This document shows positions 1-64,000 of a stretch of 64,000 nt of DNA, in pieces. The position numbers were made by a program, and so were the translations under genes. This DNA is from an uncultured cyanobacterium (lineage in GTDB: Bacteria; Cyanobacteriota; Cyanobacteriia; PCC-6307; Cyanobiaceae), in the NCBI GenBank assembly GCA_903823115.1, contig CAIJRN010000053.1, positions 1 through 64,000 of the forward strand, read 5' to 3'. A model generated the notes under the pieces. The model did no database searches. It was given only the letters and a program-made list of their open reading frames with translations, and was not told the origin of the DNA. Numbering within the stretch: the first letter of the stretch is position 1; each line of letters opens with the position of its first letter.

Positions 1-1
1 C

Positions 2-289
2 GAAGCGGAGGAGCAGGGGATCACCCAGGCGAATGTGGCGGCCAGGCTGGCGGAGGCGAAGGCCAATCCGAAGCTGGCGGAGCGGCGCCGTTTGCTGGGG
101 GTGGAGGGCAACCTCGGCAGTCAGCTGGGTCTGCCGGATGATTTTGTGGTCAAGGTGATCAGCGCCGTGGGCAATTACGGCGAGATCTACCGCCGCAACG
201 TCGGAGAGGCCTCGCCCCTGAACATTTCCCGTGGCCCCAATCGCCTCTGGAAGGAGGGCGGCCTGCTGATTGCGCCGCCGTTCCGATGA
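2..289 (+). CDS. aapJ: Amino-acid ABC transporter substrate-binding protein, C-terminal part (AapJ-like)
   Basis: This is the last 95 codons of a gene that starts left of the window; the frame is open from base 2 to the stop. The fragment ends with a segment (roughly VGNYGEIYRRNVG, then ISRGPNRLW and GLLIAPPFR) that I recognise as the C-terminus of the periplasmic binding protein of general L-amino-acid ABC transporters (AapJ/BztA family). It would bind polar amino acids outside the inner membrane and deliver them to the two permeases encoded next. Its stop overlaps the start of the first permease by four bases (ATGA), so the genes are an operon. The N-terminal lobe and signal peptide lie outside the window, so ligand specificity cannot be judged. 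Confidence 0.85.
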   Translation, partial: EAEEQGITQANVAARLAEAKANPKLAERRRLLGVEGNLGSQLGLPDDFVVKVISAVGNYGEIYRRNVGEASPLNISRGPNRLWKEGGLLIAPPFR

Positions 290-1260
290 ACGGCACACCC
301 TGGTGGCGCGATCGCCGCGTGCTGCCCTGGCTGCTGCAGGCGGGGGTGGGTCTGGCGGTGCTGGTGGTGGTGGCGTGGCTGATGACCAACCTGGTGCGCA
401 ATCTCAGCGCCGCCGGCTTGCTGCTCAGCTGGCGCTGGCTGGGTCAGCCGGCGGGGTTTGATCTCTCCGAAACGCTGCTCCCCTTCAACGCCTCGATGTC
501 CTATGGCCGGGCCCTGCTGGCGGGCCTGCTCAACACCCTGCGGGTGATCGTCTTCGCCCTGGTGGGCTCCAGTCTGCTGGGCCTGCTGGTGGGCATGGCC
601 GCCTTCAGTCGCAACGGCCTGCTGCGGGGTCTGGCCCGGGTCTACGTCGAGCTGGTGCGCAACGTGCCGTTGCTGCTGCAACTGCTCTTCTGGTATTTCG
701 TCGTCTTTCTGGCCCTGCCCGATGGTGCCGCCGCCCTGGGCTGGCCGGCGTTGGTGTTGGCCAAATCCGGGCTCTACATCGCCGGTTTCGCCGATGGCCG
801 CTGGCAGCTGCCCCAGTTGCTGGCCAGCGGCTGGCAGGCCCCCGTGCATCTGTCGGTCGAGTTCGCGGCGCTGCTCACCGGCCTGATCACCTACATCGGC
901 GCCTTCATCGCCGAGGTCGTGCGCGGCGGCATCGCTTCGGTGCCAGCGGGCCAGTGGGAGGCCGCCAGCTCCCTGGGCCTGCATGGGGCCGCGATCCTGC
1001 GCCACATCGTCTTGCCCCAGGCCCTGCGGGTGATCGTGCCGGGCCTCACCAACCAGTACATCAGCCTGGCCAAGGCGTCGTCCCTGGCCCTCGCCTGCGG
1101 CTTCACCGACCTCTATTCCGTGGCTGAAACCACCCTCAACCAGACCGGTCGGGCGGTGGAGGTGGTGCTGGTGCTGCTGGCGGCCTACCTGGCCATCGAT
1201 CTGTTGATCTCCGCCGCCATGAATGGCCTCAACCGGCTCGTCCAGGTGCGGGAGCGCTGA
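286..1260 (+). CDS. aapQ: Amino-acid ABC transporter permease (AapQ-like)
   Basis: Inner-membrane permease of a polar amino-acid ABC importer, 324 residues. It opens with a long hydrophobic helix (about residues 17-40), then the extended periplasmic insert and the HisM-type permease core. The EAA loop that contacts the ATPase is visible near residues 220-240 (QWEAASSLGL). Length and layout fit AapQ/BztB, the larger-loop permease of general amino-acid transporters. The start overlaps the binding-protein gene and the stop overlaps the next ATG by one base (TGATG), indicating translational coupling. Which amino acids are carried cannot be read from this sequence; the name follows the operon order J-Q-M-P. 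Confidence 0.9.
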   Translation: MNGTPWWRDRRVLPWLLQAGVGLAVLVVVAWLMTNLVRNLSAAGLLLSWRWLGQPAGFDLSETLLPFNASMSYGRALLAGLLNTLRVIVFALVGSSLLGLLVGMAAFSRNGLLRGLARVYVELVRNVPLLLQLLFWYFVVFLALPDGAAALGWPALVLAKSGLYIAGFADGRWQLPQLLASGWQAPVHLSVEFAALLTGLITYIGAFIAEVVRGGIASVPAGQWEAASSLGLHGAAILRHIVLPQALRVIVPGLTNQYISLAKASSLALACGFTDLYSVAETTLNQTGRAVEVVLVLLAAYLAIDLLISAAMNGLNRLVQVRER

Positions 1261-2522
1261 TGAGGAAGCGCTCAGCCCCCTCGCCGATAGCGTTCGCCGC
1301 TGCTGCAGCCTCGCCGCTGAAGCGGCTGCAGCGGCAGCTGGCCCCCAGTGCCGCCGACGCCCTGTTGAGCCTCGGACTGGTGGCCCTGATTCTCTGGGCC
1401 GCCTTGCAGCTGCTGGGCTGGGCCATGGGCCGGGCCGACTGGGCGGTGGTCCAGCTCAACAGCATGCTGCTGCTGGTGGGTCGCTATCCCCTGGCCGAGC
1501 AATGGCGCCTCTGGTTGCTGGCCTTGCTGCTGGCACTCCAGGCGGGCCTCAGCTGGGGCCTGTTGCGGGCCTGGCCCCGGGCCGATCGCCGTGAGCAGGC
1601 TCGCCTCTGGCCCCGCCACGATCGCATCGCCGGCCTGTTGCTGGCGCTGCTCGCCCTGCTGCTGCCGTTCGCTCTGCACCTGGCTGGCCCCTTGCAGTGG
1701 CGCTGGTGGCTGCTGGCTGCCGTGCTGCTGGCCGGGCGCTGGGCGGCGGGGCGCTGGGGGCAACAGCTGCCGCGGCGGGCCCTGAAGCTGGTCGCGGTCC
1801 TCTGGCCGCTGCTCTATCTGCTGGGGTTCTGGTTGATCGGCGGCGGCCTCGGCCTGGCTGCGGTCTCTCCCGGTGACTGGGGCGGCCTGCTGCTCACCCT
1901 GCTGATGGCCAGCTTCGCCATGGCCCTGAGCTTTCCGCTCGGCGTGCTGCTGGCCCTCGGTCGCCGCAGCAGCCTGCCCTTGCTGCGCTGGGGCTCGGTG
2001 GCCTACATCGAATTCATCCGGGGTGCGCCCCTGATCACCCTGTTGTTCGTCGGGCAGAACATCCTCGGCTTCCTGCTCCCCGGTGGCGCTTCCCCCGATC
2101 GCATCTGGCGTGCCGCCTGGGTGCTCACCCTGTTTGCCGCCGCCTATCTGGCCGAGGCGGTGCGCTCCGGTCTGGCGGCTGTGCCGCCCGGCCAGCTGGA
2201 GGCGGCCCGATCCCTGGGGCTCAGCCAGCCCCAGTCGATGGTCCTGGTCGTGATTCCCCAGGCGCTGCGGGTGGCCCTGCCCGCCATGGTGGGACAGTTC
2301 ATTGCCCTGCTGCAGGACACCACCCTGCTGTCGCTGATCGGCCTGCTCGATCTGCTGGGCACAGCCCGGGGCATCATGGCCAACCCCGAGTTCCTGGGTC
2401 ACAGCAGTGAGTTGTATCTGGTGCTGGCCGTTCTCTACTGGGGCTGCTGTGCCTCCCTGGGGCTCGGCAGCCGGGCCCTGGAGCGTCGCCTTGATCCCCG
2501 CAGCGTCGCCAGCCGCCGCTGA
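1260..2522 (+). CDS. aapM: Amino-acid ABC transporter permease (AapM-like)
   Basis: Second inner-membrane permease of the same importer, 420 residues, longer than its partner because of an N-terminal extension with several hydrophobic helices before the conserved core. The core has the HisM-type permease signature, including the FIRGAPLITLLFV segment and the EAA loop (QLEAARSLGL) around residues 315-325, which docks on the ATPase. The large size with extra N-terminal helices is usual for AapM/BztC. It is the third gene of the operon and would pair with the upstream permease to form the heterodimeric pore. A 72-base gap separates it from the ATPase start chosen here. Confidence 0.9.
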   Translation: MRKRSAPSPIAFAAAAASPLKRLQRQLAPSAADALLSLGLVALILWAALQLLGWAMGRADWAVVQLNSMLLLVGRYPLAEQWRLWLLALLLALQAGLSWGLLRAWPRADRREQARLWPRHDRIAGLLLALLALLLPFALHLAGPLQWRWWLLAAVLLAGRWAAGRWGQQLPRRALKLVAVLWPLLYLLGFWLIGGGLGLAAVSPGDWGGLLLTLLMASFAMALSFPLGVLLALGRRSSLPLLRWGSVAYIEFIRGAPLITLLFVGQNILGFLLPGGASPDRIWRAAWVLTLFAAAYLAEAVRSGLAAVPPGQLEAARSLGLSQPQSMVLVVIPQALRVALPAMVGQFIALLQDTTLLSLIGLLDLLGTARGIMANPEFLGHSSELYLVLAVLYWGCCASLGLGSRALERRLDPRSVASRR

Positions 2523-2594
2523 ACTCCCGGGCGCGACGGTCTGATCCTGATCCGTCCTCACCCCTTGCGTTCGCTTCCTGTTCCCTTTTCAGCC

Positions 2595-3365
2595 ATGGCC
2601 GCGCCGATGAACCCGCCCAGCCCCTGCCGCAGCGACGTGATGATCCAGGCCGAAGCCGTGGAAAAGTGGTATCCCAACGGCTTTCAGGCCCTGCGCGGCG
2701 CCAGCCTGACGGTGAATCGCGGTGAAGTGGTGGTGATCATGGGCCCATCGGGTTCGGGCAAGAGCACCTTCATCCGCACCTTCAATGCTCTGGAGGATTT
2801 CCAGAAGGGCAGCATCACGGTCGATGGCATCGCCCTCTCCAACGATGTCAGGAATATCGATGCGATCCGCCGCGAGGTGGGCATGGTGTTCCAGCAGTTC
2901 AACCTGTTTCCCCATCTCACCGTGCTTGAGAACCTCACCCTGGCGCCGGTGCTGGTGCGCAAGCGCCCGCGGGCCGAGGTGGAGCTTCAGGCCCGCGCCT
3001 TGCTGGAGCGCGTCGGCATCGCCGAGCAGGCCGAGAAGTTTCCCGGCCAGCTCTCCGGCGGCCAGCAGCAACGGGTGGCGATCGCCCGGGCGCTGTGCAT
3101 GGAGCCGCGCGTGCTGCTGTTCGATGAGCCCACCAGCTCCCTGGATCCCGAGATGGTGCGGGAAGTGCTCGATGTGATCCAGGCCCTCGCCGCCGATGAC
3201 ATCACCATGGTGGTGGTGACCCATGAGGTGCGCTTTGCCCGCCAGGTGGCCCATCGGGTGGTGCTGATGGATCAGGGGGAGGTGGTGGAGGAGGCGGAGC
3301 CGGAAACCTTCTTCACGGCGCCGCGCCACGAGCGCACCCAACGCTTCCTGGAGCAGATCCTTTGA
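2595..3365 (+). CDS. aapP: Amino-acid ABC transporter ATP-binding protein (AapP-like)
   Basis: Cytoplasmic ATPase that powers the amino-acid importer. Walker A (GPSGSGKST), Q-loop (VFQQFNLFPH), ABC signature (LSGGQQQR), Walker B (VLLFDEPTSSLD) and the switch histidine (VVVTHE) are all intact, and the order and wording match the polar-amino-acid (GlnQ/AapP) subfamily. I start at ATG 2595 (256 aa). ATG 2640, which begins MIQAEAVEKWY and matches family N-termini directly, is an equally good start (241 aa); a TTG at 2565 is less likely. It closes the transporter part of the operon, and its stop overlaps the next start (TTGATGATG), so the aldolase that follows is probably co-translated. Confidence 0.92.
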   Translation: MAAPMNPPSPCRSDVMIQAEAVEKWYPNGFQALRGASLTVNRGEVVVIMGPSGSGKSTFIRTFNALEDFQKGSITVDGIALSNDVRNIDAIRREVGMVFQQFNLFPHLTVLENLTLAPVLVRKRPRAEVELQARALLERVGIAEQAEKFPGQLSGGQQQRVAIARALCMEPRVLLFDEPTSSLDPEMVREVLDVIQALAADDITMVVVTHEVRFARQVAHRVVLMDQGEVVEEAEPETFFTAPRHERTQRFLEQIL

Positions 3366-4165
3366 TGATGGTCGACACAACTGCCAACCCGAACGCCACA
3401 CCGGCCAGTCTGCAGCGCTTCCGGGCGCGCCTGGCCGCCGGCGAGTCGCTGCTGGGACCGGTGCTCAGCCTGGCCAGTGCGCCGGTGGCGTCCCTGTTGG
3501 CGGCCAGTGGCTTCGACTGGCTCTGGATCGATCTCGAACATGGCGCCATCAGTCTCGAGAGCGCCCAGCAGATGATCTGGGCCAGCCAGGGCACGGCTGC
3601 GGTGCCCCTGGTGCGCGTGCCCTGGCACGAGCCCTGGCTGGTCAAACCGCTGCTCGATGCCGGCGCCATGGGGGTGATCACGCCGATGGTGGAGAGTGCG
3701 GAGCAGGCCGCCACGGCCGTGGCGGCCCTGCGCTATCCGCCCGCCGGGATCCGCGGCTATGCCCCCACCCTGGCGCCGGCCCGCTGGGGGCTGTCGATGG
3801 CCGACTATGCGGCGGCGGCGGATCAGGCTCTGCTGGCGATCGTGCAGATCGAAACGGCTGCGGCCGTGGAGCGCATCGAGGAGATCGTGGCGGTGCCGGG
3901 GCTGGATCTGGTGTTTGTGGGCCTCTATGACCTCTCAGGCTCCCTGGGACTGCTGGCTCAGGTGGAGCACCCGCTGGTGGAGGCGGCGGCCCAGCGGGTG
4001 CTGGATGCGGCCCAGCGGGCCGGTGTGGCGGCGGGCACGATCGCCCTGGATCCGGCCACGAGGCGCCGCCGGCTGGAGCAGGGTTTTCGCTTTGTGGCGG
4101 TCGCCACCGATGGCTCGCTGCTGACGGGGGCCGCCAGGCAGGTGCTGGCGGAATTGGGGCGCTGA
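3365..4165 (+). CDS. HpcH/HpaI aldolase family protein
   Basis: Predicted class II (metal-dependent) aldolase of the HpcH/HpaI family, which cleaves or forms 2-keto-3-deoxy sugar acids and related 4-hydroxy-2-oxoacids to pyruvate plus an aldehyde. The family core is visible: FDWLWIDLEHG near residue 52, VPLVRVPWHEPWLVKPLLDAGAMG near 85 to 107, the GIRGYAP segment, and VQIETAAAVERIEEIVAVPGLD with the metal-ligand glutamate near 163. Length (about 266 aa) is typical. The start overlaps the stop of the amino-acid ABC ATPase (TTG 3362, ATG 3365 and ATG 3368 are all possible). That coupling to an amino-acid importer is unusual and hints that the aldolase acts on a catabolite of the imported compound; the true substrate is not predictable. 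Confidence 0.85.
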   Translation: MMVDTTANPNATPASLQRFRARLAAGESLLGPVLSLASAPVASLLAASGFDWLWIDLEHGAISLESAQQMIWASQGTAAVPLVRVPWHEPWLVKPLLDAGAMGVITPMVESAEQAATAVAALRYPPAGIRGYAPTLAPARWGLSMADYAAAADQALLAIVQIETAAAVERIEEIVAVPGLDLVFVGLYDLSGSLGLLAQVEHPLVEAAAQRVLDAAQRAGVAAGTIALDPATRRRRLEQGFRFVAVATDGSLLTGAARQVLAELGR

Positions 4166-4480
4166 GCGGCTGACGAGCCGGCAGCGGCAAGGATCAAGGG
4201 GCACCGGTCTGCGCGGGGCATTTCGTTCTGGGGCAGCTCCGCAGTCGGTGTCGGTCGTGCCTGTCCAGCGATGGGGCTTGCAGTCGCGGAGATTGCAGCT
4301 GTGGACCTGGATGCCGTGGAGTCTGCGGTGTACCCGATGGAGCGTTGGAATCCCTCGGGCTTGTCGCTGCTTCGGTGGTCTTTGGCTGTCCGCAGCGTCA
4401 AGGCGGTGATCTCAAGCTGAGGCAAGCGGTGGTGCGCAGATGGCTGAGCCCGGCCGGGACGGATTCAGGTCATCGGTCCT
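4166..4480. other. Intergenic region without a supported gene
   Basis: About 315 bases lie between the convergent ends of the aldolase and GAP-family genes. The only in-frame candidate is a 49-codon plus-strand reading frame at 4271-4420 with no recognisable protein family and no Shine-Dalgarno sequence. I saw no strong hairpin with a T-run. Confidence 0.4.
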
Positions 4481-5176
4481 TCAGGCGATGGCGGCTTGCA
4501 TCAGCTCCAGGCCATGCAGGCCTTCATAGAGGAGATAGGCGGCAAACAGGATCGCCAGCACGCCCACCAGCGCTTCGGCCCGGTGCTGCAGCCAGTCGTT
4601 GAGTTTTTCGATCGGTTCGCGGATCGTGCCGGACGTGGCGATCCACACCAGGGGCGGCAACAGCAGCAGTGAGCCGGCCATCAAAGCGAAGACGCTGCTC
4701 ACCTCCAGGTCGGCCGACAGGCCCGGGTGGTTGATCAGCAGCAGCCGCGCCTCCTTGAGGTAGAAGACCAGGTTTTCCGGCGTCAGCAGGGCACCGGCGG
4801 CGCCGATCGCCACCAGCAGCCAGGTGTCCAGCTCCGGCAGCTTGTTCATCAGGCGCAGGGCCATGCCCTCCTCGCCGATCGTGGCCTGGGGGGTGAGCTG
4901 GTAAAGGCCAAGGGCCAGCAGGCCGCCGGCGCCGAGCAGGTCGATCAGCACCTGATCGCGCTCGCCATGGGCCAGGCTGATCGGAAAGGAGCTGCCCAGC
5001 AGCATCAGCAGCGCCACCGCCAGCAGATTGGCCAGGCTCCAGCCGAGCACGTAGGCAAAGGAGCGCCGCAGCGGTGCCCGGCCCAGCAACAGCAGGGTGA
5101 CAACGCCGATGTGCAGCGGACTGAAGGCGATGCCGATGCCGAACAACGACGACTGGGTCAGCAGGCTTGGGCTCAT
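4481..5176 (-). CDS. GAP-family (Sap/DUF2910) inner-membrane protein
   Basis: A 231-residue integral membrane protein with about six hydrophobic segments. The opening (LFGIGIAFSPLHIGVVTLLLL, then a membrane-turn LGRAPLRRSFAYVLGW) resembles the GAP/Sap (sulfolipid-1-addressing-like, DUF2910) family within the LysE-type transporter fold, whose members are thought to move small metabolites or lipids across the membrane. A short charged loop (LAHGERDQVL) follows the second helix. It stands alone, convergent with the aldolase operon and divergent from the symporter fusion. No experimentally defined substrate can be assigned. Alternative: any LysE-superfamily exporter. Confidence 0.7.
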   Translation of the reverse strand: MSPSLLTQSSLFGIGIAFSPLHIGVVTLLLLGRAPLRRSFAYVLGWSLANLLAVALLMLLGSSFPISLAHGERDQVLIDLLGAGGLLALGLYQLTPQATIGEEGMALRLMNKLPELDTWLLVAIGAAGALLTPENLVFYLKEARLLLINHPGLSADLEVSSVFALMAGSLLLLPPLVWIATSGTIREPIEKLNDWLQHRAEALVGVLAILFAAYLLYEGLHGLELMQAAIA

Positions 5177-5310
5177 CGACTCTGTCCTGGCGATCCGGTC
5201 TGGGGGGCACCCTCCGGCCTGGGCGTCACCCTAAGGACGAGGACTGTGGGGCCGCTTGCCCAGACGAGGATGATCAGCTCGGAAGCGGTTGACGGGATGA
5301 TCCAGACGTG

Positions 5311-7509
5311 ATGCCCAGGACCTTGTCTCTCTGGCCCCGCCAGATCGGCAACCAGTGCCTGCTGCTGCTGGTGGCCGGCGTGCTGGTGGGCCTGCTCACC
5401 CCGACGGCGGCCCTGGCTCTCAAGCCCCTGGGCCTGGCCTTCCTGCAGGCCTCCCAGATCGTGGTGATGCCGTTCCTGATCTGCGAGCTGATCGTCGGTT
5501 TCGGCGGCCTGGGCAGCGGTTCGCTGCGACGCCTGCTGCGCGGTGGCGTCGTGGTGCTGCTGGGCCTGTGGCTGCTGGGCGGACTGCTGGTTGTGCTGCT
5601 GCCCCAGCTGCTGCCACCGCTCACCTATTCCGGCTTCTTCCACGCCGGCCTGTTCCAGCAGCCCCAGGGCACCGATCTGCTGCGCACCTATCTGCCCGAC
5701 AACATCTTCGGCGCCCTGGCTGCCGACAACTTCCCGGCCGTGGTGCTGTTCAGCGCTGTCCTGGGCATCCTGCTGCAGGGCATGGAGAACCGCCAGGAGC
5801 TGCTGCGGGTGCTGGAGGTGGTGCGCCAGCTGTTCGGCCGCCTCAATGGCCTGATGGCCAGGGCCGTGCCCTACGGCATCTTTGCCCTCAGTGCCGTCAC
5901 CTTCGCCACGCTCGACTGGGCCCAGCTGGTCAAGATCCAGGCTTTCCTGTTTTTATGTCTGATCGCCTTCGTGGTGCTGAGCGTGCTGCTCAGTGGCCTG
6001 GTGCTGGCGCTCACACCCCTCTCCGCCGCAGGCCTCTGGCGGATCGTGCGCGGCCCTCTGGCGCTCACCGCCAGCAGCGCCAATCTGCTGATTGCTCTGC
6101 CGCTCCTGGTCCAGAGCCTGCGCCAGGAGCTGTTGCTCGTTCCCGGCCAGGCCGAACGGGCCGATGATCTCGCCGCTGAGCTGGCGCCACTGATCTCCCT
6201 GGGCTACTCCCTGCCCACCCTCGGCCAGGTGGCGACCCTGATCTTTCTGCCCTTCGCCGCCTGGTACGTCGATCGGCCGATGGGCATGGGGGCGACGGCC
6301 CAGATGCTGCTGACGGCCATTCCGGCCTCGGTGGCCGGCGTCAAGTCGGTGGTGCGCCAGGAGCTGTTGCGCCAGGAGCTGCCGCTGCAGCTGCTCAAGC
6401 TGATCTATCTCAATGGCGACTGGCTCTATCGCTTCGAGAAGGTGCTGTCGCTGGAGGGGCTGGTGCTGCTGGCCCTGCTCGTCTGCTTCGGTTCGGCCGG
6501 GAGCCTGCGGCTGCGGCCCCTGCGCCTGATCGGGGCCTCCCTGCTGGCGGTTGCCCTGGCTCTCGGCCTGGGCGCGGCGGCCCGGACCAGCCTCAGCATC
6601 AGTCTCAAGCACAGCTACCGCAACGATCGTCGCCTGCTGGCGCTGCAGCCGTTGCGGCCCGGCCCTGCCCCCCAGCCGCTGCTGAGCCTGCGCAGTGAGC
6701 CGGTGACCCTGGCGGCGATCCGCCGCCGCGGCGTGTTGCGGCTGGGGGTGCGCCGCGATGGCATGCCCTGGGCCTTTCGCAATGGTGCTGGCCGCCTGGT
6801 GGGTTTTGACATCGACCTGGCCGAAGGGCTCGCCCGCAGCCTGGGGGTGCGGCTGCAGATCGTTGAGCGGCCCCTTGCCGAGCTCGATATTCTGCTGGAT
6901 CGCCGCTCTGTCGATCTGGCCCTGGGCGGTATTCAGTCGTCGCCGCAGCGGGCGATTCGCTATCACGTCAGCCTGGGCTATCAGTCCGTGCATCTGGCCC
7001 TGGTGGTGCCCGACGGCAAGGTCGGCCTGATCCAGAACCTGGCCTCCCAGCCCCTGGGCCAGTCCATGGGCCAGCCCCTGGGCAGGCCGCTGCGCATCGC
7101 CGTCGCCGATCCCCAGCTGATCACGGCCAGCCTCAGTGAGCGGATCGCGGCGGAACTGGGCCGTTCTCAGGGGCAGCTGGAGCTGGTGCCGATGGCCAGC
7201 AAGCAGAACTTCTTCAGCCCAACCGGCCAGCGCAGCTTTGATGCGCTGTTGACGACGGCGGAAGGCGGTTCGGCCTGGTCGGTGCTGTATCCCCGCACCA
7301 CCCTGCTGGCCAGCTTCGGCGACCGGCTCAGCGGTGAGCTGGTGATGCTGGTGGCGGGCGATGACCCTGATCTCAACGCCTATCTCGATGCCTGGATCAG
7401 CCAGGAGCGGGCTCGCGGCCTGATGGGCTCCCTGTTCAAGCACTGGATTGATCTCGATGCCGATCCCAACCGAGGTGAGCGGCTGGACAAGCTCCAGAGC
7501 AGCCTCTGA
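5311..7509 (+). CDS. Dicarboxylate/amino-acid:cation symporter fused to a periplasmic solute-binding domain
   Basis: A two-part membrane protein of about 732 residues. Residues 1 to about 435 look like a DAACS/SDF (glutamate-type) symporter: repeated hydrophobic helices, a serine-rich re-entrant segment (LTASSANLLIALP near 250) and the SLGYSLPTLGQVAT region near 297. Residues about 465 to 725 form a SBP_bac_3 amino-acid-binding lobe (RGVLRLGVRRDGMPWAF, GFDIDLAEGLARSLGV, DLALGGIQSSPQRA). The NMDGT cation-site motif of classical DAACS transporters is not evident and is replaced by a divergent stretch, so coupling ion or substrate may differ. Start is ATG 5311, with GTG 5308 directly before it. 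It stands alone in its transcription unit. Confidence 0.82.
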   Translation: MPRTLSLWPRQIGNQCLLLLVAGVLVGLLTPTAALALKPLGLAFLQASQIVVMPFLICELIVGFGGLGSGSLRRLLRGGVVVLLGLWLLGGLLVVLLPQLLPPLTYSGFFHAGLFQQPQGTDLLRTYLPDNIFGALAADNFPAVVLFSAVLGILLQGMENRQELLRVLEVVRQLFGRLNGLMARAVPYGIFALSAVTFATLDWAQLVKIQAFLFLCLIAFVVLSVLLSGLVLALTPLSAAGLWRIVRGPLALTASSANLLIALPLLVQSLRQELLLVPGQAERADDLAAELAPLISLGYSLPTLGQVATLIFLPFAAWYVDRPMGMGATAQMLLTAIPASVAGVKSVVRQELLRQELPLQLLKLIYLNGDWLYRFEKVLSLEGLVLLALLVCFGSAGSLRLRPLRLIGASLLAVALALGLGAAARTSLSISLKHSYRNDRRLLALQPLRPGPAPQPLLSLRSEPVTLAAIRRRGVLRLGVRRDGMPWAFRNGAGRLVGFDIDLAEGLARSLGVRLQIVERPLAELDILLDRRSVDLALGGIQSSPQRAIRYHVSLGYQSVHLALVVPDGKVGLIQNLASQPLGQSMGQPLGRPLRIAVADPQLITASLSERIAAELGRSQGQLELVPMASKQNFFSPTGQRSFDALLTTAEGGSAWSVLYPRTTLLASFGDRLSGELVMLVAGDDPDLNAYLDAWISQERARGLMGSLFKHWIDLDADPNRGERLDKLQSSL

Positions 7510-7556
7510 TCGTGCCCGTCGCCGGGCCTGCAGGCGGCCATCACCAACGTCTTGGC

Positions 7557-9128
7557 TCAGCGCTGGGGCAAGGTCGCCCAGTCGGCCGCATTCAGCTCAG
7601 GAAACAGTCCATCTTCACGGCGCACCGCCGCCAGCCAGGCCTCGGACAGGGGCGTGCCGTTCTCGATGGCATCGATCAGGCGCCAGAAGCGATCGAGATG
7701 GCGATGGATGCGCTCGCGGGCCAGCTCGGTGGTGGTGCCGGCCCGCAGGATGAAGCTCCAGTCGGAGCTCTGGGCCAGCAGCAACTCGCGTCCCGCCTGG
7801 GTGAGCCAGTCCCGTTGCTCGCTGCTGCCCACACCCCGGTTCACCCGGCGCACCATGGCCCGGGAGGCCCGCTGCCATTCGGCCACCACCCAGGAGTTGG
7901 TGTCGTTGAGCCAGTAGTCGTGGTAGCCGCCCTGGCCCCAGCTGGAGGGGGAGGGCTGGCAGACCTGCAGGTTCTGGCCCACCGACAACACATCGCGCAG
8001 ATGGGTGAAATTCACCCCCGACTGGGGGCCCAGCCGGAACAGCTCGCCCAGGAAGCGGGGGCCTTCAAACCACCAGTGGCCGAACAGCTCGGCATCAAAG
8101 GGCGCCACCAGCAGGGGCGGCCGATCGATCGTCTTGCCCAGGGCCTCCAGCTGGCGATGGCGGCCTTTGAGGTAGTCGGCGGCGTGCTGAGCCAGCCGCT
8201 CCCGGGCCCGCTCCGGTTCGTAGCCCTGTTTGGCCTCCAGCGGGCAGCCCTGGGCGGTGACGCGGTGCAGCTTCAGGCCCAGGGGACGGCGACTGCGGAT
8301 GCCCAGCTCACTGAGGCGCTCTTCGCTCAGATCCCAGCCGAGATCGCGGTGGAACTCCCGGTAGGCGCCATCGCCGGGATAGCCCTGGCTGGCACTCCAC
8401 ACCGGCAGGGTGGATTCGCTGTCGCGGCCGAAGAAGGCCACCCCGCCCGGCGAGCAGATCGGGGCGTAGACGCCGTAGCGGGGGCGCGGCATGGCGTGCA
8501 GCAGGCCATGGCCATCGAGCAGGGTGTAGCGCAGGCCGCAGCTGGCCAGCTGCTGGTCGAGGTCCTCGTAGTAGGCGCATTCCGGCAGCCAGATGCCGAG
8601 CGGTCGTTCCCCCAGCAGGCGCTGATGTTCGCGGATGGCGGTGAGCAGCTGGGCCCGCACCGACTCGGGCGAATCGCGCAGCAGCGGCAGATAGCCGTGG
8701 GTGGCGCCGCAGGTGATCAGATCGAGGACACCGTCCTGCTGCAGGCGGCGGAAGCGGCTCAGCAGCCGGCCGCCGCAATTGAGAAACTGCTGGCGGATCT
8801 CCACCAGGCGCCTCTCGAGATCAAGGGCGGCTCCGGCCAGCTCCTTCGGGGCGTCCGTGATCAGCGCCAGCCGCAGCTCCAGCCAGGCGACGAAGCGCGC
8901 ATTCAGGCCCCGATCGCTCAGCAGCGACAACAGGGTCGGCGAGAGGCCCATGGTGAGCCTGGGCCGCTGGCGCGGGTCGGCGGCGGCCGCCTCCAGCATC
9001 TCCAGCAGGGGCAGATAGCACTCCTGCAGGGCCTGGAAGTACCAGTCCTCCTCAAGGGAGCCCGCCTCTCCCGAGCGCACATAGGGGAGATGGGCGTGAA
9101 GCACGAGGGCCAGATCGCCTGCCGCCAT
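7557..9128 (-). CDS. GH57 1,4-alpha-glucan branching enzyme-like protein (DUF1957)
   Basis: Glycoside hydrolase family 57 protein, 523 residues, the usual size for DUF1957-type branching enzymes that introduce alpha-1,6 branches into glycogen. The N-terminal block LALVLHAHLPYVR contains the conserved HxH of the (beta/alpha)7 barrel. The putative nucleophile is Glu183 in WLPECAYYED and the acid/base is Asp345 in PFDAELFGHWWFEGP; both sit where they do in characterised thermophilic GH57 branching enzymes. The C-terminal helical domain (residues about 400 to 520) includes VNRGVGSSEQRDWL and SSDWSFI. It is a single gene divergent from the NYN-domain gene. A different GH57 transferase activity (for example 4-alpha-glucanotransferase) cannot be excluded. 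Confidence 0.85.
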   Translation of the reverse strand: MAAGDLALVLHAHLPYVRSGEAGSLEEDWYFQALQECYLPLLEMLEAAAADPRQRPRLTMGLSPTLLSLLSDRGLNARFVAWLELRLALITDAPKELAGAALDLERRLVEIRQQFLNCGGRLLSRFRRLQQDGVLDLITCGATHGYLPLLRDSPESVRAQLLTAIREHQRLLGERPLGIWLPECAYYEDLDQQLASCGLRYTLLDGHGLLHAMPRPRYGVYAPICSPGGVAFFGRDSESTLPVWSASQGYPGDGAYREFHRDLGWDLSEERLSELGIRSRRPLGLKLHRVTAQGCPLEAKQGYEPERARERLAQHAADYLKGRHRQLEALGKTIDRPPLLVAPFDAELFGHWWFEGPRFLGELFRLGPQSGVNFTHLRDVLSVGQNLQVCQPSPSSWGQGGYHDYWLNDTNSWVVAEWQRASRAMVRRVNRGVGSSEQRDWLTQAGRELLLAQSSDWSFILRAGTTTELARERIHRHLDRFWRLIDAIENGTPLSEAWLAAVRREDGLFPELNAADWATLPQR

Positions 9129-9186
9129 TCCGAACCCTCAAGGCTCGCAGTGTAGTGGCTGCTTCTAGGCTGCCAACGGAACGGGA

Positions 9187-9780
9187 ATGGGCGATACGGC
9201 CATGCGGCGGGTTCTGGCGGTCGACGGTCACAGCATGTTTTACGCCCAGCAGAAGGTGGGCTGGTTCTTCGACCCCCGCCATCTGCTGGAGCTGGCCGCT
9301 GAGGGTGCGGAGCTGGAGCTCACCAGTGCCTTCTGGTATGCGGGCCTCAAGGACCCCTCGGACCAGCGCCCGTTCCGCGATGCCCTCACCAGCCTGGGCT
9401 ACACCGTGCGCACCCGGCCGCTGCGGGAGCTGGGGGGAAGTGGCAACAGCAATAGTGGTAGCGGCGAGTCGGAGCAGCGCCAGTACACCCGCGCCAACCT
9501 GGATGTCGAGATCGCCATCGACCTGCTGACGGTGGCGCAGCGCACCGATCAGGTGTGGTTGCTCAGTGGCAGCCGCGATCTCGATCGCCTGGTGGAGGTG
9601 CTGCGGGCGCGGGGGCTGCAGATCGTTGTGATCAGCACCGAAGGCATGGTGGCGCGGGAGCTGCGCAACGCCGCCGATCGCTTCATCGATCTGGCCAGCC
9701 TGCGGCCCCGGCTGGAGAGAGGCGAGGCCCAGCAGCAGCCGGTGTTCAGCCGGACGGAAATCAGCCGCACGCAGCCCTGA
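9187..9780 (+). CDS. NYN domain (PIN-like/DUF88) protein
   Basis: A 197-residue protein of the NYN superfamily, PIN-fold proteins predicted to be RNA nucleases; the cyanobacterial clock-output protein LabA belongs to the same group. Acidic residues of the putative metal site are visible: VDGHSMFYA near residue 12, LDVEIAIDLL near 108, and LLSGSRDLDRLVEVLRARG near 124. A short glycine/serine-rich linker (about residues 84 to 96) interrupts the domain. Start at ATG 9187; a second ATG is at 9202. It starts 58 bases from the divergent GH57 gene. Target RNA and any role in the circadian system are unknown. Confidence 0.75.
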   Translation: MGDTAMRRVLAVDGHSMFYAQQKVGWFFDPRHLLELAAEGAELELTSAFWYAGLKDPSDQRPFRDALTSLGYTVRTRPLRELGGSGNSNSGSGESEQRQYTRANLDVEIAIDLLTVAQRTDQVWLLSGSRDLDRLVEVLRARGLQIVVISTEGMVARELRNAADRFIDLASLRPRLERGEAQQQPVFSRTEISRTQP

Positions 9781-10046
9781 GCGGATCGCCCCCCTCTGCC
9801 GTCTGGCTCCGGCTCTGCCCCCGTCCGGATTGGCCTTGAGCATGGGGATGGGCATGGAGCTGTGCTGCCCTTGCCAGGGCCAGCGGCCACCTGGGGCAGC
9901 GATGGGTCGGGGATACCGCCTTTCGATGACTCGGATGATTCCCTGGGAGGGGCAATCTCCTGGACTGCCCTGTTCTGCGCAGGACAAGCTCTGCACCGTT
10001 CCAGGTTCGTGGCGGAGCTTGCTCGGTCATCAAGTCCCGCCCTGGA
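9781..10046. other. Non-coding stretch upstream of the leuA inverted repeat
   Basis: This region after the NYN gene has no convincing gene. Plus-strand frames here have no family resemblance and no leucine-rich leader peptide of the kind used in leu attenuation. Together with the adjacent inverted repeat it forms a roughly 380-base gap in front of leuA. Confidence 0.35.
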
Positions 10047-10103
10047 GGCCTGCCGCCTGGCTTCCGGCGACCGGGATCACCGCCGGAAGCCAGGCGGCAG
10101 GCC
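10047..10103. repeat. 23-bp perfect inverted repeat at the leuA promoter
   Basis: Bases 10047-10069 are the exact reverse complement of 10081-10103, separated by an 11-base loop, giving a 23-bp perfect hairpin or cruciform. No T-run follows, so it is not a standard terminator. Directly behind it is a TAGAAT (10110-10115), five of six bases matching a -10 box; a -35 element would fall inside the right arm. The repeat could therefore be an operator-like or cruciform element at the leuA promoter, or a REP-type extragenic palindrome. A 12-mer of the right arm (AGGCGGCAGGCC) recurs twice just after hisIE. Confidence 0.75.
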
Positions 10104-10158
10104 AACCCTTAGAATGCAACCAACTCATACTCACTCCGCTTAACCCCTGTCTTCTGTC

Positions 10159-11784
10159 ATGGCGCGCGATCCCGGCCGGGTTCTGATCTTCGACACCACG
10201 CTGCGCGACGGCGAGCAGTCGCCCGGTGCCAGCCTCAACCTCGAGGAAAAGCTCGCCATCGCCCAGCAGCTGGCCCGCCTGGGGGTGGACATCATCGAGG
10301 CCGGCTTCCCCTTCGCCAGCATCGGTGACTTCAACGCCGTGCAGCGCATCGCCGCCAGTGTCGGCACGGCCGACGGCCCGGTGATCTGCGGCCTGGCCCG
10401 GGCCGCCGCCGGCGACATCAAGGCCTGCGCCGAGGCGGTGGCTCCGGCCGTTCACCGCCGCATCCACACCTTCATCGCCACCAGCGACATCCATCTGGAG
10501 CACAAGCTGCGCAAATCCCGCGCCGAGGTGCTCGACATCACCCGCGAGATGGTCGCCTATGCCCGCTCCCTCGTCGAGGATGTCGAGTTCTCCTGCGAGG
10601 ACGCCGGCCGCAGTGATCCGGAGTACATGCACCAGGTGATCGAGGCCGCCATCGAGGCCGGTGCCACCACGATCAACATCCCCGACACCGTGGGCTATGC
10701 CACCCCCACGGAGTTCGGTGAACTGATCGCCGGCATCAATCGCTGCGTTCCCAACATCGATCGGGCCGTGATTTCGGTGCACGGCCATAACGACCTCGGC
10801 CTGGCGGTGGCCAACTTCCTCGAGGCGGTCAAAAATGGCGCCCGCCAGCTGGAGTGCACGATCAACGGCATCGGCGAGCGGGCCGGTAACGCCTCGCTCG
10901 AAGAGCTGGTGATGGCGTTGCATGTGCGCCGCAGTTATTACAACCCCTTCCTCGGCCGGCCGGCGGACAGCACCACGCCGCTGACGGCGGTGCGCACCGA
11001 GGAGATCACCAAGACGTCGCGGCTGGTGTCCAATCTCACCGGCATGGCGGTGCAGCCCAACAAGGCGATTGTCGGCGCCAATGCCTTCGCCCATGAATCG
11101 GGCATTCACCAGGATGGGGTGCTCAAGCACCGCCTCACCTACGAGATCATCGATGCCCGCACCGTCGGTCTGGCCGATAACCGCATCTCCCTGGGAAAGT
11201 TGAGCGGTCGCAGCGCTTTCCGCGCCAGACTTGAGGAGCTCGGCTACAACCTCGAGCGCGATGATCTCAACGATGCCTTCGCCCGCTTCAAGGAGTTGGC
11301 GGATCGCAAACGGGAGATCAGCGATCGCGATCTCGAGGCGATCGTCTCCGAGCAGGTGCAGCAACAGGATGAATGCCGCTTCATCCTCAAGCGGGTGCAG
11401 GTGAGCTGCGGCACCGGCCTGCTGCCCACGGCCACCGTCAGCCTGGAAACCGCCGATGGCGCCGAACGGAGTGAGGCGGCCATCGGCACCGGTCCGGTCG
11501 ATGCGGTCTGCCAGGCGCTCAACCGGCTGGCCGGCGTACCCAACGAGCTGGTGGAGTTCAGCATCAAATCGGTCACCGAAGGCATTGATGCCATGGGAGA
11601 GGTGACGATCCGCCTGCGCCATGACGGCGTGCTCTATTCCGGCCACTCCGCCGACACCGACATCGTGGTGGCGGCGGCCCATGCCTTCGTCAATGCCCTC
11701 AACCGTCTGGTGGCGGGTGGTCAGCGGGTGCCTCTCCATCCCCAGAAGGCGCCACTGCCGGTGGCCGAGCTGCCTCGGCTCTAG
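10159..11784 (+). CDS. leuA: 2-isopropylmalate synthase
   Basis: Catalyses the first committed step of leucine synthesis, condensing acetyl-CoA with 2-oxoisovalerate in the cytoplasm. The N-terminal HMGL-like TIM barrel shows the family signature ([15 protein letters not shown]) at residues 9 to 23, the metal-site [16 protein letters not shown] near 212 to 228, and [18 protein letters not shown] near 243 to 260. The C-terminal LeuA dimer/leucine-feedback domain occupies about residues 400 to 530. Length 541 is normal for cyanobacterial LeuA. Expression probably starts from the TAGAAT box at 10110, next to the perfect inverted repeat. It is monocistronic here, followed by the guanidine riboswitch. 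Confidence 0.97.
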
Positions 11785-11893
11785 GCCCCTCCCCGCTGCT
11801 GGGCCAGGCACTCGGAAGCTGACGTCCGGCGGCTGGAGTGGTCGTCGGTAGCGATCGCGACAACAGCGGCAACGCTCTGGCGGGAGCATCTGC

Positions 11894-12023
11894 GGGCGGA
11901 CAACGTTTCTAGGGTTCCGGCCTCGCCCATCTGCGGATGTGGCGAGGTGTCTGGTCCGAGAGAAACGCGCCGGAGCCTTCGGGCTGCGGCGGCACGGAGG
12001 GACAAAAGCCCGGGAGACCGCCC
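11894..12023 (+). promoter_or_regulatory. Guanidine-I (ykkC) riboswitch
   Basis: The highly conserved blocks of the ykkC/guanidine-I aptamer occur in order: CTAGGGTTCCG (11909-11919), CTGGTCCGAGAG (11951-11962), and CACGG followed by GGGACAAAAGCCCGGGAGA (11993-12017). The P1 stem can form between GGGCGG (11894-11899) and CCGCCC (12018-12023). A P2 hairpin pairs CCTCGCC (11921-11927) with GGCGAGG (11941-11947). Binding of free guanidinium is established for this class. The aptamer ends 25 bases before the guanidine hydrolase ATG; the spacer is pyrimidine-rich with no obvious Shine-Dalgarno sequence or T-run, so whether control is at translation or termination is not clear. Confidence 0.95.
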
Positions 12024-12048
12024 CATTCACCCCTCCCCCTCCGTTGCC

Positions 12049-13230
12049 ATGAGCGAAGCATCCGGCGCCTTTGAGAGTCGCCACCCCTCCGAGGGCCAGG
12101 CGGCCCTGGAAAAGGAGCGCTCCCTGCCGTTGACGGGCTGGCAGCAGGAGGTGGACCAGGGCCTTCGCTACGGCCTGGAGGCGGCCGAGAGCATCGTCGA
12201 TCGCCGCATCTCCACCTTCTCGCGCGGTGAGCTGCCCCACTACGCGGGCATCAACACCTTCATGAAGGCCCCGTACATCGAAGACGTCAACCGCGTCGGC
12301 GAGTTCGATGTGGCGATTGTCGGTGTGCCCCACGACAGCGGCACCACCTACCGACCTGGCACCCGCTTCGGTCCCCAGGGGATTCGCCGCATCTCCGCCC
12401 TGTACACCCCCTACAACTACGAGATGGGAGTCGATCTGCGGGAGCAGATCAAGCTCTGCGATGTCGGTGACATCTTCACGATCCCCGCCAACAACGAGAA
12501 GAGTTTCGACCAGATCTCCAAAGGCATCGCCCATGTCTTCGCCAGCGGTGCCTTTCCGATCATCCTCGGCGGCGACCACTCGATCGGTTTTCCGACGGTG
12601 CGCGGTATCTGCCGCCATCTCGGCGACAAGAAAATCGGCATCATTCACTTTGATCGCCATGTCGACACCCAGGAGATCGACCTCGACGAGCGCATGCACA
12701 CCTGCCCCTGGTTCCATGCCACCAACATGGCCAATGCCCCGGCCGAAAATCTGGTGCAGCTGGGGATCGGTGGTTGGCAGGTGCCGCGCGAGGGGGTCAA
12801 GGTCTGCCGCGAGCGGGGGACCAACGTGCTCACCGTCACCGACATCTGCGAGATGGGCCTGAAGGCGGCCGCCCAGTTCGCGATCGATCGCGCCACCGAT
12901 GGCACCGATTGCGTCTACATCTCCTTCGACATCGACTGCATCGATGCCGGCTTCGTGCCCGGCACCGGCTGGCCCGAGCCTGGCGGCCTGCTGCCGCGCG
13001 AAGCCTTGAAACTGCTGGAGCTGATCGTGCGCAACGTGCCGGTCTGCGGCCTGGAAATCGTCGAGGTGTCTCCTCCCTACGACGTCAGCGACATGACCTC
13101 GCTGATGGCGACCCGGGTGATCTGCGACACCATGGCTCACCTGGTGGTGAGCGGCCAGCTGCCCCGCAAGCAGACCCCGGCCTGGCTGCACCAGGAGTGC
13201 AACATGCACGTGGATCAGAAGTGGAGATAG
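12049..13230 (+). CDS. gdmH: Ni-dependent guanidine hydrolase (arginase/agmatinase family)
   Basis: Ureohydrolase-fold enzyme of 393 residues expected to hydrolyse guanidine to urea and ammonia. It matches the Synechocystis Sll1077 type, long annotated as agmatinase and later shown to be a nickel-dependent guanidine hydrolase. Metal ligands are in GGDHS (near residue 175), HFDRHVDTQ (near 200 to 208, with Arg where agmatinases have Ala) and SFDIDC (near 292). A long N-terminal extension of about 85 residues precedes the fold, as in that subgroup. The start at ATG 12049 lies just behind the riboswitch; upstream in-frame codons would run through the aptamer. It heads an operon with hypA and hypB, which fits a nickel enzyme. 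Agmatinase activity is the main alternative. Confidence 0.93.
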   Translation: MSEASGAFESRHPSEGQAALEKERSLPLTGWQQEVDQGLRYGLEAAESIVDRRISTFSRGELPHYAGINTFMKAPYIEDVNRVGEFDVAIVGVPHDSGTTYRPGTRFGPQGIRRISALYTPYNYEMGVDLREQIKLCDVGDIFTIPANNEKSFDQISKGIAHVFASGAFPIILGGDHSIGFPTVRGICRHLGDKKIGIIHFDRHVDTQEIDLDERMHTCPWFHATNMANAPAENLVQLGIGGWQVPREGVKVCRERGTNVLTVTDICEMGLKAAAQFAIDRATDGTDCVYISFDIDCIDAGFVPGTGWPEPGGLLPREALKLLELIVRNVPVCGLEIVEVSPPYDVSDMTSLMATRVICDTMAHLVVSGQLPRKQTPAWLHQECNMHVDQKWR

Positions 13231-13233
13231 GGC

Positions 13234-13641
13234 ATGCACGAAGTCGACATGACCAAGTGCCTGCTGCTGTCGATGAACCAGTGGAAGCAGCAGCACGCCC
13301 CAACCATCCCCAGCGTGCAGCAGGTGCACCTGCAGGTGGGCACCTTCACCTGCGTTGAGCCCGAGCAGCTGGTGTTCACCTGGCGCGTTGCCGTGCAGGC
13401 CAGCTGGCTGGCCGGTGCCGAGCTGGTGATCGAAGCCGTGCCGCTGGTGGGTCGCTGTCTGCAGTGCAACGCCACCTACAACCCGAGCCCTGATTCGGCC
13501 TACCGCTCCCCCTGCTGCGATCACCCGATGGAGGAGATCGTCAGCGGCCGCGAATTGCGGATCCGCTCGGTGGAGTACACCCTGCCCGAATCGCCCCCAG
13601 CCAGTCTCCAGCCGTCCCTTGCTGTCGCCCCCGCGGCCTGA
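13234..13641 (+). CDS. hypA: Nickel insertion protein HypA
   Basis: Nickel chaperone of 135 residues. It begins with MHEVD, the conserved N-terminal Met-His-Glu that binds nickel in HypA/HybF. The zinc-binding part has CLQC (near residue 75) and then a CC pair (SPCCDHP near 90) instead of a clear second CxxC, a mild deviation. The family C-terminal [12 protein letters not shown] is present, followed by an alanine/proline tail of about 20 residues. It starts three bases after the guanidine hydrolase stop. No hydrogenase structural genes are in the window, so the likely client is the hydrolase, as in the Synechocystis sll1077-sll1079 cluster. Confidence 0.9.
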
Positions 13642-13646
13642 ATGCC

Positions 13647-14387
13647 ATGCACATGCCCCTCGAAGACACCCTGGGACTCAATCTCCTGGCCGCCAATCAG
13701 CACCAGGCCCAGCACAATCGCCAGCATTTCGACGCCTGGCGCCTGCTCTGTCTCAACGTGATGAGCAGCCCCGGCGCTGGTAAGACCTCCCTGCTGGAGC
13801 GCAGCTTGGCGGCCCTGGCCCCCGAGTTCGCCATGGCGGTGCTGGAGGGCGACATGACCACCCTGCTCGACGCCGAGCGCCTGGAGGCGGTGGGGGTGCC
13901 GGTGGTGCCGATCACCACCGGTCGTGCCTGTCATCTCGATGCGGCGATGGTCAGCGGCGGCCTGAAGATCCTGCGCCAGCGCCTCGATCCAGCCAGCCTC
14001 GATCTGCTCTGGGTCGAGAACGTCGGCAACCTGGTTTGCCCAGCTGAGTTCGAGATCGGCGAGCATCGCAAGGTGGCGCTGCTGAGTGTCACCGAAGGCG
14101 ACGACAAACCGCTCAAGTACCCGGTGATGTTCCGCGAGGCGGACTGCGTGCTGATCACCAAGGTGGACTTGCTGCCCTATCTGCCGGTCCAGGTGGAGCG
14201 GATCGAGGCCCACATCCAGCAGGTGAATCCCCGCTGCGCCGTGTTCCAGGTGTCGGCCAGCAGCGGCGTTGGCCTGGAGGCCTGGCACGACTGGCTGCGC
14301 CGGCAACGGGCTGCGCTCGCTTCAGCTGCAGCCCCGGCTGTGGCAGACCCGGCTGTGTCAGCCCCCGAGCCGGTGCTGGTGCCATGA
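13647..14387 (+). CDS. hypB: Hydrogenase/guanidine hydrolase nickel-incorporation GTPase HypB
   Basis: Cytoplasmic SIMIBI-class GTPase, 246 residues, that drives nickel transfer to a client enzyme. The P-loop is [12 protein letters not shown] (near residue 40), the metal-binding GRACHLDA and ENVGNLVCP motifs (near 92 and 127) are intact, and the guanine-specificity segment reads TKVDLLPYL. It lacks the N-terminal CxxCGC or His-rich nickel-storage region found in some HypB proteins. The C-terminus ends in an alanine/proline tail. It lies five bases behind hypA and overlaps the next gene by four bases (ATGA). With hypA it probably loads nickel into the guanidine hydrolase. Confidence 0.92.
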
Positions 14388-15778
14388 CGGCCGCCGTTCC
14401 CGCCCGTCTCTGGCCGGAAGGCATGGGTGCTGTCGACGTCAGGGCGCTGCTGGAGGCCCGCCAGGTGCGCTACGCGTTGGCGAGTTTTGTCGATCTCCAT
14501 GGCGTCTGCAAGGCCAAGGCCGTACCGATCGCCCATCTGGAGTCGATGCTGGCCGGCTCGGAGCTGTTCACCGGCGCCGCCCTCGATGGCGTGCCCCAGG
14601 ACGTCAGTGACGACGAGGTGGCGGCCCTGCCCGACCCGGCCTCGGCCACCGTGCTGCCCTGGCGATCCGACACGATCTGGTTGGCCAGCAATCTGCAGCT
14701 CAACGGCGAGCCGTTCGAGGCCTGCAGTCGCTCGATTCTCTGCCGCGTGCGCCAGCAGGCCGCCGCGATGGGCTTCCGCTTCCAGCTGGGCGTGGAGACC
14801 GAGTTCTTCGTGCTGCGCCGCGGCGCTGATGGCGGCCTGGAGCCGGCCAGTGCCAGCGACAACCTGGAAAAGCCCTGCTACGACCTGCGGGGCCTGCTCG
14901 ACAACCTGGGCTGGCTCGACGAGCTGGTGCAGGCGATGAACGATCTGGGCTGGGGTGTCTACTCCTTTGATCACGAGGATGGCAACGGTCAGTTCGAGAC
15001 CGATTTCGGCTACGCCGATGCCCTGGTGACGGCGGACCGGGTCAGCTTCTTCCGGCTGATGGCCCGCGAGATCTGCCGGCGCCACGGGTTGCTGGCCAGC
15101 TTCATGCCCAAGCCGTTCGCCGATCGCACCGGCAGCGGCGCCCACTTCAACATGTCCCTCGCCGATCCGGCCAGCGGCGCCAACCTGTTCGAGCCTGAGC
15201 CAGGGTGCGCTGCTGACACCAGCGGCGGCGGCATCAGCGAGCTGGGCCGCTGCTTCATCGCCGGCATCCTGCGCCATGCTCCGGCGATCTGCGCCGTGAT
15301 CGCCCCCACGGTCAACAGCTACAAGCGCCTGGTGGTGCAGGGCAGCATGTCGGGTTTCACCTGGGCACCGGTGTTCATCTGCTACGGCAACAACAACCGC
15401 ACCAACATGCTGCGCATCCCCGCTGCCGGGGGGCGGGTCGAATGCCGTGCCGCCGACAGCGCCTGTAACCCCTATCTGGCCTCAGCCCTGCTGCTGGCCG
15501 CCGGTCTCGAAGGGATCCGCGAGGGGCTCGATCCCGGCCCCGCCAACCTGGACAACGCCTACCGCCTCAGCGCCGAGCAGCGCCGGCAGCGGGGTCTCAC
15601 CACCCTGCCCCGCACCCTCGCCGAAGCGGTGGAGGCCTTCGCCGCCGATCCCCTGCCCCGCCAGGTGTTCGGTGAGGCGATGGCGGAGGCCTTCATCAAC
15701 TTCAAGCGCCAGGAATGGTCCGACTACCACGCTGATGTCTCCGACTGGGAGCGGGATCGCTACCTCGAACTCTTCTGA
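14384..15778 (+). CDS. glnT: Type III glutamate-ammonia ligase-like protein (GlnT)
   Basis: Glutamine synthetase superfamily enzyme of 464 residues. It has the N-terminal beta-grasp region ([16 protein letters not shown]), the ATP/metal glutamates in VETEFFVLR (near 141) and in [12 protein letters not shown] (near 196), and the substrate segment [11 protein letters not shown] (near 250). The tyrosine adenylylation site of classic GSI is not present at the expected NLYDL position (here NLDNAY). The wording fits GlnT-type ligases, which make glutamine or gamma-glutamyl amides. It overlaps hypB (ATGA) and precedes the ABC transporter, so it belongs to the guanidine operon. Inference: it captures ammonia released from guanidine, or glutamylates a related amine. 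The acceptor is unproven. Confidence 0.85.
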
Positions 15779-15883
15779 GCTGTGCCCACCATGCCGCCCT
15801 GATCCGTCGCTTCTGGCACTCCGCCCCCCTTCGCGATCCACCGATTACCCCTGCCTTCAGCCACTCCTTCCCACCCCGACCCC

Positions 15884-16912
15884 ATGCCCGCCATGTCCCC
15901 GATTCGTCCCCTCAAGCGCCTGCCCCGTCGCACCCGTCTGCTGGCCACCCTGCTGCTGCTCGGCCTGGGGGCCAGCTCGCTCACCGCCTGCGGCAAGGCG
16001 CCTAGCAGCGCCGCACCGGTACGGATCGGCTACAGCGCCTGGCCCGGTTGGATTCCCTGGAAGGTGACCGAGGACAAGGGCCTGTTCAAGGCGGCCGGGG
16101 TGCCTGTCACCCTGCAGTGGTTCGATGGCTATCTCGATTCGATCCAGGCCCTCAACGCCGGCCAGCTGGACTGCAACAGCCAGACCCTCGATGACACGAT
16201 CAGCTCCATTTCCGGTGGCGCCGATCTGCAGGTGGTGCTGACCAACGACAACTCCACTGGCAATGACCAGATCATCGTGGCGCCGGGCATCCGGTCGGTG
16301 CAGGATCTCAAGGGCAAGAAGGTGGCGGCCGAAGAGGGCACGGTGGACCACTACCTGCTGCTGCTGGGTCTGAAAAAGGCCGGACTGACCCCAGCTGACA
16401 TCAGCTTTGTGCCGCTGGAAACCGGGGCGGCGGCGGCGGCCTTCGTCGCCGGCAAGGTGGATGCGGTCGGGGTGTTCGCCCCCTTCACCACCGAGGCCCT
16501 CAAGCGCCCCGGCAGCACCACCCTGTTCTCCTCCAAGCAGTTCCCTGGTGCCATCAGCGATCACCTGGTCTGCCGCAGCGAATTCGTCAAGCAGCATCCG
16601 GAGCTGGTGCAGAAGTTGGTCAACAGCTGGTTCGCCACGATCCAGGAGATCAAGGCCCAGCCCGCACCAACCCTGGCGATTCTGGCCAAGCGGGCCGGCG
16701 TCAGCGAAGCGGAGTACCAGGCCTATGACGCCGGCACCCACATTTTCAACCTCGCTGAAAACCAGCAGGCGATGAAGCCCGGCGGAACGATGCAGTCGTT
16801 GCCCTACGCCGCCCAGCAGATCAGTGCCTTCCTGCAACAGGTGGGCCTGGCCAAGACACCGCCGAAGCTGGATGGTGTGCTCAATCCCCAGTTCGTCGAT
16901 GCGGCGAAGTGA
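15884..16912 (+). CDS. ABC transporter substrate-binding lipoprotein (NMT1/SsuA-like), probable guanidine binding
   Basis: Exported solute-binding protein of 342 residues. A positively charged start (RPLKRLPRRTR) is followed by a hydrophobic core and a lipobox (SLTAC), so it should be a lipoprotein anchored in the periplasm. The mature part is of the NMT1/SsuA/TauA class: RIGYSAWPGWIPWKVTEDKG, DCNSQTLDDTI, IIVAPGIRSVQDLKGKKVA and HYLLLLGLKKAGL. Relatives in other cyanobacteria sit beside the guanidine hydrolase gene, as here, so guanidine is the likely ligand; that is inferred from context. ATG 15884 or 15893 could be the start. A 105-base gap separates it from glnT, and it overlaps the permease. 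Confidence 0.85.
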   Translation: MPAMSPIRPLKRLPRRTRLLATLLLLGLGASSLTACGKAPSSAAPVRIGYSAWPGWIPWKVTEDKGLFKAAGVPVTLQWFDGYLDSIQALNAGQLDCNSQTLDDTISSISGGADLQVVLTNDNSTGNDQIIVAPGIRSVQDLKGKKVAAEEGTVDHYLLLLGLKKAGLTPADISFVPLETGAAAAAFVAGKVDAVGVFAPFTTEALKRPGSTTLFSSKQFPGAISDHLVCRSEFVKQHPELVQKLVNSWFATIQEIKAQPAPTLAILAKRAGVSEAEYQAYDAGTHIFNLAENQQAMKPGGTMQSLPYAAQQISAFLQQVGLAKTPPKLDGVLNPQFVDAAK

Positions 16913-16914
16913 GC

Positions 16915-17697
16915 ATGAGCGCTCGTTCCCAGCCACGGCTGCTGCGGGCCCTGCTCCATCCCTGGTCCCTGGGGGTGGCGGGCGTGCTGGCTGTTGTGAT
17001 CGTCTGGACCCTGGTCAGTGCCAGCGGCACGGTGGACAAGCTGTTTTTGCCCTCGCCAGCGGCGGTCTGGGCGGCGGGTCAGCAGCAGGCGGCTGAAGGC
17101 CTGCTCTGGTCCGACATCCGGGCCAGTGTCAGCCGGGTGGGGGCCGGCTTTGCCCTCTCGGCCCTGGTGGCCCTGCCCCTGGGGATCGCCATGGGGGCCA
17201 ATCGGGTGATCTGCCGGTTGCTGGAGCCGTTGCTGGCCCTGATTCGCTACATGCCGGCACCCGCCTTCATTCCTTTGCTGATCATCTACTTCGGCCTGGG
17301 TGAGCTGCCGAAGGTGCTGCTGATCTTCATCGGTACGCTCTTTTTCAACACCCTGATGATCATGGATGCGGTGAAGTTCGTGCCCTCCGAACTGGTGGAG
17401 ACGGCCCTCACCCTCGGCGGCCGGCGTGATCAGGTGCTGGTGCGGGTGATCACCCCCTGCATCATCCCCCAGGTGATCGATGCCTATCGCATCAACATGG
17501 CCTCCGCCTGGAATCTGGTGATTGTGGCTGAGCTGGTGGCCGCCACCGAGGGCCTGGGTAAGCGCATCAGCCTGGCCCAGCGCTTCCTGCGCACCGATGA
17601 GATCTTTCTGGGCCTGATCGTGATCGGTCTGATTGGTCTGTTGATTGATCTCAGCTTCCGTCTGCTGTTGCGTCGCACCTGTACCTGGGCTGTCTGA
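16915..17697 (+). CDS. ABC transporter permease (SsuC/TauC-like), probable guanidine importer
   Basis: Inner-membrane permease of about 260 residues with six predicted helices and the BPD_transp_1 core. Typical blocks are RYMPAPAFIPLLIIYFGLGE (near 112 to 131) and the ATPase-contact loop VETALTLGGRRDQVL near 160. It resembles the nitrate/sulfonate/taurine transporter group and pairs with the NMT1-like lipoprotein. GTG 16909 overlaps the preceding stop, and ATG 16915 is two codons later; either may be used. It is followed within five bases by the ATPase. Substrate assignment to guanidine comes from the riboswitch-controlled operon. Confidence 0.88.
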   Translation: MSARSQPRLLRALLHPWSLGVAGVLAVVIVWTLVSASGTVDKLFLPSPAAVWAAGQQQAAEGLLWSDIRASVSRVGAGFALSALVALPLGIAMGANRVICRLLEPLLALIRYMPAPAFIPLLIIYFGLGELPKVLLIFIGTLFFNTLMIMDAVKFVPSELVETALTLGGRRDQVLVRVITPCIIPQVIDAYRINMASAWNLVIVAELVAATEGLGKRISLAQRFLRTDEIFLGLIVIGLIGLLIDLSFRLLLRRTCTWAV

Positions 17698-17701
17698 AAT
17701 C

Positions 17702-18472
17702 ATGCATCTTCAGCTCGATCGTGTCTCCAAGGTGTTCGGTGAGGGCCGCAGCAGCAAGCTGGTGCTCGAGGACATTTCCTTTGAGATTCTGCCGGGCGAG
17801 TTTGTCGCTCTGGTGGGTAGCTCCGGTTCCGGTAAATCCACTGTCATGCGCCTGGTGGCAGGCCTGGAGCGTCCCAGTGCTGGAGCCGTGCTGGTGGATG
17901 GCCGGCCGGTGCGGGGGCCCGGATCCGATCGCGGCATGGTGTTTCAGAAGTACAGCCTCTATCCCTGGCTGACGGCGGCTGAGAACGTGGCCTTCGGCAT
18001 GGAGCTGCAGGGCCGGGGCCGGCCCGAGATCCGGGAGCGAACGGCCTATTTTCTCGAGGTGGTGGGTCTGGCCGGATCGGCTTCCCTCTATCCGCGTCAA
18101 CTCTCCGGTGGCATGCAGCAGCGGGTGGCGATCGCCCGGGCCCTGGCGGCCGAGCCCCAGCTGTTGCTGCTCGATGAGCCCTTCGGTGCCCTTGATCTGC
18201 AGATCCGCGAATCGATGCAGGAGTTCCTCTATCAGTTGTGGCAACGCACCGGCCTGGCGGCGCTGTTGATCACCCACGATCTCGAAGAGGCGATGCTGCT
18301 GGCCCAGCGGCTGCACATCCTGGCGCCGCGGCCCGGTCGGATTGTGCGCACGATCAGCCTGGCCTCGGAGCGCAGCGACCTGGCCCATCTGCGGGTGTCA
18401 CCGCAGTTTCTGGAGCTGCGCGAGGATCTGGCCCGTACCCTGCGCAGCCTGGACGGAGCCCTGGGGGCCTGA
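17702..18472 (+). CDS. ABC transporter ATP-binding protein (SsuB/TauB-like), probable guanidine importer
   Basis: Cytoplasmic ATPase of 256 residues for the importer. Walker A (GSSGSGKST), Q-loop (VFQKYSLYPWLT), signature (LSGGMQQRVAIARAL), Walker B (LLLLDEPFGALD) and H-loop (LLITHDLEEAM) are intact, and the wording is of the nitrate/sulfonate/taurine group. I start at ATG 17702, four bases after the permease stop, because the N-terminus MHLQLDRVSKVF then matches the family; upstream in-frame starts would overlap the permease. It is the last gene of the guanidine operon and is followed by an 8-bp hairpin. Confidence 0.92.
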   Translation: MHLQLDRVSKVFGEGRSSKLVLEDISFEILPGEFVALVGSSGSGKSTVMRLVAGLERPSAGAVLVDGRPVRGPGSDRGMVFQKYSLYPWLTAAENVAFGMELQGRGRPEIRERTAYFLEVVGLAGSASLYPRQLSGGMQQRVAIARALAAEPQLLLLDEPFGALDLQIRESMQEFLYQLWQRTGLAALLITHDLEEAMLLAQRLHILAPRPGRIVRTISLASERSDLAHLRVSPQFLELREDLARTLRSLDGALGA

Positions 18473-18496
18473 GCCAGCCACCAGGGTCGGCTGGCT
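18472..18496. terminator. Hairpin at the end of the guanidine operon
   Basis: AGCCAGCC (18472-18479) is the reverse complement of GGCTGGCT (18489-18496), with a 9-base loop. It sits between two convergent genes and overlaps the final stop. There is no T-run on either side, so it is only a candidate bidirectional terminator or mRNA-end stabiliser. Confidence 0.4.
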
Positions 18497-18512
18497 GGAA
18501 GCGCCGGCTGGT

Positions 18513-18692
18513 TCAGCGGGCGTCGATCCTGATCTCGCCGGGAATCTCCAGCAGCTGCGGCTGGATTCCCAGATAGACAGCCTCCTTGAACAGGGCTTGC
18601 TTGGCCAGGGCATCCTGCTGGTGCACCGCCTCGGCGTAGCGCAGCCGCAGGGATTCAATCAGGGCCTGGCGGCGGGGATCATCTGAAGTCAT
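18513..18692 (-). CDS. Small conserved-type hypothetical protein, 59 aa
   Basis: A 59-residue reading frame (MTSDDPRRQALIESLRLRY..., ending GEIRIDAR) in the gap after the guanidine operon, convergent with it. Composition is soluble, helical and charged, with no signal peptide or membrane segment, and codon use matches neighbouring genes (GC-rich third positions). I do not recognise a named domain, though such short helical proteins are common in picocyanobacterial genomes. No function is proposed. Confidence 0.55.
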   Translation of the reverse strand: MTSDDPRRQALIESLRLRYAEAVHQQDALAKQALFKEAVYLGIQPQLLEIPGEIRIDAR

Positions 18693-18784
18693 CGGACAAC
18701 TTTATCGGCCGCTGCCCAACTCAGTCGCGTCCACACAGGAGCCGCTCGGCAACGGGCCCTGGGCTCAGGGAGGCGCGGACGTTG

Positions 18785-19135
18785 TCACCAGAGCCCCAGG
18801 TAGGGCCAGTCGTCATCGTCGTAGGACTCGAACGTCCAGTGCACGTTGTCACCACCGCCGGCCTTGGGTGGTCTGGGAGGGCCGCTGAGGGTTTCCGGCG
18901 TCATGCCGGGAGTGGGAATCACCTGGCAGGAGCAGTGACAGGTGCCATCCGGGTTCCGATAGCCGACGCTGGGCTGGCTGCAGCCGCATTCGCAGGCCTG
19001 GGCCAGGGCGGCATTGGGTTGAGCCGTCAGGGCCAGGGTTGCGATGGTGGCCCCCAGGGCAACGCTGATCGCAGAACAGCTGATCGCGGTGGCGCTGATC
19101 GCAGCGGCGCTGATCGCAAACAGACGGGGACGCAT
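18785..19135 (-). CDS. Exported cysteine-rich small protein
   Basis: A 116-residue protein with an N-terminal signal peptide (MRPRLFAIS..., cleavage probably after AALAQA near residue 46). The mature part has seven cysteines including CECGC and CHCSC, then a proline-rich stretch and an acidic C-terminus (ESYDDDDWPYLGLW). The cysteine clusters could bind metal or form disulfides. The signal peptide core is built from a 15-base tandem repeat in the DNA (Ala-Ile-Ser plus two variable residues, four times). No family is recognised. Confidence 0.6.
   Translation of the reverse strand: MRPRLFAISAAAISATAISCSAISVALGATIATLALTAQPNAALAQACECGCSQPSVGYRNPDGTCHCSCQVIPTPGMTPETLSGPPRPPKAGGGDNVHWTFESYDDDDWPYLGLW
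19064..19123. repeat. Four-copy 15-base tandem repeat in a signal-peptide coding region
   Basis: GCTGATCGC recurs at 19064, 19079, 19094 and 19109, an exact 15-base period. On the minus strand it encodes the hydrophobic core of the signal peptide of the cysteine-rich exported protein, so copy-number change would lengthen or shorten it by five residues without a frameshift. Confidence 0.8.
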
Positions 19136-19396
19136 GGCTCGATTCCGCAGGCTTCCAGTGTGGCCTGTCTCGGGACCGCAGCCGCAGGAGCGCAGCTGCG
19201 GGCTGTGGCCAAGACGGGCCCCTGCCGTTGTTGAGCCCTTGCGATCAACGCCAGCCCCGAGGTGGTTCGGCGCTGGGGCAACTCGGCAGACTGGTCTGGG
19301 TAGCGCTGCAAGCCATGGATCGTTTCAGGAACTGCAGCACGAGGCCATGGGCTTCGCCTGAAGAGGACGCCATCTCACCCACGTTGCCAGCGACCG

Positions 19397-20914
19397 ATGT
19401 CCAAGCCGTTCATCGCCATCAGAGGACCGCTTCGCTTCTGGCTGGTGACAGGAGTGATCTTAGCGATGATTGTATTGGCTGGCTCTATCGCTGTGACCCC
19501 ATGGGCGGATGACTGGATTTTCATCGGGCGATCGCAGACCTTGGCAGATGCGATTGGATCAACGCTCAGCAGACTGACCAACTGGAGCCCAAGGCCTGTC
19601 TCGGAGCCGACCATTTTTGGGTCGCTGTATCTGGCCAGGAAACTCGGACTTGCGCCGGAGAGTTTCATCGCACCGCTGTTGATCGTCAACTATCTTCAGG
19701 CACTTTCGCTGCTGCTATGGCCGGTGCTGTTGAAGCGGTTTCGCCAGCTCGGCTATCTGCCATTGGCAATCTCGATCGCCTGTGTGTTGATGGCGGCTGC
19801 CCTGATGCATCATCTTCAGACCAGGGAGGTGCTGTTCTGGGGAGCAGGTTCGGCTGCTTATCTGCCAACGCTCGCAGCCTGGATCAGTACCCTATGCATC
19901 CTCTATCTTTGGGTCGTTACCAGAGAGCGTCTCTGCTTTTCGGTTGCTGTACTGCAGTCTTTCTTTGGCGGTCTGTTCTGGGAAGTTGGCATATTCGGAG
20001 TCATCTTGATGCCGGGCACCACCCTTCTTCTGGTTTGTCTGTTCGACCAGAAGTCTCCTGGATCCTCGGCACCACGCAACTATTTTCCGCTTCTGGCTTC
20101 GGTCCTGCTGCCATTTGCTGGCTTGGTTCTGGTCTCTCTGCCCGCTTTGTTGAGGCGACATCAGCAGGATGGGGGCAGCGGCAATCTGCTGCAGCTGCTT
20201 GGCAATCTTCTCTGGGCTCTTCAATGGCCGTGGCTGGGTGCGAGGCACTTGGTGTTTGATCACGTTCTGTTTGTTGTGCCCTTCGTTCTGCTGCTGGCTT
20301 TGCTTCTGCTCTCCCAGGTCAAGATCCCGATGTCAGTGCCACCGGGCTCTCCTCTGCAGCGGCAGGCGTTGCTCTGTTGTGGCCTATCGGCCCTGTTGGT
20401 CGCGGTGGCGATCCGCTTTTGCCTGGCCTCTTCTTTTGGTGTGCACATGGTCTACGACCAGCGCCATGAGATCACCCCCACAGTGCTATTGCTGCTGGGC
20501 CTGTCTTTTCTTCTGGCTGCAGCTCTGCCTGGCAACATCATGGATTGGATTGCCAATAAGGATCTTTGGATCGCCTTTGCGGCCACGTCTTTGATTGTTG
20601 CCGGTCTTGTTTCCTCCCCATCGATTCATAACATCCTGGCAGAGGCCATGGTGACGGCGACAGGACGGAGGCCGCTGCCGATTGTGATTTCAGTTGACGG
20701 CCATGATGGCAGCTATGACTTGGCTTGCAAGCGCAATGCCTATGCGCTCAGATTGCCGGCTGGGGAATGGACAGCATCCGGAATTCAAGCATCAATTCAG
20801 GCAGGGGCTGCACCCCAAGACGTCTATGAGTTGAAGATCATGCGTGGCATTATTTCTGGATATGGCCTGGATCGCCTGAAAACGACAGGGAGATCATCGG
20901 CAGGCTGTCCCTGA
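19397..20914 (+). CDS. Polytopic membrane protein (DUF6056/glycosyltransferase-like)
   Basis: A 505-residue protein with ten or more hydrophobic segments. The opening has one helix followed by a periplasmic-looking WADDWIF motif, similar to GtrII/DUF6056 membrane proteins whose acidic residues after helix 1 resemble the catalytic site of lipid-linked GT-C glycosyltransferases. A soluble region of about 100 residues forms the C-terminus. The gene is visibly richer in A and T than its neighbours and uses codons rare elsewhere in the window (TTT, TCT, TTG, ATT), suggesting recent acquisition. It stands alone between minus-strand genes. A transferase role in surface polysaccharide decoration is a guess. 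Confidence 0.65.
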   Translation: MSKPFIAIRGPLRFWLVTGVILAMIVLAGSIAVTPWADDWIFIGRSQTLADAIGSTLSRLTNWSPRPVSEPTIFGSLYLARKLGLAPESFIAPLLIVNYLQALSLLLWPVLLKRFRQLGYLPLAISIACVLMAAALMHHLQTREVLFWGAGSAAYLPTLAAWISTLCILYLWVVTRERLCFSVAVLQSFFGGLFWEVGIFGVILMPGTTLLLVCLFDQKSPGSSAPRNYFPLLASVLLPFAGLVLVSLPALLRRHQQDGGSGNLLQLLGNLLWALQWPWLGARHLVFDHVLFVVPFVLLLALLLLSQVKIPMSVPPGSPLQRQALLCCGLSALLVAVAIRFCLASSFGVHMVYDQRHEITPTVLLLLGLSFLLAAALPGNIMDWIANKDLWIAFAATSLIVAGLVSSPSIHNILAEAMVTATGRRPLPIVISVDGHDGSYDLACKRNAYALRLPAGEWTASGIQASIQAGAAPQDVYELKIMRGIISGYGLDRLKTTGRSSAGCP

Positions 20915-21034
20915 ATTCCTCGTCCAATGCTGCGCTCGGTGGCCCATCCACTGCCCGCCAGGCATGGTTGTGATCGCAGCCTCCCTCCTGTGGCTGGAGT
21001 CCCTGGGCTCGACCCAGGTTGACGATCGCCTGGC

Positions 21035-21682
21035 TCAGCGATAAGCAATCAGCTCTGATGCTGGGTAGCGCACCTTGGCCAAGGAGGCGTATTTGTCCTC
21101 AAGGCTGCGATACCCGAGGGCGCAGACCACGCAGCTGCGGTAGTCGCTGGTTTCCAATCCCAGAATCCTGTCGTAGTCCGGCGGCGAGAATCCCTCAATC
21201 GCGCAGGTGTCGATCGAGAGCAGGGCAGCCGCTGTCATCAGGTTGCCGAGGGCGATATAAACCTGATTCGAGCTCCAGCGCTCGATGATCTGGCTGCGGG
21301 GGCCATCGATCAGATCAATCTGGATCATGTTGCGGTAGCCATCCAGGCTGCTGGTTTCCACCCCCCTGGCTGCGGCGGTGGCGTTGATCAGCCGCTCCGA
21401 ATCCTCGGCCTTGATCGTGCGTTGGCCGAGCAGGACCACCAGATGGGAGCAATCGGTGATCTGGGACTGATTCCAGGAGTGGGGACGCAGCTCCTGGCGC
21501 AGGGCCGGATCCTGGACGACCAGGAATTTCCAGGGCTGCAGCCCGTAGGAGGACGGTGTCAGCACCAGGGCCTGCTCCAGCGTCGACCAGAGGTGGGCGG
21601 GGATGATCCGTTCGGGGTCAAACTGCTTGGTCGCATAGCGCCACTGCAAGGCTTCCAGCAGGGTTTCCGGCGCAATGGTCAT
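21035..21682 (-). CDS. NAD(P)H nitroreductase family protein (NfsB-like)
   Basis: FMN-dependent oxidoreductase of 215 residues, in the NfsB-like branch of the nitroreductase family. Family features include the N-terminal RYATKQFDPERIIP (FMN phosphate contact), LTPSSYGLQPWKFLVV near residues 41 to 56, the central ALGNLMTAAALLSIDTCAIEGF and the C-terminal VVCALGYRS. The protein would act in the cytoplasm as a dimer, reducing nitro- or quinone-type compounds with NAD(P)H. Length is normal. It is a single gene divergent from the sugar permease. The physiological substrate is not predictable. Confidence 0.88.
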   Translation of the reverse strand: MTIAPETLLEALQWRYATKQFDPERIIPAHLWSTLEQALVLTPSSYGLQPWKFLVVQDPALRQELRPHSWNQSQITDCSHLVVLLGQRTIKAEDSERLINATAAARGVETSSLDGYRNMIQIDLIDGPRSQIIERWSSNQVYIALGNLMTAAALLSIDTCAIEGFSPPDYDRILGLETSDYRSCVVCALGYRSLEDKYASLAKVRYPASELIAYR

Positions 21683-21833
21683 GGTTATGTCGATCTGATT
21701 GTGACCCCCACCTTCTCACGCCGTTGTGGCTTGCCATGCCATCGAAGTGAGCTGGGCCGTCGCGGCGCTGAACCGGCCGGTGGGGCTGCACAGCTAGCCT
21801 TCGTTTCGCTTCAGGGACCCGATCCAGCGCGCC

Positions 21834-22682
21834 ATGTCCCTCCCCGCCAGCGGTCCCCAGCGCTCCACTGCGGCCACGGCCATTCAATTGGTGGCCCTGT
21901 TGCTGACGGCTCTGTTGCTGCTGCTGCCGTTGCTGTGGCTGGTGAGCACCTCGCTGAAGGGCCCTGGCGAGAACATCTTCACCAGTCCGCCGGCCCTGCT
22001 TCCTGCCCAGCCCAGCCTGGCGGCCTACCGCCAGCTGTTCGCGGCCAACCCGATGGCCACCTATCTGCTCAACAGCACCATCGTCAGTGCCCTGGCGGTG
22101 CTCGCCAACTTGCTGTTCTGCTCCCTGGCGGCCTATCCGCTGGCGCGCCTGCGGTTTCGGGGGCGGGGCCTGGTGTTGGCCCTGGTGGTGGCGACGATCC
22201 TGATTCCCTTTCAGGTGGTGATGATTCCGCTCTATCTGCTGATGGTGCAGCTGGGTCTGCGCAACACGCTCTGGGCTTTGATCCTGCCCCAGGCCGCCAC
22301 CGCCTTCGGCATCTTTCTGCTGCGTCAGAGCTTTCTCGGGGTGCCGGTGGAACTGGAGGAAGCGGCCCGCATCGATGGCTGCACGCCGATCGGCGCCTGG
22401 TGGAACGTGATGATTCCAGCCGCCCGGGCCGATCTGATCACGTTGGCGATGTTTGTGTTCATCGGCACCTGGAGTGATTTCCTCTGGCCCCTGATCATTC
22501 TTGACGATCCATCGCTGTACACCTTGCCCCTGGGTCTGCAGCAACTCTCCAGCAGTTTTTCCTTGGACTGGCGCCTGGTGGCAGCGGGCTCAGTGGTCTC
22601 GATTCTGCCGGTGTTGGTGTTGTTTGTGCTGCTGCAGCGCTACATCCTGCCCAGCGCCACCGGCGATGCGGTGAAGGGATAG
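21834..22682 (+). CDS. ggtD: Carbohydrate ABC transporter permease (MalG/GgtD-like)
   Basis: Inner-membrane permease of 282 residues in the MalG family. It has six helices and the EAA loop VELEEAARIDGCTPIGAWW (near 167 to 185), which docks on the ATPase; the C-terminal RYILP segment is also typical. In related cyanobacteria the closest relatives are the GgtD permease of the glucosylglycerol/sucrose/trehalose transporter. None of its partners (binding protein, MalF-type permease, ATPase) is adjacent, so it is an orphan here. The gene symbol is therefore tentative. It would need partners encoded elsewhere on the chromosome. Confidence 0.8.
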   Translation: MSLPASGPQRSTAATAIQLVALLLTALLLLLPLLWLVSTSLKGPGENIFTSPPALLPAQPSLAAYRQLFAANPMATYLLNSTIVSALAVLANLLFCSLAAYPLARLRFRGRGLVLALVVATILIPFQVVMIPLYLLMVQLGLRNTLWALILPQAATAFGIFLLRQSFLGVPVELEEAARIDGCTPIGAWWNVMIPAARADLITLAMFVFIGTWSDFLWPLIILDDPSLYTLPLGLQQLSSSFSLDWRLVAAGSVVSILPVLVLFVLLQRYILPSATGDAVKG

Positions 22683-22732
22683 ACCCTGCGGTCTTTACCT
22701 GGATCTGGTCTGGCGGATCCGATGCGGAAGGC

Positions 22733-23254
22733 TCAGAAATTGTCCGTTGGCGGCCGCAGCGGGGTGGCGCTTGGTCGGGGGGATCCCGGCAGGGCGGAGG
22801 GGCGGGAAGGGTTGGCAGGCTGGGGGGCAGGGATCTGGCTGGCTGGCTCGCCGGGAGCTGTGATCGTTGCTCTTGGGATGCTGTGCAGTTGTTGCAGCTC
22901 CTGCTTGAGGGCCTGCTGCTGAAGGTCCACCTCGCGCAGATGGTCGCTGAGCTTTTCCAGCGCTTGCAACCGCTGGATCATCGACTCCAGCTGTTGTTCC
23001 ATCGCTGTGGTGCGGTCCTGGGAACGGGAATTCTCGATCGTGCTGAGCTTCTGCTCCAGCTCGCCGATGCTGGTGGCCTGTTCTCGCACCTTGGCGAGCA
23101 CCACCAGAAACAGCACCACCAGCATGGTGCTGATGCTGAGCTGCACCCAGGGCAGCCACTGGGGCTGGCCGCCCGGTCGGCGCTGGTTTCGGCTGTCTTC
23201 GCTGCCGTTGCCGTCGCGATCCGAGGCTCCGTTGCGTGGGTGGGAGGGGGCCAT
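22733..23254 (-). CDS. Single-pass membrane coiled-coil protein
   Basis: A 173-residue protein with a basic and polar N-terminus, one transmembrane helix (about residues 36 to 55, LSISTMLVVLFLVVLAKV), a glutamine/glutamate-rich coiled coil (about 60 to 120) and a proline/serine-rich tail. The topology suggests an inner-membrane protein with its coiled coil and tail on one side, perhaps organising a complex. No named domain is recognised; similar proteins occur in picocyanobacteria. It lies between the sugar permease (convergent) and the ATP-grasp gene (same strand, 108-base gap). Confidence 0.6.
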   Translation of the reverse strand: MAPSHPRNGASDRDGNGSEDSRNQRRPGGQPQWLPWVQLSISTMLVVLFLVVLAKVREQATSIGELEQKLSTIENSRSQDRTTAMEQQLESMIQRLQALEKLSDHLREVDLQQQALKQELQQLHSIPRATITAPGEPASQIPAPQPANPSRPSALPGSPRPSATPLRPPTDNF

Positions 23255-23362
23255 GGTGGGCTGGAAGGGCCGACATCACATGGTCTGGATTCTGCTGCCA
23301 TCCGCCGCCGCTGATCACGGCGGTGGCTTCGCCCCCCTGGCCCCGGTCACGGATCGCTTCGC

Positions 23363-24862
23363 TCAGCTCTGGGTGGAACGGGCCGTGCCGCCCGCCAGCA
23401 GGGCCAGGCGGGTTTCGTCGTAGACGGCCTGGGCCGTGGCGGCACTGTCCCCCAGGCAGGTCATGCCCAGTTTGCCGAACTCCGACAGGCAGCCCAGCAG
23501 ATGGAAGACGCTGCCCCGCAGTCGGGCCGGGTCGTAGTGCAGGCCGGCCTCGGCCACGATGTCCACCAGGTCGAGGGGCAGGAGGCCCCGCAGCCGTGGA
23601 TCGCAGAGGTTGTCGGTGGCGACGTAGTGCAGCGGCTGGCCGGTGGGAGAGAGGAACCGCCCGCTGAGCGGGTCGAGATCGCCGTTGGTGATCGCCCTCA
23701 GGGCCATGTAGGGGTGGGTGGTGCCCCCCTGGCGCAGGTTCACCTCGATCGCCTGCACATCCCAGTGATCGCCGAAGCGACGGGCGATGAAATCGACGGC
23801 GTAGCGCTCCAGTGCACCCTCGGCGGCCAGGGCCTCGCCCACCGCCCGGCCATGACGCATCAGTTCGAGGCGGTAGGGATCCTCGGCAGGGAAGCGGCAG
23901 CCCAGATAGGTCTGGCCGCTCGCTCCGCCGAGGATCTGTTCATGGGTGGAGAGCACCTCGACAGCGCCGCCGGGGTGGATCGTGCCCTGGACGCTGGGGG
24001 AGGTGAGCGCCTCGCCCCCCTGCAGCCAGGCCTCCACCAGGGCCCCCTGCTCCGCCAGCAGCTGCCGCCATTGGGGCGGCGGCATCGGCAGGCCTTCCAG
24101 CGCCTGACGCAACAGCCGGCGGCGTTCCGCCGGGCTGCGTTCGGCCAGGGCCAGGGGCTCGAGCTCCAGCGGCGCGTTGCCCTCGCCGCTGAAGCCCTGG
24201 TTGAGCTTGACGACGCAGCGCTTCAGATCCGGATGGGCCTCCCACAGCTCCGCCGTCACCTCCGCCAGGCTGTCAAGGTCATGCACGAGGCCGCTGCCGG
24301 GCGGATGGGGGACGCCGCAGCGGGCGAACAGCTCGCGACTGCCCGCCTTGCTTCCCCAGTAGCCGAGGGCCGGATCGGTGCCCAGCAGCGGCACCTGCAG
24401 CAGCTCGGAGAGGCGCTTTTCCAGTTCCGTGACGACATAGCAGGCGATGAAGCTGCGGCCAGGCCTGAGCAGCTCCTTGATACGGCCCAACAGAGCGGGC
24501 CGCTCCAGCAGCTTTTCGGTCAGCGGCCGGCTGGAGGTGTCGTCGGTGTCAAACAGGTGCAGCCGCTTGCGGGCATGGGAGGTGGGCACACCGGGCAGCA
24601 GCTCCAGCACCGCATCCACCACCAGATCGGGCAGCAGCTTGCTGGTGACGTAGACCATCCGCACGCCGGGATCGCGCAGGCGGATCAGGGAGAACAGCTG
24701 GCGCTCCTCGTAGTTGTGCGCTCCGGTGACCAGCTCCAGCTGGGCCCGGTCGACCGAGAGGGAGGGCAGCATCAACAGGTCGAAATCGACGCCGTTGCCG
24801 TCGTGTTCGCGGCCCCATTCGGGCCGTAACTGGGCCTGCAGCTCCGCAAAGCTCTGGGTCAT
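23363..24862 (-). CDS. ATP-grasp peptide ligase-like protein (PGM1-related)
   Basis: A 499-residue protein resembling the pheganomycin ligase PGM1 and related cyanobacterial carboxylate-amine ligases. The N-terminal half (residues about 20 to 160) is a Rossmann-like pre-ATP-grasp domain with ERQLFSLIRLRDPGVRMVYVTS. The ATP-grasp half contains CVVKLNQGFSGEGNAPLEL (near 220), the substrate segment SVQGTIHPGG and the metal-site AIEVNLRQGGTTHPYM near 385 to 400. Such enzymes form amide bonds between a carboxylate and an amine using ATP. ATG 24862 is preferred; an upstream in-frame start at 24898 is possible. No biosynthetic partners are adjacent, so the product is unknown. Confidence 0.75.
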   Translation of the reverse strand: MTQSFAELQAQLRPEWGREHDGNGVDFDLLMLPSLSVDRAQLELVTGAHNYEERQLFSLIRLRDPGVRMVYVTSKLLPDLVVDAVLELLPGVPTSHARKRLHLFDTDDTSSRPLTEKLLERPALLGRIKELLRPGRSFIACYVVTELEKRLSELLQVPLLGTDPALGYWGSKAGSRELFARCGVPHPPGSGLVHDLDSLAEVTAELWEAHPDLKRCVVKLNQGFSGEGNAPLELEPLALAERSPAERRRLLRQALEGLPMPPPQWRQLLAEQGALVEAWLQGGEALTSPSVQGTIHPGGAVEVLSTHEQILGGASGQTYLGCRFPAEDPYRLELMRHGRAVGEALAAEGALERYAVDFIARRFGDHWDVQAIEVNLRQGGTTHPYMALRAITNGDLDPLSGRFLSPTGQPLHYVATDNLCDPRLRGLLPLDLVDIVAEAGLHYDPARLRGSVFHLLGCLSEFGKLGMTCLGDSAATAQAVYDETRLALLAGGTARSTQS

Positions 24863-24994
24863 GGTGCACCGGATTCGTTGTCCATGCTGCTCGCTCACGG
24901 TGCCGCTGGCTGCGCCAGAGCTGGGGCTGGCCCTGGTTGTGGGATCGGCCCTCTGGACGGCAGATTACGGGCGCCGTTGTCGCCGCCCCCCTCC

Positions 24995-25294
24995 ATGGCC
25001 CATCCGCTGCCCGTCACCTTGCTGGGCTACGGAGCGGCCACGCTCACCACCTTGAGCTTCTTTCCGCAGGCGATCAAGACCGTGCGCAGTGGTGACGCCA
25101 GCGGCATCTCCCTGCCGATGTACGTGCTGTTCACCGTGGGCATCAGCCTCTGGGGGATCTATGGCCTGATCACCCATGACGGCCCCCTGATCGCTGCCAA
25201 TGCCATCACCCTGGTGCCGGCGATCATCGTGCTGGAACGCAAAGTCAGCTCCCTGCGGGCCAGCGCGGGCACCAAGCTCTGGCGCGGCTTCTGA
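24995..25294 (+). CDS. SemiSWEET family sugar transporter
   Basis: A 99-residue protein with three transmembrane helices and the PQ-loop layout of bacterial SemiSWEETs, which work as dimers to move sugars through the inner membrane. Diagnostic parts are TTLSFFPQAIKTVRSGDASGISLPMY (helix 1 with the Pro-Gln motif and the following loop) and WGIYGLITHDGPLIAANAITLVPAIIVL (helices 2 and 3). The start at ATG 24995 gives the usual length; an in-frame upstream start at 24878 would add a low-complexity leader that looks non-coding. It is divergent from the ATP-grasp gene. Substrate (sucrose or glucose in characterised members) is not shown. Confidence 0.85.
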   Translation: MAHPLPVTLLGYGAATLTTLSFFPQAIKTVRSGDASGISLPMYVLFTVGISLWGIYGLITHDGPLIAANAITLVPAIIVLERKVSSLRASAGTKLWRGF

Positions 25295-25308
25295 AAAGCT
25301 GGCAGGGA

Positions 25309-27408
25309 TCAGGCGCTGAAGGCCTTGCGGGCCGGAATCGGGTAGGGGATGCGGCGATGGCGCATCCGTTTCCAGACCCGCACGAAGGCCCGGATCACCA
25401 GTTCCAGTTCGGCCCTGCCGATGCCGCTGCCCGCCAGTTGGCCGTCACTCTGGCGGGCCTCGACGATGCGCCGCACCATGGTCCTGGCCTGCTCCTCGGT
25501 GGTTCCCGGCGGCAGCGAGCGCAGGGCGGCCTCGCAGCCGTCGGCCAGCATCAGGATCGCCGTTTCGCGGCTGCGGGGGATCGGTCCGCGATAGCGGAAG
25601 CGTTGCTCCGGGATGGCGGGATCCCGTTCGCGGGCCTGATGCAGGAAATAACCCATCTTCAGCATCCCCTGATGCTCGGGGATGAAGTCGGCCAGAGGTC
25701 GGGGCAGGCGGTAGCGCCGGGCCAGCTTCAGACCCTCATCGACATGGGCCTGCAAGATGGCGGCGCTGGCCAGGGGATCGTCGAGGCTGTCGTGGGGATT
25801 GCCGACGCTCTCATCCTGGTTCTCGATGAACCACTGGGGACCGTGCAGCTTGCCGACATCGTGGTACAGGGCCCCGGTGCGGATCAGATCGACATCGGCC
25901 TGGATGGCCCGGGCCCCCTCCTCCGCCAGGCCGCAGATCATCAGAGTGTGCTCGAAGGTGCCCGGTGCCTCGGTGGACAGACGGCGCAGCAGGGGCCTCT
26001 CCAGATCGGCCAGTTCCATCAGCCTGGCGCGGGTGAGCAGGCCGAAGAAGCTCTCCACCAGAGGCGCCAGGATCAGGCCGGCCATCAGCAACCCCCCCAC
26101 GATCAGGGCTTCGCTGAACAGGTCATTGCTCCGGGGCCAGTGGCCGGAGCTGCCCGTGCCTCCTCCGAGCCAGGCACCCAGATGGATCACCAGCCCCTGA
26201 GTCAGCATCGCCCCCGGGGGCAGCAACACGGCCAGTTGCAGCAGCTGGGCCCGGTTGCGCTGGCGCCCGGCCAGCAGGGCCGCCAGCACCCCGATCAGCG
26301 CCGCGATCGCCAGGCGGCATTCGAGCAGGTCATTGAGGGGGTAAGGCCAGATCAGGCTGGCCACCGCCAGCCAGGCCAGTCCCGCCACCGTGCCCAGCCC
26401 CTGGGCCAGCAACAGGGTGGGCGGCACGAGCAGGGCCAGCGGGCTGGCATGGACACCGAGCACCAGCTTGAAGCCCTGCACCGTCAGCAACATCGCCAGG
26501 GCCAACAGGGCCTGGCGCGGCTCCAGGCTGGCCCGCCAGCGCCGCATCACCAGCAGCATGACGGTGCAGGCGGCCAGGGCTTCGCTGAAGTGGCCCAGCC
26601 AGGGCAGGGGGCGGGGGCGGCGGTTGATCAGGCCGAAGTAATCGAGCACATCGAAGGCCTGGGAGCTGATCAGCTCGCCCTGGCGGGTGATCAGATCGCC
26701 CTGCCGGACCGTGATCGTCGGCAGGCCGTGCTGGGTCACCAGTTCTTCGATGCGCCGCTGGCTGAGGAAGGTGTCACTGCGCAGGTTGGTGCGTCCCTCG
26801 AGGCTGGCGGCGATCAGGCGACTGCCTAGGCTGCGCCCCGGCAGCGGTTGATCCTCCAGCTGCAGATCGGCGGCCTCGAGCAGGGGATCATCGGCGACGC
26901 TGGCCACGACTCCCTGGCTGAGCATGCGCAACTGGGCCTGGCGCACGGCCCGCTCCCAGCCCACCAGCTCGCTGGGACTGAGGCGCTGCAGCCATTGCCG
27001 CTCGCTGGTGCTGAGATTGAGCGGGTCGACACGGGCTTGCTGGCTGGCCCGTTGCTGCTGCACCTGGGTCAGGCTGCGATCGAGCTCGTTCTGCAATTGG
27101 CGGCTGGCCCGTTCATCCACCACCTGCACCTGGGTGCGGGGCATCATCTGGCTGCGCCGCTGCTCCAGGGCCGCACTGTCCATCACCGTGGCGTCCTTGG
27201 GTGCCCGGACGGTGAAGGGGGCCGGCAGACCGGGCCGCAGGCTTGGTTCCACCAGCCAGGGCCAGCTGGTCAGCAGGGCCACCAACAGGCAGGCCAGCAC
27301 GACCGCGGCCATGCCGCCGGTGCGCCAGGCCACGATCGCCAGGCGGGGGCGCTCCAGCCGCAACAGGCTGCGCCACAGGGATCGGAGCCGCCGGAAGCCG
27401 TTGGCCAT
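25309..27408 (-). CDS. 7TM-HD (PgpH/YqfF-like) phosphodiesterase membrane protein
   Basis: A 699-residue membrane protein. After one N-terminal helix (about residues 30 to 50) there is an extracytoplasmic domain (to about 300), then seven hydrophobic helices and a C-terminal cytoplasmic HD domain. The HD site is clear: APGTFEHTLMICGLAEEGA, GALYHDVGKLHGPQWF with the metal-binding HD pair, and DFIPEHQG. In Listeria and Bacillus the family degrades cyclic di-AMP. Start at ATG 27408 gives the MANGFRRLRSLWRSLLRLERP leader of normal family type. It is divergent from folD. Whether this organism uses c-di-AMP cannot be told from the window. Confidence 0.88.
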   Translation of the reverse strand: MANGFRRLRSLWRSLLRLERPRLAIVAWRTGGMAAVVLACLLVALLTSWPWLVEPSLRPGLPAPFTVRAPKDATVMDSAALEQRRSQMMPRTQVQVVDERASRQLQNELDRSLTQVQQQRASQQARVDPLNLSTSERQWLQRLSPSELVGWERAVRQAQLRMLSQGVVASVADDPLLEAADLQLEDQPLPGRSLGSRLIAASLEGRTNLRSDTFLSQRRIEELVTQHGLPTITVRQGDLITRQGELISSQAFDVLDYFGLINRRPRPLPWLGHFSEALAACTVMLLVMRRWRASLEPRQALLALAMLLTVQGFKLVLGVHASPLALLVPPTLLLAQGLGTVAGLAWLAVASLIWPYPLNDLLECRLAIAALIGVLAALLAGRQRNRAQLLQLAVLLPPGAMLTQGLVIHLGAWLGGGTGSSGHWPRSNDLFSEALIVGGLLMAGLILAPLVESFFGLLTRARLMELADLERPLLRRLSTEAPGTFEHTLMICGLAEEGARAIQADVDLIRTGALYHDVGKLHGPQWFIENQDESVGNPHDSLDDPLASAAILQAHVDEGLKLARRYRLPRPLADFIPEHQGMLKMGYFLHQARERDPAIPEQRFRYRGPIPRSRETAILMLADGCEAALRSLPPGTTEEQARTMVRRIVEARQSDGQLAGSGIGRAELELVIRAFVRVWKRMRHRRIPYPIPARKAFSA

Positions 27409-27468
27409 GGATCGGGACAGGAATGAAAACGCTAGCGGTGGCCAAGACGCAGGGTTCTGCGAGGGGCC

Positions 27469-28386
27469 ATGCTGGTGCTGGACAGCCCGATCCCTGATCA
27501 CATGGCCACTCTGCTGGATGGACGGCACCTTGCGGCCGCGATCGAGCAACGCCTGATCGGCGTGATCACGGCAGGTCTGCCGCTGGCGGGTCGTCCGCCC
27601 GGTCTGGCCGTGCTGCGGGTCGGCGACGACCCGGCCAGTGGCGTCTATGTGGCCAACAAGGAGAAGGCCTGCAGCCGCGTCGGCATCCGCAATCTCGGTG
27701 CCCATCTCGCCGCCGACAGCGCGGACGCGGCGGTGCTGGAGCAGATCCAGCGGCTCAACGCCGATCCCGAGGTGGATGGCATCCTGCTGCAACTGCCCCT
27801 GCCGGGCGGTCTGGAGGAGGGGCCCCTGCTGGCGGCCATCGATCCCGACAAGGACGCCGATGGCCTGCACAGCCTCAATCTGGGCCGCCTGCTCAAGGGG
27901 GAGCCGGGTCCGCGCAGCTGCACCCCGGCGGGGGTGATGGCGTTGCTGGCGGCGGCGGGGGTGGAGCTGGCCGGCAAGCGGGCCGTGGTGGTGGGCCGCA
28001 GCATCCTGGTGGGCCAGCCGATGGCCCTGATGCTGCAGGCGGCGAATGCCACCGTCAGCGTCGCCCACTCGCGCACAGTCGACCTAGCGGCGCTGACGCG
28101 CCAGGCCGAGGTGCTGGTGGTGGCGGCGGGCCGGCCGCGGATGATCGGCGCTGAGCACGTGACGCCGGGGGCGGTGGTGGTGGATGTGGGCATCCATCGC
28201 CGGCCGGAGGGCGGCCTCTGTGGCGATGTGCGCTTTGAGGAGCTGGAGCCGATCGCCAGCGCCATCTCACCGGTGCCCGGTGGTGTCGGCCCGATGACCG
28301 TGGCGATGTTGCTGGTCAACACGGTGCTGGCCTGGTGCCGTCGCCACGGCGTCGATGGGGCACCGCTGGAAGATCTGCTGGTTTGA
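27469..28386 (+). CDS. folD: Bifunctional methylenetetrahydrofolate dehydrogenase/methenyltetrahydrofolate cyclohydrolase
   Basis: Interconverts 5,10-methylene- and 10-formyl-tetrahydrofolate with NADP in the cytoplasm. The FolD signature is seen: [22 protein letters not shown] with the catalytic lysine (near residue 63), [15 protein letters not shown] (near 104), [10 protein letters not shown] and the NADP-binding [16 protein letters not shown] (near 172 to 187), then [16 protein letters not shown] near the end. ATG 27469 gives 305 residues; ATG 27502, giving a [11 protein letters not shown] start, matches typical FolD N-termini and length better and may be the real one. It is divergent from the 7TM-HD gene and 300 bases from crtE. 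Confidence 0.96.
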
Positions 28387-30201
<1,815 letters not shown>

Positions 30202-30205
<4 letters not shown>

Positions 30206-31695
30206 GCTCGCCGCCCTCCTCCGGCCCGGCTCTGACCCCCGACCAGCAGGAGGCTGCCGCCGCCTTTGCCGCCTGGTTGGCCGCTCCAGCCGATGGCACT
30301 CCCTTCGTGCTCAGCGGCTATGCCGGCACGGGCAAGACCTTCCTCTCCACCCACCTGCTGCAGCAGGTGGAGGCCGGTGGCCTCTGCTGGACCGTGGTGG
30401 CTCCCACCCACAAGGCTGTCGGGGTGTTGCGGCGCCAGCTGGAGCTGGTGGGTCTGCAGCCCACCTGGTACCCCTCCACCATCCACCGCTTGCTGCGCCT
30501 GAAGCTCAGGCGCCAGGGGGATCTGGAGCGCTGCGAGGAGACCGAGCAGACGGCCATGGCGCTGGAGCACCTGGGACTGGTGCTGATCGATGAGGCGTCG
30601 ATGGTGGACAGCGATCTGCTGGAGATCGCCCTGCGCTGCGCCCATCCCTTCCGCACCCGTCTGGTGTTCGTCGGCGATCCGGCCCAGCTGCCGCCGGTGG
30701 GCGAGTCCGTCAGCCCCGTGTTCGCCCTGGGCCGGGCCAGCCGGGCCGACCTTTGTCAGGTGGTGCGCCATCAGGGGCCGGTGCTGCGGCTGGCGACGGG
30801 CCTGCGCCAGGGGGATCTGCCCTGCCGGCGGCCGCCGCTGCTGGCGCCGCTGCGCAGCGATGTCGGCATGGTCTGTGCCCTGGATCGCTCCGCCTGGCTG
30901 GCGGCGGCCCAGGCGGCCCTGCGCCGCAGTTGTGAAACCGACAATCCCGATCTGGCCCGCATCCTTTGCTACACCAACCGCTCCCTGGAGCAGCTGGTGC
31001 CGATCGCCCGCCGGGCCCTGCACGGCGAGATGGCCGACCAGCTGCCGGTGCTGCCCGGCGAGGTGCTGATCACCCGTTCGGCGGTGATGGCGCCGGCCTG
31101 CCGTGAGGGGGCCGAGGCCGCCGAGGAGCCGGACATGGTGCTGGGCTCGAACCGGGAACTGGTGGTGCGCGATGTCAAGCCGGAGCGCTGTGATCTGGCC
31201 GAGTTCGGCGTTGGCTTCGGCAGCCTGGAGGGGCTGGGGGCTCCGGTGATCGACACCCTCACCGCCAGTGTCGAGGCCGGCGAGACCCAGCTCGCCCTGC
31301 GGCTGCTGCCGCCGTTGGGCAGCGCCGCCCGGGCCAGCCTGGAGGCGGTGCTGCAGGGGCTGCGCCAGCAGGCCCGCGAGGCGGGCAAGCGTGATGGCCG
31401 CGCCCTCTGGCGCCGCTACTTCTTGCTGCGGGATGCCTTCGCCTCCCTGGGCCCGGCCGCCGTGCTGACGGTGCATCGCAGCCAGGGCAGCACCTTCGGC
31501 GAGGTGTTCGTCGCTGCCGATGTCTTCTGGCCCAAGGACGAGATCCTGCGCCGGCAGCTCGTCTACGTGGCCGTCAGTCGCGCCAGCCAGGCGGTGACGC
31601 TGATGGCCGCAGCGGGCAGCGAGCGGGACGCCGCGCTCTGGCAGGGCTGGCTGCGGGATCCCCAGCCCCAGGCTGGCGAGCTGACCCTGGGCTGA
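30202..31695 (+). CDS. RecD-like DNA helicase (AAA_30/UvrD_C_2)
   Basis: ATP-dependent SF1B helicase-like protein, 497 residues. Walker A is GYAGTGKTFL (near residue 39), followed by VVAPTHKAVGVLR, Walker B VLIDEASMVD (near 129), VFVGDPAQLPPVGES (near 157) and, at the C-terminus, LTVHRSQGSTFGEVFVA and YVAVSRASQAVTLM, which are UvrD_C_2 motifs V and VI. This layout is that of stand-alone RecD-like/ExoV-alpha helicases, not the RecBCD subunit alone. The start is GTG 30202, overlapping the DUF212 stop; frames further upstream would run through that gene. No RecB or RecC is adjacent. Confidence 0.88.
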
Positions 31696-31818
31696 GGCGC
31701 CCGGTCGCGGCCCTGAATGGAGCCAGGCCGGCAAGTGTTCACAAGGTATTGTGCTGCACATACGATGCATGTCGATCGCATGTTTCTGTGTGAAATGGCC
31801 GGGTTGTTGAGCCATTGA

Positions 31819-32454
31819 ATGCAGTTGCTGTCGGGGATTGAGCTGCTGTCGAAGTGTCTGGGGCCTGGTGCCGTTGCAGCGGTCCTTGCCGTGGGTGCGC
31901 TGGATCCTTGTTCCGCGCTTCAGAGCTCTGGGGATCACCGCAGGGAGTTTCAGGGCCAGGCGGTTCAGCCCACGGAGGTTCGCTCTGGCCAAGCTCGATC
32001 AGGTGAGCTACAATCCGTCCAGGGTCATTCTGGCGCGATAGGTTATAACGTTCGCATGGATTTCGATGTGCGCCCTGGCTCGATCACGCCGGAAAAAGCC
32101 AGCCCTGCCGATGGTTTGTCTGCTGACTCTGTCGCGCTGAAGTTGGTTCCGAGTCCCGCCCGCCAGCTCCTGGCGGTTCGGCCCCAGCCCCAGCCCAAGG
32201 AGCTGGGCGGGGCGTTTGTCTCCCTGTTGGTTCTGGGACTTGGCCTGGGCTTGCTGCTCCTTTGGCGCCGGGCTTGGCTGCGGAGGCGGCAGCGGAATCG
32301 CAGTTCCCAGGGCCTTGAGCTGCTGCTTCCTGCTCCAGGGTTTCGGCCCCGCACACCCCACGAGCGCCTGCACGATCCGGTCTATCTGCAGCGCATGCTT
32401 GAAGCCGAGCGCGACAACTCGGTCCAGCGCGATTACCGCGATTCCCAGCGCTGA
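31819..32454 (+). CDS. Putative exported or membrane-anchored hypothetical protein
   Basis: A 211-residue reading frame. A hydrophobic N-terminus (residues 5 to 30) could be a signal, and a clear transmembrane helix lies near residues 131 to 150 (FVSLLVLGLGLGLLLLW) followed by an arginine-rich stop-transfer stretch. The C-terminus is soluble (HDPVYLQRMLEAERDNSVQRDY). No family is recognised. The start is uncertain: ATG 32056 would give a 132-residue single-pass protein, and a TATAAC at 32043-32048 just before it could be a promoter. The upstream part is somewhat AT-richer than typical genes here. Confidence 0.45.
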   Translation: MQLLSGIELLSKCLGPGAVAAVLAVGALDPCSALQSSGDHRREFQGQAVQPTEVRSGQARSGELQSVQGHSGAIGYNVRMDFDVRPGSITPEKASPADGLSADSVALKLVPSPARQLLAVRPQPQPKELGGAFVSLLVLGLGLGLLLLWRRAWLRRRQRNRSSQGLELLLPAPGFRPRTPHERLHDPVYLQRMLEAERDNSVQRDYRDSQR

Positions 32455-32971
32455 GCTGGTGCAGCAAGAGTCTGGGCGGCAGGGATTCTGGGCGGCCTCA
32501 GTCGGCAGGCACAGTGGCTACTTTCGATTCAGTCGGGTACGCCAGCGAAGTGCCCCCATGGCAGCGGCCTTCGATCTGGCTTGATGCTGACAGTGAAGTA
32601 TCGATGTCCGTGGAAGGATTGGGACGCTATTGGGATCGATGAGAATCGATTGGATGGCTGAATTGAAGCGATCAACGTTCGCCTCAATCTGTGAATGTCA
32701 TGTCGCAGGGGCTTGGGGTCTGGAGTCACGATCGCCGCAGGCTGCGATACCTGAAGCTGCCGATTCTTGCCGCTGTGTGGCCTGACCCCACAGCCCAGCA
32801 GCGCCGTTTCCGTTGTTCTCACCTTCCGAGACGCCTACGGGAAGCCCCCCAGAGGCCCTCTGCAGGCAGGGACTGTCATGAGATATTATTTGATCTGTAT
32901 CCGAGGTTGATGTGGTGGGTGCCGGGTCCGTAGGCTTGCTGCTGGGCCATTTCGTGCAGGAGTCCTCCCCG
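32455..32971. other. Intergenic region with AT-rich promoter-like segment
   Basis: About 500 bases without a supported gene; frames here lack family resemblance. It contains an AT-rich segment with ATATTATTTGAT at 32883-32894, about 80 bases ahead of the ribbon-helix-helix gene. A near-identical 12-mer precedes the SulP gene at 33588-33599. Confidence 0.4.
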
Positions 32972-33172
32972 TTGCCCAGTGAAGAGCGGACGGCCCGTCT
33001 GAGCGTCCTGATCGACCCCAGGAAAAAAGCCTGTTTCGAGGCGCTGTGCAAGCAGGAGGACGTCACCCCCTCTCAGGTGGTCCGCCAGCTGATTCGTGAT
33101 TTCATCGAAGCCAGAATGGGCCCCGACTGGCAGAAGCAGGTGCTGGGTTCGGGAGCCGAAGCCGACGGCTGA
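32972..33172 (+). CDS. Small ribbon-helix-helix (CopG-like) DNA-binding protein
   Basis: A protein of about 66 residues. The core RTARLSVLIDPRKKACFEALCKQEDVTPSQVVRQLIRDFIEAR has the beta-strand, helix, turn, helix pattern of CopG/Arc-type repressors, which bind DNA as dimers through the paired strands. I chose TTG 32972 because AGGAG lies nine bases upstream (32958-32962); GTG 32954 and GTG 32912 are in-frame alternatives that add an unlikely leader. No toxin gene partner is adjacent. It could be an autonomous regulator; the AT-rich 12-mers before it and before SulP are possible target sites. Confidence 0.6.
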   Translation: MPSEERTARLSVLIDPRKKACFEALCKQEDVTPSQVVRQLIRDFIEARMGPDWQKQVLGSGAEADG

Positions 33173-33219
33173 GCTGATCCTGGCTTCGCCGACAATTGAG
33201 TCCTAATGCTGAGAATTGA

Positions 33220-33486
33220 ATGAGTGCTGAACGTATCGGCTTCCGCTTTCAGAAGGGAGACGCCGTGATCAAGCGCAATCCCCAGGGGCGCTCCCGCCGC
33301 GGCTGGGTGATGGTGCCGGTTGAGCAGATCAACGCCCGCGGCACGAGCATGCCGGCTTACCTGATTCGTTGGCGCGACAGCGAGCGCCCTGAGCGGGTGC
33401 TTCAGCACATGTTGATTCAGGATCCCGATTCTTCCGCCCCCGCCGATCCCACCATCCTCGAACCAGTCAAAGCTTCGACGACATAG
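33220..33486 (+). CDS. Small conserved hypothetical protein (SH3-like fold suspected)
   Basis: An 88-residue protein. The middle reads FQKGDAVIKRNPQGRSRRGWVMVPVEQINARGTSMPAYLIRW, a basic beta-rich pattern resembling small SH3-like or chromatin-like folds, followed by a short acidic/threonine tail. It starts 47 bases after the ribbon-helix-helix gene on the same strand, so the two may be co-transcribed. I recognise it as a type often seen in unicellular cyanobacteria but know of no assigned function. A T-run follows at about 33505 without a strong stem. Confidence 0.6.
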   Translation: MSAERIGFRFQKGDAVIKRNPQGRSRRGWVMVPVEQINARGTSMPAYLIRWRDSERPERVLQHMLIQDPDSSAPADPTILEPVKASTT

Positions 33487-33587
33487 CGGCAGCACTCGAT
33501 CCGGCTTTTTTCTGTCTTTCCAGTGCTGGCGGACCTGCGAGGATCCGCTGTTGCGGCACCCGAGAACCAGTTTTGTTTGCATGCTGA

Positions 33588-33599
33588 ATATTATTTAAT
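33588..33599 (+). promoter_or_regulatory. AT-rich 12-mer at the SulP promoter
   Basis: ATATTATTTAAT differs by one base from ATATTATTTGAT at 32883-32894 ahead of the ribbon-helix-helix gene. Such AT-rich words are rare in this GC-rich window. It lies 24 bases before the SulP start and could be a promoter element or a shared operator. Confidence 0.35.
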
Positions 33600-33606
33600 T
33601 CACATC

Positions 33607-33615
33607 AAAGGAGGT
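33607..33615 (+). promoter_or_regulatory. Near-perfect Shine-Dalgarno sequence for SulP
   Basis: AAAGGAGGT ends seven bases before ATG 33623, an almost full anti-16S match. Most genes in this window lack any recognisable Shine-Dalgarno sequence, so strong translation of the SulP gene is implied. It also decides the start: ATG 33623 over GTG 33617. Confidence 0.7.
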
Positions 33616-33622
33616 CGTGTCG

Positions 33623-35383
33623 ATGCGAGTCAGCTCCGTTCGCGAGCGGTCGATGGGAGCGCTGAGGCCGATGAGTGCCCTGCGCGATCAGTTCTCCCAG
33701 GGTTGGTACGGCTGGAGCGGTCTGCGGGCGGATCTTCTGGCTGGACTCTCGGTCGCCCTGATCGCCATCCCGCTGGCCATGGCTCTGGCGATCGCCAGCG
33801 GAGTTCCGCCTCAGTACGGGCTCAACTCCGCCATCGTCGGCGGCATCCTGGCGGCCAGCTTCGGTGGCTCGCGGTTCAGCATCTCCGGCCCCACGGCCGC
33901 CTTCATCGTGCTGCTGGCGCCGATCAGCGCGCGCCATGGCATGGCTGGTCTGGCCACAGCGGGCCTGATGGCAGGGCTGATTCTGGTGGTCTTTGCACTC
34001 TGTCGGTTGGGGCGATTGATTGAATACGTCCCCGAATCCGTGAGCCTGGGCTTCACCACCGGCATCGCCATCGTCATCGCCCTGCTCCAGGTCAATGATC
34101 TGCTCGGCCTTGGCATCAGCCATCTCCCGGAGCACTTCCCGCAACGGCTCCAGGCCCTGGTCTCGGCCCTGCCGCAGCTCAATGCCTTCAGCGTGCTGGT
34201 GAGCGGGCTGACGGTGATCTTGGCGCTGATTTGGCCGCAGCGGCGCTGGATCCTTCCCGGCTATCTGCCCGCGATCCTGGCCGGCACGCTGTTGTCACTC
34301 TGGCTCGGTAGCCATGGCCATCCGATCGAGACGATCGGATCGCGCTTCACTTTTGATGTTGGCGGCATTCTCGGCCATGGCGTGCCCTCGATTCCTCCGC
34401 AGATTCAGCTCCCCTGGCACCTGCCGGGTCCGGATGGTGGCTCGTTTCAACTGAACAGCGAGACGATTCGGGATCTGCTGCCCGCTGCCTTCACGATTGC
34501 GATGATGGGCTCGATCGAATCCCTGCTCTGCGCGGTCATTCTCGATCGCACCACCCGGACGCGACACCACTCCAACGGTGAGCTGCTTGGCCAGGGCATT
34601 GCCAATCTGATCACGCCCTTCTTCGGCGGTATCCCCGTGACGGCGGCCCTGGCCCGTTCGGCCGCCGATGTTTCCGCCGGAGCGCGTTCACCGCTCTCTG
34701 GAATCTTCCATTCGCTGTTCATCCTGCTGGCTGTGCTGGTCTTCGCCCCACTGTTCTCGATCATCCCGATGGCCGCCATGGCCGGGGTGCTGCTGGTGGT
34801 GGCCTGGAACATGAGCGAAGCTCCCCATGCACTCCGGCTTCTGCGCAGCGCTCCTCGTGCCGACAGAGTCGTCTTCCTGACCTGTGTTGGTCTCACCGTG
34901 ACGTTCGATATGGTGATCGCCATCAGTGTCGGCTGTGTTCTGGCGACCATGCTGTTGCTGCGCGATCTGGCTCGTTTCACCCAGATTCGTGACATCAGCA
35001 CCAGCCGTCATTACAGCCAGGAGCCCCTGCCGCTTGGCTGGCGCATGGTGAAAATCACCGGCGCCATGTTCTTCGCAGCGGCTGAAGGTGTTCTCCGGGA
35101 TCTGCTCGACACCACCGAAGCCGATTCGAATCTAATTCTCTATGCCGATGGCATCACGGTCTTCGATGCTGGAGCAGCCTCGGCGTTTCACCGCTTCTTG
35201 CAGGAGTGCACGAACCACCGGCATATCCGGGTCATCGTCACCGATCTCCAGCCCCAGGTGAGACAGGCCTTCGACGAAGCCGGACTCGACGACGGTGACG
35301 ATCGCTTCAAGATCTGCTCCAGCCTGGCTGAGGCCATGGCCCTGGCTCGCTGGGAAGCCAGGGCCGAACCCTGCCTGCCCTGA
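33623..35383 (+). CDS. SulP family anion transporter with STAS domain
   Basis: Inner-membrane transporter of 586 residues. The transmembrane part (about residues 25 to 430) has the SulP signature: AGLSVALIAIPLAMALAIASG, PPQYGLNSAIVGGILAASFGGSRFSISGPTAAF, and IANLITPFFGGIPVTAALARSAA. A STAS domain (about 450 to 560, ITVFDAGAASAFHRFLQEC) forms the C-terminus. Cyanobacterial relatives include the sodium-dependent bicarbonate transporter BicA and C4-dicarboxylate or sulfate carriers (DauA-type). The wording seems closer to the DauA/YchM group than to BicA, but this needs phylogeny. The ideal Shine-Dalgarno sequence suggests high expression. Confidence 0.88.
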   Translation: MRVSSVRERSMGALRPMSALRDQFSQGWYGWSGLRADLLAGLSVALIAIPLAMALAIASGVPPQYGLNSAIVGGILAASFGGSRFSISGPTAAFIVLLAPISARHGMAGLATAGLMAGLILVVFALCRLGRLIEYVPESVSLGFTTGIAIVIALLQVNDLLGLGISHLPEHFPQRLQALVSALPQLNAFSVLVSGLTVILALIWPQRRWILPGYLPAILAGTLLSLWLGSHGHPIETIGSRFTFDVGGILGHGVPSIPPQIQLPWHLPGPDGGSFQLNSETIRDLLPAAFTIAMMGSIESLLCAVILDRTTRTRHHSNGELLGQGIANLITPFFGGIPVTAALARSAADVSAGARSPLSGIFHSLFILLAVLVFAPLFSIIPMAAMAGVLLVVAWNMSEAPHALRLLRSAPRADRVVFLTCVGLTVTFDMVIAISVGCVLATMLLLRDLARFTQIRDISTSRHYSQEPLPLGWRMVKITGAMFFAAAEGVLRDLLDTTEADSNLILYADGITVFDAGAASAFHRFLQECTNHRHIRVIVTDLQPQVRQAFDEAGLDDGDDRFKICSSLAEAMALARWEARAEPCLP

Positions 35384-35459
35384 ACCGGACAGAGCTCCTG
35401 ATGCCTGACGCTGGGCTTTCGGCAGCTCCCCCACTGCCTTGATCCGCCGCGATCCGATC

Positions 35460-36035
35460 ATGCTGAGCCGAATGAACCAACGCCTGCAGTCGTGGGGCTT
35501 CTCCTGGGAGGGCTTGCTGGATAACCGCCGCGGCGAGTGGTGGCTGCTGGCCCAGATGATCCTGATCGCCGCCCACTGGCTGCCGCCAACACCTGCCCCC
35601 TCGGAGCTGGGGATTCACTGGCCCCTGGCGCTGCGCCTGATCGGAGGGTTCAGCGTCCTGATCGGCCTGGTGCTCGGCGTCCAGGGGGCCCTGAACCTCG
35701 GAGACAGCCTCAGTCCGCTGCCGGAACCGATCCCCGGGGCGCCCCTGGTCACAAGGGGGGCCTACGCCCGCTGCCGCCATCCCCTGTACCAGGCGCTGCT
35801 GATCTGTTCCCTGGGGGTGACCCTGGCCCTCGGCAGCCTGCTGCATCTGGGCCTGCTGCTGGCGCTGGCGACCGTGCTCAGCCTCAAAGCGCGACGCGAG
35901 GAGCGGCGTCTGTGTTCCATGCACAGCGACTACGCCGACACCATGGGCTCCACCCCGGCGATCGTTCCCCTGTTGCCCGGCCTTGACTGGCGAGTGGCCC
36001 CGGAGTCTGCAACCAAGGAGCGGGCAGCGCCTTGA
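35460..36035 (+). CDS. Isoprenylcysteine carboxyl methyltransferase/PEMT-like membrane protein
   Basis: A membrane protein of about 191 residues. The segment LVTRGAYARCRHPLYQALLI followed by helices and then LKARREERRLCSMHSDYADTM matches the ICMT/phospholipid methyltransferase (NnrU-like) pattern: RHP, membrane hairpin, EE, then Y. Such proteins methylate small lipids or isoprenylated compounds using S-adenosylmethionine. ATG 35460 is preferred; TTG 35439 is in frame upstream. The final residues (LLPGLDWRVAPES...) run to an alanine/proline end. It follows SulP after 76 bases. The substrate is unknown. Confidence 0.75.
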   Translation: MLSRMNQRLQSWGFSWEGLLDNRRGEWWLLAQMILIAAHWLPPTPAPSELGIHWPLALRLIGGFSVLIGLVLGVQGALNLGDSLSPLPEPIPGAPLVTRGAYARCRHPLYQALLICSLGVTLALGSLLHLGLLLALATVLSLKARREERRLCSMHSDYADTMGSTPAIVPLLPGLDWRVAPESATKERAAP

Positions 36036-36092
36036 GCGCAGCGAGGCGAGCGCTTCCCTCACGGCTTTAATTGCCAGGCTGGCTTCGCCGAC

Positions 36093-36599
36093 TCAGCCAC
36101 CGACCGGGCTGGCAGGCAACCCATGCAGGGCCGCCACCGGCTCAGGCCCGAGCACCACCGAAGTGGCCCCGGCGGCGGGTGCGCCGGCACCCGCCAGGGG
36201 GATCAGCAACCGCAGCGGCAGCGCTGCCTGAGGCCTTGGCCACAGGCCCTCGGCATCGAACTGGGCCGCCTGAGCGGGCAGGTCGTCGTTCCCGTGGGGC
36301 ACCAACTCCTCGCTGCGGTTCGCCAGCTGCCAGTGACCGCCCATGCCGTCGTCCATGGGCAGGGGGCGGCGGTGATCCAGTTGCAAGTCGGGATCACGGC
36401 TCAGCAATCGCAAGCGCCAACCGGCGGGGAAGGTCGGGTCAGGCTGCTGAAACAGCACCAGACCCCAGCGCCCGCCGGAGCTATCCCGGAGCTCCCAGCG
36501 CAGGGGAGCGTCGCTGGCCTGGGCGGCCAACGGGCCCAGCAACAGCAAGGCCAGCAGCACGGAGACCAAGCCAGAAAAGCTTTGAGCACAAATGCGCAT
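36093..36599 (-). CDS. DUF3122 exported protein
   Basis: A 168-residue exported protein. A signal peptide (MRICAQSFSGLVSVLLALLLL..., cleavage near AAQA) is followed by a beta-rich domain with LRWELRDSSGGRWGLVLFQQPDPTFPAGWRLRLLSRDP, the pattern of DUF3122, a family known only from cyanobacteria. It ends in an alanine/glycine-rich tail. It is divergent from psbA, sharing a 143-base promoter region. Function unknown; location should be periplasm or thylakoid lumen. Confidence 0.78.
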   Translation of the reverse strand: MRICAQSFSGLVSVLLALLLLGPLAAQASDAPLRWELRDSSGGRWGLVLFQQPDPTFPAGWRLRLLSRDPDLQLDHRRPLPMDDGMGGHWQLANRSEELVPHGNDDLPAQAAQFDAEGLWPRPQAALPLRLLIPLAGAGAPAAGATSVVLGPEPVAALHGLPASPVGG

Positions 36600-36742
36600 G
36601 GAAGGGCCTCGCGTTTAGCTGTTCACAACGATAATGTGTTAATGGGGAGGACGGAGGCCCATCTGCGGTCCATGTCCACGGGAGCGACCCACCGCTCGGC
36701 CCGCCTTCGACAGCCCTTCCCAATTTCGTTCGGGTTTCACCC
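36600..36742. promoter_or_regulatory. Divergent DUF3122-psbA promoter region
   Basis: This gap holds the 5' regions of both genes. GATAAT at 36630-36635 is a possible -10 for psbA, giving a leader of about 100 bases; a matching -35 box is not obvious. On the other strand TTAACA (36636-36641) and a GCTAAA-like -10, 17 bases apart, could serve DUF3122. No Shine-Dalgarno sequence precedes the psbA ATG. Confidence 0.35.
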
Positions 36743-37822
36743 ATGACCACCACTCCACTGGCCCCATCCCGGGGCAGCCCATGGGGCTCCTTCAAGGACT
36801 GGGTCACGAGCACCAGCAACCGCCTCTATGTGGGCTGGTTCGGCGTGCTGATGATCCCCTGCCTGCTGGTCGCCACCTTCTGCTTTGTGATCGCCTTCAT
36901 CGGCGCACCCCCCGTTGACATCGACGGCGTGCGTGAACCGGTGAGCGGCAGTCTTCTCTATGGCAACAACATCATCACGGCGGCAATCGTGCCATCGAGC
37001 AATGCCATCGGCCTGCACTTCTATCCCATCTGGGAAGCCACCAGTCTCGATGAATGGCTCTACAACGGTGGCCCCTACCAACTGATCATCTTCCACTTCC
37101 TGATCGGCATCTTCTGCTGGATGGGCCGGGAGTGGGAACTCAGCTATCGCCTCGGTATGCGCCCCTGGATCGCCGTGGCCTATTCCGCCCCCGTCGCCGC
37201 TGCCACGGCGGTGCTGCTGATCTATGGCATCGGCCAGGGCTCCTTCTCCGATTCCCTGCCCCTGGGCATCTCCGGCACCTTCAACTTCATGTTGGTGCTG
37301 CAGGCTGAACACAATGTACTGATGCACCCCTTCCACATGCTCGGCGTGGCCGGCGTCTTCGGTGGCAGCCTGTTCTCCGCCATGCACGGCTCTCTCGTCA
37401 CCAGCTCCCTGGTGCGTGAAACCACCGAAACCGAATCCCAGAACCGCGGTTACAAGTTCGGTCAGGAAGAAGAGACCTACAACATCGTGGCAGCCCACGG
37501 TTACTTCGGTCGCCTGATCTTTCAGTACGCGTCCTTCAACAACAGCCGCAGCCTGCACTTCTTCCTGGCCGCCTGGCCGGTGGTGGGCATCTGGTTCGCT
37601 GCTCTGGCGGTGGTGAGCTTCTCGTTCAACCTCAACGGCCTCAACTTCAATCACTCGATCCTCGATCACCAGGGCCGCCTGGTGGACACCTGGGCCGATG
37701 TGCTCAACCGTGGCGGGCTGGGCATTGAGGCGATGCACGAGCGCAATGTGCACAACTTCCCGCTCGATCTCGCCACGCTGACCTCTCAGCCTGTGGCCCT
37801 CACCGCACCTGCGATCGGTTAA
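36743..37822 (+). CDS. psbA: Photosystem II D1 protein, low-oxygen D1' type
   Basis: Reaction-centre core protein of photosystem II in the thylakoid membrane, 359 residues. Tyr161 (YZ), His190, Ser264 and the Mn/Ca ligands Asp170, Glu189, His332, Glu333, Asp342 and the cleavage-site Ala344 are all present, so it should support oxygen evolution. It carries Ala80, Leu158 and Ala286, the three changes that define the D1' isoform induced by low oxygen in Synechocystis, Anabaena and Thermosynechococcus. It also has Glu130 (high-light type) and Gly162 in place of the usual Pro next to YZ. A strong terminator follows. Other psbA copies are expected elsewhere in the genome. Confidence 0.98.
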
Positions 37823-37900
37823 CAGGACTTTGAATCCTGCCCAGTCGAAGCACCAGGTGGCTGGTCGCGAATGATGATCCGTTCACTTGTCGCTCCACCC

Positions 37901-37935
37901 GGGGCCTGGACCATCCCAGGCCCCTTTCTCTGTTC
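37901..37935 (+). terminator. Terminator after psbA
   Basis: GGGGCCTGG (37901-37909) pairs perfectly with CCAGGCCCC (37916-37924) around a 6-base loop, followed by TTTCTCTGTT. The 9-bp GC-rich stem with a pyrimidine/T tail, 79 bases after the psbA stop, is a good intrinsic terminator. Confidence 0.75.
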
Positions 37936-38142
37936 AACTCTCGCCAGAATCACAGACCATGCCACAAGCGATGAGCTTTCTGCAGTCACCGCCTATCCGT
38001 GTATCCATATCACGATGCCATAGGGTTCGGCCTGGTCCATGCTTATAGGCTCCTCGCCGGGCCATGTTCAGATCAACGGCTGGATGTTCTTGCTCGCGAG
38101 GTGGAGAAGCAGACTCTGGTGATTGTGGATCAGGGCCACTGA
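37936..38142. other. Gap between psbA terminator and KirBac gene
   Basis: With the terminator this makes a 320-base gap between convergent genes. It is somewhat AT-richer and has no supported gene or further strong hairpin. Confidence 0.35.
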
Positions 38143-39033
38143 TCAGCTGCAGGGGCGTGTCTGATTGAAGCGGGACCAGTCAATCAGGCGTTGGTCTCCG
38201 GCACCTTCAACCATGTCGACAAAACAGCTGCCGTAATGAATGCGGTCGGCGGGGTAACTGCAGCGGGCTTGGACTGGACGCTGCAAGGTTTCATCCATGC
38301 CGCTGAAGCCCACCAGCACTTCGGCCTGGGCGGCGGCTAACTGGGTCGGGTTGAGCCCATGCAGAGGGCTCTTGGAATCGATGGGGTGCATGGCCGTCCA
38401 TGTGAGCAGAAAGGCCACGCTCTGATCGCGCAGCAAGGTCAGCGGATGCATACGGCGCATCACGTGTCCCTCGCTGGTTTGCTCGTCGATGGCGAGGAAG
38501 ACCTGCAAGCGGGCGTCCAGCAAGGTGTTCTGGCGCTCATTGGCCAAGCGCAGGCTCAGGGTCGGCAGTCCGTTGTAGCTGTGCACCGTGATCAGTTCGG
38601 AGAAGCGGATGCGCACACTGCTGCGCGAAAAGCGAGCAAAGGCCAGGCCGGTGCTGAGGGCAATGAAGATCAACCCTGTCAGTGATTCAGCCGTGACCAC
38701 CAGATTGACGTAGGTGCTTTTGGGATAGAGCGCTCCATAGCCAATCGAGCCCAGGGTCTGCACTGAAAAGAAAAACGATTGTTCGAATCCGGCCCGAACC
38801 AGGCCCCGGCCACCCAGGCCAGCTGGATCCAGTTGGTAGAGCGCCGCAAACGCGATGTTGACCAGGAGATAGAGCCCCGCCAACAGGGCCAGGAACAGGG
38901 GCCAGGGAACGGCCAGCAGCAACAGGTAGGGCTCTCGCCAGTGGCGGAACCAGGCGCCATCGCTGGTGGTGGTGAAGATGCCGGCCTGACGGCGCAGCAG
39001 CTGGGGCTGACGGGGCTTGGTTGATCGCATCAC
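38143..39033 (-). CDS. Inward-rectifier potassium channel (KirBac-like)
   Basis: A 296-residue channel subunit. Two transmembrane helices (about residues 45 to 70 and 112 to 135) flank a pore loop whose filter reads TLGSIGYGALYP, with the GYG of potassium channels. The cytoplasmic C-terminal domain (about 145 to 290) has the Kir immunoglobulin-like fold pattern: RIRFSELITVHSYNGLPTLSLRLANER, then LPLTLLRDQ-type wording and HPIDSKSPLHGL. It would form tetramers and pass potassium across the inner membrane. It lies seven bases from the ArsR gene on the same strand, so the two may share a transcript, with ArsR first. Confidence 0.92.
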   Translation of the reverse strand: MMRSTKPRQPQLLRRQAGIFTTTSDGAWFRHWREPYLLLLAVPWPLFLALLAGLYLLVNIAFAALYQLDPAGLGGRGLVRAGFEQSFFFSVQTLGSIGYGALYPKSTYVNLVVTAESLTGLIFIALSTGLAFARFSRSSVRIRFSELITVHSYNGLPTLSLRLANERQNTLLDARLQVFLAIDEQTSEGHVMRRMHPLTLLRDQSVAFLLTWTAMHPIDSKSPLHGLNPTQLAAAQAEVLVGFSGMDETLQRPVQARCSYPADRIHYGSCFVDMVEGAGDQRLIDWSRFNQTRPCS

Positions 39034-39040
39034 AGCCGCC

Positions 39041-39385
39041 TCAGACGGACTGCAACTGTTGGAGCTGGGCCTCCAGACGTTGCCTCAGACGGGTCTGCAC
39101 CAGGGTGCAGAGATCGTCCACCAGCTCGCTGTCGGCGCTCCAGATCGTGCGCACGCCATCGCGCTCGCAGCGCACCAGGTCGGCCCGCTGCAGCTGGCCC
39201 AGCTGGCGGCTGATGTGGGACTGGGAAAAGCCGGTGGCCTCGATCAGGGCGGCCACATCCATGGGGCCCGCCTTGAGCTGGCAGAGCAACTGCAACCGGG
39301 CCGGCTCGCTGAGCAGCCGGAAGAACTGGCTGTATTCCTCCAGCAACTGGGGGGAAGGCATCGAGCCGGCGACAGCCATGGTCAT
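39041..39385 (-). CDS. ArsR/SmtB-family regulator (SqrR/BigR-like candidate)
   Basis: Winged-helix repressor of about 114 residues. The core reads LLSEPARLQLLCQLKAGPMDVAALIEATGFSQSHISRQLGQLQRADLVRCERDG. It lacks the metal-binding CVC of ArsR/SmtB sensors but has cysteines in LLCQLKAGP and in DDLCTLVQ, 58 residues apart, resembling the redox/persulfide-sensing pair of SqrR/BigR proteins. Possible starts are ATG 39385, 39379 or 39361. It is divergent from a persulfide-dioxygenase-like gene, and two inverted copies of a 10-bp-plus motif lie in the gap, so it probably represses both directions and releases them with sulfide or persulfide. That sensing role is inference. Confidence 0.82.
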   Translation of the reverse strand: MTMAVAGSMPSPQLLEEYSQFFRLLSEPARLQLLCQLKAGPMDVAALIEATGFSQSHISRQLGQLQRADLVRCERDGVRTIWSADSELVDDLCTLVQTRLRQRLEAQLQQLQSV

Positions 39386-39389
39386 GCTG

Positions 39390-39410
39390 TATGACGATAA
39401 ACGCATTATG
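39390..39410 (+). promoter_or_regulatory. Operator-like repeat, copy 1
   Basis: TATGACGATAAACGCATTAT matches the reverse complement of copy 2 (39454-39474) in 15 of its first 17 bases: TATGACGATAnnCGCAT. It overlaps the 5' end of the ArsR gene, as expected for an autoregulatory operator. Confidence 0.6.
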
Positions 39411-39453
39411 CACCGGGCTCACCGAAGCTGAGGCACCGACTTGCGTTTTCGCC

Positions 39454-39474
39454 CTTTATGCGGCTATCGTCATA
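39454..39474 (-). promoter_or_regulatory. Operator-like repeat, copy 2 (inverted)
   Basis: Read on the minus strand this is TATGACGATAGCCGCATAAA, the inverted partner of copy 1, centred 64 bases away and just upstream of the dioxygenase-rhodanese start. Paired inverted sites in a divergent promoter are typical of ArsR-family control. Confidence 0.6.
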
Positions 39475-39495
39475 GCAGTCTGTGCGTTCCGGCCT

Positions 39496-40617
39496 GTGAC
39501 CGTTGCCCAAGCATCTGTTCTGTCCCTTGCCGCCGCCGCCGGAGGCAACGCCCTGCTGTTCCGCCAGCTCTTTGATGCCGAGACCGGCACCTTCACCTAC
39601 CTGCTCGCCGATGTGCCCAGTCGCCGGGCGCTGCTGATCGACTCGGTGTTCGAGCAGCACCAGCGCGATCTCTCCCTGATCCGCGAACTGGACCTGGAGC
39701 TGGTGGCCTCGATCGACACCCATGCCCATGCCGACCATGTGACCGGCAGCTGGCTGCTGCATCAGGCCACCGGCTGTGCCATCGGCCTGGCGGCGGCGGC
39801 CGGTGCCGACAACGTGACCCTGCCGCTGCACCACGGCGAGCGGCTGGCCTTCGGTGAGCGCTTTGTGGAGGTGCGCAGCACCCCCGGCCACACCGATGGC
39901 TGCATCAGCTTCGTGCTCGATGACCGCACCATGGCCTTCAGCGGCGACGCCCTGCTGGTGCGCGGCTGCGGTCGCTGCGACTTCCAGCAGGGCAATGCCC
40001 ACACCCTCTGGCGCTCGATCACCGAGCAGATCTTCTCGCTGCCGGATGCGTGCCTGCTCTATCCCGGCCACGACTACACCGGCCGCAACGTCACCTCAGT
40101 GGCGGAGGAGAAGGCCTTCAACGCCCGCCTCGGCGGCAGCGCCACCGAACGGGATTTCGTGGGGCACATGGAGAACATGAAGCTGCCGCACCCGCACAAG
40201 ATCGCCGAGGCCCTGCCCGGCAATATGCGCTCCGGCAAACCCCGCCAGGAGGCCATCGAGGAAGCCTGGGCACCGTTGATCCGCAGCTACGCCGGCCTGC
40301 CGGAACTGCCCCCTGCCTGGGTGGTGGAGCACCGGACCCAGCTGACGATCCTCGATGTGCGCTCGGCTGAGGAGTTCAACGGCCCCGATGGCCGCGTGCC
40401 CGGCAGCCTGCTGCTGCCCCTGCCGGAGCTGGAGCAGCGCAGCGGCGAGATTCCCGCCGACCGTCCGGTGGTGGTGGTCTGCCATTCCGGCAGCCGTTCG
40501 GCGCTGGCCACCCAGCAGCTGCTCAAGGCCGGCCGCTGCCAGGTGGCCAACCTGCGCGGCGGTCTCAGCCGCTGGCGCGACGAGGGCTATCCGCTCGAGA
40601 GCGCGACCGCCAGCTGA
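39496..40617 (+). CDS. Persulfide dioxygenase-like metallo-beta-lactamase fused to rhodanese
   Basis: A protein of about 373 residues. The N-terminal MBL domain has the ETHE1/glyoxalase II type iron site: THAHADHVTG (near residue 76), TPGHTDG, FSGDALLVRGCGR and LYPGHDYTG. ETHE1-type enzymes oxidise glutathione persulfide to sulfite. The C-terminal rhodanese domain (about 278 to 365) carries the active-site loop CHSGSRS. Such fusions occur in bacterial sulfide oxidation operons. I start at GTG 39496, just behind the second operator; a longer in-frame start at 39391 would begin inside the first operator. It leads the cluster rhodanese, TauE, OsmC-like. Confidence 0.88.
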   Translation: MTVAQASVLSLAAAAGGNALLFRQLFDAETGTFTYLLADVPSRRALLIDSVFEQHQRDLSLIRELDLELVASIDTHAHADHVTGSWLLHQATGCAIGLAAAAGADNVTLPLHHGERLAFGERFVEVRSTPGHTDGCISFVLDDRTMAFSGDALLVRGCGRCDFQQGNAHTLWRSITEQIFSLPDACLLYPGHDYTGRNVTSVAEEKAFNARLGGSATERDFVGHMENMKLPHPHKIAEALPGNMRSGKPRQEAIEEAWAPLIRSYAGLPELPPAWVVEHRTQLTILDVRSAEEFNGPDGRVPGSLLLPLPELEQRSGEIPADRPVVVVCHSGSRSALATQQLLKAGRCQVANLRGGLSRWRDEGYPLESATAS

Positions 40618-40654
40618 TCACCGCTACCCAACGTCATTTCCTTCCTTTCTCACC

Positions 40655-41221
40655 ATGGCCAACAGCTCCCTGAATCGTCCCGACCACCACAGCTCGAGCA
40701 GCACCGGTCCAGAACGCATCAGCGCCCAGGACCTGGCGGAGCAGCTCGGCAGCCGTGGCGTCACCGTGATCGACGTGCGTGAACCGATGGAATACGCCTC
40801 CGGCCACATCGCCGGCAGCCTCAACGTGCCCCTGGCGCGCCTGCACCAGGCCGACCTGCCCCAGGGCCCGCTGGTGCTCGTCTGCCAGAGCGGCAACCGC
40901 AGCGCCAAGGGGGTGCAGTCGTTGCTGCAGCTGAACCATCCTGGTCCCGTCTGCGATCTGGAGGGGGGCCTGCCGGCCTGGCAGCAGGCGGGGCTGCCGC
41001 TGCGCCGCCTGGCCAACGCCCCCCTGCCCCTGATGCGCCAGGTGCAGATCGCCGCCGGTTCGCTGGTGCTGCTGGGCCTGATCCTCAGCCACGTCGTGGC
41101 CCCGGCCTGGATCCTGCTCAGCTGGTTCGTCGGAGCCGGTCTGGTGTTTGCCGGAGTCAGTGGCTTCTGTGGCATGGCGCGGCTGCTGGCGCTGATGCCT
41201 TGGAATCGGATTTCGCTGTGA
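40655..41221 (+). CDS. Rhodanese-like protein with C-terminal membrane hairpin (DUF2892-type)
   Basis: A 188-residue protein. The rhodanese domain (about residues 22 to 115) has VTVIDVREPMEYASGHIAGSLNVP and the active-site loop CQSGNRSAKG with the catalytic cysteine. Two hydrophobic helices (about 130 to 172), resembling DUF2892, tether it to the inner membrane. It would handle sulfane sulfur close to the exporter encoded next. It follows the dioxygenase gene after 37 bases and overlaps the TauE start by one base (TGATG), indicating coupling. Confidence 0.88.
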   Translation: MANSSLNRPDHHSSSSTGPERISAQDLAEQLGSRGVTVIDVREPMEYASGHIAGSLNVPLARLHQADLPQGPLVLVCQSGNRSAKGVQSLLQLNHPGPVCDLEGGLPAWQQAGLPLRRLANAPLPLMRQVQIAAGSLVLLGLILSHVVAPAWILLSWFVGAGLVFAGVSGFCGMARLLALMPWNRISL

Positions 41222-42063
41222 TGCTGGCGACCCTGGCCCTGCTGCTGGTCGGAGGCGCCTTGATCGGCTTGCTGCTGGCGGTGCTTGGTGCTGGGGGCTC
41301 GATCCTGCTGATGCCGCTGCTGGTGAGCGGTGCCGGCCTTTCGACACGGGATGCCGTTCCCATCTGCCTGCTGGTTGTCGCCCTGATGGCGCTCGGCAAT
41401 CTCGGGCCTTACATCCGACGCAGGCAGGTGGCACCTCGGGCCGCTCTGATCCTCGGTGTTCCAGCCCTGGGAGGGAGCTGGATCGGCGGCAGCATGGTCA
41501 AAGCCAATTGGATCACCGAGTCCATGCAGCTCGGGATCTTTGCAGGGGCGGCGCTGATCGCCGCCTGGCTGATGATTCGCCGTGATCTGCAGCAAAGTCA
41601 GGGGAAAGAGGAGCCAGGTCAAGGATCGGCTTCTGTCCTGGTTCTTGCTGTCCAGGGAATGATTCTTGGCCTGTTGACCGGTATTGCCGGAGTCGGCGGT
41701 GGCTTCGCGATCGTGCCGGCCCTGGTGCTGCTGGCGGGTTTACCCATGCCGTTGGCCAGCGGCACGAGTTTGTTGCTGCTGTCTCTCAACAGCCTGGTGG
41801 CTTTGATGGCTATCGGCTATTGGCCGGAGCAGGGATTGCATGCCCTGATCCCCCTGTCGATGGGGGGTCTGGTCGGTGCCATCGGCGGACAGTGGCTCGC
41901 TCCGCGCACATCAGAACGCCTGCTGCGGCGTGCCTTTGCTGTCCTGGTGCTGGGCTCGGCCCTGCTCACCGGCTTTGAAGCCTGGCGGCGTCACAACCAA
42001 CCGCCCCGGGTTCTTTCGCGTCCCGTTCTCTCTTACCCCCAGTCATCGTCCCGTCATGTCTGA
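41221..42063 (+). CDS. TauE/SafE family sulfite/organosulfonate exporter-like permease
   Basis: A 280-residue inner-membrane protein with about eight helices and the duplicated TauE/SafE motif ([20 protein letters not shown] in the first half, [22 protein letters not shown] in the second). Family members export sulfite or related sulfur compounds. Beside a persulfide dioxygenase, which makes sulfite, the natural inference is sulfite efflux. ATG 41221 overlaps the rhodanese stop; ATG 41200 would overlap further. The stop overlaps the next gene by eight bases. Confidence 0.88.
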
Positions 42064-42502
42064 ACGCCGATTTTGCTTTCGGCTGCGCAGCCGTCACACC
42101 CCACCAGAGCGCACCACCACAGATCTGGTGGTGGAGTTGTTCAATGCCTCAGGTGTGTGGGAAGCCCAGCAGCTCAGCCCGACGATCCCGGGCTTTCGTC
42201 TCTATCTGATCTCCTTGCTGCTCTGCCAGCACTTCCATCTGGTGACCAATGCCCTCGAACGGCACATTCCCCTGTACCAGGTGGAGGCCGACCTTGTGGT
42301 CACAACCAGCAGGGACTGGATCGTGACCGCCGTCGAGGGGGATTTCCGCATCCGTCTCGATGCCAGCGCCAGTCCTCAGGAGCACCAGCTCGTCGATGCC
42401 GGGGTCATTGCCTCGATCCAGGAGCGAATGCTGCTCTGCCCCGTCTCGCGCAATCTGCCCGATGGCGTGCACAAGCGGATCGACGTCACCGTCGTGGCCT
42501 GA
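42056..42502 (+). CDS. OsmC-like protein
   Basis: A 148-residue protein. The central helix contains a cysteine (LISLLLCQHFHLVTNALER), and the C-terminal block reads ERMLLCPVSRNLPDG, matching the two-cysteine pattern of OsmC/Ohr peroxidases, where the cysteines reduce hydroperoxides or persulfides. The N-terminal beta region is divergent from textbook OsmC, so the call is moderate. ATG 42056 overlaps the TauE stop. As the last gene of the sulfur cluster it could remove reactive sulfur or peroxide species. Confidence 0.6.
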   Translation: MSERRFCFRLRSRHTPPERTTTDLVVELFNASGVWEAQQLSPTIPGFRLYLISLLLCQHFHLVTNALERHIPLYQVEADLVVTTSRDWIVTAVEGDFRIRLDASASPQEHQLVDAGVIASIQERMLLCPVSRNLPDGVHKRIDVTVVA

Positions 42503-42586
42503 AACCATGCCGCTTGTCCCTTGCCAGAACAGGATCGCCAGCCTGGCGGCTGATCGCTCTGGCTGATTGAGGCGGTGGCACCGGGC

Positions 42587-44518
42587 TCAGCCATCAGGCG
42601 GACAAGCCGGTGTGGTGAACGAAGGGATTGCCATCGTGGCGCAGCTGTTGCTGTCCGCCAGGGGGATGGCTCGCTCCTGCAGCCGTTGCAGCAGCTGGGT
42701 CAACAGGGCCGCTTTGGCGGCGTTCTGCTGGCCGCTCTGGCAGATCAGCAGCAGGCTGACGGTGATTCCTTCGGGGCTCACGGCCGTGATGCCCCGCAGC
42801 TGCGGCGGTTCGAGCAGCACGCTGCCCCAGGTGGGATCAGAGCCGAACCGGGCCGCCTCCGCCGCCAGCAGGCCCAGCACCGCGTCAAGCTGGCGCACGG
42901 CGTGGGAGAGCACCAGTTGCAGCTCCACCCCGGAGCGCAGTTTGGTGTGGTTCACCACCTTGTTGCACTCACTGTTCTGAATCACCACCACCCGTTGATC
43001 GAGGCAGCGCAGCTCGGTGCTGAGCAGCCCGATGTCGAGCACCTTGCCCGTGAAGCCATGGATCTCGACGCTGTCGCCGATGGCGTAGCGATCGTCGAAG
43101 AGCAGCACCAGCCCGGTGACGAAATCCCGCAGCAGCCCCTGGAACACGATCGCCAGGGCGCCGAGCAGGGCCCCACTGGCCAGCAGGGCGCTGCCGGAGA
43201 GTTCGGCCACCCCCGGCAGTTCGCTGAGGATCCACAGCCCCACAAGGCTCAGGGCCAGCAGATCAATCAGGCGTCGGAACACCAGCCGCAGGCTGAGAAA
43301 GCGTTGATCCCGGCGGGCGCGCCGCTGCTGCGGCACATTGACGTTGCTCGCCCACTGCCGCAACAGCAACTCCACCAGAGCTCGCAGGGCTCTGGACACG
43401 CACCAGCCCAGCAGCAGCTTGGCGGCGATGCCCCAGGGCTGCAGCAGCAGGTCGAGGGCCCGGGGGACCTGGCCTGGAATGGCGAACAGGGCCACCCCGG
43501 CCATGGCGAAGATCAGGGTCAGCACGATCGCCATCAGGGCGCGGCAGAGCCCCAGCAGGCCCTGGAGCCTGAGGCTCTGGCTGCGGCTGGGCATCGCCGA
43601 GCGCTCCTCGAGCCGGAGCAGGCCAAGGCGGCAGCGGCGCCAGAGCAGCAGCACCAGCGCGATCGCGACGCTCAGCCCCAGCTCCAGCCGGATCGCCAGG
43701 CCGAGGCGCCGCTGCAGGCTCTCCGGGCGCATCAGCTGACGGGCAAAGCGCAGTCGCCGCTCGAGCAGGCTGCGCCAGCGCTCGGCCAGTTGGTCGGCGC
43801 CGATGCCGTTGAGGCGGACATCGTCTTCGGTGACGGTGAGCAGGGGCAGGGGTTCGGCCCGTCCGGGCAGCCGCGCCACGAGCCGATCGGGCTTGCCGCT
43901 GCCTTTCAACACCTCCACCCGGAGGGCCGCCGGATCGCCCAGCAGCGCGCTGTTGGTGCTGTCGCAGGCCCGCTCCCTCCCATGCAGGAACCCCAACTCC
44001 AGGAAGGTTTCGGCCAGGGATTCACCGCCGCTGCAGATCTGGTGTTGCTTGTAGAGCAGGGTCAGGTTGCCCTCAATCACCTCGGCCCGGGTGCTGGCAT
44101 CGGGCCCCTGGCCAGCTCCCACCACCGTGGGCGAAGCGACCGTCAGGACGGGCACCCCCAGAATCTTCACCTTGCCCAACTGGAAGCTGCCGGCCTCGCC
44201 GCCGCTGCTGTCGCCGGTGTGGGGGCTGGCGCTCGCTGGACTGGTTGCAGGAGTGGCCAGGCCAGCGGCCCGGGTCGCTGACAGTCCGGAGCTTGTCAGC
44301 AGCGCCACCAGCGTCAGGGCGAGCAGGCCTGCCCGCCATCGCAACAGTGATAGCCATCTCAACCGTGACAGCCATCGCGGAGCTGAGGGACTGAGGAGCC
44401 GCTGCTCCAGGCCCCTGGCGTCCTGGCGGCGACGGTCCGGACGCCGCGGGGCGCACCAGTTGCCGCCAGCGCCAGCGGTTGTGGAGCCGCCGTTGATGGC
44501 CGGATCGCTCCAGCTCAT
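42587..44518 (-). CDS. MscS-family mechanosensitive channel
   Basis: A 643-residue membrane protein. After a basic N-terminus and signal-like helix (about residues 65 to 85) there is a periplasmic domain to about 235, then several helices and the MscS pore/beta region: ALLGALAIVFQGLLRDFVTG followed by FDDRYAIGDSVEIHGFTGKVLDIGLLSTELRCLD. The long N-terminal periplasmic part makes it larger than E. coli MscS (286 residues) and like many cyanobacterial homologues. It would release solutes during osmotic downshock. The start overlaps the Fur-family gene stop (ATGA), so it is in that operon. Confidence 0.88.
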   Translation of the reverse strand: MSWSDPAINGGSTTAGAGGNWCAPRRPDRRRQDARGLEQRLLSPSAPRWLSRLRWLSLLRWRAGLLALTLVALLTSSGLSATRAAGLATPATSPASASPHTGDSSGGEAGSFQLGKVKILGVPVLTVASPTVVGAGQGPDASTRAEVIEGNLTLLYKQHQICSGGESLAETFLELGFLHGRERACDSTNSALLGDPAALRVEVLKGSGKPDRLVARLPGRAEPLPLLTVTEDDVRLNGIGADQLAERWRSLLERRLRFARQLMRPESLQRRLGLAIRLELGLSVAIALVLLLWRRCRLGLLRLEERSAMPSRSQSLRLQGLLGLCRALMAIVLTLIFAMAGVALFAIPGQVPRALDLLLQPWGIAAKLLLGWCVSRALRALVELLLRQWASNVNVPQQRRARRDQRFLSLRLVFRRLIDLLALSLVGLWILSELPGVAELSGSALLASGALLGALAIVFQGLLRDFVTGLVLLFDDRYAIGDSVEIHGFTGKVLDIGLLSTELRCLDQRVVVIQNSECNKVVNHTKLRSGVELQLVLSHAVRQLDAVLGLLAAEAARFGSDPTWGSVLLEPPQLRGITAVSPEGITVSLLLICQSGQQNAAKAALLTQLLQRLQERAIPLADSNSCATMAIPSFTTPACPPDG

Positions 44519-44931
44519 GGTTCGTACGGGCTCGGCTGACGTTCGCGGCAGTCGCTGCAGAGGCCGAAGAACTCCAGGGTGTGGAACAGGGGCAGGAAGC
44601 CGCTCAGGTCGGCGGCGTGGAGCTGCAGGTCGTGCACCGGACAGTGGGAGAGCCGCAGGGTGCTGCCGCAGTCGACACAGGTGAGATGGTGCTCGTCCCG
44701 CTCGCTGGGGGCGAACAGGGCCTCGCCACTGGGCAGATGGCGGCAGCGCACCAGCCCCTTCTGCTGCAGTTGACGCAAATGGCGATAGACCGTGGCCAGG
44801 CCCATGGTGCCGGCACTGCCCCGCAGGCGCGCATGCAGCTCCTGGCCCGATAGCTCCTGCTCGGCAGCACGAAGTTCCGCCAGCAGCAACTCCTGGCGGG
44901 GCGTCAGCGGCAGATCGGTGTTGGCAGGCAT
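44515..44931 (-). CDS. zur: Fur-family transcriptional regulator, probable Zur
   Basis: A 138-residue Fur-family repressor. It has the winged-helix segment GTMGLATVYRHLRQLQQKGLV, the metal region DEHHLTCVDCG and the second zinc CxxC in GLCSDC. Those cysteines form the structural zinc site shared by Fur, Zur and PerR. I favour Zur because a good Zur-type box lies 4.8 kb away in front of znuABC in the same window and no iron-uptake genes are nearby; Fur or PerR cannot be excluded by motifs alone. It is the first gene of a pair with the overlapping MscS gene. Confidence 0.8.
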   Translation of the reverse strand: MPANTDLPLTPRQELLLAELRAAEQELSGQELHARLRGSAGTMGLATVYRHLRQLQQKGLVRCRHLPSGEALFAPSERDEHHLTCVDCGSTLRLSHCPVHDLQLHAADLSGFLPLFHTLEFFGLCSDCRERQPSPYEP

Positions 44932-44991
44932 GGCGGCGTTTCGCTCTTCGGTTCTACCCGGCCGGCTGCGGCAGCGTTCCGCTTCGCCAGC

Positions 44992-45606
44992 TCAGGGCGC
45001 ATCCCAGAGGCCCAGGCCGTCGCTCGGCTCTTCACCGCTGTCGCCGTAGGCGTCGGCGGGTTCGTCGTAGGAGGTCTCCCGGTAGGGAAGTTCGGGCCAG
45101 GCGTCGTCGGGGTAGCCATCGCCGAGCACCTCGGGGGCGGCTGCGTTGAACCAGGCGGGGATCGCCGTGAAGCAGGCGGCGTTCTTGTCGTTCTCGCGGG
45201 CTTCGACGCGGAAACAGCAGCTGCGGCCGCCCTCCCGGCCCTGCAGCAGCTCGTTGGCCCAGCCCCAGACCAGCTCGGCACTGGCCTCCATGCCCACATT
45301 GGTCATCACCCGCAGGTCGAGGGCTCCCTGCTCATGCAAGGTCTGCCAGGTGGCCAGCAGCGGATCGTCGGCGTTGGCCAGGAAGGTGTGATCGAACTGC
45401 TCGGCCAGGCGCTGCTGCAGCCGCTTCAGGCTGGAGAAATCCACCACGAAGCCGTGTCGATCGAGGCTTCTGGCCTGGAACCAGAAGCGGAAACTGCGGC
45501 TGTAGCCATGCACGAAGCGGCAATGGCCGGGATGGCGCCACTGGCGATGGGTGCAGGGGAAGCCGCTGAAGGACTTGCTGCAGGTGTAGGCCGCTGGTGT
45601 GGACAT
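44992..45606 (-). CDS. 6-carboxytetrahydropterin synthase-like (QueD/PTPS family)
   Basis: A 204-residue protein of the 6-pyruvoyl-tetrahydropterin synthase fold. The zinc-binding histidines are in CRFVHGYSRSFRFWF (near residue 30), and HGFVVDFSSLKRLQQRLAEQFDHTFL (near 55 to 78) carries the catalytic Asp-His region typical of QueD-like proteins. The C-terminal 60 residues are acidic and low-complexity (DEPADAYGDSGEEPSDGLG), longer than in QueD. The start is ATG 45606, divergent from hisIE. Queuosine precursor synthesis is the likely but unproven role. Confidence 0.8.
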   Translation of the reverse strand: MSTPAAYTCSKSFSGFPCTHRQWRHPGHCRFVHGYSRSFRFWFQARSLDRHGFVVDFSSLKRLQQRLAEQFDHTFLANADDPLLATWQTLHEQGALDLRVMTNVGMEASAELVWGWANELLQGREGGRSCCFRVEARENDKNAACFTAIPAWFNAAAPEVLGDGYPDDAWPELPYRETSYDEPADAYGDSGEEPSDGLGLWDAP

Positions 45607-45686
45607 GAGGAATGGCACTGGGGCCATCATCCCAGTCTGATGTGGGATCGGCTGGAGCTGGGTGTCAGCTCGGTAGCGTGAGACCA

Positions 45687-46421
45687 GTGGCCGCCAATGC
45701 CGTGAGTGACAGCCCCAGCGGCCCTGACCCGAGTGCTGCCGCCTGGATCGATGACCTGCGCTGGAATGAGGCGGGTCTGATCCCGGCCGTGGCCCAGGAC
45801 TGGCTCGATGGGGCGGTGCTGATGGTGGCCTGGATGAATCGCCAGGCCCTGGAGCGCACTCTGGGCAGTGGCGAGGTGCATTACTGGAGCCGTTCCCGCC
45901 AGGAGTTGTGGCACAAGGGGGCCACCAGCGGCCACCTCCAGAAGCTGCGCGGTCTGCGCTACGACTGCGATGCCGACGTGCTGCTGCTGACGATCGAGCA
46001 GCAGGGCGATGTGGCCTGCCACACCGGTGCCCGCAGCTGCTTCTTCGGCGAGGGGAATGCCGGGCGAGAGGTCGGAGCCGAGCCGGGCCAGGCGGCCGGT
46101 GGCGGCCCCTCAGCCCAGCCGCCACCGGCGGACGTCTGCACCGAACTGTCTCGGGTGATCGAGGGGCGCCGCGATCAGCCCGAGCCGGGCAGCTACACCA
46201 ACCGCCTGCTGGAGGGCGGCGACAACCGCATCCTCAAGAAGATCGGTGAGGAGTCGGCCGAATTCGTGATGGCCTGCAAGGACGACAACGCCGCTGAGAT
46301 CGCCGGTGAGGCCGCCGACATCGTCTTCCATCTGCAGGTGGCCCTGGCCCATCACGGCGTGCCCTGGCGCCAGGTGCAGGAGGTGCTGGCCCAGCGCCGT
46401 GGCGCACCGCGCCGGCTGTAG
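45687..46421 (+). CDS. hisIE: Bifunctional phosphoribosyl-AMP cyclohydrolase/phosphoribosyl-ATP diphosphatase
   Basis: Catalyses two consecutive steps of histidine synthesis. The HisI part (residues about 10 to 125) has WMNRQALERTL, HYWSRSRQELWHKG and the zinc cysteines in CDADVLLLTIEQQGDVACHTGARSC (split here as CDAD, VACHTG and RSCFF). After a glycine/alanine/proline linker, the HisE part (about 150 to 240) has GDNRILKKIGEESAEFVMA and the MazG-like EAADIVFHLQVAL. The start is uncertain among GTG 45687, GTG 45702 and ATG 45612. It is divergent from the QueD-like gene. Confidence 0.95.
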   Translation: MAANAVSDSPSGPDPSAAAWIDDLRWNEAGLIPAVAQDWLDGAVLMVAWMNRQALERTLGSGEVHYWSRSRQELWHKGATSGHLQKLRGLRYDCDADVLLLTIEQQGDVACHTGARSCFFGEGNAGREVGAEPGQAAGGGPSAQPPPADVCTELSRVIEGRRDQPEPGSYTNRLLEGGDNRILKKIGEESAEFVMACKDDNAAEIAGEAADIVFHLQVALAHHGVPWRQVQEVLAQRRGAPRRL

Positions 46422-46445
46422 GCGGCAGGCCGCAGGCGGCAGGCC
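46420..46445. repeat. Short GC-rich repeat (AGGCGGCAGGCC twice)
   Basis: AGGCGGCAGGCC occurs at 46420-46431 and again at 46434-46445, immediately after the hisIE stop. The same 12-mer is part of the right arm of the 23-bp inverted repeat before leuA (10092-10103), which suggests a dispersed extragenic element. Confidence 0.45.
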
Positions 46446-46502
46446 CCTGGGGGCAGGCACGGGGCAGCAGGCAGCAACATGGAGGCGAAAGCCGAGAGAC
46501 GA

Positions 46503-46859
46503 ATGAGCGCTGCGATCCAACCGGCCATTCGCCGTCGCCTCGCCGATGACCCGCGCCGGCGCTGGCTCTGGGCCTTCGGCTCCGCCATCCCCGTCCTGGG
46601 GCTGCCGGTGCTGGCGGCCCATGCCATCAGCCGCCGCACCCTGATTCCGCCGATCTTCGGCCTGACGACCCTGGGCATGCTGGCCTTCATCCCGGCCACC
46701 TTCGTGGTCATCCAGCCGGGCGTGCTCAGATCCCTCAGCAACCAGGGAGCCCAGCCCCTGGTGGTGCTCCTGGGCATCACCGGCTTTGCCTGCGGCCACA
46801 AGCTCGGCCAGGACAAGGCGGCCCTCGACGGACGTCACTGGCTGGCCCTGGATCGCTGA
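46503..46859 (+). CDS. Small multi-pass membrane protein
   Basis: About 118 residues with three hydrophobic segments (near residues 24 to 42, 50 to 68 and 86 to 102) and a basic N-terminus (IQPAIRRRLADDPRRRW). It looks like an integral inner-membrane protein; no family is recognised. ATG 46503 has GAGAG a few bases upstream; ATG 46479 is an in-frame alternative adding eight residues. It follows hisIE after 81 bases that include the AGGCGGCAGGCC repeats. Confidence 0.55.
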   Translation: MSAAIQPAIRRRLADDPRRRWLWAFGSAIPVLGLPVLAAHAISRRTLIPPIFGLTTLGMLAFIPATFVVIQPGVLRSLSNQGAQPLVVLLGITGFACGHKLGQDKAALDGRHWLALDR

Positions 46860-46959
46860 AAGTGCTCGGCACCGGCGGGCTTGTCGGGCGGCTTGGCAAG
46901 CAAGCGGCTCGGCAAGGACAACCAACCAGTGGCGATCGCCATGGGCGAGGGGGTGGCGT

Positions 46960-47325
46960 TCAGGGGTCCCGCCTGCTGCTCAGTCGCTTGGTGTGGCGGC
47001 AGATGGAGGCCAGGCAGATCACGGTGAAGCCACCGGCCAGATTGACGGCCTGGGCGACGTGTTGGTCGCTGGCCTTGCCCTGGCTGCTCAAGCCGGTGAA
47101 CACCATCGCCGCTCCGGCGACGTAGCCGATGATCGCCGTGATGCTGAAGTTCCGGAAGGGGGATTGGGGTTCCAGGCCCTTGGGCTGGCTGTTCAGGATG
47201 CGTTGGATTTCCTCATCCGTCGGCAGACGCCGGACTTCCGCGCCGGCAGGCGCCGTTTCCGTTGGCGCTGCCCTCAGCGACGAGGGTGGCGGCGGTGGCG
47301 GCGGGGGAGGCGTGGAAAACGCCAT
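46960..47325 (-). CDS. Small membrane protein with polyproline N-terminus
   Basis: About 121 residues. The N-terminus is a run of nine prolines (MAFST then P), followed by a soluble stretch containing LPTDEEIQRILNSQPKGLEPQSPFR and two hydrophobic helices (near residues 58 to 78 and 92 to 108). Topology suggests a cytoplasmic N-terminus and a membrane hairpin. The start is taken at ATG 47325; ATG 47376 upstream is possible. Function unknown; the segment before the helices resembles small picocyanobacterial membrane proteins. Confidence 0.6.
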   Translation of the reverse strand: MAFSTPPPPPPPPPSSLRAAPTETAPAGAEVRRLPTDEEIQRILNSQPKGLEPQSPFRNFSITAIIGYVAGAAMVFTGLSSQGKASDQHVAQAVNLAGGFTVICLASICRHTKRLSSRRDP

Positions 47326-47517
47326 GAACGCTGGCACGAATCGGCCCATGATGGCCAGCCGCCGTGGCCCTGACAATGGTTCTCACTGGCACATCTCCGA
47401 ATCTGCGCCTCCTTGGCCCGAATCCAGAGCCGCTGGCCCCTGTTTGCCCAGGTCAGTGCCCTGGCTTCAGCCACAGCCTTCGCTCCTAGCCATCGCTCCT
47501 AGCCTTCGCCCGAGACC

Positions 47518-48519
47518 TCAGCGCTGAGGTCGGCCATCCGGGTTCGGCACCGGCCGGTAGAAGGCCAGCCCGATCACACCGTGGCTTTCCCTGGCGTAGC
47601 GGGCCAGATCCAGACTGCGCATCACCCCCGAGCCAGCGGCGGCGTGGATGGCGCTGATCTGGTTGCCATTGACTTCCACCAGGCCCCCATCGCTGCCATC
47701 CCGGTCGGGCTGTTGGCTCACCAGGACGAAAACATCGCCGCTGCGCAGGGAAGGCAGCACCTCGGACAGGCCCTTGAGGGGCACATAGGCCTGATTCACC
47801 GCCAGGGTCTTCTCCTGGCTTGTGATGCAATCCCTGCGATCGACCTGTTGGCTCGCTGCGTCGGTTGCCGCGGGGCTGGAGATGACGTTCAGACGGCGTT
47901 GGCGGCTGCTGGCTCCGGGCAGAAAGGGGGTCAGGTTGACCAGGTAGCCCTGCTGCTGCGCCGCTTGCGCCCAGAGGCTGAAGTCATGATGGCGCCGGCA
48001 AGATGACACCAGAGCGCCGCTGTAGCGCAGTTGGCGCACGTGATCGCTGAAGCGATCCACCGCTTCGGTGCGGGTGGTCACCTGGCGGCTGTTCACCAGG
48101 GCCAGCAGGTTCTCCACGAAGCGGAGTTCGTCGACGTGCTGGAGATCGAGCAGCAGACGCTCGGGCGCCTGGTGATCGAGGGGGAAGGCGCTGTACGGAA
48201 GGCCCAGCGAGCGGCGGGCCAGGGCAAGCAGGGCCTGGTTCATCGGCGCGCGGGCCGTGTCGTCGATCGCCTGGGCGGCAAGACGCCGGGTCTCGCCGCG
48301 ATACAGGGGCAGGTTGGGATCGATCCGCTCAGCGCTGCTGGAGCTCCCAGGTGGCGGGGTCGGGGTGGTTGGCCTGGGGCTGGGTGCTGCCGTCGCGGCT
48401 GGCTTGCTGCGGGACCGGGGGCCCAGATCCACCGGACTGGTGAGCCAACGCACGGCCTGGATGCCAGCCACGGCGGCCGACAGCAGAGCAACCCTCAGCA
48501 CCAGCGTGGTCCAGCGCAT
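47518..48519 (-). CDS. DUF1460-like exported protein, catalytic Cys apparently missing
   Basis: A 333-residue protein with a single N-terminal helix (signal or anchor), then a proline/serine-rich linker (about residues 40 to 65) and a DUF1460-like domain: ALARRSLGLPYSAFPLDH, then LLLDLQHVDELRFVENLLALVNSR. DUF1460 proteins are NlpC/P60-like cell-wall amidases whose catalytic cysteine normally sits where this protein has the Glu of VDELRF. Two other cysteines exist (near 170 and 230) but not in that place. It may be catalytically altered or a binding protein. Location periplasmic. Confidence 0.7.
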   Translation of the reverse strand: MRWTTLVLRVALLSAAVAGIQAVRWLTSPVDLGPRSRSKPAATAAPSPRPTTPTPPPGSSSSAERIDPNLPLYRGETRRLAAQAIDDTARAPMNQALLALARRSLGLPYSAFPLDHQAPERLLLDLQHVDELRFVENLLALVNSRQVTTRTEAVDRFSDHVRQLRYSGALVSSCRRHHDFSLWAQAAQQQGYLVNLTPFLPGASSRQRRLNVISSPAATDAASQQVDRRDCITSQEKTLAVNQAYVPLKGLSEVLPSLRSGDVFVLVSQQPDRDGSDGGLVEVNGNQISAIHAAAGSGVMRSLDLARYARESHGVIGLAFYRPVPNPDGRPQR

Positions 48520-48565
48520 CCGGGTGTGCTGCGGCGGCCGCGAGACTATCGGCAGGCTGGCAAGC

Positions 48566-49225
48566 TCAGCTGGCCAGCCAGTCGGCCAGGGCGATGGGGG
48601 GTTGCTGCCGGCGGCTGGTGATCTCGATGATCCGACCGATCGCCGCCGGGGTCTCCAGCGCGTCGAGACAGACCCGGGCGACCAGGCGGCGCGGAATGCT
48701 GTCGCTCTCCTGTTGGTTCGCCTCGCTGAACACGATGCCTTCAGCTTCCAGGTCCTGCTCGCTCTCCTTCAGGCCGCCTGGCCTGATCACCGTCCAGTCG
48801 AGGCCGCTGCCAGCCAGCCAGCGTTCACCCAGGCCCTTCCAGACCAGGATCAGGCCGAACAGGTTGAGGGGATGCAGCAGCCGGCCACTGCACAGGGAGC
48901 TCACCAGCAGCAGGCGCTTCACCCCGGCAGCCTTGCAGGCCTGCAGCTGGTGCCTGATCGCCAGGGCATCCACCTTCAAGGGCCCGAGCAGATCGATCGA
49001 GGGCCGGGCACCGGTGGCGATCACCAGGGCATCGCAGCCCTGCAAGGCCCGTTGCAGGGCTGCGATGTCGGCAAGTTCCAGGCGCTCGATCCGGGCGCCA
49101 GCGAGCCCCTCAGGAGCGAGCGAGCCGGGCCGCAGGATGGCCGTCACCTCCAGGCCCCGGCCGATGGCCTCCTGGACCACGCGCCAGCCGGTCTTGCCGG
49201 AGGCGCCTGTCACGGCGATGCGCAT
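48566..49225 (-). CDS. Atypical SDR/NmrA-like NAD(P)-binding protein (Ycf39-like)
   Basis: A 219-residue Rossmann-fold protein. It opens with MRIAVTGASGKTGWRVVQEA (the NAD(P)-binding GxxGxxG), has LELADIAALQRALQGCDALVIATGARPS, the substrate region LLLVSSLCSGRLLHP and LDWTVIRPGGL, and resembles atypical SDRs such as Ycf39/HCF173-type proteins common in cyanobacteria. ATG 49225 is the natural start; a longer frame to 49375 would read through the Zur box. It is divergent from znuA, with the box between them at 49325-49345, so zinc control of this gene is possible. Confidence 0.82.
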   Translation of the reverse strand: MRIAVTGASGKTGWRVVQEAIGRGLEVTAILRPGSLAPEGLAGARIERLELADIAALQRALQGCDALVIATGARPSIDLLGPLKVDALAIRHQLQACKAAGVKRLLLVSSLCSGRLLHPLNLFGLILVWKGLGERWLAGSGLDWTVIRPGGLKESEQDLEAEGIVFSEANQQESDSIPRRLVARVCLDALETPAAIGRIIEITSRRQQPPIALADWLAS

Positions 49226-49324
49226 CGTCGGGCCTGGTCGGGGAGAAAAGAACTGTATGCACCGCGTCCCCGTCAGCGCGCAGCACGGCCAGGTCGGCCC
49301 GGGCGCAGCAGGGTTGCCCATATA

Positions 49325-49345
49325 GAATGAGAACCATTCCCATTC
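49325..49345 (+). promoter_or_regulatory. Zur-box-like palindrome
   Basis: GAATGAGAA and TTCCCATTC flank a central CCA; the arms are complementary at eight of nine positions. The word resembles the GAATGATAATCATTNTC-type Fur/Zur operators. It lies 108 bases before the preferred znuA start and 100 bases from the divergent SDR start, the right place for zinc-dependent repression. Confidence 0.7.
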
Positions 49346-49452
49346 GCGACCTGGTGGCGTCTGGGTCGCTGGCATTTGCCCTTGTGACTGTTGTTGCCGT
49401 GATCCCCGGTCCTCAGCGGGCTGGGCCCAGCCCGTCCCGCGGCCCGATCAGG

Positions 49453-50382
49453 TTGCGGCGGCCCCAGCGGCTGGTCGTGCCCTGGCTGGTGGTGCTGTCG
49501 CTGCTCGGTTGCGTCGCCAATCCCCGCCCATCAGCACCGCGCCCCGGTCATCAGCCCCTCAAGGTGATGGCGAGCGTGTTGCCGGTCACCCTGTTCACCC
49601 GGGCCGTGGCCGCTGGCTGTGCCCAGGTGGAGAGCCTGGTGCCGGTCAATCTCAGCCCCCACGACTGGCAGGCCACACCGGCTGATCTGGCCCGGCTCAG
49701 CCAGGCTGACGTGCTGGTGATCAATGGTCTGGGACTCGAGAGCCAGCTCGACAGGTTGGTGGAAGCCTCGGGCAACACCGGACTGCGGCAGATCGATACG
49801 AGTCGCGGTGTCGCCCCCCTCGCCAACCCTGGCCAGGCTGCTCACGCCGGCGATCACGGCCCCCCCAATCCCCACATCTGGCTCGATCCCCGTCGGGCGG
49901 CCCAGCAGGTGGCCACGATCCGTGATGGTCTGATCGCCGCCGATCCGGCCTGCCGCTCCCGCTACCGGGCCAATGCCGCCGCCTTCCTGCGTGAGCTCGA
50001 TCGGCTCGATCGGGATCTGGCTCGCCAGTTCGCGCCCCATAGGGGTCAGCCGCTGTTGGCGTTCCATGCCATTGGCCCCTACTTCGCCCAGCGCTATCGG
50101 CTCAGGAGCGAGGCCCTGGTCGATGATCCGGACCAGAGTCCCTCGGCTGCCGATCTGGAGCGCTTCAGCCGGCTGGCCAGAGCGAGCGGCGTTCGCGCCC
50201 TGGTGAACGAACCCCAGACGTCCAACAAGGCCTTCGTGGCCCTGGCCCATGACCTGGGCTTGCCCCTGGTGAGCCTCGATCCGATCGAGATCGCCCCGGC
50301 CGATCCCAGCCTGGCAGCGGCCTATTACCTGAGCACCATGCGCCGCAATGGTCAGCAGCTGCTCCAGGCCCTTGGGCGTTGA
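49453..50382 (+). CDS. znuA: Zinc ABC transporter substrate-binding lipoprotein ZnuA
   Basis: Periplasmic metal-binding protein of about 309 residues. With the TTG 49453 start it has a basic n-region (RRPQRL), a hydrophobic core and the lipobox LSLLGC. The cluster A-I fold is visible: KVMASVLPVTLFTRAVA, NLSPHDWQATPADLARL (metal His), a short His-containing loop (AHAGDHGPPNPHIWLDP), LLAFHAIGPYFAQRY (metal His) and the C-terminal ISLD-type SLDPIEIA. The His-rich loop is shorter than in many ZnuA. An in-frame ATG at 49327 lies inside the Zur box and is unlikely. First gene of znuACB. Confidence 0.9.
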   Translation: MRRPQRLVVPWLVVLSLLGCVANPRPSAPRPGHQPLKVMASVLPVTLFTRAVAAGCAQVESLVPVNLSPHDWQATPADLARLSQADVLVINGLGLESQLDRLVEASGNTGLRQIDTSRGVAPLANPGQAAHAGDHGPPNPHIWLDPRRAAQQVATIRDGLIAADPACRSRYRANAAAFLRELDRLDRDLARQFAPHRGQPLLAFHAIGPYFAQRYRLRSEALVDDPDQSPSAADLERFSRLARASGVRALVNEPQTSNKAFVALAHDLGLPLVSLDPIEIAPADPSLAAAYYLSTMRRNGQQLLQALGR

Positions 50383-50428
50383 TGGCGTCTCGAGCTGACG
50401 AGCGCCGATTCCTCGGTAGGGTGAAACC

Positions 50429-51211
50429 ATGGCGGAAATGATTCTCGAAGTCAGCCACCTCACCATCTGCCGTGAGGGCAGCACGGTGGTGGACGACGTC
50501 AGTTTCAGTCTCGAAGCCGAATCGGATACCGCTCTGGTGGGCCCCAATGGGGCCGGCAAGAGCACCCTGGTGCAGGCGATTCTCGGCGTGTTGCCCCGCC
50601 GCAGTGGCCAGGTGAGGGTGCTGGGTCACAGCCTCGGAGCCCGGGGGCAGCTGCCGGCGGCCGTGCGCGATCAGCTGGCCTATCTGCCCCAGAGCATCGC
50701 CCTGCGGGGGCGTTTCCCGCTCAGCGTGGCCGAGTTCGTGGGCCTGGGCTGGGAGCGGGCTGGTCTGGCGCTGCCCTGGCGGGGCGGTCGGGCTCGCCGG
50801 GCTGCCGTGGCGCTCGCCCTGGCCAAGGTGGGCGGCGAGGCTCTGGCGGATCGGCTGGTCAGCGATCTTTCCACCGGCCAGCTCAAGCGCGCCCTGCTGG
50901 CTTTTTGTGTCGTGCGGCCGCGGCGGCTCCTGGTGCTCGATGAAGCCCAGGCGGGTCTCGATTCCAGGGCGGCCGAGCAGTTCCACGGTCTGTTGTTCGA
51001 CCTGCGCCGCAGCGAGGGCTGGACGATCCTGCAGGTCTCCCATGATCTGGACATGGTCCGCCGCACCTGCAGCGGTGTGCTCTGCCTCAACCGCAGCCTG
51101 CGCTGCTCCGGGACGCCCGATCACGCCCTCAGCCCTGCCCAGCTGGAGCGTCTCTATGGCCGCGGCTGGGTTTCGTATCACCACCATCATCCGGGCGCCA
51201 GCAGGGGCTGA
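50429..51211 (+). CDS. znuC: Zinc ABC transporter ATP-binding protein ZnuC
   Basis: Cytoplasmic ATPase of 260 residues. Walker A (GPNGAGKST), Q-loop (YLPQSIALRGRFP), a signature reading LSTGQLKRALLA instead of LSGGQ, Walker B (LLVLDEAQAGLD) and H-loop (LQVSHDLDMV) are present. The signature change Ser-Thr-Gly-Gln is unusual but conservative. The family is the Mn/Zn-type (ZnuC/MntA). The C-terminus has a His stretch (SYHHHHPG). It follows znuA after 46 bases and overlaps znuB by one base. Confidence 0.92.
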   Translation: MAEMILEVSHLTICREGSTVVDDVSFSLEAESDTALVGPNGAGKSTLVQAILGVLPRRSGQVRVLGHSLGARGQLPAAVRDQLAYLPQSIALRGRFPLSVAEFVGLGWERAGLALPWRGGRARRAAVALALAKVGGEALADRLVSDLSTGQLKRALLAFCVVRPRRLLVLDEAQAGLDSRAAEQFHGLLFDLRRSEGWTILQVSHDLDMVRRTCSGVLCLNRSLRCSGTPDHALSPAQLERLYGRGWVSYHHHHPGASRG

Positions 51212-52056
51212 TGCTCGATTCAGGTCTCGATCCAGCCCATCTGGCCCAGCTGCTCGCCCTGCCGTTCATGCAGCGGGCCCTGGTGGCCGGCTTGCTCACG
51301 GGGCTGCTGGGCGGGGTGCTCGGCAGTGTGGCCGTGCTGCGCCAGCTCTCCTTTTTCAGTGATGCCCTGGGCCATTCCGCCTTGCTGGGCATCAGTCTGG
51401 GCATCCTGTCGGGGCTCAACCCCACCCTGGTGCTGATCCCCTTTGCGGTGCTGTTCGCCCTGGGGGTCAACCAGCTGGCCGGCCGCAGCCAGTTGCCCAC
51501 CGACGCGCTGCTCAACATCGTCTATTCCTCGTCGCTGGCGTTGGCCGTGCTGCTGCTCAGCCGGGTACGCAGCTACAAGGGCGGCATTCAGCAATTGCTC
51601 TTCGGCGACATTCTCGGTGTCTCGTGGCTGGATCTCGGCGTCATCCTGCTGCTGCTGATCGCCGCCGGCGGTTATCTGCTGCTCACGCGCCGCAGCCAGA
51701 TTCTGCTCACCATCGACGAACCCCTGGCGATCTCCCGCGGTGTGGCGGCTGGCTGGCACCGGATGGTATTCATCGTCGTGCTGGCGGTGGTGGTGGCGAT
51801 CTCGATCAAGGCGGTCGGGGTGCTGCTGATCAGTGCCTTCGTGGTCATTCCCGCCTGTGCCTCCCGGTTGGTCAGTCGCAGTTTCGGCACCTATGTGCTT
51901 GTGGCGGCCCTGCTCGGGGCGGGCTGTGCGGTGGTTGGGCTGCTGGCCTCCGGGCTCTTTGATCTGCCGTCAGGACCGAGTGTGGTGGTGGTGCAACTGC
52001 TCGGCTTCCTGCTGGCCTTGCTGCTGGCTCCGCTCAGCCGAGTCGCTCGCCCCTGA
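51211..52056 (+). CDS. znuB: Zinc ABC transporter permease ZnuB
   Basis: A 281-residue inner-membrane permease of the ABC-3 family with eight or nine helices: GVLGSVAVLRQLSFFSDALGHSALLG near the N-terminus is the family signature, and VVVAISIKAVGVLLISAFVVIPACASRL near residue 195 is the conserved second half. It forms the channel of the zinc importer with ZnuC. ATG 51211 overlaps the ZnuC stop. Its stop is only ten bases from the end of the convergent matrixin gene. Confidence 0.93.
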   Translation: MLDSGLDPAHLAQLLALPFMQRALVAGLLTGLLGGVLGSVAVLRQLSFFSDALGHSALLGISLGILSGLNPTLVLIPFAVLFALGVNQLAGRSQLPTDALLNIVYSSSLALAVLLLSRVRSYKGGIQQLLFGDILGVSWLDLGVILLLLIAAGGYLLLTRRSQILLTIDEPLAISRGVAAGWHRMVFIVVLAVVVAISIKAVGVLLISAFVVIPACASRLVSRSFGTYVLVAALLGAGCAVVGLLASGLFDLPSGPSVVVVQLLGFLLALLLAPLSRVARP

Positions 52057-52066
52057 GCCGGCGAGA

Positions 52067-52960
52067 TCACGGTGCGGACACGGCTGGCGTTCCCGTTCCG
52101 GGAGCTGGACCGAAGCGGCTCGGCTGGGCGTACAGCCATCGCACCGTGGCCTGATCTCTGCGGCTCAGCTGCAGGATGGGAGCCGCGCCAGGGATGGCGG
52201 CCATGGCGTCCTCGGAGTGCTCGCTGTGCCCCCAGAGCCCGAAGGCATGGCCGAGTTCGTGCAGGGCCGTGGCCTCGATCGCCAGAGGGCGCTGGTCCGG
52301 GCTGATCAGCACCTCCACGCTCGGTTCGAGCCGGGTCAGTCCGGAGCGGCTCACCTCCAGCAGCTGCAGGCTGGAGCGTCCGTGGCTGGCCCGCAGCCGA
52401 CCGTCCGCGCCCTGTTGCCGCGGCGGCCTCTGCCGCCGGATGCGGATCTGGGCGGCGGCGGGATCCGCCACCAGGTCGATCGGCAGAAGCGCCTGCCAGT
52501 GCTGCAGTGCCTGGCGGGTGGCCTGCCACCAGCGCTGCTCCCAGACGCTGGCGGGGCCCGCCGAGCGCACGGGCTCGAGCCAGACGCACCAGCGATCGAG
52601 CCGCGGCCAGCCCAGGGCGGTGCTGGCCAACTGCAGGCGGTAGTCGTCGCCGCGGGGATCGGCATCGATGGGCTCCTGGCTCGGCTGCAGCAGGTCTCCG
52701 GCCGGAAGGGGGATGGGCCGGCTGCTGCTGGCCACCGCACAGGCAGGGCGGTTGAGGCCAGCCCCAGGGGTGGCCTGGGATCCGGCCCCAGCCGCTGGCT
52801 GCCGTTGGACCGCTGCTTCTGCTGAACTGACCAGAAGGGTCATGGCGGCTGGCGGTTGGGCCACAGCGGCGGGCAGCAGGATCAGGGCCGCCACCAGGCC
52901 ATGCAGGGATGGAGTCCCCTGGCTTGAGCGAGCCAGGAGCATCAACCGGGACCGAGACAT
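52067..52960 (-). CDS. Matrixin-type zinc metalloprotease, exported
   Basis: A 297-residue protein with an N-terminal hydrophobic segment (LVAALILLPAAVAQ), probably a signal peptide, and a C-terminal protease domain with the metzincin motif HELGHAFGLWGHSEH (near residues 231 to 245: HExxH, Gly, third His) followed by a DAMAAI Met-turn. Matrixins cleave proteins outside the cell or in the periplasm and need zinc. It is convergent with and only ten bases from znuB. Its start overlaps the stop of the DUF2214 gene, so these two form an operon. Confidence 0.85.
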   Translation of the reverse strand: MSRSRLMLLARSSQGTPSLHGLVAALILLPAAVAQPPAAMTLLVSSAEAAVQRQPAAGAGSQATPGAGLNRPACAVASSSRPIPLPAGDLLQPSQEPIDADPRGDDYRLQLASTALGWPRLDRWCVWLEPVRSAGPASVWEQRWWQATRQALQHWQALLPIDLVADPAAAQIRIRRQRPPRQQGADGRLRASHGRSSLQLLEVSRSGLTRLEPSVEVLISPDQRPLAIEATALHELGHAFGLWGHSEHSEDAMAAIPGAAPILQLSRRDQATVRWLYAQPSRFGPAPGTGTPAVSAP

Positions 52961-53460
52961 CAGCTGGCCAGTCCCACTCCCCGGGCCATCAGCGTGGCGA
53001 GCAAGGGGATGGTGGCGAAGCCCACCAGCTCGATGTTGAGAATCCAGCGCAGGCGATTGGCCAGGGACTCGCTCACCTGCGGCAGTTCGCCTTTACGCAG
53101 GGGGATGGCCCAGAGGATGTAGGTCACCGTGGGGTACAGGGAGAGGGCGCCCACGGCCAGGTAGGTGCCCACCTTCCACCAGAACAGGGGGTTTTCGGTG
53201 TAGAAGCTGGTTCCCTGGCCGAAATGAAGCACCCGGGCGATGCCGCTGAGCAGCAGGATCAGAGCGGCGATTCCGTAGACCACATCGGTGATCACCATCA
53301 AGATGGCGTCCTTACGGTCCGGGTTCGGTCGGATCAGGCGGCGCTCCAGCACCAGGGCGCCGAAGCACACCATGAAGCTGAGGTAGTGCGCATAGGCGAC
53401 GCCGGCGCTGGCCAGGATCCCTGAGGGGATGGCGGCGTTCAGGGCAGCAAGGCCGGCCAT
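52960..53460 (-). CDS. DUF2214 membrane protein
   Basis: An integral membrane protein of about 166 residues with four hydrophobic helices. The pattern AYAHYLSFMVCFGALVLERRLI, the central VVYGIAALILLLSGIARVLHFGQG and ENPLFWWKVGTYLAVGALSLYPT match DUF2214, a family frequent in cyanobacteria. Function is unknown. ATG 53460 is preferred to an upstream TTG 53475. It is followed by the matrixin gene with an ATGA overlap. Confidence 0.8.
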   Translation of the reverse strand: MAGLAALNAAIPSGILASAGVAYAHYLSFMVCFGALVLERRLIRPNPDRKDAILMVITDVVYGIAALILLLSGIARVLHFGQGTSFYTENPLFWWKVGTYLAVGALSLYPTVTYILWAIPLRKGELPQVSESLANRLRWILNIELVGFATIPLLATLMARGVGLAS

Positions 53461-53616
53461 GGGGACCAAGGGCAAGGGCCGTCAAGGTAGCGGCCCGGCT
53501 CCATCGTTCGAGTTGGGCGCCTGTTGTGACGGCTGGTTGATCGGGATTCGCGAACCAAAAACCAGTGACTCACCCAAACCGGGACGTTCTGGCGTTGTGC
53601 AGAGGGCAAATCAGGA

Positions 53617-54624
53617 ATGAAAGCGAAGTCTGAAACCTTTCCGTTGGTTCAAGTGATGGCGGAAATCAACCCTAGGTTCAATCAACAGCGATGCGGCCGA
53701 TCCATGGCAAGTTCCCTGAGTGCCTTTCTCGGCGAAATCGGTCGGCATCAATTATTGACACCCGAACAGGAACTCACCCTCGGCCGCAAAGTCCAGGCGA
53801 TGGTGGCTCTGCAGGAGCGCTGCAGCCTGGCCGGTGGCCTGGGAGAAGCCTGCTCCTACGACGAACTCGAGCGCCGCACCCTGCGCAATGGCGAACGGGC
53901 CAAGCAACAGATGATCACCGCCAATCTGCGACTGGTTGTGAATCTGGCCAAGCGCTATCAGGGCAAGGGGCTCGATCTGCTCGATCTGATTCAGGAAGGC
54001 ACGATTGGCCTGAACCGCGCCGTCGAAAAATTCGATCCAACGCGCGGGCATCGCTTCAGTACTTATGCCTATTGGTGGATTCGTCAGGGTCTCAATCGCG
54101 CCCTGTCCACCCAGAGCCGCACGATTCGGATTCCCGTCAACGTCAACGAGAAGCTCACCCGTCTGCGGGCCGCCAAGGCCCGTCATCTGCAGGCCCACGG
54201 CCAGTCCCCCAATTCCGCCGATCTCGCCAAGGCCCTGGCGCTGTCCCTGGTGGAGGTGGAGGAGCTGCTGGGCTGTGAGCTGCGCAGCGTCACCGTCAGC
54301 CTGCAGGGGGCCGTGCGCTCCAAGTCGGATCCCTCCGAACTGGTGGATCTGCTGCCCAGTCAGGAAATGCCGCCGATGGAGCGGGCCGAGCTGGCCGAGC
54401 GCTCCGCCTCGGTCTGGACGTTGCTGGAGTGCGCCAATCTCACCGCCAAGGAGCGCACGGTGGTGATGCTGCGCTTCGGTCTTGATGGCGGCCATGAATG
54501 GCGCACCTTGGCCGAGGTGGCCAGGCAGTTGGAGTGCAGCCGCGAATATTGCCGTCAGGTGGTGCAGCGCGCCCTGCGCAAGTTGCGCAAGGCAGGCCTG
54601 GAGAGCGGTCTGGTGGAAGCCTGA
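53617..54624 (+). CDS. Group 2 sigma-70 RNA polymerase sigma factor
   Basis: Alternative sigma factor of 335 residues, the size of cyanobacterial group 2 factors (SigB/C/D/E). Region 2 is well conserved: LRLVVNLAKRYQGKGLDLLDLIQEGTIGLNRAVEKFDPTRGHRFSTYAYWWIRQ is split across residues about 108 to 162. Region 3 (PVNVNEKLTRLRAAK) and region 4 with the helix-turn-helix (LECSREYCRQVVQRALRKLRK) follow. The N-terminus lacks region 1.1 as expected. GTG/ATG choices upstream of MASSLSAFLGEIGRHQLL (ATG 53704) are possible. Followed by a strong terminator. It would redirect transcription under stress or nutrient limitation. Confidence 0.92.
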   Translation: MKAKSETFPLVQVMAEINPRFNQQRCGRSMASSLSAFLGEIGRHQLLTPEQELTLGRKVQAMVALQERCSLAGGLGEACSYDELERRTLRNGERAKQQMITANLRLVVNLAKRYQGKGLDLLDLIQEGTIGLNRAVEKFDPTRGHRFSTYAYWWIRQGLNRALSTQSRTIRIPVNVNEKLTRLRAAKARHLQAHGQSPNSADLAKALALSLVEVEELLGCELRSVTVSLQGAVRSKSDPSELVDLLPSQEMPPMERAELAERSASVWTLLECANLTAKERTVVMLRFGLDGGHEWRTLAEVARQLECSREYCRQVVQRALRKLRKAGLESGLVEA

Positions 54625-54640
54625 GATCAGGTGCTGCGGC

Positions 54641-54683
54641 GGCCGGTTGCCCCTACTTTTGTTGGGGTCAACCGGCCCTTTTC
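54641..54683 (+). terminator. Terminator after the sigma factor gene
   Basis: GGCCGGTTG (54641-54649) pairs with CAACCGGCC (54669-54677), extended by CCCC/GGGG with one mismatch, and is followed by CTTTTC. The stem is long and GC-rich, so it should stop transcription 17 bases after the sigma factor stop. Confidence 0.75.
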
Positions 54684-54754
54684 AGGGGCGACCCAGGCCC
54701 GCAGACTGACTCCGTTGTCCCGATCCGGGACCCCACCACACAAGGAGAACGCCG

Positions 54755-55135
54755 ATGTCCGCTGCTCAAGCTGCGGGCCCTGCTGCCCAGCCCCTGCGCT
54801 CCGTCGAGGAGGTCGAGGCCACCGTTGTCGATGAGACGCTCCTGGCCAGGCTGCTGCGTCGGGCTGGCCGCACGATTGCCCGCCCGGCGATCGAATGCTT
54901 CGAGATGCTGATCGACGGCGGTACACCGCACCAGGCACGCCTGACCGTGTTGGCGGCCCTCACCTACCTGCTGTTGCCGCTTGATCTGATCCCCGACTTC
55001 ATACCGGCGGTTGGGTTCAGTGATGACCTGGTGGCGATCACGGCCCTGCTCGGTCTCTGCAGCCGCCATCTGACTCCCGACATCCGGGAGCGGGCGCAGC
55101 GCAGACTGGACCTCTGGTTCCCTGCGAACCGTTGA
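54755..55135 (+). CDS. YkvA family protein (DUF1232)
   Basis: A 126-residue protein. After a soluble N-terminal half, ARLTVLAALTYLLLPLDLIPDFIPAVGFSDDLVAI (residues about 70 to 105) is the diagnostic DUF1232 motif (P-L-D-L-I-P-D). The family is of unknown function and the motif region is membrane-associated. AAGGAGAA lies eight bases before the start, a clear Shine-Dalgarno sequence. Isolated between the sigma terminator and a small hypothetical gene. Confidence 0.88.
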   Translation: MSAAQAAGPAAQPLRSVEEVEATVVDETLLARLLRRAGRTIARPAIECFEMLIDGGTPHQARLTVLAALTYLLLPLDLIPDFIPAVGFSDDLVAITALLGLCSRHLTPDIRERAQRRLDLWFPANR

Positions 55136-55163
55136 TGTCAGTCCGCTGCCTCTCTCTCCGGTG

Positions 55164-55484
55164 ATGTCCACCCTCAGTGCCGACCAGCTCGACGACCTCC
55201 AGACCTTCCTCAAGGACTGGTTGCGCCACACCGGTCGCACCCAGTCCGATCTGCGCCGGGCCCTCAGGGCCCCCTCGATCCGCATGCCCGTGCTGATCGA
55301 GGAGCTCCAGAACATCCACGCCAAGGAGGGTCTCAGCGGCCTGGCCTCCCGGCTCTGCGGCATTGAACAGATGTGGCAGGGCGAGGATCAGGGCCTGGAG
55401 CGCGACGACTCCCACCCCGACTTCGATGAATCCCTGGGTCAGCTGGATCTGCTGTTGGAGGAGATCCGCCAGCAGCAGGCTTAG
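55164..55484 (+). CDS. Small helical conserved hypothetical protein
   Basis: A 106-residue soluble protein. The sequence is mostly predicted helix: LSADQLDDLQTFLKDWLRHTGRTQSDLRRAL looks like a compact helix-turn-helix-type region, with an acidic C-terminus rich in Asp/Glu/Gln. The DLRRALRAPSIRMPVLIEELQ block resembles small xenobiotic-response-like HTH domains but no clear assignment is possible. GTG 55161 or ATG 55164 may start it. It follows the YkvA gene after 28 bases. Confidence 0.6.
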   Translation: MSTLSADQLDDLQTFLKDWLRHTGRTQSDLRRALRAPSIRMPVLIEELQNIHAKEGLSGLASRLCGIEQMWQGEDQGLERDDSHPDFDESLGQLDLLLEEIRQQQA

Positions 55485-55542
55485 CGAACAGCCGCCAGAG
55501 TGGGAAGGTTCCGCGTCGATCCGTACCTTGTTGAGCCGTACC

Positions 55543-55839
55543 ATGCGACCCCTTCCCTCCCCCCATCGCTCGTTCTCAGGCCATAGCTCCGCTGGCTTTG
55601 GCCCTGTTGCCCTGCTGCTGATCGTGGTGGGATCCGTGCTGGGTGGCCTGGGTCAGCCTGCCCAGGCCCAGGTGCAGACCTTCATGCTCAAGCCGGGCAG
55701 CAACGTGGGTCCCGCCACTCAGATCAAGCCCACCAACTGCGTCACCGCGGCCGACGGCTCGGTCACCTGTGACACCAAGATCGAGAACTCGCCCTCCGAT
55801 ACGCCTGCCAAGCCCTCGTATCAACCCTTCAAGAACTGA
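55543..55839 (+). CDS. Small exported hypothetical protein
   Basis: A 98-residue protein with a basic start, hydrophobic core (FGPVALLLIVVGSVLGGL) and a signal cleavage site near AQAQ (residues 40 to 43). The mature part is short and polar with two cysteines (NCVTAADGSVTCDTK), perhaps a disulfide. No family is recognised. Its stop touches the PsiE start by one base (TGATG), so the two are coupled. Confidence 0.6.
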   Translation: MRPLPSPHRSFSGHSSAGFGPVALLLIVVGSVLGGLGQPAQAQVQTFMLKPGSNVGPATQIKPTNCVTAADGSVTCDTKIENSPSDTPAKPSYQPFKN

Positions 55840-56360
55840 TGACCTGGTTGAAGCGTGTCCGCAGTGACGACTTCTTCCTGTCGCTGGTGGATCGGGCGGA
55901 GCGTCAGCTCGCCAAAGTTCTGGCAGGCGGGCTGCTGCTGGTGCTCGTGGTGGCGGCCTTGCAGTTGCTGGTCGTCATGGTCCTTGACCTGGTGCAGTTC
56001 CGCACCATCTGGACCGGTGAACCGCTGATTCGCCTGCTCGGCGACCTGCTCACCCTGCTGATCGGCCTGGAGGTGTTGCAGAACATCACCTCCTATCTGC
56101 GCCGTCGGGTGGTGCAGATCGATCTGGTGCTGCTCACGGCGATGACAGCCGTGGGACGCAAGGTGATTGTGTTGCCCCCCGGTTCCGAGAACAAGCCGCT
56201 GCTGCTGGTGGGCCTTGGCGTCGCCGTGCTCGCTCTGGCGATGGCCTACTGGCTGGTGCGCCATTCGGCCCGGCTCAAGGCTGGGACCAGAACAGAGCTA
56301 GCCAGATCGTTCCAGGTTGCGGATCCGTCCGCTCGACCCGATGACGGCGATGGGCACTGA
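55839..56360 (+). CDS. PsiE-like phosphate-starvation-inducible membrane protein
   Basis: A 173-residue inner-membrane protein with four hydrophobic helices. The pattern fits PsiE: VRSDDFFLSLVDRAERQLAKVLAGGLLLVLV, then LVQFRTIW, then the middle LIGLEVLQNITSYLRRRVVQIDLVLLTAMTAVGRKVIVL. PsiE is induced by phosphate starvation in E. coli; a Pho box was not looked for upstream because the gene is coupled to the small exported protein gene. Its 3' end overlaps the opposite-strand cupin gene by 86 bases. Confidence 0.8.
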   Translation: MTWLKRVRSDDFFLSLVDRAERQLAKVLAGGLLLVLVVAALQLLVVMVLDLVQFRTIWTGEPLIRLLGDLLTLLIGLEVLQNITSYLRRRVVQIDLVLLTAMTAVGRKVIVLPPGSENKPLLLVGLGVAVLALAMAYWLVRHSARLKAGTRTELARSFQVADPSARPDDGDGH

Positions 56361-56796
56361 TCAGCAGGCTGTCTCCGCGGTTGAGCTCCCGGGGCCCTGG
56401 CTCATCGGCGAAACGAATCCGGGCGCTGCCCTGCAGGATGAGCACCCATTCCTGCTGGGGCTGGTCGTACCAGAAGCCGCTGGGGCTTGAGGCTTCGCAG
56501 GAGTGAATCCGCTCCAGCCTGAGGCCGGCGGTTTCGATCAGCGGCTCGATGCGCTCCTGGCCCGGCACCGGGCAGGTCCCCGCCAGCAGATTGGCGTCGC
56601 CGGCATCGGTGCAGGCCGGCTCGCCCCAGCGCCGGCCGATCTCGAATCCCTGCTGGCGGGCCAGAGTCACCACCTCCTGGTGATGGCTGCAGCGCCTCAG
56701 GGCATCGCGCAACTGGGGATCGGCCTCGCTGAGGGCGACGAAGGCGTTGAGCTGTCGCACCTTCTCCAGAAATGTCTGCAGCTGGTCTTCGGCCAT
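56275..56796 (-). CDS. Nif11-like helical domain fused to cupin
   Basis: A 173-residue protein. Residues about 5 to 55 resemble the Nif11-type helical domain (LEKVRQLNAFVALSEADPQLRDALRR, then VVTLARQQGFEIG), usually seen as a leader or small protein. Residues about 85 to 170 are a single cupin barrel (WVLILQGSARIRFADEPG, LNRGDSLLISAHRRHRVERT). The histidines of the metal site are partly replaced, so metal binding is uncertain. The fusion is unusual. Its 3' end lies antisense to the PsiE gene. Next gene upstream is the GNAT gene in the same direction. Confidence 0.75.
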   Translation of the reverse strand: MAEDQLQTFLEKVRQLNAFVALSEADPQLRDALRRCSHHQEVVTLARQQGFEIGRRWGEPACTDAGDANLLAGTCPVPGQERIEPLIETAGLRLERIHSCEASSPSGFWYDQPQQEWVLILQGSARIRFADEPGPRELNRGDSLLISAHRRHRVERTDPQPGTIWLALFWSQP

Positions 56797-56813
56797 GGCA
56801 GCGGCGCTGATGG

Positions 56814-57284
56814 TCAGGGCAGATCCTTGATCATCCGCCAGCGCTGGAACGGTTGGCCGGCAAAGATCAGTTCTTCCTCGGCCTCGATGCGCCAGCCCAG
56901 CCGGAGCAGCAGCGGGCGGGAGAGCTGGCTGGCCTCGGTGCGCAGGCGGCGGCAGTGGTGGCGCCGGGCCTGGCGTTCCAGGGCCTCCACCAGCTGGCGT
57001 CCCCGGCCCTGGCGGCAGGAGCGGCCGCGGCAGTAAAGCAGGGAGAGGCGATCGATCGGCTCGAGCAGGGCGAAGGCCTCAATCACCCGGGGATCGGCCG
57101 CGTCGCAACTGACCAGTCCGTAGCCCCGCCGCACGGCGCTCAGCACTGCGGGATCGCTGGCGGCATGGTGCGCCCAGGCCTCGATCTGCTCCTGCCTGTA
57201 GAGGCCCAGCGCCTGACTGACCACGGCATCGCGGTAAACGGCGATCAGCTGGGCATCGTCCTCGGCCGTCAGCTGACGGATCAC
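56814..57284 (-). CDS. GNAT family N-acetyltransferase
   Basis: A 156-residue acetyltransferase. The N-terminal MIRQLTAEDDAQLIAVYRDAVVSQA, the acetyl-CoA-binding YCRGRSCRQGRGRQLVEALERQAR (near residues 84 to 107, an R/Q-x-x-G-x-G motif) and the C-terminal RLGWRIEAEEELIFAGQPF match GNAT domains. The substrate is not predictable. It is divergent from the cytochrome c gene, and its 3' end is 18 bases from the cupin start. Confidence 0.82.
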   Translation of the reverse strand: MIRQLTAEDDAQLIAVYRDAVVSQALGLYRQEQIEAWAHHAASDPAVLSAVRRGYGLVSCDAADPRVIEAFALLEPIDRLSLLYCRGRSCRQGRGRQLVEALERQARRHHCRRLRTEASQLSRPLLLRLGWRIEAEEELIFAGQPFQRWRMIKDLP

Positions 57285-57384
57285 TGTCCCTGACCACAGC
57301 GCAAGAGCTCATTCTGCGGTGCGGGTGCCAGCCCCGCTTCTGTGGTTCAGCCGTAAAGATGGGGGCGCTCCCCGCAATGGGCCT

Positions 57385-57813
57385 TTGACTCGTCTTGTCC
57401 CATGGTTCGCCGGTCTGGCTGTCTTGGCCCTGTTGCTGCTGCCGAGCGGTTGGGTCGTACCGGCCTGGGCCGCCCCGGTCTTGGCCGCTCCGGTCTGGGC
57501 CGCTCCGGTCTCGACTGCTCCGGTCTTGGGTGCGCAAACGTTGGCTGTGGCCTCCGGGCGGGGGCAGGAGCTCTTTTCTGCGCATTGTGCGGGGTGCCAT
57601 GCCGGGGGCGGCAACATTCAGCGCCGCGGCAAGACGCTGCGCCTGGCGGCCCTGGAGCGGCGCCAGCTGGCCAGTGCTGAGGCCATCGCCCGCATCGCGG
57701 CCGCAGGCATCGGCCAGATGTCCGGTTACGACAAGGTTCTTGGTGAGGGTGGCGCCGAGGCGGTGGGGCAATGGGTCTGGTCCCAGGCCCAGGCGGGCTG
57801 GCCGCAGACCTGA
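57385..57813 (+). CDS. Cytochrome c6-like exported c-type cytochrome
   Basis: A lumenal/periplasmic haem protein of about 142 residues with a signal peptide (LTRLVPWFAGLAVLALLLLP..., cleavage near AWA). The haem site CAGCH is at about residue 70, and QMSGYDKVL supplies the axial Met near 118; both fit cytochrome c6-type electron carriers. The signal/linker region consists of the repeated pentapeptide (W/L)AAPV, encoded by a 15-base tandem repeat. GTG 57319 is an in-frame alternative start. It could transfer electrons between cytochrome b6f and photosystem I or a terminal oxidase. Confidence 0.85.
   Translation: MTRLVPWFAGLAVLALLLLPSGWVVPAWAAPVLAAPVWAAPVSTAPVLGAQTLAVASGRGQELFSAHCAGCHAGGGNIQRRGKTLRLAALERRQLASAEAIARIAAAGIGQMSGYDKVLGEGGAEAVGQWVWSQAQAGWPQT
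57465..57524. repeat. Four-copy 15-base tandem repeat in cytochrome signal region
   Basis: Units at 57465, 57480, 57495 and 57510 share the pattern CTnGnCnGCnCCGGT and encode (W/L)AAPV repeats around the signal-peptide cleavage site. Copy-number change would add or remove five residues in frame. Confidence 0.85.
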
Positions 57814-57965
57814 GGGAACCCGAGCCGTGCAGACCGGGGCGATCTGCACTTTTCGATGGATGTCGTGAACCATCCAACGGATGTGACACGGGCTCCAGTG
57901 TCCATCAAGCCGAGATTGTCAAGGAAACGGTATCTAGACAGACAATGGTGTGAGACCTCAGTCCA

Positions 57966-58889
57966 ATGTCTTTCAACTTCCGCACGGCCGCCTTGCATAA
58001 GGCCGCCCTCCGCGGTGCTGGCGCCGCTGCCGTCAGCGCTCTCGTCGCAGCCCCCGCCCTTGCCGCTCCCCAATCGGGTGCCGAGCAACTGCGCCTCGAT
58101 GCCCCCCAGGCCGTCCCCGCCCAGCCCCTGGAGATCGCCCAGACCTACGTGCCCCTGGTGGGTGACGTGGGAACCGGTGGTTTCCCCCAGGCCCAGGGCT
58201 GGTACTGGACTCTCGGTGCCGGTGCATCGGCTCCCCAGAACCGCACGACCGACGTCAATGTCGGTCGTGACAACGTCCAGATTCCGGTCGACAGCTCCTA
58301 TGGCGGTGGCTTCGCCCTTGACACCGGCATCGGTTATGACTTCGGCGCCATCCGCACCGAACTCACCTATTCCTACAACCGTGCCAGCCTCAATAACCTG
58401 AGCGCCAGCTACAACGGCCGTGACTTCAGCACCAACAATGTCAGTGGTGCGATCAACAAGAACGACGTCTTCGCCAGCGCCTACGTTGACTTCCCCTTCG
58501 GCCGTTGGTCACCTTATATCGGTGGCGGCATCGGCTATTCCAACCTCAGCACTCCCAGCTTCACGATTGAGAACCAACGCTTTGGCGATCTCAGCTATGG
58601 CGGCTTCGGCTGGCAGGCCAAGGCTGGACTCTCCTATGCCTTGAGCTACAACTGGGACGTCTACGCCGAAGGCGTTTATCAGGGCGTTTCCGGTCACGAC
58701 CCCAACAGCGACGTTCACTTCGGTTCGTTCAACAACTGGGGCGGCAAACTCGGCTTCCGCTATCGCTTCGCCCATCCGGCCGTGGTTGTGGTGGAGCAGG
58801 CTCCTCCTGCCCCTGCTCCCGCTCCTTACATCGAACCCGCTCCGGCCCCTGCTCCCGAGCCCGCTCCCCCGGTGCGCGGCCTGTGGTGA
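57966..58889 (+). CDS. Outer-membrane beta-barrel protein with Pro/Ala-rich tail
   Basis: A 307-residue exported protein. A signal peptide (cleavage near ALAAP, residue 34) is followed by a beta-rich region of alternating hydrophobic/aromatic residues (YGGGFALDTGIGYDFGAIRTELTYSYNRAS; YIGGGIGYSNLS; WQAKAGLSYALSYNWDVYAEGVYQG; WGGKLGFRYRF) typical of 8-stranded OmpA/Opa-type barrels. The C-terminus is a proline/alanine-rich tail (APAPAPYIEPAPAPAPEPAPP). It would sit in the outer membrane. A UUCG-loop terminator follows. No OmpA peptidoglycan domain is present. Confidence 0.85.
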   Translation: MSFNFRTAALHKAALRGAGAAAVSALVAAPALAAPQSGAEQLRLDAPQAVPAQPLEIAQTYVPLVGDVGTGGFPQAQGWYWTLGAGASAPQNRTTDVNVGRDNVQIPVDSSYGGGFALDTGIGYDFGAIRTELTYSYNRASLNNLSASYNGRDFSTNNVSGAINKNDVFASAYVDFPFGRWSPYIGGGIGYSNLSTPSFTIENQRFGDLSYGGFGWQAKAGLSYALSYNWDVYAEGVYQGVSGHDPNSDVHFGSFNNWGGKLGFRYRFAHPAVVVVEQAPPAPAPAPYIEPAPAPAPEPAPPVRGLW

Positions 58890-58919
58890 TCAGTGCTGCT
58901 GATCAGTTCTGCTGATCGG
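58887..58919. repeat. 13-base tandem repeat after the beta-barrel gene
   Basis: TGATCAGTGCTGC, TGATCAGTTCTGC and TGATCGG follow each other from 58887, overlapping the stop codon. Two and a half copies of a 13-base unit; no function is apparent. Confidence 0.5.
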
Positions 58920-58961
58920 CTTTTGCCTGCGAAGACTGTGGTCATCGCAGGAAAGTTGTTA

Positions 58962-58990
58962 AGGGAGTGGGTTCGCCCGCTCCCTTTTTT
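58962..58990 (+). terminator. Terminator after the beta-barrel gene
   Basis: AGGGAGTGGG (58962-58971) pairs with CCCGCTCCCT (58976-58985) across a TTCG tetraloop, with one G-U pair, and is followed by a run of T to 58990. This is a textbook intrinsic terminator. Confidence 0.92.
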
Positions 58991-59028
58991 CATGCATTTC
59001 TGCCGAGCAGGAGAAGCTTCAGAAGGCT

Positions 59029-59295
59029 TCAGAAGGCCTGTATCCAGGGGTAGACACAAAGCTGGGTCCAGATGCCCTGGCGCCAGTAGATGTCGTTGTG
59101 CAGCAAGTCCTCCACCTGCTTCTGGCTGTCGGCCTCATAGATACCGAAGACATGGCTGCTGTCTTCGGTGGGGCCGAGGGTGAGCAGCAGTCCGTCATCT
59201 TTCTGGCGTTGAAGTCCCTCCAGGTGCTCCTGGCGGTAGGGGCCGCGCTTGTCGAGAGCGTTGTCGCAGTAGGTGCCCCAGAGGACGAACTTCAT
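59029..59295 (-). CDS. YciI family protein
   Basis: An 88-residue protein of the YciI/YCII fold. MKFVLWGTYCDNALDKRGPYRQEHLEGLQRQKDDGLLLTLGP (read here in parts: FVLWGTYCD, RPYRQEHL-type, LLLTLGPTEDSSHVFGIYEADS) and VEDLLHNDIYWRQGIWTQLCVYPWIQ match the family, which keeps a His-Asp pair on a dimeric alpha/beta barrel. Function in cyanobacteria is unknown. It is followed by the 93-residue hypothetical gene on the same strand after 22 bases. Confidence 0.88.
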   Translation of the reverse strand: MKFVLWGTYCDNALDKRGPYRQEHLEGLQRQKDDGLLLTLGPTEDSSHVFGIYEADSQKQVEDLLHNDIYWRQGIWTQLCVYPWIQAF

Positions 59296-59317
59296 GGTGG
59301 AAAGTGCCTGTCGCTGA

Positions 59318-59599
59318 TCAGAGCAGCGACTCGCGCCGCAGGTAGACGCGGATCAGCTTCTCATCCATCAGGCCTGCGCGGGCGTAGGGAAGTTCGTTGC
59401 AGAGCTCAAAGACCTTGATCAGGGTTTCGGCCCGGAAGCTCTGGCCGCCGGCCTTGGCGATGTCACTGACCTCCATGGCGGTCTGGACCAGGTTGAGCTG
59501 CTCGCGCAGGGGCGGCTCCTGCTGGATGCGGCCCAGGAAGGTGAACAGCTGGTCCAGTTCATGGCGATCGAGTTGATCGCGCTCAAGGGTTTCGGTCAT
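59318..59599 (-). CDS. Small Nif11-like helical protein
   Basis: A 93-residue protein. LDQLFTFLGRIQQEPPLREQLNLVQTAMEVSDIAKAGGQSFRAETLIKVFEL (given in pieces: FLGRIQQEPPLREQL, VSDIAKAGG, FRAETLIKV) resembles the Nif11 pattern of a helix, 'P-L', then 'iAk..G..f....l', so it is tentatively Nif11-like. The remaining C-terminus has CNELPYARAGLMDEKLIRVYLRRESLL. Transcribed ahead of the YciI gene. No function is known. Confidence 0.62.
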   Translation of the reverse strand: MTETLERDQLDRHELDQLFTFLGRIQQEPPLREQLNLVQTAMEVSDIAKAGGQSFRAETLIKVFELCNELPYARAGLMDEKLIRVYLRRESLL

Positions 59600-59708
59600 G
59601 GTGCAGGTTGATCCTGGTGGTCATAGTGACTCCCCTCCTCACCCCGCGTCTACGGGGGGCTGATCCGGGGCTGGCTGACTCCATGATGGAGCTGGTTGCG
59701 TTGATGGC

Positions 59709-60449
59709 ATGGGTTCGGTTCTGCGCTGGCTGCCCCTGGCTCTGCTCGCCTTGCTGACGGCCTGCGGGCCCGTCTACCGAGCCAGGGCCGAACCCACGGC
59801 CGCGCCGATCGGCAGCGCCGAGCCCAATCCGCGCCGCCTGCTGGGCACCTGGGCCCTCACCGACGACGACAATCTGCTCTTCAACCTGCTGTTGCGGCCC
59901 GATGGCAGCGCCCTCACGGCCATGGGCAGCCATGGCCCCCGGCCCCTGGCCGCCGGCACCATGGCACCGGCGGAGCTGATGGAGCTGGGCCACTGGAAGG
60001 GCTGGGGTAACGGCGTGCGGATTGATTACGCCGATGGTTGGTCCGACACGATTCTGGTGGCGCCCGGGGGGCCGATCCAATGGTCATGGGCTCCTGGGAG
60101 CAATCGCGACGAACCTCCCACCAACACCGGCAAGGCGGTGCGGCTGAAGGGCCCGGAGGCGGGCTGGGTGGGTGTCTACCGCTTCGCCCCCACCCAGAGC
60201 GACAAGCCGGCCTATCTGGCCAGCCTGCTCTCCAGTGGTCGGGCGATCAACTCGATCGACACGATCGCAGCCGGCTCTTGGCGCCAAGAGCAAGCTCACC
60301 TGGTGATCGACTGGGCCAGCGGTTGGCGTACCACGATCGAACGCTCGACTCCGCCGGCCGCCGGTCAGTCGTTTGTCGTGCGCCACTGGGCTCCAGGGCT
60401 GGACCGCCAGGGGGCCGCCTCCAGCCAGCGGCAGGGAGAGCGTCTCTGA
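59709..60449 (+). CDS. Lipoprotein with internal duplication
   Basis: A 246-residue protein with a signal peptide and lipobox (ALLTAC near residue 19), so probably an outer or inner membrane lipoprotein. The mature part contains two similar repeats, residues about 45 to 130 and 152 to 233. Aligned features are W-x-x-x-x-x-x-V-x-I-D-(Y/W)-A-x-G-W and the later W-A-P-G. The second repeat is more divergent. No known family is recognised; the duplication suggests a beta-rich two-lobed fold. It stands alone. Confidence 0.65.
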   Translation: MGSVLRWLPLALLALLTACGPVYRARAEPTAAPIGSAEPNPRRLLGTWALTDDDNLLFNLLLRPDGSALTAMGSHGPRPLAAGTMAPAELMELGHWKGWGNGVRIDYADGWSDTILVAPGGPIQWSWAPGSNRDEPPTNTGKAVRLKGPEAGWVGVYRFAPTQSDKPAYLASLLSSGRAINSIDTIAAGSWRQEQAHLVIDWASGWRTTIERSTPPAAGQSFVVRHWAPGLDRQGAASSQRQGERL

Positions 60450-60797
60450 GGGCTGGAGTCAAAAATTAAAGGAGACATTGAGGCCGGTTCTGAACAATCG
60501 CTCGATGCCCGATCGCCACGACGGTAGGAGCATGCGTCTTGAGGCTCGGCTTGATCAGGGTCCTGGGTTGTTCGGGGCTTCCGCGTCTTCCGCTTCGATT
60601 CCCGGGCCTGCTGCAACGTGATCTGTTGCTGGCCCTGCTGAACGTCGAGGTCGAGCAGTCCAAGGGCAGCGCCATCGGGTCAACCCAGCCAAACCTCTGT
60701 AAATGCGCAGCAGGCAAGGTCCACTTCAGTTGATCTGGGTAGAGATAAGGGAGGGCAGTGCTACTCCGCACTTCTCCACCCCTGCCCTCGGGCCACC
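60450..60797. other. Region before the giant reading frame
   Basis: About 350 bases with no supported gene. Candidate frames on both strands lack family resemblance. AAAGGAG occurs at about 60467 but leads into a TTG frame with no recognised protein. The segment just before 60798 is pyrimidine/purine mixed with no Shine-Dalgarno sequence. Confidence 0.35.
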
Positions 60798-63700
60798 ATG
60801 ACCAACTCCAGCACCGAGTTGCGGCTTGCCTTCCAGCCTGACCCTCAGCAGCTGATCGGTGGCCTACCTGGGCCAGAACCCGGCGAGGGGCCGCCGGAAC
60901 CTGGTGTCAGCCTGGGACCGCCAAGTCACGTCTTTCGGCTGCTGCGGCCAAGAGATTTGGTCGTGCTTGACGTGCTCGGCTACGGCCTCGAGTTGCGCGG
61001 CGCCAGCGACGGACCCGTCCTGGTGCCCCTGTCCGCCGGCGCGAGGCTGGAGGTGCGCTTCAGCTTCCAGCATCTCGGTGAGCGAGCTTTTTATGAGGAC
61101 GGCGATGTCAAAGAAGACGGAACGCCCGAAATAACCACCGACAAACCAACACCATCCCCCGTCCCAGCACGCACAGCCGAAGCTTCGCGGCTCGTCTTTG
61201 ATGTGCCCATCGACGAGAGCATTGGCTACTCGATTGGAGGTGTGCTGGAGGCCATCACGAGGTTGCGCTTGCGAGTGGCGCCGCTGGCCCTGCCGCGGCT
61301 TGCCTCCAGGCTGGAGACAGGAATCTTGCAGAGGCCGGCCCTTGTGGTGATGGCCAGCCTGCCAGGTGGGCTGATCCTGGGCCGCACCCACCAGGGCCAG
61401 TTGGTGATCAGCGCCACCGAGGCCAAGACCACCAAGGCTTCGCTATCGCCCGCTAGCGGTGTGATCGCCCGCGCCAGCGAGCTGCGAACCGCGGTATCAC
61501 TGCTGGCGGGCGAAACCGCCATTGATCTGTCCGGCCAGCTCACTGGAGCACAGGTGTTCGATAGCGACGCCTTGGCTGAAGAGATCCCTCAATTCCAGGC
61601 TCGTCCGCGGCCCCCTCGGGCAGATGAGACCGCCATCGAGGCTCCCTTCCGGCTGATCCTGTCGCCCAGTGGGCGCGGCGGTTTCTGCCATGCGCTCCTG
61701 CCCGTTGCTGCCAAGGACGATCCGGCTCGTGTGGAGATCTGGCATACCCGCCTGGGAGTGAGACAGATCAGCCGGCTTGGCAGCGCTGCCAAAGTGGTTG
61801 AGACGAAGCATGCTCAACGGATCGTGCGAGCCATCTGGGCTCGTGATCGCCATGGCCTGCCTCTTGACACCGACCCGGGCGATGCCGAGCTGCCCTTCCG
61901 GCAGTCCCTCAGCCCGCTGGACCGCTCGATCCTGGTGCGACAGAGCGCTGATCCAGCGATCACCACGCCGCTGCCGATCGACGTGCAGCGGCTGTACCTC
62001 TCCTCCCTCGGCGCCACGCTCGATCTGCATGGACGTTGGGACACAACGCCTTATACGTCGGAGCCATACAAGCTCCCCTCGATCCTCTCCTGGGATCACA
62101 TCGCGCCACTTGGACGCGATCAGTTCGTGCGCGTGGCCTATCCCGGCTACCTCTTTCCCTTCGGACACCGTTGTGCGCTGATCAAGATCACGGAGCGAAA
62201 GATTGATTCAGCCACCAACCCTGTGGCGTACCTGCGCCAGCGCCAGTTTCTGATCGTCTCCGAGCCGCTGCTCAGCTATGGCAGCAGGGATCTGCCGTTC
62301 CGCCAGGTCGAGATCCGCCCGTTGGTGACGCCCAACATCGCAGATCCGCTCAACAACGGCGACGATCTCAGCCCAGGCAAGAAAGCGCTGTTCTGGCCGG
62401 CGGTGGGCGGGAACCGATTTTTGTTCACGCTTGTCTGCATCGATCACAACGGCCGGCGCGTGCGTTTTCAGACGCCGCTGCTGTTCGTCGCCGAGAACTT
62501 GCCGAATGACAAATACTCCAGCGACACGATCACAGAAACGTGGACCAAATGGACCCACATTTCCGCAAACGCGATCCAGGGCCTCGGCCAGAGCGTGGCC
62601 TTCGCCGAGAGCGAAGTGCCCGGAGACACCGCCTTTGAGGCGGTTCGGCTCTACTTCACCGGCAGGCCAGGGCCGGCCGGCAGCGCCAGCTCCACCCCAA
62701 AGCTCAGCAGCGCGGATGTGATCATCCCGGCCATGCGTCACCTGGCGCCGGATGCTCCGCCCGTCAACGTGTCGTACACCGACACTTATAGAAACACCGG
62801 CTTTGCAGGCAGCAACGCCGCTCAGGTGTTCCTCCAGCTCAAGGATCCAGCCGCGATCTCCTTCAGCGGCGGCACCGACCGCTCCGGAGGGTTCCTCCAA
62901 CCCGACCTGCCGATCCGTGGCTTGTCCCGCACGCTCGGGACTGTGGGGGAGATCGACAACATCTCATCGGGCACGTTCAATCCCGCTGCCTTCCTGGCCG
63001 GTGCCGTGCCGAAGCTGTTCGGGCTGTTTGATCTCACTGACATCCTTGATTTTGGCGATCTCGGCGATGCCCCGACCTTCATCAGCAACCAGCTCGATGC
63101 CATCTCCGCTCTGCTGAGCGACCTCGCTGCCCTCCAGGCGGTGGTGGCAGAGGGCGTCACCCGCCTGACACCAGCGGCGACACCTGAACCCACCGAGAAG
63201 TTGCGCCAGCAGGCGGCCGATGCAAAGGCCAGCCTGGAGAAGGTACAGCTGCAGCTCGATGCCCAGATCGGGCCCGTCCTTGCCGCCATCAAAGCCTTGC
63301 TTGAGCCAAGCGCCGCCAAGGAACCCGATGATGTCAAGTCCGCTACGGCGACCGGGCTTAAGACGATCGGCGTGGTGATCGCAGAGTTGCAGACCTTGCT
63401 GCAGGAGCTGCCGCTGCCCACAGCCCTGCGTGCCGAACTGGAGCGGCTCGTGCATGCACTGGAGCCCGCGCTGAACGACACGGCCCTCGCTGCCACGCTT
63501 GCTTCGGTCGGGGACTTCGTGAAGGGCCTGCTGCCGGAAGGCGGCGGCTTCCGCGCCAGCTACCAATGGCAGCCCAGGCTCAGGAATTTCCCGGATTCGT
63601 CCCCAGCCCTGTTCGAGGTGCCTGAACACGGACTGACACTCTCGGTGGAGGCCCGCGCTGCAGGCCAGAGCGGTGTCGGTGTCGACGTCCTCGCTGAACT

Positions 63701-64000
63701 GCGCGACTTCAAGCTCAATCTCTTCCCTGATGCTGCATTGCTGCGCATCAACTTCAAGCGTCTTGCTTTCCGCAGCGCCTCCGGGCGGAAGGCCGAGGTC
63801 GATGTGGTGTTCGGCGGCATTGAGTTTGTCGGTGTGCTGTCCTTCATCCAGACCCTGAAAGACCTGATCCCCTTTGACGCCTTCTCGGATCCGCCCTACC
63901 TCGACGTCAGCAGCGAGGGCGTGACAGCCGGCTTCAACCTGGCCCTGCCGGCCACCGCGATCGGCGTGTTCGCCCTCCAGAACATCAGCTTCGGTGCCGA
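60798..64000 (+). CDS. Very large hypothetical protein (5' part, open at right edge)
   Basis: An uninterrupted frame runs from ATG 60798 to the window end, over 1067 codons, and continues beyond. The N-terminal 450 residues are a mixed alpha/beta region with LRRPAR-type stretches; around residue 430 to 470 a segment reads LPSILSWDHIAPLGRDQF, VRVAYPGYLFPFGHRCALIKITERKI, a pattern I have seen in large hypothetical proteins but cannot name. Residues about 765 to 900 are helical and alanine/glutamate-rich (probable coiled coil), and the last part is amphipathic beta (GVTAGFNLALPATAIGVFAL). It has no signal peptide. Codon use includes more AAA, ACA, CCA and GCA than neighbouring housekeeping genes. 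Function unknown. Confidence 0.75.
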   Translation, partial: MTNSSTELRLAFQPDPQQLIGGLPGPEPGEGPPEPGVSLGPPSHVFRLLRPRDLVVLDVLGYGLELRGASDGPVLVPLSAGARLEVRFSFQHLGERAFYEDGDVKEDGTPEITTDKPTPSPVPARTAEASRLVFDVPIDESIGYSIGGVLEAITRLRLRVAPLALPRLASRLETGILQRPALVVMASLPGGLILGRTHQGQLVISATEAKTTKASLSPASGVIARASELRTAVSLLAGETAIDLSGQLTGAQVFDSDALAEEIPQFQARPRPPRADETAIEAPFRLILSPSGRGGFCHALLPVAAKDDPARVEIWHTRLGVRQISRLGSAAKVVETKHAQRIVRAIWARDRHGLPLDTDPGDAELPFRQSLSPLDRSILVRQSADPAITTPLPIDVQRLYLSSLGATLDLHGRWDTTPYTSEPYKLPSILSWDHIAPLGRDQFVRVAYPGYLFPFGHRCALIKITERKIDSATNPVAYLRQRQFLIVSEPLLSYGSRDLPFRQVEIRPLVTPNIADPLNNGDDLSPGKKALFWPAVGGNRFLFTLVCIDHNGRRVRFQTPLLFVAENLPNDKYSSDTITETWTKWTHISANAIQGLGQSVAFAESEVPGDTAFEAVRLYFTGRPGPAGSASSTPKLSSADVIIPAMRHLAPDAPPVNVSYTDTYRNTGFAGSNAAQVFLQLKDPAAISFSGGTDRSGGFLQPDLPIRGLSRTLGTVGEIDNISSGTFNPAAFLAGAVPKLFGLFDLTDILDFGDLGDAPTFISNQLDAISALLSDLAALQAVVAEGVTRLTPAATPEPTEKLRQQAADAKASLEKVQLQLDAQIGPVLAAIKALLEPSAAKEPDDVKSATATGLKTIGVVIAELQTLLQELPLPTALRAELERLVHALEPALNDTALAATLASVGDFVKGLLPEGGGFRASYQWQPRLRNFPDSSPALFEVPEHGLTLSVEARAAGQSGVGVDVLAELRDFKLNLFPDAALLRINFKRLAFRSASGRKAEVDVVFGGIEFVGVLSFIQTLKDLIPFDAFSDPPYLDVSSEGVTAGFNLALPATAIGVFALQNISFGA

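Follow-up and report, generated by a model that had tools for sequence, protein, structure and literature searches.

A conserved fusion of an SDF carrier domain with an SBP_bac_3 domain in which the published cation signatures are missing

In an uncultured freshwater cyanobacterium, one gene joins a membrane domain of the SDF (sodium:dicarboxylate symporter) type to a solute-binding domain of the SBP_bac_3 type, which raises the question of whether the join is genuine and whether the product is the binding-protein-assisted symporter proposed by the initial annotation. The window (the whole 64,000-nucleotide stretch of DNA analyzed) is the beginning of contig C53, and the gene is a single open reading frame running from the ATG at 5311 to the TGA at 7509, with residues numbered from that ATG and the start backed by an equivalent ATG in close relatives.

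5311..7509, + strand, fused carrier-SBP gene, 732 aa (open reading frame; start supported by relatives)

Both domains were detected in this one polypeptide, as annotated: Pfam matched SDF (E 2.1e-31, 109.8 bits against a cut-off of 27.9) and SBP_bac_3 (E 2.3e-17, 63.4 bits against a cut-off of 26.4) at non-overlapping positions, and returned nothing else from the 732 residues. The NCBIfam matches were weak and were to DctA/GltP and amino-acid SBPs. Neither Pfam nor NCBIfam found a kinase, cyclase, or ion-channel output domain, and Pfam found no DctM, TctA, or GltS membrane part. The gene stands alone in the window: the upstream neighbor, an SfLAP-type gene (4481-5176), is on the opposite strand, and the GH57 gene downstream (7557-9128) is convergent; promoter and terminator scans found none. 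Its product is the sole SDF protein in this 3.4 Mb cyanobacterial genome.

About 40 full-length relatives share the SDF-SBP architecture, and the same join recurs at 25-93% identity in independent assemblies from three phylum-level samples; a scan of species genomes yielded 12 relatives with this join at 54-93% identity, and four distant members also exceed both Pfam cut-offs. The gene occurs in 21 of 201 genomes of the window's cyanobacterial family, to which the full-length matches in the cyanobacterial phylum sample were confined, and whole-genome searches revealed a second, distant cyanobacterial clade (∼31% identity). The fused gene was also found in six of 398 genomes of Pseudomonadota, the phylum of Legionella, in one order of that phylum (14 of 197 genomes, several with two or three copies), and in five of 198 genomes of a further phylum whose record title, Desulfosudis, is an uncertain label; a Chloroflexota-titled phylum sample had none (0/151). 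Legionella brunensis has one fused protein, and a Halioglobus pacificus plasmid encodes one of 724 aa. Two record titles deserve caution: that of L005 (CALPNT020000019.1), Bifidobacterium breve, is probably wrong, its gene being 83% identical to the window's protein, and that of L070 (Terriglobia) looks wrong, its phylum sample having overlapped that of Legionella. Two copies have an apparently broken frame, possibly from sequencing errors or decay: L156 and L013, the latter frameshifted alone among 12 close loci.

The tree of the fused family, a quick run with the careful search unfinished and several long branches, put the window into a cyanobacterial clade of 16 rows that has full support. 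The seven rows of the second cyanobacterial clade fall among those of gammaproteobacteria and others, so two separate lineages of fused proteins exist in cyanobacteria. Comparison of the window with six near relatives gave dN/dS values of 0.08-0.20 in the carrier half; the SBP half gave 0.20-0.28. Both halves are under purifying selection, and thus neither is decaying.

The carrier half comprises the following features.

5353..6336, + strand, SDF domain (Pfam, profile positions 4-329 of 387; profile-profile probability 99.6)
6067..6102, + strand, HP1-equivalent, residues 253-264, TASSANLLIALP (alignment; P264 invariant, 41/41)
6214..6228, + strand, NMDGT position, here PTLGQ, residues 302-306 (alignments; family pattern P-x-hydrophobic-G-[K/Q/R])
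6301..6360, + strand, HP2-equivalent hairpin, approximately residues 331-350 (inferred from alignment with six ordinary SDF proteins only)
6430..6432, + strand, R374, a basic residue of TM8 (all 41 fused proteins have R or K)
6523..6582, + strand, ninth, extra TM helix, approximately residues 405-424 (family-mean hydropathy and charge)

Profile-profile alignment with ordinary cyanobacterial SDF proteins extended over residues 8-365 with a probability of 99.6 and set P302-Q306 opposite the NMDGT-type motif, in agreement with the joint alignment. The absence of NMDGT remarked on in the initial annotation therefore holds, and it extends well past this protein: the motif is present in 12 of 12 ordinary cyanobacterial SDF carriers versus none of 41 fused proteins, whose TM7 pattern is P (40/41), a variable and mostly hydrophobic residue, G (41/41), and K/Q/R (38/41). 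By alignment, the altered cation motif is a trait of the whole fused family. PMC12668577 gives the Na+ signature as N310 with D/E312 and the H+ signature as L311 with N405 (GltPh numbering). At the aligned columns, N was found in 0/41 and D/E in 0/41 of the fused proteins; L at the 311 column was likewise found in 0/41, the 405 column being not reliably alignable. The TM8 substrate motif D..xD..RT..N was present in none of the 41 fused proteins versus all 12 ordinary ones, and in most fused members the HP2 equivalent appears from the alignment to fall ∼8 residues short of that in ordinary SDF carriers. An additional helix (∼405-424), following a mostly positive loop, is indicated by family-mean hydropathy and charge. 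SDF carriers with eight TM helices have a cytoplasmic C-terminus; with a ninth helix, the SBP domain would thus lie outside the membrane. Structure prediction, suggested earlier for both domains, succeeded for the SBP domain and not for the full-length protein, whose AlphaFold2 model from 12 close relatives reached a pLDDT of 46; GltPh was among the fold matches of that low-quality model.

The features of the binding half are as follows.

6673..7506, + strand, C-terminal SBP domain, residues 455-732 modelled (pLDDT 90.9; Pfam match 6736-7449)
6949..6951, + strand, R547, at the site of the Arg that binds carboxylate in SBPs (R kept by 9/11 proteins of the window's clade and by 17/41 fused proteins in all)
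7255..7278, + strand, T649-A-E651-G-G-S-A-W656, signature of lobe 2 in the fused proteins, located where the canonical amine-binding Asp would lie

A model of residues 455-732 by themselves, built with 48 sequences, shows an SBP with both lobes complete (pLDDT 90.9). The closest folds were ancestral amino-acid-binding protein/cyclohexadienyl dehydratase structures, including AncCDT-1 (Z ∼24), with BvgS (4q0c) also among the matches, and the best PDB matches of the domain were cyclohexadienyl dehydratases. A reading of the domain as a dehydratase enzyme was set aside, as E651, on our reading of the PDB sequence alignment, does not line up with the dehydratase acid. The amine-binding Asp is present in 35 of 37 free SBPs versus none of the 41 fused proteins, which carry T/S/G/A/P in its place (T or S in the window's clade). 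Within that clade, the aromatic residue at 484 has become G, S/T at 542 has become Q, and the Q-x-G-S/T of 599-602 has been lost relative to the 37 free SBPs; R547 is the sole canonical pocket contact kept, mainly in this clade. New near-invariant positions characterize the fused family, namely P486, N491, G498, D500, D535, D644, W656 (40/41), P661 (41/41), W695, and W712. The loss of canonical contacts together with these new near-invariants argues that the pocket was rewritten rather than simply decayed. The earlier concern that the lobe might be degenerate was not borne out, given the complete fold and strict new invariants, and, with the canonical SBP_bac_3 pocket rewritten throughout the fused family, the label "amino-acid-binding lobe" is open to doubt. 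Ligand binding by the domain is not assured, the canonical amino-acid contacts being absent.

The same partners also occur as separate genes. Genome G342 has an SBP_bac_3 gene preceding a separate SDF gene with a 33-base gap, and a search of 273 cyanobacterial genomes with this SDF protein gave two further pairs: SBP and SDF genes with a 4-base overlap in G257, and in G170 an Asp/Glu-type racemase gene followed by an SBP gene (1-base overlap) and then an SDF gene 56 bases downstream. These loci are L205:1120-3513, L208:3284-5562, and L209:2235-5562. In each of the three unfused SDF proteins, NMDGT is replaced by [GAC]-R-x-G. As read from the sequences, the SBP-SDF partnership exists in fused and in neighboring or partly overlapping forms, with the Na+ motif replaced each time. 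The fused and unfused forms are likely to be of independent origin because their SDF proteins are only 13-21% identical in the joint alignment.

Substrate-hinting neighbors were found in gammaproteobacteria and in one other cyanobacterial family, none in the window's clade. At seven gammaproteobacterial loci (L143, L185, L186, L190, L191, L192, and L194) from two well-separated tree clades, the fused gene has a BshA-type gene as its immediate upstream neighbor, oriented in the same direction; the five of these neighbors that were scanned all exceeded the family cut-off. The family name, N-acetylglucosaminyl L-malate synthase, gives L-malate as the substrate. BshC was not found in 11 genomes, including the seven with a BshA neighbor, whereas controls were detected, so bacillithiol synthesis by these BshA-type neighbors is not supported. 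Also in gammaproteobacteria, the gene directly downstream of the fused gene encodes PanP (aspartate decarboxylase) at one locus and is of the ketopantoate-reductase type at two. Together with the racemase of G170, these neighbors give a weak hint that the substrate is a C4-dicarboxylate, an acidic amino acid, or a related carboxylate. Consecutive genes of the window itself (286-4165) encode an amino-acid-type ABC permease pair, an ATPase, and an HpcH/HpaI aldolase; no SBP gene was seen with these ABC genes, although the contig starts at window base 1 and one may be cut off. The permeases and aldolase were rejected as a substrate clue because the opposite-strand gene at 4481-5176 separates them from the fused gene, and the downstream GH57 gene, being convergent, was uninformative. 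Further along (11947-14387), inspection by eye showed HypA-like and HypB-like ORFs after one that looks like an agmatinase/ureohydrolase, an arrangement resembling the nickel-dependent guanidine hydrolase cluster.

A binding-protein-assisted carrier is the best reading of a conserved, selected fusion combined with separate neighboring SBP-SDF genes. We consider it somewhat probable that the fused protein acts, in a single chain, as a binding-protein-dependent secondary transporter that uses the SLC1/DAACS (SDF) elevator fold. On the outer side of the cytoplasmic membrane, the tethered SBP would capture a small solute bearing a carboxylate, close on it, and pass it to the transport domain, whose elevator movement would carry it across; with specificity residing in the SBP, the carrier's own substrate and ion sites could have been relaxed. 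Transport is probably Na+-independent, either H+-coupled by a new route or uncoupled, because the polar or basic residues of TM7 and TM8 (Q/K/R306 and R/K374) may stand in for the lost cations. From the evidence above we infer capture by the SBP, hand-over, Na+-independence, and a carboxylate substrate as the predicted function. The assisted-carrier part of the proposed "binding-protein-assisted symporter" is accordingly upheld by the conservation and selection of the fusion and by the unfused pairs. The "symporter" part is not: no member has either the Na+ or the H+ signature, and ion coupling should therefore not be presumed. A fuller scenario is tentative and rather doubtful as a whole, namely that the binding protein took over substrate recognition and, with the shortened HP2, part of the outer gate, freeing the SLC1 fold from Na+ coupling, with polar or positive TM7/TM8 residues replacing the cations and the fused and two-gene forms arising separately.

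The chief rivals to binding-protein-dependent transport are a regulatory sensor and a transport-dead receptor. As a sensor (external gain control or transceptor), the SBP domain would switch the carrier on or off and its ligand would not be handed over. SBP_bac_3 domains are common sensors, for example in histidine kinases (PMC9602780), BvgS is among the fold matches, and the changed pocket means that SBP ligand and carrier substrate could differ; however, a cytoplasmic output domain is lacking, and hand-over better fits the loss of the ion motif that accompanies SBP association in fused and unfused forms alike, which leaves the sensor unlikely. Still less likely is a receptor or scaffold whose SDF part only holds the SBP domain at the membrane. 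It would account for the shortened HP2 equivalent and for the disappearance of every testable canonical coupling and substrate signature from the SDF part, but the carrier half is the more constrained of the two (dN/dS 0.08-0.20), P302, G305, and P264 are near-invariant at transport-domain motif sites, and an entire SDF domain is more than simple anchoring would require. The clear SDF homology could also suggest a DAACS carrier of the usual Na+-coupled kind, its SBP domain being an inert passenger, a very improbable case given that the Na+ signature is absent in 41/41 and that the SBP domain is conserved over large distances and under selection. The junction error that the initial annotation had allowed for, or any other assembly, sequencing, or gene-calling artefact, is excluded by the occurrence of the join in dozens of independent assemblies, some of them single-contig chromosomes, and has nothing in its favor beyond the frameshifted L013 copy, one of 12 close loci.

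Binding-protein-dependent transport by the fused protein can be set against known systems. The likeness to TRAP systems drawn in the initial annotation is apt, as TRAP and TTT systems are SBP-dependent, take up carboxylates by secondary transport, and have an elevator mechanism shown or proposed; their membrane parts (DctQM/TctAB) and SBPs (DctP/TAXI/TctC) nevertheless belong to Pfam families of which the fused protein contains none. A closer precedent is TAXI-GltS (BP0403/GltS, 2025), an SBP-dependent carrier encoded by adjacent genes and by rare fusions (PMC12344293). There too, a secondary and probably elevator-type carrier is paired with an SBP, in adjacent coupled genes as well as single chains, but the families are GltS (ESS) and TAXI rather than SDF and SBP_bac_3, the SBP comes first in the fusions whereas here the carrier does, and GltS is described as a Na+ symporter whereas the fused SDF carrier lacks the Na+ signature. 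By analogy, the best reading is that the fused SDF-SBP protein works most like TAXI-GltS, in parallel to TRAP. With the DAACS/SLC1 carriers (GltPh, GltTk, DctA, and EAATs), the fused proteins share SDF homology over TM1-TM7, and nearly the whole profile in other members, but they lack NMDGT and the TM8 D..xD..RT motif, have a shortened HP2 equivalent, and add TM9 and the SBP domain; given homology with failed coupling and substrate signatures, a "DAACS symporter" should not be assumed. The best PDB sequence match of the membrane part was 9bgz (Anc-Int). The uncoupled intermediate-clade glutamate transporters represented by Anc-Int similarly have an SDF domain without the full Na+/H+ signature, but are described in Firmicutes, and the available part of PMC12668577 does not mention an SBP domain. 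The SBP half shares its two-lobed fold (Z ∼24) with SBP_bac_3 amino-acid SBPs and cyclohexadienyl dehydratase, and differs in its replaced ligand contacts, its tether to a carrier, and the position of E651 off the dehydratase acid.

No description of an SDF-SBP_bac_3 fusion was found in the open-access literature, although the architecture may already be listed, without study, in InterPro, UniProt, or TCDB. The SLC1/DAACS family, to which the human glutamate transporters belong, serves as a model for the elevator fold. An SBP is tied to such a secondary carrier physically in the fused family and genetically in the unfused pairs of three genomes, and the fused family points to an undescribed kind of binding-protein-dependent transporter. 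PMC12344293 raises the question of why so few secondary carriers are linked to SBPs, proposes the elevator mechanism as a possible common requirement, and notes that further SBP-dependent classes would test it. A family-wide SDF-SBP system that exists both as fusions and as gene pairs, and that has lost both published coupling signatures, would be such a class, and the fused family offers natural sequences for the study of how an SLC1 carrier may work without its Na+ sites.
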